Shown: one piece after another, positions 1 through 23,348 of the stretch
Layout of the letters: each line of letters opens with the position of its first letter
How positions within the stretch are numbered: position 1 is the first letter of the stretch
Source of the DNA: a virus
Virus record (IMG/VR): IMGVR_UViG_3300010885_002828
Span: 1 to 23,348 of that record
Reading direction: 5' to 3' (one strand)
DNA: 23,348 bases
Translations under genes and position numbers: made by a program
The notes under the pieces: model-generated
What the model saw: only the letters and a program-made list of their open reading frames with translations
Told to the model about the DNA's origin: nothing
Databases searched by the model: none

Positions 1-1
1 C

Positions 2-67
2 ATATTGAGCTTGACAGCGTGGGACAAGAAATGGTATCTAGCAATCAGAATCCGTTATTCCGCATAG
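2..67 (+). CDS. Possible 3' end of an upstream gene (frame unresolved)
   Basis: The first bases are open in two forward frames. One ends at TAG 65-67, directly before the terminator hairpin; the other ends at TAA 76-78, inside the hairpin loop. The first ends in residues AIRIRYSA and the second in LFRIEAA. The TAG frame is slightly preferred because its stop lies just upstream of the hairpin. Neither fragment is long enough to recognise a family, and codon third positions do not decide. It is also possible that neither frame is coding and that this is promoter DNA. Confidence 0.22.
   Translation: MLSLTAWDKKWYLAIRIRYSA
11..40 (+). promoter_or_regulatory. Candidate sigma70-type promoter before the late leader
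   Basis: A perfect -35 hexamer TTGACA lies at 11-16. After an 18-nt spacer comes TATCTA at 35-40, preceded by TG at 32-33 in the extended -10 position. The -10 matches only about half of the consensus. Transcription would begin near 47 and run straight into the terminator at 68-92, a layout like phage late promoters controlled by antitermination. Read by eye only. Confidence 0.35.
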
Positions 68-92
68 AAGCTGCCTAAAGGCGGCTTTTTTT
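68..92 (+). terminator. Intrinsic terminator 1 in the leader
   Basis: The stem AAGCTGCC (68-75) pairs with GGCGGCTT (80-87) with one G-U pair around a TAAA loop, followed by a run of T to 92. An outer pairing of GCATA (62-66) with TATGC (92-96) could lengthen it. It would end an upstream transcript, or the short transcript from the candidate promoter at 11-40. Confidence 0.75.
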
Positions 93-284
93 ATGCTTAC
101 GATTTGCCGCCACCAGCACACGCAACCCCACGCCAACGGACTCGGGTCATTACCCCAGCCGACTAACCTGCTGGCTGGATCGGCGGCTCTTGAGTTAACC
201 CCGCTAGACCGTCCGTGAGCTGATCGGCGGTTAGGTTGCAACCCTAGCGGGTCATTTTCCCCCTCGTTCGCATAGCGCGAACTT
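93..284 (+). other. Non-coding structured leader between two terminators
   Basis: No convincing gene is seen here. The stretch is rich in inverted repeats: CCAGCC (155-160) with GGCTGG (173-178), CCCGCTAG (200-207) with CTAGCGGG (244-251), the palindrome GGTTGCAACC (234-243), and GTTCGC (266-271) with GCGAAC (277-282). There are also direct repeats GATCGGCGG (178-186, 222-230) and CGGGTCATT (143-151, 248-256). No tRNA fold was found. It may be a structured leader RNA, an antitermination or regulator-binding site, or a packaging site; the sequence does not decide. Confidence 0.45.
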
Positions 285-316
285 AAGGGCCTCCCAATGG
301 CGAGGCCCTTTTTTTT
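285..316 (+). terminator. Intrinsic terminator 2, before the first late gene
   Basis: AAGGGCCTC (285-293) pairs perfectly with GAGGCCCTT (302-310) around an eight-base loop, followed by an uninterrupted T run to 316. The ribosome-binding site of the next gene begins immediately after. A terminator this strong directly upstream of a long operon implies either a promoter that overlaps it or readthrough by an antiterminator. Confidence 0.85.
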
Positions 317-328
317 GGAGTTAGCACA

Positions 329-526
329 GTGATTGCAGTTGATCGCGGCAACGGAATCGAGCAGGCCGATGAGGCGCTCCTTGAAAAGCGGACGGGCGTC
401 GATCAGTACCCCGACGCGGACGTTCACTGGATCGAATTCTGGGAGGGCGTGCAGCTCGTGCATCGCTCTGCAAACGTCGCCCTGAAGGGTAGAGAAATCA
501 CGCTTGAAGTAGGGAGTTTCGGCTGA
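329..526 (+). CDS. Small hypothetical protein, 65 aa
   Basis: The gene starts at GTG with GGAG at 317-320, eight bases upstream. Its stop overlaps the next start in a TGATG junction, so it looks like a real first gene of the operon. The product is soluble, acidic and has no membrane segment or recognisable motif. It contains an aromatic stretch (HWIEFWEG, about residues 33-40) and ends in short beta-prone segments. I do not recognise the family. By position, upstream of virion genes, it may be a minor virion or assembly protein, but nothing in the sequence proves that. Confidence 0.6.
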   Translation: MIAVDRGNGIEQADEALLEKRTGVDQYPDADVHWIEFWEGVQLVHRSANVALKGREITLEVGSFG

Positions 527-945
527 TGGCAAATACGAATGCGATTTCCGGCACTCTGAAACAGGTAGGCTTGGGCACCGTCACTGACGGCAAAACCCTC
601 AAGGCCGCGCTTTATTTTACGGCCTCAACCACCAATGGCACCAACGCCGCCTATACGGCGACAGGCGAAGCGACCGGTACTGGCTACAGCGCAGGTGGTG
701 TCGCAGTCACCAACGCCAACACGGCGGGCTTGACCAGCACGACGGCGTTCTGGACTCCATCCGCTACGATCTCATTCAGCACGGTGAGCATTGCGGCATT
801 TGACGCGCTGATGATCTACAGCACCACGGATACTAACCGCAGCTTCGGCGTGTTCACGTTCGGATCTCAGACCATCGTGGCTGGCGTACTGTCGTTCACG
901 ATGCCAACGAATGACTCGTCCACTGGCCTGATCAGGCTCGCGTAA
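526..945 (+). CDS. Probable minor virion protein, 139 aa
   Basis: The start codon overlaps the previous stop, with AGGGAG at 511-516 as ribosome site. The protein is Thr/Ala/Gly/Ser rich, nearly free of charge after the first 30 residues, and made of alternating beta-strand-like segments without membrane spans. This composition is typical of phage decoration, fibre or tail surface proteins. The C-terminal half (from about residue 75) carries compact motifs such as FDALMIYSTT and SFGVFTFGSQ, which suggest a jelly-roll or Ig-like fold. The stop overlaps the next ATG (TAATG). Exact function unknown; the virion role is inferred from composition and from neighbours. Confidence 0.65.
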   Translation: MANTNAISGTLKQVGLGTVTDGKTLKAALYFTASTTNGTNAAYTATGEATGTGYSAGGVAVTNANTAGLTSTTAFWTPSATISFSTVSIAAFDALMIYSTTDTNRSFGVFTFGSQTIVAGVLSFTMPTNDSSTGLIRLA

Positions 946-1796
946 TGCTAATCCTCAGGGGCACAACTGATCTGGTACAGCTAGTCACTGGCGCTGCTGC
1001 CGACATTGAGGTGATGGTGTCAGCTATGGACGCGAGCGATGCCGCTCCGCCTGTCATCCAGATCATTCCAAATCTTGGGCCACTTGCGTCAATCGTGACC
1101 GCAACGACGACCACGATTGTTGCCGCGCCGGGATCGACTCTTGTCAGAAACATCAAAGAAATTTCGATTTACAACAACCACGCGAGTTTGTCCTGCGCGT
1201 GTACGGTTCAAGTAACAGATGGCACCAACGTCGCTAATTTGTGGAACGGCACGCTGTTGGCCGGGGAGTTGCTGATATTTGACGAGCTAGGGGTCTGGAC
1301 CCTGTACGGTTCGGACGGCGTTCCCAAGGCACCGTCAACAAAGATAGACCGAAAGCTGGTAGTTACTGCGGACGTTACGTTTGCGACGGCAGCGACTTTT
1401 GCGGATGTGACGGGCCTGACGACGCCGCTACAGTCTGGCAAGCGGTATTGCTTTGAAGCGCACCTGTACCACATCAACAACGCGACTACGACCGGCTCGC
1501 AGTTTGGCGTGAACATTGGCGCTGCACCGACAACGCTCATTATTGCAACCATTGATACGGTGACGGCAAGCGTTACGGCATCGGTGCATTCAGCAGGCAG
1601 CGTTACGGCAAGGGACACGGCTGCTACCGCCCAAACTACTGGATCTGTTGCGGTTACGATGGGCATCCTATCCGGCTACATTGTGCCCTCTGCTGACGGT
1701 ACGTTTGCGATCCGCGCTACTTCTGAAGTCACGGTGGCTTCCGGCTTGATCGTGAAAGCGGGTTCGTGGTTGAGGATTTGGGAAACGGACAACTGA
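945..1796 (+). CDS. Probable virion structural protein with two beta domains, 283 aa
   Basis: Residues 1-125 form one module, with a core around YNNHASLSC and VTDGTNVANLWNG followed by a Trp-Thr-Leu-Tyr strand. Residues about 133-283 form a second module, running from KLVVTADVTF to the closing KAGSWLRIWE strand. Both resemble compact beta domains I associate with phage surface proteins, the second often at the C-terminus of tail or fibre proteins. No catalytic motif, signal peptide or membrane helix is visible. It overlaps the preceding gene at TAATG, and the following gene begins nine bases after its stop. The domain split is by eye; adsorption or decoration are both possible. Confidence 0.65.
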   Translation: MLILRGTTDLVQLVTGAAADIEVMVSAMDASDAAPPVIQIIPNLGPLASIVTATTTTIVAAPGSTLVRNIKEISIYNNHASLSCACTVQVTDGTNVANLWNGTLLAGELLIFDELGVWTLYGSDGVPKAPSTKIDRKLVVTADVTFATAATFADVTGLTTPLQSGKRYCFEAHLYHINNATTTGSQFGVNIGAAPTTLIIATIDTVTASVTASVHSAGSVTARDTAATAQTTGSVAVTMGILSGYIVPSADGTFAIRATSEVTVASGLIVKAGSWLRIWETDN

Positions 1797-1805
1797 GAGG
1801 TCGGT

Positions 1806-2567
1806 ATGACCATCTCGGTCCTGCAAGTAGTAGAAAGCAGCGTTGGCTCCGGAGTTAACGCCACAACAATCGTCGGAAGCATCACGGTTGCCAGCAACGG
1901 CAATTCTATTGATGTTTACGTTGCGTGGGATTCTACGGCTGGCGTCACTATTAGTAGTACCACTGGCGTCACTTCTGTTCCCACATACCCGTGGCGCTAC
2001 CTTGGCCTCGCAAACGACGCCACAAACCTGCAGGGGCTTGCTCATTTCGTTGCTGACGGGGTGCAAGCCGGAGTTGTAACGGTTACGGCGACATTCAGCG
2101 CAACTACTGACTTCAGGGCGCTGTGCCTCAAAGAGATTGGCGATACGTCAGGCTCGGATAGCGCGGCAACGTCGCCAATCCAGAACCAACAGACTCCCAG
2201 CATCACCACAGACTTAACGACAAGCGGCTTGGCAACGTCCATCTCGCAGCAACCTATTTTGCTGTCCGGGTTGTCGTTCAATATTTTAGGCACATCGACA
2301 CCTGCCGCTGGAACTGGTTTTACGAGCGATGGCACCGGCTGGACCTTGGGCGGCGCTGGAAGCGGCAGATTTGAAAGTAAACGGATAGCCTCCACGGCTA
2401 GTGTCGCGGCCACTTTTACGGCCCTGAATAACGTCAGCCACAGCTCCGCTTGTGTCATTTTCAAAGAGAAGATCGCAACGGTCACGTTAGTGACGCCACG
2501 GAAAATCAGGCGCAACCGTCGATGGGGCGGGATGTCGATGGGGGTTGATGTTCGGGAATGGTGGTAA
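1806..2567 (+). CDS. Probable virion surface protein with basic C-terminus, 253 aa
   Basis: The ribosome site AGAGG lies just before the ATG, overlapping the previous stop region. Residues 1-225 are Ser/Thr/Gly/Ala-rich beta sequence with motifs such as IDVYVAWDST and YLGLANDATN, like secreted or virion beta-sandwich proteins. A hydrophobic strand with Cys (ACVIFKE) closes the fold. The last about 25 residues change character to a basic, aromatic tail (RKIRRNRRWGG ... VREWW). Such a tail could anchor the protein to the capsid or neck. No enzyme motif is seen. The next gene starts three bases after the stop. Function is inferred from composition and position only. Confidence 0.62.
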   Translation: MTISVLQVVESSVGSGVNATTIVGSITVASNGNSIDVYVAWDSTAGVTISSTTGVTSVPTYPWRYLGLANDATNLQGLAHFVADGVQAGVVTVTATFSATTDFRALCLKEIGDTSGSDSAATSPIQNQQTPSITTDLTTSGLATSISQQPILLSGLSFNILGTSTPAAGTGFTSDGTGWTLGGAGSGRFESKRIASTASVAATFTALNNVSHSSACVIFKEKIATVTLVTPRKIRRNRRWGGMSMGVDVREWW

Positions 2568-2570
2568 CCC

Positions 2571-3605
2571 GTGTCCCTGATTATTCAGCAATGGTTCGAC
2601 CGTGACATGGTGGCCCCTACGGGGGCCAGTCCTGACCTGACGATTGCCCTTTCCGGCATCCAGGTAACGGCCACCGCGGGCACTCCGGTTCCGGCGTTTG
2701 CTATCCCCCTCGTCGGGATTGCCGTCACCGCATCAGCCGGGACTCTCGTCCCCACGTTCTCTATCCCCCTGACAGGCATAGCGGTCACAGGAAGCGCTGG
2801 GACGCTGGTAGCCAACTTTGCGATCCCGCTGGGTGGCATTGAGGTCACGGTCTCAGCCGGGACGGTGACGTATTCGGCAGCATCGGACCTCACGATTGCA
2901 CTCTCGGGCATCGCGGTCACCACCTCCGCCGGGACGCTTGTACCGGCATTCGGCATTCCCCTCGTCGGACAGTCGGTAACAGCCTCTACGGGCACCGTAG
3001 CGCCCGCTATGGGCATCCCGGCCAGCGGGCAGTCCGTCACTGTCAGTGCGGGCACGGTCGTCCCCGACATCGCCATACCGATTGTAGGACAGGCAGTCGC
3101 GGCTGATGCGGGAACCGTCACGTATTCGGTGGCTGGCGACCTGACGATCGCCCTGACCGGTATTGAGGTAACCGCCACCGCGGGGACGATTATCTATGTC
3201 ACAGAGGGCGAATCAACCGGCCCGACCCCCTCTGGTGGCTACTGGTGGGTCAGGTACGAAGCAGAGCGGGAGCGAAGACGCCGCAGACGCAGGGAACTTG
3301 AAGATCTAGAAGACGATCGGGAGCGGATAGCAGATGCGCAGGCCCGAGAGATTGCCCTTCTCCTGCAAGAACAGGAACGGCAGGACGCAAGGCGCGAGGA
3401 GTTGGCGCGGCTTTCTAGCTTGGTGGAAGCCTACACGTCGTCAAAAACGGATGGCGAACTAAGCCCAAGAGTGCTGAAGGCGATAGAGAAGGCCGCACAG
3501 AAGCAGACAGAGTGGGCTTTGATGGCCCTTGAACGCGAACTCAAAGCAGCGGAAGAAGAGGAAGAATTCACCCTTCACGCCCTATGGTTAACCCTTAATG
3601 ACTGA
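2571..3605 (+). CDS. Repeat-built fibre-like protein with coiled-coil C-terminus, 344 aa
   Basis: The protein starts at GTG three bases after the preceding stop, with only a weak ribosome site, so it is probably translated by coupling. Residues 25-208 are nine units of a beta repeat of about 20 residues (pattern I-P-L-x-G-I/Q-x-V-T-x-S-A-G-T-x-V-P). Residues 224-228 are aromatic, a run of seven Arg follows (235-241), and then a highly charged helix of about 90 residues likely to form a coiled coil. The architecture, a beta stalk then a helical bundle, resembles phage fibre or whisker proteins. The final codons overlap the next gene by eight bases. Function is inferred; no enzymatic motif is present. 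Confidence 0.68.
   Translation: MSLIIQQWFDRDMVAPTGASPDLTIALSGIQVTATAGTPVPAFAIPLVGIAVTASAGTLVPTFSIPLTGIAVTGSAGTLVANFAIPLGGIEVTVSAGTVTYSAASDLTIALSGIAVTTSAGTLVPAFGIPLVGQSVTASTGTVAPAMGIPASGQSVTVSAGTVVPDIAIPIVGQAVAADAGTVTYSVAGDLTIALTGIEVTATAGTIIYVTEGESTGPTPSGGYWWVRYEAERERRRRRRRELEDLEDDRERIADAQAREIALLLQEQERQDARREELARLSSLVEAYTSSKTDGELSPRVLKAIEKAAQKQTEWALMALERELKAAEEEEEFTLHALWLTLND
2634..3194 (+). repeat. Higher-order coding repeat, 60-nt units in 252-nt superunits
   Basis: At protein level, units of 20, 20, 20 and 24 residues make an 84-residue block that occurs twice and begins a third time. The block start, DLTIAL, recurs at residues 22, 106 and 190, that is at 2634, 2886 and 3138, exactly 252 nt apart. 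Each fourth unit has a four-residue extension ending in S/G-D-L-T. The DNA copies are diverged, so the repeat is old or under selection for protein shape rather than a recent slippage product. Confidence 0.85.
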
Positions 3606-3942
3606 CCAGGTACAAATTCAGATCCCACGGCCCAAGGTCAAGGAAGGTTCAGCCTTCACTGCCACTGCGTACTTCAGGGATAGGGCAACCTCGGCTGCAT
3701 CTGTTCCCACGTCCATCAAGTACCGCGTCGATTGCCTGACGACAGGAGTCACCCTTACAGATTGGACGACAGTAACCGCCGCCGCATCTGCAAGCATCGC
3801 TGTGACTGCAACCAACAACGCCATTCGATCAGCAGCGAACGTGACAGAGCGCAAGCAGCTCACTGTTGCAGCGAACTACGGACTGGAAACTCAATCCACT
3901 GAGTCTGTCGCGTGGGAAGTCGAAAATAACGCGGCTTATTGA
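3598..3942 (+). CDS. Small Ig-like virion-type protein, 114 aa
   Basis: The start overlaps the end of the preceding gene by eight bases. The sequence reads as one beta-sandwich: KVKEGSAFTATAYFRD, then a strand with TSIKYRVDCLTTG, then DWTTV and ASIAVTATNN, ending with strands containing KQLTVAANYG and VAWEVEN. This order of strands resembles Ig-like or big_2-like domains that decorate phage heads and tails. It has no signal peptide or membrane segment. It is the last gene before the terminase genes. A decoration role is inferred, not shown. Confidence 0.62.
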   Translation: MTDQVQIQIPRPKVKEGSAFTATAYFRDRATSAASVPTSIKYRVDCLTTGVTLTDWTTVTAAASASIAVTATNNAIRSAANVTERKQLTVAANYGLETQSTESVAWEVENNAAY

Positions 3943-3957
3943 GAACAAGGCAGAACA

Positions 3958-4254
3958 ATGGCCTTTGAGAAGGGAAAGTCAGGGAATCCGGGGGGCAGGC
4001 CCAAAGAGACCGCAGAGATCAAGGAGCTTGCCCGCCAGCATGGGCCAAGGGCTGTTGAGCGCCTTGCTGAGTTGATGAACGGCGAAGACCCAAGGGTAGC
4101 CGTGGCGGCTTCTCAGGCATTGCTAGACAGGGCTTATGGCAAGCCTGCTCAGGCCATCATTGGCGGGTCTGAGGACGATCCGGCTATCAAGACGCTTAAC
4201 GAGATCATCATTCGGGCAGTAGATGCAACTCGACCTCCCGAAGAAGGCAGTTGA
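3958..4254 (+). CDS. Terminase small subunit, DUF5681-like
   Basis: The small terminase recognises phage DNA and loads the large subunit for packaging. The N-terminus has the FEKGKSGNPGGRPK motif (residues 3-16) typical of DUF5681-type proteins, which commonly sit in front of phage terminase genes. The rest is helical: EIKELARQHG, AVERLAELMN and VAVAASQALLDRAYGKP. At 98 residues it is short compared with the P22 small subunit (about 160), so it may be a reduced DNA-binding form. Its 3' end overlaps the large subunit start by 32 bases in another frame, which supports coupled expression. The assignment rests on the motif and on its position. Confidence 0.78.
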   Translation: MAFEKGKSGNPGGRPKETAEIKELARQHGPRAVERLAELMNGEDPRVAVAASQALLDRAYGKPAQAIIGGSEDDPAIKTLNEIIIRAVDATRPPEEGS

Positions 4255-5470
4255 AACGCTGGTCCCCCCGGCACGCTTCAAGGTGCTGTACGGGGGAAGA
4301 GACTCTGCTAAGTCCCACTCGATTGCGCGCATGTTGCTGGTTCGTGGAAGGGCCAAGCAGGAGCGCATCCTGTGTACTCGAGAGATCCAGAAGTCGATCA
4401 GCGAGTCTGTCCACCAGCTCCTGAAGGACTTGATTGTGTCCCTTGGGCTGGACGACTTCTACGAGGTCCAGCAGAACTACATCAAGGGCAAGAACGGGAC
4501 GCAGATCAGCTTCCACGGTCTATCTGGGCAGACGGCCACCTCGATCAAGTCCTTTGAAGGTACGACGATCTGTTGGGTTGAGGAAGCCCAGACGATCAGT
4601 AAGCGGTCTTGGGACCTGCTGGAGCCAACGATACGCGCTCCAAATTCAGAAATCTGGGTGAGTTTTAACCCAGACATGGACACGGACGAGACCTACAAGC
4701 GGTTCGTCCTCCATACGCCACCTGACAGCATCGTTACCAAGATGAACTGGCAGGACAACCCTTGGCGCTCGACCGTACTAGACGCGGCTCGTGAGCAGAT
4801 GCAGCGGCAGAGTCCAGACGACTACGCCCACATCTACGAAGGCCACTGCCGGCCCGCGGTCGAGGGCGCGATCTACTACAACGAAGTCTCAAAGCTTCGC
4901 AGCTCAGGGCGGCTGTGCAACGTCGCATACGACCCGATGCTGAAGGTCCATGTCATCACCGACCTGGGCTACAACGACTTTATGTCGCTTCTCCTGGTGC
5001 AGCGCATGGGGTCTGAGATCAGGGTGATCCGGTACATCGAGGACAGGCTTCGGTACATCCCGAGCTATAACCAAGAGCTTAAGGACTTGGGACTGAACTT
5101 CGGGAAGCTCTACTTGCCGCACGACGGCAAGGCCAAGCATGTGACCGGCGCGAGTGCTGAAGAGCAGTTCCGGGCCTTGGGCTGGGATGTCGAGATCGTC
5201 CCTGACATTGGGATAGAGCAGGGGATCAGGAAGGTTCGAGAGGTATTCGGGCGCTTCTACTTCGACAAGACGCACTCAAGCGAGCTGCTGAACCGTCTAG
5301 GACGCTACAGGCGACGAGTTAACAGTGAGGGGCAGGCATCCACCCCGGTTCACGACGACGACTCCCACGGCGCCGACGGTACTCGATACCTCTCCATCGT
5401 GGCGGATCAGTTGAGCAACGACACAAACGACATTGGCGACTATTACGCAGCATTTAGGGCACACGGATAA
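4223..5470 (+). CDS. terL: Terminase large subunit (PBSX/Sf6-like packaging ATPase-nuclease)
   Basis: This motor hydrolyses ATP to drive DNA into the procapsid and cuts the concatemer. The ATPase domain shows Walker A GGRDSAKS (residues 24-31), Walker B TTICWVEEA (114-122) with the acidic pair E120/E121, and a coupling motif around VSFNP (146-150). The C-terminal nuclease domain has the expected RNase H-like acids: D247 in ITDLGYND, D301 in LPHDGK, and D385 in SHGADGTRYL. At 415 residues it matches compact PBSX-type (Terminase_3) enzymes and is shorter than P22 gp2. The first Met fits the usual distance to Walker A. It sits between the small terminase and portal genes. Headful packaging is likely from the family but not proven here. 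Confidence 0.95.
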   Translation: MQLDLPKKAVETLVPPARFKVLYGGRDSAKSHSIARMLLVRGRAKQERILCTREIQKSISESVHQLLKDLIVSLGLDDFYEVQQNYIKGKNGTQISFHGLSGQTATSIKSFEGTTICWVEEAQTISKRSWDLLEPTIRAPNSEIWVSFNPDMDTDETYKRFVLHTPPDSIVTKMNWQDNPWRSTVLDAAREQMQRQSPDDYAHIYEGHCRPAVEGAIYYNEVSKLRSSGRLCNVAYDPMLKVHVITDLGYNDFMSLLLVQRMGSEIRVIRYIEDRLRYIPSYNQELKDLGLNFGKLYLPHDGKAKHVTGASAEEQFRALGWDVEIVPDIGIEQGIRKVREVFGRFYFDKTHSSELLNRLGRYRRRVNSEGQASTPVHDDDSHGADGTRYLSIVADQLSNDTNDIGDYYAAFRAHG

Positions 5471-7726
5471 ATGGCAAAGAAACCGGAAAAGAAGGAGAAC
5501 CCCAAAAAGGCGCTCCTGACCCGTGTGCGCGACCGATTTGAGGACATGGAGGAAGCCGACCGCGAGAATCGCCGGTTAGCCCTCGCTGATATGAAGTTCG
5601 TCAACGTCCCCGGCGAGCAGTGGGACTTGAACATGAAGAAGAAGCGGGGGCTGCGTCCCTGCTATGAGTTCAACAAGCTGAGAATCACTTGCAAGCGCGT
5701 CATCAACGACATGCGTGCTAACCGGCCAATGGGCAAGGTTCGTGGGGTTGAGGACAGCGACAAGGATACCGCTGAGATTTACGAAGGACTGATCCGCAAC
5801 ATCTGGAACCGATCGGACGGCGATACGGTCATCGACTACGCGGGCGAGTATCAGGTCACAGGCGGAATGGGCGCGTGGCGCATCGTAACGAAGTACGCGA
5901 CTGAGGACGCATTCGACCAGGACATCATGGTCGAGGCGTTCCAGAACCCCTTCTGCCTCATGTGCGATCCGATGGCAAAGGACCACATGAAGCGGGACGC
6001 GATGGACTGGATCGTGAGCGACCGCATATCGACTGAGGCTTACGAAAAGCGGTGGCCCAATAAGGAGCCGATTTCGTGGGAAGCATCTGAATTTGACGAC
6101 GAGGGCGACTGGGACGACGACGACTCAGTGCGCATTGTCGAGTATTGGTACAAAGAGCCCTACGACAAGGAGCTTTGGCAGCTTGCTGACGGGAAGGTGG
6201 TAGACGCCGAGAGTGACGAGGCAAAGCTGGTAGACCCGTCCAGCATCAAGAAGAAGCGCACTGCGAAGTGCCACAAGATCAAAATGTGCATTGCTTCCGG
6301 GGACGCAATCCTCGAGGAAGCCGATTGGGCGGGTAGCGAGTTCCCGTTCATTTTGATCTATGGCGAGCATATGGTCATTGACGGCAGGATCGTGTGGTTC
6401 GGCCTGCCCCGCTTTGGTAAGGATGCCCAGCGAGGCTATAACGCCTCACGCACCGCGGCCATTGAGACTGTGGCAATGGCGCCGCAAGCGAAATGGTGGG
6501 CAACGCCTGGGCAAATGAAGGGCCACACCGCCAAATGGGAAGCGGCAGTCGCAGAAAATATACCGTTCTTGGGTTACAACGCAGACCCCAAGGCACCCGG
6601 CCCGCCGATCCGCATGGGTGGTGCAGAGGTTCCCATTGCCCTGATCCAAGAGGCTCAGATTGCCTCTGAGGACATCAAGGCCGTTACCGGTATCTTTGAT
6701 GCGTCCCTCGGTCAGAGTTCGGGTGAGAAGTCAGGCCGCGCCATTATTGCAAGGCAGCAGCAGGGTGAGATTGCGACATTCAACTACCAGGACAACATGG
6801 CGAAGGGGATTCGTCGCACATGGGAGATTCTGGTCGATCTGGTCCCAAAGATTTACGACACCGAGCGCGAGTTGAGAATCCTGGGCTCAGATGGGGCTGA
6901 GGATTACAAGAAGGTCAATCAGGTTGTATTTGACCCCGGCACAGGCAAGACGATCAAGGTCAACGACTTAGCTCAAGGTCGCTATGACGTAACCATTACG
7001 GTTGGCCCGTCCTTCTCCACAAAACGCCAAGAGGCGTCTGAGACGTACTTGCAGCTTGCTCAAGCTTCCCCTGAAGTCATGGCAGTAGCGGGTGACCTGA
7101 TCTTTAAGGCAATGGACTTGCCGTATTCAGAGGACATCTCTGACCGGCTCAAGGCGATGTTGCCTCCCCCGATTCAGCAGATGTTGAGCGACGGCAAGCA
7201 GATCCCGCCCGAAGCGCAGGCTGTGATGGCGCAGGCGCAGCAGGCCATGCAGCTGGTTGAGCAGAAGTCCCAGCTTGTCCAGCAGGCTGCGCAGGAGCTT
7301 CAGCAGGAGCAGCAGGGCCTTGAAAGCGGCAAGGCTGAGATTCAGGCCGCTGTGTCTGACCTTGAGGCGAAGCAGGCCAAGTTTGAGGCTCAGGTTGCCA
7401 AGGAGCTGGCGAACATCACCAAGGCGCAGGCTCAGTTGCAGGTTGCAGAGGCTAACTTGCAGCTCCACGCCGCGCAGAAGTCGGGCGAGATTGACGCACA
7501 GCAAAGTGATGTCAGCCGGCAGAGCTTTGAGGCGGAGGTCCAGCAGGCTGTTGGGTCCATCCAGCAGATGGCTGCTCAGTTTGGCACTCAGGCCGCACAG
7601 ACGCTGGCATTGATCCAGCAGCAGAACATGGCTCAGGCAAACAAGCCCCGCTTGTCGCGCCTTGAGACGCAGCGAGTCAATGGGAAGCTGGTAGCGACCC
7701 CCGTTTACGAAGATTCGACGACGTAA
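5471..7726 (+). CDS. Portal protein, P22 gp1-like
   Basis: The portal forms the dodecameric ring through which DNA enters and leaves the head. The order of segments (an N-terminal charged helix, EQWD near residue 55, the conserved core with GMGAWRIVTKY, a FILIYG strand, and the helix with IKAVTGIFDASLGQ and SGRAIIARQQQG) matches the P22 portal family. Length is also close, 751 against about 725 residues in P22. From about residue 567 to 723 it becomes a Gln/Ala-rich coiled coil, where P22 has its long helical barrel reaching into the head. It starts directly after the terminase stop. A hairpin and a short gap separate it from the scaffold gene. Confidence 0.95.
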   Translation: MAKKPEKKENPKKALLTRVRDRFEDMEEADRENRRLALADMKFVNVPGEQWDLNMKKKRGLRPCYEFNKLRITCKRVINDMRANRPMGKVRGVEDSDKDTAEIYEGLIRNIWNRSDGDTVIDYAGEYQVTGGMGAWRIVTKYATEDAFDQDIMVEAFQNPFCLMCDPMAKDHMKRDAMDWIVSDRISTEAYEKRWPNKEPISWEASEFDDEGDWDDDDSVRIVEYWYKEPYDKELWQLADGKVVDAESDEAKLVDPSSIKKKRTAKCHKIKMCIASGDAILEEADWAGSEFPFILIYGEHMVIDGRIVWFGLPRFGKDAQRGYNASRTAAIETVAMAPQAKWWATPGQMKGHTAKWEAAVAENIPFLGYNADPKAPGPPIRMGGAEVPIALIQEAQIASEDIKAVTGIFDASLGQSSGEKSGRAIIARQQQGEIATFNYQDNMAKGIRRTWEILVDLVPKIYDTERELRILGSDGAEDYKKVNQVVFDPGTGKTIKVNDLAQGRYDVTITVGPSFSTKRQEASETYLQLAQASPEVMAVAGDLIFKAMDLPYSEDISDRLKAMLPPPIQQMLSDGKQIPPEAQAVMAQAQQAMQLVEQKSQLVQQAAQELQQEQQGLESGKAEIQAAVSDLEAKQAKFEAQVAKELANITKAQAQLQVAEANLQLHAAQKSGEIDAQQSDVSRQSFEAEVQQAVGSIQQMAAQFGTQAAQTLALIQQQNMAQANKPRLSRLETQRVNGKLVATPVYEDSTT

Positions 7727-7739
7727 GTCGTTCCCATTA

Positions 7740-7758
7740 CTGGTTAGGGCATAACCAG
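7740..7758 (+). other. Perfect inverted repeat between portal and scaffold genes
   Basis: CTGGTTA (7740-7746) and TAACCAG (7752-7758) form a seven-pair stem with a five-base loop. No T run follows, so it is not an intrinsic terminator. It lies in the only sizeable gap (52 nt) of the head gene block and could protect or process mRNA between portal, needed in few copies, and scaffold and coat, needed in many. Confidence 0.5.
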
Positions 7759-7778
7759 GCAAAACCCACGGAAGTGCA

Positions 7779-8582
7779 ATGTCCGAAGATACCGATACTC
7801 AGGTAGAGATACCTGCGCCCGATGCAAACGCGACTCCTGAAGTAGAGACGCAAGCGGACCCATCACCCGCAAAGGCCGACGAGAACAAGGAGACCGTATC
7901 CAAGGTTCAGAGTCGGTTTGATGAGCTGACCAAGCACAGGCGTGAAGCAGAGCGCGAGCGAGATTACTGGCGAGAGCAAGCACTGACAAAGCAGCGCGAG
8001 CCGGAGCCGGTAAAAGTTGATGCAGAGCTGAAGACCGAAGCCGACTTCGATTTCGACAGCGCAAAGTATCAGCAATATGTGTTTGCAGAAGCCCAGAAGC
8101 AGGCAGTGAGCGCAGCAAAGCGTGAATTGCAGGCAGATAGGGACATGCAGACCAAAGCGCAGCGAGAAGCTTCATTTGCTTCAAGGTCCAGAGAGTTCGC
8201 ATCGACCGTCAGCGACTTCAACGAAGTCGTCAGAAACGAATCACTGAGGATCACGTCAGAAATGGCGGATGTCATCAAGGATTCGGATGATGGTCCGGCG
8301 CTTGCCTACCACTTGGGGAAGAACCCAGACGTGGCAGACAGGATCGCGCAGCTACCGCCCATTGTAGCCGCCCGCGAACTCGGGAAGATCGAAGCAACCC
8401 TCGCATTTGAACGCGAGAAAGCCAAAGAAAAGCCGGTCAGCAAAGCACCGCCGCCCACACCGAAAGTCGATGCAGTCGAGTCGAGTCTCAGGGTTACGCC
8501 CGACGACCCGGCCAGTGATACGGCATTTGACGCTGAAGAATGGGCAAAGCGGAGGAACAAACAAGTTGCAAAACGGAAGTAG
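7779..8582 (+). CDS. Scaffolding protein, P22 gp8-like role
   Basis: The scaffold directs coat assembly into a procapsid and is then released. The sequence fits: an acidic, Pro-rich disordered N-terminus (residues 1-40), a long charged helical region rich in Glu, Lys, Arg and Ala (about 40-225), a Pro-rich linker, and a strongly basic C-terminal helix (WAKRRNKQVAKRK) like the coat-binding end of the P22 scaffold. At 267 residues it is near the usual size. It has no Cys and few aromatics. GGAAG lies only four bases before the ATG. Its place between portal and coat is the P22 order; similarity is by architecture, not by clear sequence match. Confidence 0.85.
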   Translation: MSEDTDTQVEIPAPDANATPEVETQADPSPAKADENKETVSKVQSRFDELTKHRREAERERDYWREQALTKQREPEPVKVDAELKTEADFDFDSAKYQQYVFAEAQKQAVSAAKRELQADRDMQTKAQREASFASRSREFASTVSDFNEVVRNESLRITSEMADVIKDSDDGPALAYHLGKNPDVADRIAQLPPIVAARELGKIEATLAFEREKAKEKPVSKAPPPTPKVDAVESSLRVTPDDPASDTAFDAEEWAKRRNKQVAKRK

Positions 8583-8587
8583 ATTAA

Positions 8588-9841
8588 ATGGCTAATTCAA
8601 TCCTGACCCCCACTCAGATCACCCGCGAGGCGCTTCGCGTCCTTCACGGCAAACTGAGCTTTATCGGCTCCGTAAACCGCCAGTACGACAGCCAGTTCGC
8701 TCGCGGTGGAGCCAAGATCGGCTCGAGTCTCAACATCCGTATGCCGCCGAAGTACACGGTGCGGACCAATGCAACGCTGGCCGCGCAGGACCACGTTGAA
8801 CGGTCCACCCCGCTGACGGTTTCGTCGCAGTACGGCGTTGACGTTTCGTTTACGACCGCAGACCTCACGTTGAGCCTGGACGACTTCAGCAAGCGGTACG
8901 TCACGCCTGCAATGTCGCAGCTTGCCGCCCGCCTTGAGTCGGATGCGCTCACCGCGGCCTACAAGAGCGTTGCCAATTTTGTTGGCACGACCTCTACCAG
9001 CATGACCTACCTGCAATTCCAGCAGGGCGGCATGGAGTTGACTAAGAACCTTGCGCCGTATGGCAATCGCACTGCGATGCTGCGTCCGCTTGATCGCGTC
9101 AACTTTTCGGATGCCGTCAAAGGGCTGTTCCAGGCTTCTGACAACATCGAGCAGCAGTACCGCGAAGGCGTGGTGGGCCGCACGGGTGGCTTCGATGTGT
9201 ACGAGAACACTTATGTTCCCTCGCACACTCGAGGTTCGTTCGCGGGTTCTGCCCTGACGACTGGCGCGACGATCGGTTCCAGTGCAACGACCAATGTCTG
9301 GGCGTCCACGACTTCGTTGACCATTGATACGGCGACTTCGCTGACGGTCCTGAAGGCCGGCGACGTTATCACCGTCTCGGGCGTGTACGACGTTCATCCG
9401 GAAACCAAGGTGAACACCGGCTCGCTCAAGAAGTTCGTGGTGCAGTCGGATCTGACGTTCACGACGCTGGCAAACACCTACACGGCGACGGTTGTCCCGG
9501 CCATGATTTATGGCGTGGGCAATGCGTTCCAGAACTGCGTGCTGTCGGGGCCGTCTGATACGGACAACAACACGATCACGGTGTTTGGCGTTGCTTCGAC
9601 GGCCTACGGCCAGAGCTTGGCGTATCACGAGGATGCGTTCTGCTTTGCCACGGCAGACTTGATCGATGTGAGCGAGTTCGGCGCATGGGGCGCGAGGCAG
9701 AGCATGGATGGCATTTCCATGCGCATTGCCAAGCAGTACGCCATCAGCAGCGACACGGTTCCGTGCCGCATCGACGTGCTGTGGGGCTTTGCGCCGCTCT
9801 ACCCCGAGTTGGCGGTTCGTCACTTCACGGCTCTGACGTGA
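8588..9841 (+). CDS. Major coat protein, P22 gp5-like
   Basis: This is the icosahedral shell subunit. The N-terminal arm (NSILTPTQITREALRVL), the E-loop region with KIGSSLNIRMPPKYTVR, and the helix with FSKRYVTPAMSQLAARLE are characteristic of the P22-type coat family. Residues about 220-330 are a Thr/Ser/Val-rich insertion that matches the position of the P22 I-domain. The protein is 417 residues against about 430 in P22. GGAAG eight bases before the ATG is the strongest ribosome site of the head block, as expected for the most abundant product. An intrinsic terminator follows the stop within 40 bases. Confidence 0.95.
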   Translation: MANSILTPTQITREALRVLHGKLSFIGSVNRQYDSQFARGGAKIGSSLNIRMPPKYTVRTNATLAAQDHVERSTPLTVSSQYGVDVSFTTADLTLSLDDFSKRYVTPAMSQLAARLESDALTAAYKSVANFVGTTSTSMTYLQFQQGGMELTKNLAPYGNRTAMLRPLDRVNFSDAVKGLFQASDNIEQQYREGVVGRTGGFDVYENTYVPSHTRGSFAGSALTTGATIGSSATTNVWASTTSLTIDTATSLTVLKAGDVITVSGVYDVHPETKVNTGSLKKFVVQSDLTFTTLANTYTATVVPAMIYGVGNAFQNCVLSGPSDTDNNTITVFGVASTAYGQSLAYHEDAFCFATADLIDVSEFGAWGARQSMDGISMRIAKQYAISSDTVPCRIDVLWGFAPLYPELAVRHFTALT

Positions 9842-9847
9842 TCTAAC

Positions 9848-9880
9848 GGGGGCGGGGCTTAACGGCTCCGCTCCCTTTTT
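9848..9880 (+). terminator. Intrinsic terminator after the coat gene
   Basis: GGGGGCGGGG (9848-9857) pairs with CTCCGCTCCC (9866-9875) through eight Watson-Crick and two G-U pairs around a short loop, followed by TTTTT (9876-9880). It lies between the coat and glycosyltransferase genes and would lower transcription of everything downstream unless read through. Confidence 0.82.
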
Positions 9881-9890
9881 ACGAGGGATT

Positions 9891-10655
9891 ATGACGTTTA
9901 AGAAACGAGAGACTGAAAAGAAGCGGTTATGGGCCTACGTCGCCACCCCTGCCTATGATGGCAAGGTAAACAGCGAGTACGCACTCTCCCTTGCCCAAGG
10001 GATGCAAGCCCTGACGCTGTACGGAATCAATGCAACGGCTGCGGTGATGGGTAACGGTGCGTTTATCGACCTGGCCCGCAATGCGTTTGTCCGGATGTTC
10101 CTGCAAACCGAATGCACGCATTTGTTCTTCATTGACGCGGATCTTGAGTTCGAGCCTCACGCAATGGCTGCGCTGATGACGGCGGGAAAGCCTATTGCTG
10201 CTGGGTTGTATTGCAGGCGACAGGTTCCAGAGGATTACCCCGTCAGGTGGGTCAATCACGAGAACGGTGGCCTATGGGTTGAGGAAAATCGCTGGCTGAT
10301 GTGCGACAGAGTACCCACGGGGTTCATGTGCATCGAGCGCAGCGTCATTGAGGAAATGGTGGCAGGAGCAAAGATGCTGAACCTGCCGGGGAAGACCGAA
10401 AAGAACACGCCACAGCTGTTCTACACGTTCGTCAATGAGGACAACGCTTTTGTCGGTGAAGACTTTGCGTTTTGCGAGGACTACCGAAAGAAGTACGGCA
10501 AGCCGATCCATGTGCTGATGGACCTGAACTTCAAGCACGGCGGGTACAAGTGCAACTTCCATAACTACCTTGAGCGAGAGATCGACAAGGAGTTGGAGAA
10601 GAACGCAAACCCGGACCCTTCTGGCATGGTTGAAGAATTGACGAGCGCAGCATGA
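9891..10655 (+). CDS. GT-A type glycosyltransferase (Anp1/GT2-like)
   Basis: The protein is expected to transfer a sugar from a nucleotide-sugar donor. It shows a GT-A fold start (WAYVATPAYDGKV, residues 14-26), a conserved RN..V helix (63-67), the metal-binding DAD motif at 82-84 in the strand LFFIDADLEF, and a later acidic GEDFAFC motif (189-195) followed by H216. No membrane segment or signal peptide is present, so it acts in the cytoplasm. The ribosome site GAGGG is very close to the ATG. It overlaps the methyltransferase-like gene by ATGA. It interrupts the usual coat to gp4 order. The acceptor is unknown: a virion protein, a host glycan or DNA are all possible. Confidence 0.82.
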   Translation: MTFKKRETEKKRLWAYVATPAYDGKVNSEYALSLAQGMQALTLYGINATAAVMGNGAFIDLARNAFVRMFLQTECTHLFFIDADLEFEPHAMAALMTAGKPIAAGLYCRRQVPEDYPVRWVNHENGGLWVEENRWLMCDRVPTGFMCIERSVIEEMVAGAKMLNLPGKTEKNTPQLFYTFVNEDNAFVGEDFAFCEDYRKKYGKPIHVLMDLNFKHGGYKCNFHNYLEREIDKELEKNANPDPSGMVEELTSAA

Positions 10656-11188
10656 ACGCAGTGGTAGAACAGGCGGAATATACGGAATTGCTGATTGGCT
10701 GCGGCAATTCAAACAACAAGCGCATTCACTTTCCGGGCGTCCCTGAGACGTTCCAGAACCTGACGACAATGGACCTGTCAGACACGGTAGGGGCCGATAT
10801 TGTCCATGACCTGAACGTGCTGCCTTATCCCTTTGCGGATAACAGCTTTGACGAGATTCACGCCTACGAAGTGCTTGAGCATTGCGGGACTCAGGGCGAT
10901 TGGCTGTACTACTTCGCCCAGTTCACTGAGTTCTTCCGCATCCTGAAGCCGGGTGGCTACATCATGGGCACCGTCCCGATGTGGGATTCGCCGTGGGCAT
11001 GGGGCGATCCTAGCCACACGAGAATCATCAGCCAGTGCAGCCTGTCCTACTTGGACCAGGACCACTACAAGCAGGTGGGGACGAACAGTTCGTCTGATTT
11101 CCGTAGCGTATGGAAGGGCGACCTGAAATGCACTGCTTTGCGTGAATCTGAACATCAGCTCGGGTTTGTCCTAAAGGCGTTCAAATGA
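10652..11188 (+). CDS. SAM-dependent methyltransferase-like protein
   Basis: The protein has a class I methyltransferase core: a glycine motif LLIGCGNSNNK (13-23), a strand ending in MDLSD with D41, the HDLN turn (52-55), the PFADNSFDEIHAYEVLEH motif (60-77) and LKPGGY near 98-103. The first glycine motif is less canonical than usual, so SAM binding is likely but not certain. The Pro/Trp-rich segment after it (PMWDSPWAWGDPSH) may shape the substrate pocket. It overlaps both neighbours by ATGA. Pairing with the glycosyltransferase suggests joint modification of one glycan, for example sugar O-methylation; this is inference. Confidence 0.75.
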   Translation: MNAVVEQAEYTELLIGCGNSNNKRIHFPGVPETFQNLTTMDLSDTVGADIVHDLNVLPYPFADNSFDEIHAYEVLEHCGTQGDWLYYFAQFTEFFRILKPGGYIMGTVPMWDSPWAWGDPSHTRIISQCSLSYLDQDHYKQVGTNSSSDFRSVWKGDLKCTALRESEHQLGFVLKAFK

Positions 11189-11592
11189 GCACAAATCTCG
11201 AAATCATTACAGATGCGCTAAGGGCTATTAACGTCCTTGACGAGACAGAAACGGCCTCCGCTGAACAGGGTGTGTACTGCCTGCGCCAGTTGAACCAGAT
11301 GCTGGCCGCGTGGGAGGTGGACGATATTGCGCTTGGGTATTTTGCACAGACCTCAACGGCAGCAACGTGCCCTATCCCAGACTGGGCAGAGGTTGGCGTC
11401 ACCAACAAGCTGGGGATCAGGGTGTCATCGCAATACGCAGCTCAGGTTCCTCCTGGTATCGCGTTCTCGGCTGAAGAGGGCTACCAGACGATTCTGCGAA
11501 CTACGATCAACATGAAGCTGAAGGGTCTGGACATGACGCATATGGCGATGGGTCTGGGCCAGACCGCTACTTACGACATCACCCTCGGCTGA
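11185..11592 (+). CDS. Head-closure/tail accessory protein, P22 gp4-like
   Basis: P22 gp4 binds below the portal and starts the neck. This 135-residue protein has the expected features: an N-terminal helix (EIITDALRAINVL), the SAEQGVYCLRQLNQMLAAWE helix (about 25-44), a loop with the IPDWAEVGVTNKLGIRV segment, and a helical C-terminus. It lies directly before the gp10-like gene and overlaps it at TGATG, the same order as in P22. It is slightly shorter than P22 gp4 (about 166 residues). The lysozyme-like activity reported for P22 gp4 cannot be judged from this sequence. Confidence 0.82.
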   Translation: MSTNLEIITDALRAINVLDETETASAEQGVYCLRQLNQMLAAWEVDDIALGYFAQTSTAATCPIPDWAEVGVTNKLGIRVSSQYAAQVPPGIAFSAEEGYQTILRTTINMKLKGLDMTHMAMGLGQTATYDITLG

Positions 11593-12965
11593 TGAACCTT
11601 CCCTTTCATAGCTATCGGACCCGTCTCAAGAAGGGCGCGGTCTCCCGGCTGCTCAACTGCTACGCGGTGCAATCTGCCCCTGAAGGACGCGCCCCCACAG
11701 CGGTAATGGGATCTGCCGGCATAGATGCCTTCTCGACTATCTCAACAGGTCCACAGCACGCTGCTATTGAGTTTGGCGGCACTTTGTACTGTGTCGCTGG
11801 CAATACGTTCTATTCAGTTGACAGCAATGGCGTGGAGACGAGCATCGGGACCATTTCGGGGTCGGGCTCCGTGGACATTGCCAAGAACACATCGCAGATC
11901 GCCATTTTGAGAGATACGGCATTGTGGGTCTATGAGGGGGGAGTTCTGACGGCTGTTTCGGACGCCGACTTTACCTCTCGCGGGGGCTTGAAGATGGCTG
12001 TTTTGGACAGCTACGGCGGGTTCATTGAGCCTAATTCCGGGCGCTTCTTCATCTGCGACCTTGACGATTTCACGGTTTACGATGCGCTCGACTTTGCCAC
12101 CGCGGAAGGGAATCCAGACAATCTGGTGTCGATTGAGTCGAATCAGCGCCAATTCGTGCTTTTTGGAAAGGATTCTATCGAGCTGTGGGATAACGTCGGC
12201 GGCACTGGGTTTCCGTTTCAACGCTCTGGGAATGGCTATGTTGAAAACGGCTGTATCGGCAAGGATGCGACTTGCATGGCCGATAACACGGTGTTCTGGA
12301 TGGACACCGACCGGATGTTCAGGAAGCTGGAGGGCATCACTCCCCGCAGGATCTCCAACGATGGATGTGAGCAGCAGTGGCAGGACTATGCGACCGTTTC
12401 GGATGCCAAGGTGTTCTCTTACATCTTCGACGGCCACACGTTCGTTGTCGTTCAGTTCCCTGCTCAAGGGACCACTTGGGTATACGACATCAACACTCAG
12501 GAATGGCACGAGCGGGCTTCGTATGGGTTCGACTATTGGCGGGCGTCATGGGTTGTAAAAGTCAACGGAGCGACGTTCGTCGGAGATACCGAAACGGGCA
12601 ACATTGGCGAGATGAGCGCGACCTCTTACAGCGAGTGGGACAACATCCTGAGCCGAGAGGCTACAACAGGTGTTATTTACGGCGATAACCGCTGGATGTT
12701 TCATGGCCGGCTTGAGCTTGATCTTGAAGTAGGTCAGGGCATCGAATCAGGGCAAGGATCAGACCCCGAAATCATGCTCGACCTGTCCAACGATGGCGGG
12801 CGGACGTTTATCTCTAAGAGCAGCCGCAAGCTCGGCGTTGCTGGTCAATTCAGCAAGCGGGTCCATTGGGAGCCCCTTGGGCGCTCGCGTGAACGGGTCT
12901 ATCGGTTCCGCGTGACTGATCCCGTGCCGTTCTCGCTTCAAGCGGCGCGATTGGACGTGACATGA
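11592..12965 (+). CDS. Packaged DNA stabilization protein, P22 gp10-like
   Basis: This hub protein closes the portal vertex below gp4 and connects to tailspikes and needle. The sequence reads as a beta-propeller: repeated blade-like segments such as GTLYCVAGNTFYSVD, FGKDSIELWDNVG, DNTVFWMDTDRMFRKLEG, TTWVYDINTQEWHERAS and NGATFVGDTETGNI. The conserved N-terminus (residues 1-28) contains YRTRLKKGAVSRLLNCYAV, a typical start of the family. At 457 residues it is near the 472 of P22. It overlaps the next gene by ATGA. The assignment combines sequence pattern, length and gene order. Confidence 0.88.
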   Translation: MNLPFHSYRTRLKKGAVSRLLNCYAVQSAPEGRAPTAVMGSAGIDAFSTISTGPQHAAIEFGGTLYCVAGNTFYSVDSNGVETSIGTISGSGSVDIAKNTSQIAILRDTALWVYEGGVLTAVSDADFTSRGGLKMAVLDSYGGFIEPNSGRFFICDLDDFTVYDALDFATAEGNPDNLVSIESNQRQFVLFGKDSIELWDNVGGTGFPFQRSGNGYVENGCIGKDATCMADNTVFWMDTDRMFRKLEGITPRRISNDGCEQQWQDYATVSDAKVFSYIFDGHTFVVVQFPAQGTTWVYDINTQEWHERASYGFDYWRASWVVKVNGATFVGDTETGNIGEMSATSYSEWDNILSREATTGVIYGDNRWMFHGRLELDLEVGQGIESGQGSDPEIMLDLSNDGGRTFISKSSRKLGVAGQFSKRVHWEPLGRSRERVYRFRVTDPVPFSLQAARLDVT

Positions 12966-13783
12966 CCGGGGTTGTCCGCTTTCCTCGAGTAGTGCCAGGA
13001 GATGACCCGATTGCTTGGGGGCGGGTATTCGGCCAGTTGAACCAGGTTCTCAGCGTTGATAGCGGCGGGTTCATTCTGCTGGCTGCGACGGCCCTGTCAG
13101 ACCGTACCGGCGTTCCCGTAACGGACATTCTCAGCCTGCTGGGGGATGCCGGTAAGGCTGTTTCACAGCGCCTCATGCCGACGCTGAACTTTGCCAACGT
13201 GGGCAGCATTCAAAGTGCGATTCCTCTCACTGCCACGGCAGACGCGGTGACTGCGGTTGTCTCTATCGCAGCCCACAGCGTCTACATCGGCGGCGAGACG
13301 GTGGCCTATAGCGCGGGGTCAGTGGTGGGCGTTCCCGTTTCAACCGATGTTTACATCTACACCGATGACACCAACTTAGCCGGGGGAGCTGTGACCTATG
13401 CCTACACCACGGCCTTCACGGATCTGGCTGCTAGTGCTGGCCGTTATCGTGTTGGGGCTATTCGTACACCAGTTTCTAGTATCTCCGCTTCAGTCTCTGC
13501 TGCGACGAATGCGAACCCTGGCGCGATCACTACGGGCGCGGCTCACGGGTTCACGACGGCAGATATAGTGCAGTTTTCTGGGGTGGGTGGTATGACGCAG
13601 CTCAACACGGGCACCTACACGATCACGGTGACGGGCGCGAGTACGTTCACGATTGGCGTGAATACGACGGCCTTTGGTGTCTACACCACGGGCGGCACGG
13701 TAACGAGAGTCACGACCCCTGCGGCTGGAATTGGGGGCGCTGGGGCTGATGGCGGCACATACGACATCGGGATCTACTATTAA
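12962..13783 (+). CDS. Virion protein with FCCH-like beta domain at the tail-needle position
   Basis: Residues 1-80 include a helical segment with WGRVFGQLNQVLSVDSGGF. Residues about 85-165 are Val/Ala/Thr-rich beta sequence. Residues about 178-249 form a recognisable unit, starting at ANPGAITTGAAHGFTTADIV and continuing through GTYTITVTGASTFTIG to a GGTVTRV strand, like the FCCH-type (E1 first-catalytic-half) beta barrel found in many phage tail proteins. The end is Gly-rich. In P22 the tail needle gene occupies this slot, but the long trimeric coiled coil of a needle is absent. It may be a neck or tail protein with a different shape. Role inferred from position. Confidence 0.65.
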   Translation: MTGVVRFPRVVPGDDPIAWGRVFGQLNQVLSVDSGGFILLAATALSDRTGVPVTDILSLLGDAGKAVSQRLMPTLNFANVGSIQSAIPLTATADAVTAVVSIAAHSVYIGGETVAYSAGSVVGVPVSTDVYIYTDDTNLAGGAVTYAYTTAFTDLAASAGRYRVGAIRTPVSSISASVSAATNANPGAITTGAAHGFTTADIVQFSGVGGMTQLNTGTYTITVTGASTFTIGVNTTAFGVYTTGGTVTRVTTPAAGIGGAGADGGTYDIGIYY

Positions 13784-14001
13784 TGGCTAACGTCGCAGTA
13801 ATCGAACAGAACGCACGGCAGATCGTGCTTGAGTTCACTGCGGACGGGCTTCCAGAGCTAACGGAGCGCGTTACCATTATGGTTGACCTGATCGCACAAG
13901 ATCCGGGGATTCTCGCGCAGGTTCGGGATGAGTTCATTGCGAAGCTGGAACAGAAGCAGGCGGCATGGATAACAGCGCAGTCAGCCCTTTCAAGCCTGTA
14001 G
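13783..14001 (+). CDS. Small helical hypothetical protein, 72 aa
   Basis: The start overlaps the previous stop (TAATG). The protein is acidic and mostly helical: a beta-prone N-terminus (QNARQIVLEFTADG), then ELTERVTIMVDLIAQ, and a C-terminal helix with VRDEFIAKLEQKQAAWITAQ. No membrane segment is seen. The last 37 bases overlap the start of the cupin gene in another frame. I do not recognise the family; a small assembly or chaperone protein is possible. Confidence 0.6.
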   Translation: MANVAVIEQNARQIVLEFTADGLPELTERVTIMVDLIAQDPGILAQVRDEFIAKLEQKQAAWITAQSALSSL

Positions 14002-14411
14002 CCCTTCCCGCTGTCCGTGAAAAAATCACGGAACTGGAAAAGGCAATTCAGGCTGTTCCCCTAGACCAGCAGCTTACCTTCGAGAACTTGCACAGCTTTT
14101 GCCCCGGCCTGTATGCCCGCACGGTGTTCATGCCTGCCGGGTCTGTCTTGACAAGCAAGATCCACAAGACACAGCACTTCTTCGTGGTCACTAAGGGCTC
14201 TTGCACGGTCTCGAACTCACACGGACAAAGGGAGCTGATTGCAGCCCCTTACCTTGGAGTGACCATGCCGGGGACTAAAAGGGCTTTGCTGATCCACGAG
14301 GATTGCATCTGGACGACCTTCCACGCCACTGAGCTGACGGATGTGGCAGAGATTGAACGCACGATATTGGCGGAGTCTTTCGAGGCTTTCGACGCGGAGA
14401 ATGATCTATGA
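13965..14411 (+). CDS. Cupin-fold protein, 148 aa
   Basis: A single double-stranded beta-helix is visible. The first cupin motif reads IHKTQHFFVVTKGSCTV (residues 66-82) with H67 and H71 as possible metal ligands, followed by GQREL and the P-G-T-x-R/H-type turn (MPGTKRALLI, 101-110), then H111 and H120. A helical N-terminus (residues 17-30) precedes it. The metal site is plausible but not fully canonical. Cupins include sugar isomerases, oxygenases and purely structural domains, so the reaction is unknown. It occupies the region where P22 has gp14. It overlaps its neighbours on both sides, which argues it belongs to the late operon. Confidence 0.7.
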   Translation: MDNSAVSPFKPVALPAVREKITELEKAIQAVPLDQQLTFENLHSFCPGLYARTVFMPAGSVLTSKIHKTQHFFVVTKGSCTVSNSHGQRELIAAPYLGVTMPGTKRALLIHEDCIWTTFHATELTDVAEIERTILAESFEAFDAENDL

Positions 14412-15331
14412 CTTTCTGGGCAGCCGGTGCATCGGCAGTTGCGACGATTGGCTCTGCCGCTTATGCGGCTAACGCAGCGGGCAAGGCAGCAGATGCGTCT
14501 GCTTCTGGAGCCAATCAAGCCAGCCAGTTATCAAACAGCCAGTTCCAGCAGACTCAAGCCAATTTGGCGCCGTGGAGGACAACGGGAGCCAGCGCACTGA
14601 GTCAGCTCGGCTCATTGTTCGGTCTACAGACATCGACGCCAGAGCAGTTTGCAGGCGCGCAGCCCGTAACCGTGGGGGACAGTCAGCTTCCCCCCGGAAC
14701 GCAGCTACAGCCGGCTGGTAATGGCTGGTATGACGTAACGCTGAACGGGCAGAACTTGGGCGTGCTGCGTCCTGGCGGGGCCAATGGCCGGTTCGTGAGT
14801 AACGGTACGCCGATTCCTGCCACCAGCGCAGGGCCCTCGGCGGCTACAGGTGCAACGCCTGCCGGTGCGCCCAACATGAATGCGTTCACCGCGTCACCCG
14901 GCTACGACTTCCGTCGTACTGAGGGAATGCGGGGGATTGAGCGGACGGCGGCAGCTCGAGGTGGGGCGTTCTCTGGCAATGCCCTGCGCGCCCTGACCGA
15001 CTTCAACAGCAACCTCGCCTCGGGTGAGTTCGGCAACTACGTCAACCAGCTTTCTAACATCGCGGGGCTTGGCCAGAACGCCACGAACGCAACCGGGACG
15101 TTCGGCCAGAACGCAGCCAATACCCAAGGCCAGAACGCGCTTTACGCTGGTAACGCCCGTGCCTCGGGGATTGAGAATCAGGGCAACATCTACGGGCAGG
15201 CGATCAACGGGTTGGGAAACATTGCCGGCTATTACGGACAGAATAAATCGCCACAGCCTTATGGCGGGACTGGCTATGGCAGCGGTCAGATCCCCTATGG
15301 AACCCCACCCTACGCTCCGAGGAACGCATAA
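14408..15331 (+). CDS. Probable DNA ejection/transfer protein 1 (gp7 position), 307 aa
   Basis: The start overlaps the cupin stop by ATGA. The N-terminus is a hydrophobic Ala/Gly helix (residues 3-27) without a cleavage site. A helix with NSQFQQTQANLAPWRTTGASAL and a Gly/Pro-rich middle follow. The region from about residue 160 to 225 (FTASPGYDFRRTEGMRGIE, then AAARGGAFSGNALRAL and EFGNYVNQL) is a block I recognise as conserved in phage internal or ejection proteins. The C-terminus is rich in Gly, Asn and Gln repeats. Such proteins leave the head with the DNA and help form the channel across the envelope. The role is based on this block and on the P22-like position. Confidence 0.75.
   Translation: MTFWAAGASAVATIGSAAYAANAAGKAADASASGANQASQLSNSQFQQTQANLAPWRTTGASALSQLGSLFGLQTSTPEQFAGAQPVTVGDSQLPPGTQLQPAGNGWYDVTLNGQNLGVLRPGGANGRFVSNGTPIPATSAGPSAATGATPAGAPNMNAFTASPGYDFRRTEGMRGIERTAAARGGAFSGNALRALTDFNSNLASGEFGNYVNQLSNIAGLGQNATNATGTFGQNAANTQGQNALYAGNARASGIENQGNIYGQAINGLGNIAGYYGQNKSPQPYGGTGYGSGQIPYGTPPYAPRNA
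15071..15138 (+). repeat. Three copies of an 11-base direct repeat
   Basis: GGCCAGAACGC occurs at 15071-15081, 15104-15114 and 15128-15138, each encoding a Gly-Gln-Asn turn inside the ejection-type protein. The copies are spaced 33 and 24 bases apart, in frame, and probably arose by local duplication of a low-complexity segment. Confidence 0.7.
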
Positions 15332-16531
15332 ATGGCAGTCGTAGCTGGTCAACCGTTCAACGCCTTCTTGCAGGGCCGTCAGGCCCGTCAGCAAGAGGAC
15401 TACACCACCACCCGTAATGCGCTTGCCAATCAGGAACTGGCTAACGCGCCTACTGATATGGCAAACCGCAACAAGCTCATGGACCTTCAGATTCAGGGCG
15501 CACAGCAGGGACTTGACCAAGGTGCGGCCAATGCCACGCGGGGGGGCGAGGAGCGGTTGCTGAATCAGGCGCTCTCAGAAGCGCAGTTCGTTCAAAGTAA
15601 TCCCGCTTCTATCTCTCAAATGCGGCCTGAAATGCAGCAACGGGCGCGTGAGCAGCTTGGGGATAGTTTCAATGACCCGCGGGCGCTATCTCAGTGGGCA
15701 GGCACTATGGTTGCGGGCATTTCGGCAAGGCTTGGTAAGGGGCCTGCTGCGCCTATTCCGCAGTGGAAAACAGAGACAAGACCTGATGGCTCCACATACC
15801 AGGTAAACAGTGCGACCAATGAAACGAAGCTAGTTCAGGGCAGGACGCCTGCAAAGGGAAATGGAATCACTTTCACCAATGCTGACGGCAGCACAGTGCA
15901 GATCGGTGGCTCCGGTGATGGCGGTGGCGTTGGCGCTCAAGATTTGTCGCCTGCCACAAAAACAAAGCTGCAAGAGTCTATCGTAACGTCCACGGATCAG
16001 CTCGATCGGCTTAATAGCATTGGATCTGGATTCGATCCCCAGTTCCTTCAGATTCCAGGCCGACTTAAAGCCGGGGCTTTGAAAATCAAGGATCTTGCTG
16101 GCGGCGCACTTGGGAACATGACGCCTGATGAAAGCAAGTTTCTAGCTGACTTCTCTACCTTCAGAGCAGAAGGCGCAAAGAATCTGTCCGCCATCTTCAA
16201 CCAATTGAGCGGCGCAGCGGTCAGCCCGACTGAAGAAGTAAGACTGAGAAAGGGCATTCCTAACGATGAGGATTCGCCAACGCAGTGGATGGCTAAATAC
16301 AAGTCGTCTGTCAAGGATTCAAGCCGCGCAATCATGCGGGCGAATTGGGCGCTCAAGAACGGAATCGGCGTCAAGAGCGTAGCAGACCTATCAAAGGCCA
16401 TGCCGCTAAATGGTATTGACTCTGTATATGAGGGCCGAGCAAATGCAATTTGGCAGGAACTAGGCGGAAATTCAGAGACGAAAGCGCAGGCAGTAAACCA
16501 AGCTAGGCAGGAGTTCGGTCTTGGCCGATAA
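15332..16531 (+). CDS. Probable DNA ejection protein 2 (gp20 position), 399 aa
   Basis: The gene starts directly after the previous stop, with GAGGAA seven bases upstream. The N-terminal 130 residues are a Gln/Ala/Arg-rich helix series (GRQARQQEDY ... NRNKLMDLQIQGAQQGLDQ). The middle (150-205) is a beta-prone Gly-rich linker with TYQVNSATNE and GNGITFTNADG. The C-terminal 190 residues are helical again, with ESIVTSTDQLDRLNSIG and EEVRLRKGIPND. This three-part layout is common in phage internal proteins that act as scaffolds for the ejection channel. No catalytic motif is apparent. Function is inferred from layout and position. Confidence 0.68.
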   Translation: MAVVAGQPFNAFLQGRQARQQEDYTTTRNALANQELANAPTDMANRNKLMDLQIQGAQQGLDQGAANATRGGEERLLNQALSEAQFVQSNPASISQMRPEMQQRAREQLGDSFNDPRALSQWAGTMVAGISARLGKGPAAPIPQWKTETRPDGSTYQVNSATNETKLVQGRTPAKGNGITFTNADGSTVQIGGSGDGGGVGAQDLSPATKTKLQESIVTSTDQLDRLNSIGSGFDPQFLQIPGRLKAGALKIKDLAGGALGNMTPDESKFLADFSTFRAEGAKNLSAIFNQLSGAAVSPTEEVRLRKGIPNDEDSPTQWMAKYKSSVKDSSRAIMRANWALKNGIGVKSVADLSKAMPLNGIDSVYEGRANAIWQELGGNSETKAQAVNQARQEFGLGR

Positions 16532-18539
16532 AATCACATTTGATGACGCATTCAAGGAGGATAAGACCGCTCCAAAAGCGGGTCGAATCACCTTCGATGA
16601 TGCGCTCAAGTCTATGGATACAAACCCTGCTCCAGAGGCAGGGCGTCTTTTCCAGCGACCACCTGAAGAGGCAAAGCCAGCAACTAACGTCAATTTCGGA
16701 GCCTCACTCAAGGCTGGCTTGGTAGAGGATGAAACGACAAAGCGCAGGCTAATCGCTGATTCACTGTTCCCGAATGACCCAAAGGGAATCGACAGGGTAG
16801 GGTTTATCGGTGGCGTACCCGCATTCCTGAACGACAAAGGAGAGGTACAAAAGGTATCCCCTGGCATCGCTCGCTTTGGCGCAGGGGTTATTGCAAACGC
16901 ACCGGAAGCCATTGGTGGAGCTGTAGGCGCAACGGCTGGCCCGTTTGGAGCAACATTAGGCTCCGTTGGCGCTAGGGGAATAAAGCGAGCTGCTGCCGGT
17001 CTCATCTTCAATGAGCCGCAGACAATCAAGGGGAACATGATTGATCTTGGCAAGGAAGCTGCCATTAACCTTACCGCTGAAGGGGCTGCATGGGGACTCT
17101 CTAAGATAGGGGATCGTGGGAAAACCATTGATTTCAGCCCTGCAAATTCACAAGCGGCAGAGCAGACGGTAAATCAGACGCAAGCATCAACCGGCATCAA
17201 GCTCGATCTTGCCCAAGCCTCTGGCGATAGAAGGATGATCGGACTGCGAGCCTATGCTGGCCGGTTTCCGGGGAAGTCGGCAGAAATCCTACAGGCCGCA
17301 GATGAAGCGACTAGCGGTCAATTCGAGTCAGCAACCAATCGGATGCTTGATCTTGTGGCAACGTCGAAGCCATCAGAGGTTGCAGGGCAGAATGGAATCA
17401 ATGCGGCGCAGCTTGCTATTGATGCCGTAAAGGAAGCAAGGGATAAGGCTGTTTCCCCATACTATGAGCAAGCAAAGAAGGTAGTCGTTGGATCTGATGT
17501 AGTAAGCGACATTTCCAGAGATCCGCTAATCGCAAGGGCAGCAAAGCGAGTCAAAATAGATCCCGTCTACCAACGGAACCTTGAAGGGCTTGGCGAGGAT
17601 TCTGTTGGGTTCTGGCATCAGGTCAAGAGGAACCTTGACTCCGGCTACCAGACTGCTGCGGCTGCTGGAAACAATACGGCGGCGAGAGAATACGCTGATG
17701 CTGCGTCGCAGTTGAATAAGCGCCTTGCTGCTGCAAGTCCTGAATACGCTGCCGCTAATCAGTTCTATGCAAAGACAACTGAAAGCATCGTTACCCCGCT
17801 TGAGGATAGCGTTGTCGGGATTCTTGCAAAGATCAAGAACCCGAAGGCAGCGACAGCCGCAGCAAAGATATTCTCAGACCCTAACGTAACTGCAAAACAG
17901 ATTGCAGACGCTAGATCCGTAATTTCCGTTCAGAGTCCTGACGCATGGGGCGACCTCACGCGGCAATGGCTTGGGCAGAAGTTCAATCAGGCGTTAAAAG
18001 AGACGCAGACCGGCGAAGTGGTTAATGCTGCCGGGAAGTTCAGGCAATCGGTATTCGGCACGCCCGCAGACAAGGCAAAAATGCAGGCGATGCTCCCGAG
18101 TGGAGCAACGCAGTTGTTTGACGACCTGATGGGCGCAGCGGAAAAACTAGCCAGCACCCCTCTTGCTGGTTCAAATACGATGCGCGACACAGAGATCAAA
18201 GACCAGCTAAAGGGAACCGCAATCCCGCTCTTCAAGTGGATCTTTAGTCCACGGCAGTCAATTACGACAGCCGCAGAGCAGCGGGCGCTGGAGAACGGGA
18301 CGACTCAAATCGCAGAGGCGCTTGTTGACCCTGCGAAACGATCCCAGCTCCGTCAGGTGGTCAAGATGGCCCCATCAACTAGGCAGGCTATCCTAATCAC
18401 ATCAATTTTGACGGCTCAGGTTCCAGCCCGAGTTGCCGCATCTTCCGGCGATACACCGCCACCCGCACTAATGAGTAACCAGCGGTCAGTGGTAGAACAA
18501 CAAAGAAACCGCCTATTGCCCACAGCAGGAGGCCAGTAA
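16521..18539 (+). CDS. Probable DNA ejection protein 3 (gp16 position), 672 aa
   Basis: The start is TTG with GGAG at 16510-16513, seven bases upstream, and it overlaps the previous gene by 11 bases. The N-terminus carries two copies of a short motif, KITFDDAFK and RITFDDALK (around residues 4-31). Residues about 113-160 form a Gly/Ala-rich segment (FGAGVIANAPEAIGGAVGAT and following) able to enter a membrane. The rest is helical and Ala-rich, with no clear lytic transglycosylase motif. P22 gp16 (about 609 residues) is a membrane-active ejection protein of similar size. The last 143 bases overlap a minus-strand gene, and a terminator follows at 18643-18664. Confidence 0.75.
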   Translation: MADKITFDDAFKEDKTAPKAGRITFDDALKSMDTNPAPEAGRLFQRPPEEAKPATNVNFGASLKAGLVEDETTKRRLIADSLFPNDPKGIDRVGFIGGVPAFLNDKGEVQKVSPGIARFGAGVIANAPEAIGGAVGATAGPFGATLGSVGARGIKRAAAGLIFNEPQTIKGNMIDLGKEAAINLTAEGAAWGLSKIGDRGKTIDFSPANSQAAEQTVNQTQASTGIKLDLAQASGDRRMIGLRAYAGRFPGKSAEILQAADEATSGQFESATNRMLDLVATSKPSEVAGQNGINAAQLAIDAVKEARDKAVSPYYEQAKKVVVGSDVVSDISRDPLIARAAKRVKIDPVYQRNLEGLGEDSVGFWHQVKRNLDSGYQTAAAAGNNTAAREYADAASQLNKRLAAASPEYAAANQFYAKTTESIVTPLEDSVVGILAKIKNPKAATAAAKIFSDPNVTAKQIADARSVISVQSPDAWGDLTRQWLGQKFNQALKETQTGEVVNAAGKFRQSVFGTPADKAKMQAMLPSGATQLFDDLMGAAEKLASTPLAGSNTMRDTEIKDQLKGTAIPLFKWIFSPRQSITTAAEQRALENGTTQIAEALVDPAKRSQLRQVVKMAPSTRQAILITSILTAQVPARVAASSGDTPPPALMSNQRSVVEQQRNRLLPTAGGQ

Positions 18540-18639
18540 TCCCGCTGTCGATGTAGCCCTCTGCCGCCATTCTGATTGCCATCGCTGTGCCGGCAATCAT
18601 TTGTGACTTGTAAAACCAGCCTTTGAATTGACTGCTCAT
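18397..18639 (-). CDS. Small inner-membrane protein, possible SieA-like exclusion protein
   Basis: This is the only minus-strand gene I support. The chosen ATG (first base 18639) has a perfect GGAGG (18648-18652 on the minus strand) eight bases upstream; an upstream in-frame start at 18690 lacks this. The 80-residue product has a basic-aromatic N-terminus, a moderately hydrophobic stretch (14-30), a strong hydrophobic segment (33-62, GITGLLLWAIGGFFVVLPL and beyond) and a basic tail (YRRKMRQ), so it is probably an inner-membrane protein. It converges on and overlaps the 3' end of the ejection gene by 143 bases. P22 carries sieA, an opposite-strand membrane protein gene, at the same place. The product is much shorter than SieA (about 160), so only the position matches. 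Confidence 0.62.
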   Translation of the reverse strand: MSSQFKGWFYKSQMIAGTAMAIRMAAEGYIDSGITGLLLWAIGGFFVVLPLTAGYSLVRVAVYRRKMRQLGLEPEPSKLM

Positions 18640-18642
18640 TAG

Positions 18643-18664
18643 ACCCGCCTCCGAGCGGGTTTTT
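18643..18664 (+). terminator. Intrinsic terminator after the ejection genes
   Basis: ACCCGC (18643-18648) pairs with GCGGGT (18655-18660) around a six-base loop, followed by T to 18664. It should end transcription from the head and ejection genes before the tailspike. On the opposite strand the same hairpin carries the ribosome site of the small membrane protein gene in its loop. Confidence 0.8.
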
Positions 18665-18680
18665 GCATCCTGGAGCCTAA

Positions 18681-18708
18681 ATAATGCCACAAACCTTCGT
18701 CATTCCAA
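18681..18708 (-). promoter_or_regulatory. Weak candidate promoter for the minus-strand membrane gene
   Basis: Reading the minus strand, TTGGAA (18708-18703) and CATTAT (18686-18681) are separated by 16 bases; each matches the consensus at four of six positions. The inferred start of transcription, near 18674, would give a short leader containing the hairpin. It lies over the start of the tailspike gene. Matches of this quality occur by chance. Confidence 0.22.
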
Positions 18709-20195
18709 AGCAGGTTGGACTCATCGGCGGGGCGGTTGCGCCTGCGTCGGTGCTGCGGTTCTACCAGTCTGGGACGAGTACGCCTCAATTCGTATACACC
18801 GATTCGGGCCTGACTTCAGGCGTCACCAGCATCACGGCTGATTCTTCTGGAGTCTTTGCGAAGGTATATCTTAATCCCAACGCAACGGCAAATTACAGGG
18901 TAACCCTCGAAACCAGCGCGGGCGTTGTTACATGGACTGAGGACGACATTGCCAAGAATCCACTGACTCAAGCCTCTGTTGGCGAAACCCTCTACCCCCG
19001 CACGGCCGCCGAGATCGCGGCGGGCGTCACGCCGACCAACTACACCTATGAACCTGGGGATGTGCGACGGTATGGAGCCGACCCAACAGGCGTCTCCAGC
19101 AGCACGACCGCAATTCAATCTGCCATCACGGTTGGCTCTACTGTCTATTTCCCTGCTGGAACGTATCTAGCTCAGGGCTTGTCGCAATCAACCAGCTATC
19201 AGCGGCTGATTGCGCTTGGCGAAGTGACCATAAAGAAGAACGCCAACGGCACTATCCTGACCTGCACAGGCGATAACGTAGAGCTGAACGGGATTGGCTT
19301 TAGGGGTGATGCGTCATCCCCGACCTACACGGGCAACGGTGTTCTGATGAGCGGGGAAAACCCAAGGCTCATCAACTGCGGTGTCAGGTGGATTTCAGGG
19401 GTTCCGCTCACCTGCACCAAGAACCATGCCCAGATCATCGGTACGTGTGACCTGTACCAGACAACCGACGCGACTGGCACCGGATATGACATCGTAATCG
19501 GCACCAGCGGGACCGCAACGCTTTATCACCAACTGATCGGGATTTACTCCTCTCAGGCCACGGGTGGAATAAAGCTGATTGACACCGGCTCGCACGTTAT
19601 CTCGGGCGGGCAATTCGGGAAGCTGTTCATTGATGCGGGCACTTCTCCAGCCGGTGTCAATGGCGGGATGACTCAGGGAGCAAGAATCCTGGGGGCCGTA
19701 ACCGTCGAAATTTCCAGTGCAGTTTTCAGCGGCAACCAATTCGGCACAGTTGCCATTGCATTCGCGGCAGGTACGTCAGGTTGCTCGATGGATCGGTCGA
19801 ACATTTACGCGACCGGCGCGACGATCACGAACGCAGGCAACGACAACAACTTGATCGAACGGCAGCAAAGCACGGGCACCGGGTGCCAGATTAAAGTTGG
19901 CCCTGACTCTGCCGCAAACGGCGTAATCGTAGATATTTCCACGGGTTTGCAGACGTTCCCTTACAACATCAGCATTCCCAACACCTGCGCCTACAAACTG
20001 TTAAACGCTGCCGGAACAAATGCGGCGCAAGTCAACATGACCTCTGGGGACAATTTCCAGATGACAAACAATTACGGCGCAATTCAATTTTCGGCGTCTG
20101 GCGGGGTATACCAGTTCGTATCCTTGCCAACTTCGGCGGCGGGCTTGCCAGCGGGCGCGTTGTGGAACAGCGCGGGCACGGTAAAGGTGGCGTAG
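18684..20195 (+). CDS. Tailspike with pectate-lyase-like beta-helix
   Basis: This is the receptor-binding spike. Residues 1-88 are the common N-terminal attachment domain (QVGLIGGAVAPASVLRFYQSG, then VTSITADSSGVF and ATANYRVTLE). A conserved linker (YPRTAAEIAAGVTPTNYTY, 104-122) leads into the beta-helix, which opens with the GDVRRYGADPTG motif (125-136) typical of Pectate_lyase_3 proteins. Short beta rungs follow to about residue 400. The C-terminus (FVSLPTSAAGLPAGALWNSA) is a tag seen at the end of many phage tail proteins. It probably binds and cleaves a surface polysaccharide; catalytic residues cannot be assigned by eye. At 503 residues it is shorter than P22 gp9 (667). GGAG lies eight bases before the ATG, just after the terminator. 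Confidence 0.9.
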   Translation: MPQTFVIPKQVGLIGGAVAPASVLRFYQSGTSTPQFVYTDSGLTSGVTSITADSSGVFAKVYLNPNATANYRVTLETSAGVVTWTEDDIAKNPLTQASVGETLYPRTAAEIAAGVTPTNYTYEPGDVRRYGADPTGVSSSTTAIQSAITVGSTVYFPAGTYLAQGLSQSTSYQRLIALGEVTIKKNANGTILTCTGDNVELNGIGFRGDASSPTYTGNGVLMSGENPRLINCGVRWISGVPLTCTKNHAQIIGTCDLYQTTDATGTGYDIVIGTSGTATLYHQLIGIYSSQATGGIKLIDTGSHVISGGQFGKLFIDAGTSPAGVNGGMTQGARILGAVTVEISSAVFSGNQFGTVAIAFAAGTSGCSMDRSNIYATGATITNAGNDNNLIERQQSTGTGCQIKVGPDSAANGVIVDISTGLQTFPYNISIPNTCAYKLLNAAGTNAAQVNMTSGDNFQMTNNYGAIQFSASGGVYQFVSLPTSAAGLPAGALWNSAGTVKVA

Positions 20196-20244
20196 TCATA
20201 TGGCAACCGTACTAATCCAAGCTCTACCGGCAAGGGGCACATGA

Positions 20245-20565
20245 GTGGCACCAGAACCGATAACGCTGTGGGATCTACTCAAGTGGCTTGTCTCTGGACT
20301 CGGGGCAATCGCGCTGTGGATTGCTCGAATGTTTCATAAAAGACTTGATGAACACGAGATTAGCCATTCTCAGTTAGTCGAGAAGGTGAGGGACTTGGAG
20401 CTTAACTCCGTATCCCGTCCAACCTTCCAACGCCATGAGTCGGACATCAAGGACTCATTTGAATCGATGCGTAAAGAGGCTATCGGCAGAGAAGATCGCA
20501 TTGTCGGCGCTATAACGCGGCTAGAAAGTCGCATCGACAAGGTTCTCGAGGACCGCTCGCATTGA
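20245..20565 (+). CDS. One-span membrane protein with coiled coil, holin-like candidate
   Basis: The start is GTG with AAGGGG about seven bases upstream. Residues 8-29 (LWDLLKWLVSGLGAIALWIA and on) form one membrane helix, followed by a charged helix (33-105) with heptad-like spacing that probably forms a coiled coil. There is no cleavable signal peptide. Its stop overlaps the lysozyme start in an ATTGA junction, so the two are translated together. The partnership suggests a holin or holin regulator. Similar one-span proteins also occur as phage membrane anchors of unknown role. A second holin candidate lies at 22537-22722. Confidence 0.6.
   Translation: MAPEPITLWDLLKWLVSGLGAIALWIARMFHKRLDEHEISHSQLVEKVRDLELNSVSRPTFQRHESDIKDSFESMRKEAIGREDRIVGAITRLESRIDKVLEDRSH
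20548..20565 (+). promoter_or_regulatory. Ribosome site and ATT start of the lysozyme gene
   Basis: GAGGA (20548-20552) lies eight bases before ATT (20561-20563), whose last base is also the first base of the TGA stop (20563-20565) of the upstream gene. No ATG, GTG or TTG in this frame lies between the in-frame stop TAG at 20522-20524 and the catalytic region. The spacing and stop overlap are those of a normal coupled start. Confidence 0.7.
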
Positions 20566-20989
20566 CATTCGTGCGCTGATTACAGACCACGAAGGCGCAG
20601 TTCTCCACGCTTACAACGACCATCTCGGCTATTCCACCATCGGTGTCGGCAGGCTGATAGACCAGCGGCTGGGTGGCGGCATCTCGCACGACGAAGCAAT
20701 GTTCCTGCTGGATAACGATATCGCACGTTGTCGTGAAATGGCGCAGCGGTTCCCCTGGTATCACGCCCTGAACGAAGTCCGCCAAGCAGCGATCATCGAC
20801 CTGCTCTTTAACCTCGGGCTGGTTCGATTCAGAAAGTTCGTTCGATTCATCGCTTCAATGAATGACCAGAACTGGCTTTCAGCAGGTCAGGAGCTGGCCG
20901 CATCTGCGTGGTGGCTTCAGGTAGGCCGCAGGGGTCCGCGTATCAGATCCATGATTGAGACGGGGGAGTGGCCGAGTGAAAATCCCTAA
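20561..20989 (+). CDS. T4-type lysozyme endolysin (GH24), apparent ATT start
   Basis: This muramidase cuts peptidoglycan at the end of infection. Starting at ATT 20561 gives 142 residues beginning DIRALITDHEG after the initiator. The GH24 catalytic triad then falls at E11, D20 and T26, exactly the numbering of T4 lysozyme, in DHEG, YNDHLG and YSTIGVG. Later family features are GGGISHDEA, the VRQAAIIDLLFNLG helix and the SAWWLQVGRRGPR segment. Starting at the first ATG (20699) would remove the whole catalytic site. There is no signal peptide, so export needs a holin. AUU starts are rare (E. coli infC is the known case) and are restrained by IF3, which could delay lysozyme synthesis. A sequencing error at the start cannot be excluded. 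Confidence 0.87.
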   Translation: MDIRALITDHEGAVLHAYNDHLGYSTIGVGRLIDQRLGGGISHDEAMFLLDNDIARCREMAQRFPWYHALNEVRQAAIIDLLFNLGLVRFRKFVRFIASMNDQNWLSAGQELAASAWWLQVGRRGPRIRSMIETGEWPSENP

Positions 20990-21299
20990 ATCCTTCACGA
21001 TCATGGGCCACACGATCAAGGTCCATATCGTGAGCGTAAGGGACTGGGAATCGCTGGCTGAGAAATACGACGAGATGGACGATTGTTGTGGGTTCTGGGT
21101 GCCTGACAGCAATCTGATTGTTCTGCTTAGACAGCCAAGGTCGAAGCTTTTTCACACCTACACCCACGAGCTCACCCACGCCATCCTGTTCTACATGAAT
21201 AACAAGCTGTGGCGAAATGAGCAGTTCGTTGACCAGTTTGGCGGGCTTCTTTCCCAGGCGCTAGAGACAGGGACCAATGCCGACAAAGCAGCTAAGTAG
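20976..21299 (+). CDS. HExxH metallopeptidase-like protein, 107 aa
   Basis: GTG at 20976 is preferred over the upstream TTG at 20955 because GGGGAG lies seven bases before it and the protein then begins MKIPKSFTIMG, a natural start. The key motif is HELTH (residues 64-68), the zinc-binding and catalytic HExxH of gluzincins, with E82 as a possible third ligand; the arrangement resembles ImmA/IrrE or SprT-like small peptidases. Residues 1-50 form beta strands and helices including KVHIVSVRDWE and DSNLIVLL. The protein is soluble. It overlaps the lysozyme end by 14 bases and the next gene by 23. The substrate is unknown; a host or phage regulator are both possible. Confidence 0.72.
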   Translation: MKIPKSFTIMGHTIKVHIVSVRDWESLAEKYDEMDDCCGFWVPDSNLIVLLRQPRSKLFHTYTHELTHAILFYMNNKLWRNEQFVDQFGGLLSQALETGTNADKAAK

Positions 21300-22392
21300 G
21301 GAACTCGCGCAGGCTGCGATTGATGCCCTGAACGCAGCAGGCGGCAGCGTTACAGCAGGCGCAAGGCTATTGGGAATCCCTCGAGGCACGTTCGATAGTC
21401 GAGTCCATACCGCTAAGGGAATGGGCATCAATCCAGATCCTCCAAAGGCTGTCAGCGGGACTTCAACGCTGTACGGCGCCGACGGTGAGGTCAAGCTGCA
21501 ATGGGTGAAGGAGAACACCAGCGAGGCTGAGAAGCTTGAGAGGATCAAGCAAGTCTATGCTGACATGGCGGCGGGGATACCTCGCCAGCCACGCATCGCA
21601 AAGCCAAAGGATAGGCAAGAATCCCTGTGCAACGTCTACACGATGACGGATTGCCATATGGGAATGCTGGCATGGCACGCCGAGACCGGCGCGGACTGGG
21701 ACATTAAGATCGCGGAGCGCGTACTGGTCGGCTGCTTCATGCAGATGTTGCAGCAGTCGCCAAATGCCAAGGTGGGGATAGTCAACCAGCTAGGTGACTT
21801 CAACCACACTGACGGGCTTGTGCCGATGACTCCGACTAGCGGCCATATCCTTGACCAAGACGGGCGATTCTCCAAGATCGTCCGCACCACGATCAAGGTA
21901 CTGCGGATACTTGTGAATGCGGCCCTTGAGAAGCACGAGCAGGTCCATGTTGTGCTGGCAGAGGGCAATCACGACCCGGCATCCTCGGTGTGGCTCCGTG
22001 AGCTGTTCATCGCGCTGTACGAGAAAGAGCCGCGAGTTTTCATAGACACGTCCGTTTTGCCGTTCTACGTGTATCAGCACGGCCAGACCATGCTTGCGTT
22101 CCATCACGGCCACTTGGTCAAGAATGTGAGCCTCCCGCTGCTGTTCGCTGCCAAGTACCCAAAGCTATGGGGCGACACGGTAAAGCGGTATTGCCACACC
22201 GGACACCGGCACCACGTAGAGGAGAAGGAGCATCCTGGGATCAAGGTGATCCAGCATCCCACCTTGGCGGCCCCCGATGCGTATGCGGCTCGCAACGGGT
22301 ACCTGAGCGAACGGGAGGCGACGGCCATGACGTATCACTCTCAATTCGGGCAGGTTGCGCGGACTACAGTAACCCCGGAGATGATCGAGTGA
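21277..22392 (+). CDS. HTH plus calcineurin-like metallophosphoesterase
   Basis: An N-terminal helix-turn-helix (about residues 10-45, with AGGSVTAGARLLGIPRGTF) is followed by a linker and a metallophosphoesterase domain. All usual blocks are present: DCH (D125, H127), GDFNH (G173-H177), GNHD (230-233), HHGH (276-279) and TGHRHH (308-313). It therefore probably binds two metal ions and hydrolyses phosphodiester or phosphomonoester bonds, for example in nucleic acid. The HTH suggests DNA binding, as in some phage proteins of this layout. Its place between lysis-type genes is unusual for a nuclease. Its stop overlaps the next start (GTGA). Substrate not determined. Confidence 0.85.
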   Translation: MPTKQLSRELAQAAIDALNAAGGSVTAGARLLGIPRGTFDSRVHTAKGMGINPDPPKAVSGTSTLYGADGEVKLQWVKENTSEAEKLERIKQVYADMAAGIPRQPRIAKPKDRQESLCNVYTMTDCHMGMLAWHAETGADWDIKIAERVLVGCFMQMLQQSPNAKVGIVNQLGDFNHTDGLVPMTPTSGHILDQDGRFSKIVRTTIKVLRILVNAALEKHEQVHVVLAEGNHDPASSVWLRELFIALYEKEPRVFIDTSVLPFYVYQHGQTMLAFHHGHLVKNVSLPLLFAAKYPKLWGDTVKRYCHTGHRHHVEEKEHPGIKVIQHPTLAAPDAYAARNGYLSEREATAMTYHSQFGQVARTTVTPEMIE

Positions 22393-22553
22393 CATCCACC
22401 CCTGAGGAATGCTTCCGCAGCGCCCGGAACCGCCTTGAGGCTATCCGCATGGCGCTGGAAGAAAACGAACTCCCGCTCTGTTTCGATGAGCTGGAGCGGG
22501 CTAGAAAGGACATGGAATACGGACTGAGGTTACTGAATGAACAGCGTACTTAA
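22389..22553 (+). CDS. Small helical hypothetical protein, 54 aa
   Basis: GTG at 22389 overlaps the stop of the previous gene (GTGA) and has GGAG eight bases upstream, so the open frame that extends further upstream is not used. The product is charged and helical throughout: PEECFRSARNRLEAIRMALE, then ELPLCFDELERARKDMEYGL. It looks like a short two-helix hairpin. It has no membrane segment and no recognised family. Its last 17 bases overlap the following holin-like gene. A role in lysis timing is possible only by position. Confidence 0.65.
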   Translation: MTSTPEECFRSARNRLEAIRMALEENELPLCFDELERARKDMEYGLRLLNEQRT

Positions 22554-22722
22554 CCTGTGGCGGTCCCACGGGACCAAGATCCTTGGCTTTGCTCAGGTGA
22601 CTGTGGGCGTGCTTGCCGTGGCTGACGGGGTGTTTACCCCTGAGTGCCTGAAGTACGTGCTGCTGGCATCCGGCCTGCTCACGGCATGGCGGGGCTACTT
22701 CAACAGCGCGCAGTCGAAGTAA
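22537..22722 (+). CDS. Two-span holin-like protein, 61 aa
   Basis: The protein has two membrane segments, about residues 14-33 (KILGFAQVTVGVLAVADGVF) and 37-55 (CLKYVLLASGLLTAWRGYF), joined by a short turn, with a basic N-terminus and a short C-terminus. This fits class II holins, which form membrane lesions that release endolysin. It is small even for a holin. It lies in the lysis region, upstream of the spanin-like gene, which supports the call. A small phage membrane protein of another type cannot be excluded. Confidence 0.62.
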   Translation: MNSVLNLWRSHGTKILGFAQVTVGVLAVADGVFTPECLKYVLLASGLLTAWRGYFNSAQSK

Positions 22723-23241
22723 ATGGCTAAGTTAACTCCAAGTGGCGGGCTGCTAAATTCTTTGCCTGACCTGTATTTGGGGAACAATGGACTTTTAGGG
22801 TCGCAAAAAGCAAATGGCCTTCTTGCGCCTTCCCCCGTGAATCCCCTGAATAAGCTATACGGCTATGAAGTACGCAGCCCCTATGCTGGAGAAAATGCCT
22901 ACTTCAAAAGCAACCCCAGCGTCGCTGGAATGGCAGCGCAGGACAACAAGATAACGCTCAACCCATACAGCAAGAACTCCCCATCGGAGCAGCGCGCAGT
23001 AGCGAAAAATGAGGCTGTCCGCTTGTGGCTAAACCAAAACGGTGTCAATCCAGATTTCAAGCTAACCCCTGAACAGATGTCCACCTTCTCTGGTACTGAA
23101 TACGGGAAGCCAGAGAACGTGAGCCACCTTAGAAATACCATCCTTGCCAGAGCCATTGCCGGTGATCCTTCTGTCGGGAAATTGACTCCAGAACAGGAGC
23201 AATGGGTGGCTGCAATAAAGGCCAAACTCCCAAGGCAATAA
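22723..23241 (+). CDS. Conserved-looking phage protein of unknown function, 172 aa
   Basis: The gene starts at the base after the previous stop. The N-terminal 65 residues are Gly/Leu/Asn/Pro rich and probably disordered. From about residue 76 a compact pattern appears: TLNPYSKNSPSEQRAVAKNE, RLWLNQNGV, LTPEQMSTFSGT, and a helix with NTILARAIAGDPSVGKLTPE. I have seen similar NPYS-plus-TPEQ proteins in phage genomes near virion or lysis genes, but know no function. There is no membrane segment or catalytic motif. Its place between the holin-like and spanin-like genes may be coincidental. Confidence 0.65.
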   Translation: MAKLTPSGGLLNSLPDLYLGNNGLLGSQKANGLLAPSPVNPLNKLYGYEVRSPYAGENAYFKSNPSVAGMAAQDNKITLNPYSKNSPSEQRAVAKNEAVRLWLNQNGVNPDFKLTPEQMSTFSGTEYGKPENVSHLRNTILARAIAGDPSVGKLTPEQEQWVAAIKAKLPRQ

Positions 23242-23247
23242 CCGGCA

Positions 23248-23348
23248 ATGTTTAGCCTGATATTCGCCAATCTGCGCCTAATCGGTATAGGAGCGGCGGT
23301 TATCGCCCTGCTGTCCGGGGCCCTGTGGCTGCGCTCGCACTGGATCGG
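23248..23348 (+). CDS. Start of an inner-membrane spanin-like protein (cut by window end)
   Basis: After an ATG six bases from the previous stop, the frame stays open to the end of the window. The 33 visible residues contain one hydrophobic helix (LIGIGAAVIALLSGALWL) followed by polar residues (RSHWIG), with a short N-terminus. A single N-terminal membrane helix placed after lysozyme and holin genes is typical of Rz-type inner-membrane spanins, which join the outer-membrane partner to break the outer membrane. The periplasmic coiled coil and the embedded Rz1 gene would lie beyond the window, so the call is tentative. Confidence 0.5.
   Translation, partial: MFSLIFANLRLIGIGAAVIALLSGALWLRSHWI

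What the first reader, a model, noticed from the sequence alone, without database searches (positions are those of the whole stretch)
18397..18708. Opposite-strand small membrane protein at the position of P22 sieA
The only supported minus-strand gene lies exactly between the gp16-position ejection gene and the tailspike. It has a perfect GGAGG at eight-base spacing and encodes a strongly hydrophobic 80-residue protein. In P22 the same slot holds sieA, an opposite-strand inner-membrane protein that blocks DNA entry of superinfecting phages. There is no obvious sequence likeness and the protein is half the size, so this may be an undescribed exclusion protein using the same genomic niche.
Basis: partly seen in the sequence, partly recalled or inferred. 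Interest (0 to 1): 0.72.

Follow-up and report, generated by a model that had tools for sequence, protein, structure and literature searches.

The report
Tiny reverse-strand phage membrane gene
A short-tailed temperate phage carries, between its DNA-injection genes and its tailspike gene, a tiny backward-facing gene for a membrane protein; most distant relatives with a gap at that point carry a different tiny membrane gene there, which suggests a hidden hotspot for proteins that may keep rival phages out of the cell.

Summary
An 80-aa ORF (18397-18639, minus) starts at an ATG eight bases behind GGAGG, overlaps the last 143 nt of the gp16-position ejection gene, and encodes a predicted helical-hairpin membrane protein. 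Codon-preserving and dinucleotide-preserving nulls reject chance. The protein has no detectable homologue and is not SieA. The GGAGG also lies in the loop of a plus-strand terminator-like hairpin.

The slot proved more interesting than the protein. Among non-redundant P22-like phages with an 80-450 nt gap between the third ejection gene and the next gene, 23 of 28 carry a short minus-strand hydrophobic ORF, against 14 of 189 other gaps (Fisher 7e-17; 18 of 22 among loci not inspected beforehand). Dinucleotide shuffles predict 0.6 of 27; 22 are seen. These ORFs are mostly unrelated, match no phage family, and also occur in Xanthomonas and Stenotrophomonas prophages. The variable region there ('ant moron', including sieA) is known in enteric P22-like phages; I found no report of this class of mini membrane genes.

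Best explanation: a moron encoding an inner-membrane protein, most likely superinfection exclusion acting on incoming ejection proteins. Function is untested. Many near-complete contigs carrying such ORFs show no tyrosine integrase, which weakens a purely prophage-based reading.

The parts
18397..18639 (-). 80-aa small membrane protein gene (MSSQFKGWFYKSQMIAGTAMAIRMAAEGYIDSGITGLLLWAIGGFFVVLPLTAGYSLVRVAVYRRKMRQLGLEPEPSKLM)
   Evidence: ORF; coding score; antisense null; shuffles; AF2 two helices
18648..18652 (-). GGAGG ribosome-binding-site-like sequence, 8 nt before the ATG, lying in the loop of the plus-strand hairpin
   Evidence: same arrangement in L107 and L134
18642..18664 (+). Rho-independent-terminator-like hairpin GACCCGCCTCCGAGCGGGTTTTT between the minus gene's start and the spike gene
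   Evidence: -12.1 kcal/mol, z -2.7; similar hairpins at this place in L081, L107, L134, L155, L195, L199 and L200
18397..18539 (.). 143-nt overlap between the 3' ends of the convergent ejection gene and minus gene; the ejection protein's similarity to its nearest relative ends here
16521..18539 (+). Third ejection gene by position (P22 gene 16 slot), 672 aa
   Evidence: 38% identical to a protein at the same place in MW202691; identified by position only
15332..16531 (+). Second ejection gene by position (P22 gene 20 slot)
   Evidence: synteny
14408..15331 (+). gp7-like DNA ejection protein
   Evidence: phrog_598, E 4.9e-33
18684..20195 (+). Tailspike: conserved head-binding N-domain and pectate-lyase-like fold
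   Evidence: PF12708 E 6e-10; N-domain relatives

Best explanation
The feature is a real, independently oriented accessory gene (a moron) inserted between the last ejection gene and the tailspike of a temperate P22-like phage. It encodes a small inner-membrane protein, probably a helical hairpin with both ends in the cytoplasm and a short acidic periplasmic turn. Most likely mechanism (inferred): made from the prophage or early in infection, it sits in the inner membrane and interferes with the conduit that incoming ejection proteins of related phages build there, so superinfecting DNA does not enter, functionally like P22 SieA. Late transcription of the plus strand runs antisense across it and would silence it when progeny are made; the plus-strand terminator-like hairpin behind its start would tune how much transcription reaches the tailspike gene. 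Shown here: the ORF, its non-random hydrophobicity, its place, and the recurrence of such ORFs at this place. Inferred: expression, membrane topology, exclusion.
For: ORF and RBS-like site; coding score of the non-overlapped part; antisense null. Same place and strand as P22 sieA; [quoted passage not shown] Temperate: integrase PF00589, repressor-like HTH, ERF. Recurrence: 23/28 slot gaps versus 14/189 other gaps, and 18/22 among loci not inspected beforehand; shuffles give 0.58 expected versus 22 observed of 27. Found in Xanthomonas and Stenotrophomonas prophages. Slot genes of other P22-like phages are under protein-level constraint: dN/dS 0.28 for an 81-aa two-helix Vibrio pair, 0.24 for an HkcB-like pair. 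In annotated phages most first minus genes behind gene 16 are membrane, secreted or lipoproteins from unrelated families.
Against: No functional or expression data. No homologue of the protein itself, so its own conservation cannot be tested; weak hits in the family of the Xanthomonas prophage host were chance. No sigma-70-like promoter found upstream. The hairpin partly sequesters the RBS in the minus transcript. Only 5 of 13 slot-carrying contigs of 36 kb or more have a tyrosine integrase, versus 1 of 8 without a slot ORF (Fisher p 0.34). Slot proteins do not clearly track their ejection proteins, although exclusion aimed at one's own kind might predict that.
Confidence: 0.42

Rival explanations
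1. A small membrane protein moron with a different lysogenic or early-infection role: altering host envelope physiology, blocking unrelated phages or a receptor, or host takeover. Same gene and topology, different target.
For: Real opposite-strand membrane gene. Slot contents in annotated phages are heterogeneous (lipoproteins, signal-peptide proteins, HkcB-like coiled coils, regulators), so the slot is not devoted to one function. Many slot-carrying contigs lack a detected tyrosine integrase.
Against: The one characterised membrane protein in this slot, SieA, acts on ejection proteins (PMC10883804). No positive evidence for another target.
Confidence: 0.3
2. A small hydrophobic toxin-like or lysis-modulating peptide (holin, antiholin or type I toxin type) silenced by the overlapping late transcript.
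For: Size 38-134 aa (median 55), one or two helices, antisense overlap with the late operon (median 60 nt); weak structural similarity to assorted small phage membrane proteins including holins, none significant.
Against: Lies opposite to the late operon, so late co-expression with the lysis genes is unlikely. No PADLOC, PHROG or Pfam match for the window protein.
Confidence: 0.12
3. Not a protein gene: the functional element is the terminator-like hairpin that meters late transcription into the tailspike, and the antisense ORF is incidental.
For: The hairpin recurs at this place in many relatives; P22's moron region is thought to modulate tailspike transcription (PMC2629481); GGAGG is the hairpin loop.
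Against: A hairpin does not produce 40-130 codon hydrophobic frames: codon null p about 5e-5 jointly, shuffles 0.58 expected versus 22 observed, no plus-strand ORFs of this kind in the same gaps (0/28). Several slots have the ORF without such a hairpin.
Confidence: 0.08
4. A diverged or shortened true SieA homologue.
For: Same place and strand; [quoted passage not shown]
Against: No BLAST alignment to P22 SieA, no PHROG hit where P22 SieA hits phrog_7745 at 9e-109, motif FxRYPxEAxxFNK absent, half the size, fewer helices.
Confidence: 0.03

Closest known systems
P22 SieA (superinfection exclusion, phrog_7745)
   Same: Minus-strand gene between the third ejection gene and the tailspike of a temperate P22-like phage; predicted membrane protein without an obvious signal peptide.
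   Different: 80 versus 162/164 aa, one or two versus three predicted helices, no sequence similarity, no SieA motif; overlaps the ejection gene by 143 nt instead of lying 22 nt beyond it; P22's neighbouring mnt/arc/ant genes are absent here.
'ant moron' region of P22-like phages (PMC2629481)
   Same: Variable non-morphogenetic region between genes 16 and 9; contents differ from phage to phage; absent in some relatives.
   Different: Here it is reduced to a single tiny membrane gene plus a terminator-like hairpin; the described morons carry regulators and larger genes, and come from enteric hosts.
Vibrio phage 199E37-1 / 1.079.O 81-aa two-helix slot proteins
   Same: Same slot, strand, size and topology class; conserved with dN/dS 0.28.
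   Different: No sequence similarity to the window protein; annotated only as 'TMhelix containing protein'.
HkcB-like proteins (HK620, epsilon34, 611R6)
   Same: First minus gene behind gene 16, with an N-terminal helix.
   Different: Long coiled-coil-like soluble part; unrelated sequence.

Membership tests
SieA (P22 type) | Minus-strand gene between homologues of P22 genes 16 and 9 | tested here: met
   gene 16 equivalence is by position only
SieA (P22 type) | Sequence similarity, or the motif FxRYPxEAxxFNK | tested here: not met
   no PHROG match versus phrog_7745 for P22 SieA
SieA (P22 type) | About 160 aa with three transmembrane helices | tested here: not met
   80 aa; one strong hydropathy segment, two predicted helices
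SieA (P22 type) | Blocks DNA injection of P22-like phages through gp16/gp20 | not testable with these tools
   Needs an infection assay
SieA (P22 type) | Expressed from the prophage of a temperate phage | tested here: inconclusive
   Integrase and repressor-like genes present; no promoter found; expression not testable
Moron at the gene 16 / tailspike junction | Extra gene at this junction that relatives lack | tested here: met
   Slot empty in MW202691, L037 and L039; filled by other genes in L081 and many more
Moron at the gene 16 / tailspike junction | Own promoter and terminator | tested here: inconclusive
   Plus-strand terminator-like hairpin only; weak minus-strand terminator-like site at 18169-18151 inside the ejection gene, no promoter
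Small opposite-strand slot membrane proteins (class described here) | Short minus-strand ORF covering the gap, with a hydrophobic segment of KD19 at least 1.75 | tested here: met
   2.05; 23/28 slots versus 14/189 controls

The most novel reading that the evidence does not exclude
P22-like phages far beyond the enteric bacteria carry, between their ejection genes and tailspike, a hyper-diverse, largely unannotated class of opposite-strand mini membrane proteins (38-134 aa, median 55) that act as exclusion proteins against incoming ejection conduits; the window gene is one of them. The slot is then a place to find new exclusion proteins without sequence similarity.
Probability: 0.35. Interest if true: 0.8.

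Novelty: new variant of a known kind. Interest (0 to 1): 0.62.

Why it matters
Exclusion proteins are hard to find because they are small, diverse and often unannotated. A position-and-strand rule that picks out a tiny membrane gene in most phages with a gap at this junction gives a direct list of candidates to test, and would show whether SieA is one case of a general strategy in which a phage keeps its door-closing gene beside the genes for its own DNA-injection machine. It also warns that gene callers may overlook these genes, since they overlap the ejection gene on the opposite strand.

Tried and rejected
Sequence homologues of the 80-aa protein: none in INPHARED, in IMG/VR other than the same virus, in 24 portal relatives or in one genome per species of GTDB. 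Weak hits in 11 of 395 genomes of the Xanthomonas/Stenotrophomonas family; those examined lay in unrelated frames or aligned only in part, and that number is what chance gives. PHROGs, Pfam, NCBIfam, PADLOC and PDB: nothing meaningful. Fold search of the single-sequence model: no match at E 0.001 or better. True SieA homology: rejected. The near-identical contig IMGVR_UViG_3300009163_000092 (10 mismatches in 23,348) is the same virus and gives no conservation evidence. Link between slot ORF and lysogeny: 5/13 versus 1/8 near-complete contigs with an integrase, not significant. Co-inheritance of slot protein and ejection protein: homologous in two of the five most similar slot pairs (L105-L107, L129-L157), overall inconclusive. 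My first relatives (MW202691, L037, L039) had an empty slot and suggested a one-off gene; the wider scans overturned that.

Full report
OBSERVATION. The minus-strand ORF is 18397-18639: ATG start, 80 codons, stop at 18397. GGAGG lies 8 nt before the ATG (18648-18652 on the plus strand, CCTCC). The ORF runs antisense to the last 143 nt of the 672-aa ejection-like gene 16521-18539 and fills most of the 144-nt gap before the tailspike gene at 18684. The protein has one strong hydrophobic segment (about residues 30-58, KD19 2.05); a single-sequence AlphaFold2 model gives two helices, 3-26 and 33-70 (mean pLDDT 75). Basic residues at both ends and an acidic turn between suggest both ends in the cytoplasm (inference).

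IS IT MORE THAN CHANCE? A codon model trained on the phage's plus-strand genes scores the non-overlapped part 0.22, within the range of real genes, and this is the best of the six frames in the gap; the overlapped part scores -0.03. The hydrophobic segment lies largely in the overlap, so I resampled the ejection gene's tail with synonymous codons 20,000 times: the frame stayed open in 18.7%, and only 0.03% of those reached the observed hydropathy. The GGAGG is weaker evidence than it looks, because it is also the loop of a plus-strand terminator-like hairpin (-12.1 kcal/mol, z -2.7).

WHAT PHAGE IS THIS? Portal (P22_portal, E 3.5e-170), head closure Hc3 and a gp7-like ejection protein place it among P22-like phages. 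A 36.4 kb IMG/VR contig of the same virus (99.96% identical) adds a tyrosine integrase, an ERF protein and an HTH repressor-like gene, so it is temperate. The third ejection gene is recognised by position; its nearest relative in a named record is in MW202691 (38% identity). That alignment ends near residues 622-630, close to where the minus ORF's stop codon lies (residue 626), so the ejection protein's tail here is little more than the antisense of the minus gene: the footprint of an insertion (inference).

NEAREST RELATIVES. The slot is empty in MW202691 (ejection gene and spike overlap by one base), L037 and L039. But L081, with a gp7-like protein 53% identical, has the same layout with a different product: a 51-aa, two-helix minus ORF (TTG start, no clear RBS), overlapping the ejection gene by 62 nt, behind a plus-strand terminator-like hairpin and a spike start similar to the window's.

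IS THE SLOT A HOTSPOT? I scanned IMG/VR with the spike N-domain (37 loci) and with the gp7-like protein (80 loci), and scored every gap of 80-450 nt between the third ejection gene and the next plus-strand gene by one rule: any minus ORF of at least 35 aa covering at least 40% of the gap, with its maximal 19-residue hydropathy. At a threshold of 1.75, 23 of 28 non-redundant slots pass against 14 of 189 other gaps in the same contigs (Fisher 7e-17; at 2.0, 18/28 versus 6/189); no plus-strand ORF in the slots passes. Six of those loci had been looked at before the rule was written; among the rest it is 18 of 22 (p 5e-14), or 17 of 21 without one near-duplicate. Shuffling each region with dinucleotides kept predicts 0.58 of 27 at 1.75; 22 are observed. 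Twenty-four non-redundant loci have a gap below 80 nt and fall outside the test. The ORFs are 38-134 aa (median 55) and overlap the ejection gene by a median of 60 nt. All-against-all similarity joins only a few pairs (L105-L107, L134-L155, L129-L157). None matches a PHROG at E 0.01; Pfam gives two isolated weak hits. Prophages of Xanthomonas sp. NCPPB 1128 and Stenotrophomonas sp. BIGb0135 carry such ORFs in the same slot (45 aa and 52 aa). In the window, L107 and L134 the minus gene's RBS-like sequence is the loop of the plus-strand hairpin.

ANNOTATED PHAGES. In P22 the slot's first gene is sieA. In other P22-like phages the first minus gene behind gene 16 is, variously, an HkcB-like protein with an N-terminal helix (epsilon34, 611R6), a lipoprotein (Brookers, Gally, 720R6), a signal-peptide protein (Emek), an 81-aa two-helix protein (Vibrio 199E37-1 and 1.079.O), a 61-aa N-terminal-helix protein (Vibrio D277) or a 106-aa one (N7); a few are not membrane proteins (Sf101, PVA1, 1.039.O), and in HF4s, Huey and BTP1 the slot is empty. 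Slot proteins of two of these families are under protein-level constraint: dN/dS 0.28 for the Vibrio pair and 0.24 for the HkcB-like pair. [quoted passage not shown] Six literature searches turned up no description of a general class of mini membrane genes in this slot; the library is limited to open-licence papers.

HOW IT PROBABLY WORKS. Shown: a non-random opposite-strand membrane ORF, its place, and the recurrence of such ORFs. Inferred: expression in lysogens or early infection, inner-membrane insertion, and interference with incoming ejection proteins. The convergent overlap implies that late transcription would oppose the gene's expression, which suits a function needed before, not during, particle production. 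The plus-strand hairpin would limit read-through into the tailspike gene; a comparable effect was proposed for P22 (PMC2629481).

WHAT SPEAKS AGAINST. There are no functional data and no homologue of the window protein itself. No promoter was found. Of contigs of at least 36 kb, 5 of 13 with a slot ORF and 1 of 8 without have a tyrosine integrase (p 0.34; the split into the two groups was made by hand); a prophage-only function would predict a clearer excess, although contigs can be incomplete and other lysogeny routes were not searched. Slot and ejection proteins do not clearly travel together.

VERDICT. The gene is real and ordinary in kind (a moron), new in sequence, not a SieA, and one instance of a positional class that appears to be undescribed. 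Exclusion is the leading but untested function.

Noticed in passing
window 2571-3605: 344-aa structural-looking protein made of tandem repeats of the type IPLxGIxVTxSAGTLVPxF; internal DNA repeats of 50-83 bp at 75-84% identity, followed by an arginine- and glutamate-rich helical tail.
   Followed up: no
L201/L202 (G026:C2:111248-111382 and 148518-148652): The Xanthomonas sp. NCPPB 1128 slot gene occurs twice, identical, 37,270 bp apart: two copies of the prophage in tandem, or an assembly duplication.
   Followed up: no
G001 (IMGVR_UViG_3300009163_000092), both ends: The contig ends in unusual homopolymer-rich sequence (long A and C runs), which may be assembly artefact; gene calls within the last 100 bp are unsafe.
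   Followed up: no
L035 15116-15796 (minus): The third-ejection-gene junction of this P22-like contig is followed by a 226-aa minus-strand ORF whose start resembles class 3 lipases, then by other minus-strand genes; a different kind of cargo at the same junction.
   Followed up: no
L126 14057-14281 (minus): The slot gene here looks like a lipoprotein (MKGIIIIAALALAGCAPK...), as in enteric phages Gally and Brookers, in an otherwise unrelated environmental phage.
   Followed up: partly
window 18640-18664; L081, L107, L134, L155, L195, L199, L200: A plus-strand terminator-like hairpin directly upstream of the spike's ribosome-binding site recurs in phages with unrelated slot genes, and also in L087 and L104, which have no slot ORF: probably a conserved control of tailspike expression.
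   Followed up: partly

Follow-up and report, generated by a model that had tools for sequence, protein, structure and literature searches.

A phage T4-type lysozyme gene with a proposed AUU start codon overlapping the upstream stop codon

The lysozyme gene and its upstream junction

The window analysed here, i.e., the whole 23,348-nt stretch of the IMG/VR record IMGVR_UViG_3300010885_002828, encodes portal and major head proteins as well as a GH24 lysozyme of the T4 type. The genes and features at the lysozyme locus are as follows.

20245 to 20565, forward strand: upstream gene, 106 aa (ORF with GTG start at 20245 and TGA at 20563-20565)
20522 to 20524, forward strand: TAG, the in-frame stop that bounds the lysozyme frame on its upstream side
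20548 to 20552, forward strand: GAGGA, resembling a Shine-Dalgarno sequence and lying 8 nt upstream of the ATT (pairing with the 16S tail -5.9 kcal/mol)
20561 to 20563, forward strand: ATT, the proposed lysozyme start codon, whose third base doubles as the T of the upstream TGA
20561 to 20989, forward strand: GH24 T4-type lysozyme (endolysin), 142 codons plus TAA (Pfam, PHROG, AlphaFold)
20591 to 20593, forward strand: catalytic Glu codon (E11 from the ATT; invariant in an alignment of 61 sequences)
20618 to 20620, forward strand: catalytic Asp codon (D20 from the ATT; invariant in the same alignment)
20636 to 20638, forward strand: catalytic Thr codon (T26 from the ATT; invariant in the same alignment)
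20976 to 21299, forward strand: next gene after the lysozyme, starting at a GTG within the 3' end of the latter (Shine-Dalgarno pairing -8.6 kcal/mol; PHROG 1233)

The lysozyme was recognised by Pfam PF00959 (45.4 bits against a cut-off of 22.3) and by PHROG 7 (endolysin), and the Glu-Asp-Thr spacing E-x8-D-x5-T is present. The AlphaFold model had a mean pLDDT of 89 (92 over the first ten residues), and the top matches in a PDB fold search with this model were all T4 lysozyme (TM about 0.79). All 142 codons are uninterrupted and no invariant residue is missing. The GC content by codon position (0.62/0.42/0.64) is coding-like, and chance would leave a frame this long and of this base composition open with p of about 0.004. 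By sequence and model, the frame is predicted to encode a genuine GH24 T4-type endolysin. The protein encoded directly downstream (20976-21299) carries a zinc-protease-like HELTH motif.

A preliminary description of this DNA had claimed that the lysozyme frame contains no ATG, GTG or TTG from the TAG at 20522 up to the Glu codon at 20591, that GAGGA lies 8 nt before an ATT at 20561 which overlaps the TGA at 20563-20565 as ATTGA, and that the triad counted from this ATT is E11, D20 and T26. All of this was confirmed when the sequence was read, and every coordinate agrees; the codons after the TAG up to Glu are AAA GTC GCA TCG ACA AGG TTC TCG AGG ACC GCT CGC ATT GAC ATT CGT GCG CTG ATT ACA GAC CAC. 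In the ORF list, the first in-frame NTG is the ATG at 20699, past the active site as had been stated, and the mechanically called lysozyme begins there and misses the active site. Readthrough of the TAG at 20522 was ruled out by a second in-frame stop (TAA) just upstream. A stop codon that begins on the third base of a start codon needs a start ending in T, which is impossible for ATG, GTG and TTG.

The combination of features at the junction was compared with what chance would give. Of all positions, 8.6% are preceded by a Shine-Dalgarno pairing at least as strong as -5.9 kcal/mol, an ATH or CTG codon is expected somewhere among five codons with p of about 0.22, and the RNA structure of the junction is unremarkable (z -0.5). 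A Shine-Dalgarno sequence, ATT+stop and the end of an upstream ORF coincide at 6 of the 105 in-frame ATT+stop sites in lysozyme loci, the window included; because the combination is also found at other lysozyme loci, it is little proof by itself. It counts against an AUU start here that the combination recurs at these other loci, where a nearby NTG can serve as start, and that the Shine-Dalgarno sequence of the window is typical, not extended. The case for the ATT start rests on its position and on the absent alternatives: the unusual feature is that there is no canonical start whatever, which is unique among 179 distinct lysozyme loci.

The upstream protein has one N-terminal hydrophobic, membrane-like stretch followed by a charged, coiled-coil-like part, and the gene is holin-like by position and topology only; it had no match in Pfam or PHROG, and its only relative found was in the sibling contig described below. 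In the nearest lysozyme relative (L003), the equivalent place is taken by a short ORF, membrane-helix-like and of unrelated sequence, and in Acinetobacter phage Alexa (vB_AbaP_Alexa, MT375042) a putative holin is annotated there. Elsewhere in the window, a 61-aa ORF with hydrophobic stretches lies 3' of an exonuclease-like gene (22537-22719); it is a possible holin with no Pfam or PHROG match.

Start positions and gene order in related lysozymes

We assembled 179 distinct GH24 loci, comprising the best viral relatives, loci from bacterial genomes, loci picked for an ATTGA at 25-34 nt upstream of the Glu codon, and others; the ATTGA-picked loci were taken from among the matches listed, and this selection is biased towards finding further cases. 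A canonical start is present in frame upstream of Glu, within at most 60 codons, in 178 of the 179 loci (the ATTGA-picked ones being those among the matches listed), the exception being the lineage of the window, and no ATTGA-picked locus among the matches listed lacked a canonical start apart from this lineage. The ATT start is thereby shared solely with a 99.96% identical sibling contig, the other 178 of 178 distinct loci being canonical, and the closest lysozyme relatives (47-50% identical) have ATG at the same place. The preliminary description had proposed conservation of a non-canonical start in related phages as a check; this came out negative beyond the immediate lineage, with no non-canonical start in any relative. 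The ATT start appears from these comparisons to be a derived state of a single lineage, with no sign of conservation, and not a general phage strategy.

Of the 171 loci to which a start was assigned, 141 have Glu at residue 11-15 and only 3 have it before residue 11. Since the window offers ATT, CGC, GCT, ACC and AGG at E11 to E15, ATT is the sole plausible start among them. The Shine-Dalgarno pairing at the ATT (-5.9 kcal/mol) is close to the family median at the assigned starts of the relatives (-6.1 kcal/mol). Other near-cognate codons of this open frame, i.e., ATT 20567, CTG 20576 or AGG 20549, might be used instead, but GAGGA, which suits 20561, is too distant for the first two of these. 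Helix A of the AlphaFold model comprises residues 3-11 counted from the ATT at 20561, ahead of the catalytic Glu, so that a protein started there is just long enough for the fold, whereas a start at CTG 20576 falls mid-helix: it would make Glu residue 6, lose half of helix A and have no Shine-Dalgarno sequence (0.7 kcal/mol). ATT 20567 has a pairing of only -3.5 kcal/mol and would make Glu residue 9, AGG 20549 sits on the Shine-Dalgarno sequence itself, and starts that place Glu before residue 11 are as rare in the relatives as given above. We consider initiation at any of these three codons quite improbable.

Several loci were tried as further cases of non-canonical starts and rejected. L143 and L149 have ATA and ACG at E12, respectively, with an in-frame ATG upstream at E57 (Shine-Dalgarno pairing -6.4 kcal/mol, measured for L149), and in L220, L235, L188 and L275 an ATT+stop is found close to the start but no good Shine-Dalgarno sequence accompanies it, and their frames are longer, with canonical starts. 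In L140 (1355-1525), L143 and L149, the holin-like frame extends beyond the point where the lysozyme usually starts, and no stop interrupts the lysozyme frame as far upstream as an ATG that lies within the holin-like gene, 56 codons ahead of the catalytic Glu; L140 retains ATG at E12, whereas L143 has ATA and L149 ACG. These three are possibly N-terminally extended lysozymes that overlap the holin out of frame.

In 109 of 171 relatives, an upstream ORF of 50 or more codons has its stop between -15 and +11 nt relative to the start of the lysozyme, most commonly as an overlap of the ATGA type; close stop/start junctions are found, e.g., in L003 (TAATG) and in the holin-lysozyme pair of Acinetobacter phage Alexa. 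At the ATTGA of the window, stop and start overlap in the manner taken to allow translational coupling, and, the overlap being the normal arrangement in the relatives, it can reasonably be inferred that ribosomes leaving the upstream gene reinitiate here (termination-reinitiation). The overlap, together with the lysozyme frame being +1 relative to the upstream gene, would also be compatible with a +1 frameshift fusion of the lysozyme with the upstream membrane-like protein, and the upstream stop stands in the context UGA C, a weak terminator, as at prfB. However, none of the codons GAA AGT CGC ATC GAC AAG GTT CTC GAG GAC CGC TCG CAT permits cognate +1 re-pairing, no slippery run is present, at CAT TGA a shift from CAT to ATT is not cognate (P-site re-pairing of the prfB kind is not available), and the nearest relatives encode the two proteins by separate genes. 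We find such a fusion hardly credible.

A second assembly and the state of the gene

The contig IMGVR_UViG_3300009163_000092 (L172; 36,425 bp) spans the window from end to end with 99.957% identity, the differences being 10 substitutions in 23,348 positions and no indels. None of the 10 substitutions falls in the lysozyme or the junction, and the ATT junction is identical in this sibling. It was the sole match in a degenerate scan with the N-terminal coding sequence of the lysozyme, and no DNA-level relatives were found among phage and plasmid records. Two of the substitutions (18989 and 18995) lie 6 nt apart in a pectate-lyase-like tail protein gene (18684-20195).

In a metagenomic contig, an assembly base error might hide a true canonical start. 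Two distinguishable assemblies share the ATT junction, the second being distinct at 10 other sites, which makes a base error unlikely. The preliminary description had set a read of ATGAC against the ATT start, but this is not a valid counter-case: deletion of the T gives M-T-F-V-R-stop, and an error of one deleted base would not bring the lysozyme frame back. Only a substitution at 20563 would create an ATG at 20561, and the upstream stop would then be lost as well, making the upstream protein about 50 codons longer. A base error is, to our mind, very improbable.

The main rival to a functional AUU start is that the start codon was recently lost in an otherwise intact gene, in which case the lysozyme would be barely or not expressed, and lysis would proceed via another, unrecognised enzyme or the contigs would represent defective proviruses. 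All relatives are canonical at the equivalent place, and both contigs belong to one lineage that shares the state. The sibling encodes a lambda-type integrase (PF09003, PF00589), an ERF recombinase and an HTH regulator; the phage is a temperate one, so that decayed proviruses are conceivable. On the other hand, the lysozyme gene has no stop or frameshift and retains every invariant residue, and the neighbouring genes are open. GH24 was found once in the 36,425-bp (36.4-kb) sibling, with no second copy, no other endolysin was found among the flanking ORFs scanned, and the scatter of substitutions between the two contigs suggests that the phage is in circulation. We regard a recent start loss as unlikely, yet as a serious candidate. 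From about 110 nt before the right end of the window onward, the sibling also contains a pair of overlapping ORFs without Pfam match, the first Rz-like (N-terminal membrane helix, coiled coil) and the second Rz1-like (lipobox-like LVISGCA), which by appearance only look like Rz/Rz1 spanins.

Proposed initiation at AUU and comparison with known systems

In our estimate, the probability that translation of the lysozyme begins at the AUU at 20561 is about 60%. The AUU would initiate with fMet, the GAGGA Shine-Dalgarno sequence would set the position of the start, and it would probably be supplied, through termination-reinitiation, with ribosomes that completed the upstream gene at its overlapping UGA. 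Output is expected to be well below the level of an AUG, yet may be enough: in lambda-type lysis, timing is set by the holins and not by the quantity of endolysin, and we infer that a low output of endolysin could suffice because the holin normally sets the timing. The AUU would then be a derived state of one lineage that is tolerated rather than shown to be selected. Nothing in the sequences compared indicates that selection maintains it, because it is confined to one lineage and the nearest relatives have ATG.

The earlier interpretation thus fared differently in its two parts. The ATT start is favoured by its family position, a normal Shine-Dalgarno sequence, a typical overlap and the second assembly, whereas a role as a translational brake, or in coupling lysis to the host's IF3, found no comparative support, with a non-canonical start in no relative. 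It is possible that the AUU acts as a brake or IF3 sensor; lysis timing wired to IF3 is an idea that the comparisons leave without support. The full proposal, i.e., an endolysin whose sole start is an AUU merged with the upstream stop, which throttles synthesis and depends on termination-reinitiation and on host IF3, we hold to be decidedly unlikely.

AUU starts themselves are an established rarity (infC, pcnB, IS911). If initiation at this codon is confirmed, it would be the first documented AUU-started endolysin, as far as the literature searched shows, and gene callers limited to ATG, GTG and TTG would drop or truncate some lysis genes. The survey of relatives sets a bound on this, such starts being rare among GH24 lysozymes, and the practical effect on phage annotation would be small. 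The announcement of Salmonella phage f18SE claims ten genes starting with AUU (PMC4599075); we rejected this as a precedent, as the 52 of its 53 deposited CDS that were checked (KR270151) start with ATG (45), GTG (5) or TTG (2) and none with ATT.

In bacteria, AUU initiation is established for infC, and IF3 represses non-canonical starts (PMC5472188); the AUU of infC is conserved in Escherichia coli and B. subtilis (PMC1805508). The E. coli infC resembles the window in that its AUU is preceded by a Shine-Dalgarno sequence with no canonical alternative in the right place, but it is conserved and autoregulated by IF3 (PMC5472188; PMC1805508), whereas the phage AUU occurs in one lineage, and any regulation through it would be hypothetical. 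AUU starts are also reported for pcnB and IS911. IS911 orfB (Polard 1991, Prere 2011, both cited in PMC4066793) is reportedly a mobile-element gene whose AUU start overlaps an upstream frame, out of frame; it differs in that the same region is reported to direct -1 frameshifting as well, the window having no slippery site. In S. aureus, AUU/AUA starts, including cvfC1 (AUU), reach about 10% of AUG in RPMI medium, and the non-canonical sites carry extended Shine-Dalgarno sequences (PMC13009471). The likeness of cvfC1 and ccpN (AUA) to the window is low-level initiation at an AUU or AUA placed by a Shine-Dalgarno sequence (PMC13009471), although for the window this level is what we would expect from its codon, and the non-canonical start and extended Shine-Dalgarno sequence of cvfC1 are conserved in staphylococci (PMC13009471), neither of which holds for the window. 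The closest parallels in organisation are the T4-type GH24 lysozymes behind a holin-like gene, e.g., in Alexa (MT375042), which have the fold, the triad, the gene order and the stop/start overlap in common with the lysozyme of the window, but in Alexa and all others examined the gene starts with ATG, GTG or TTG.
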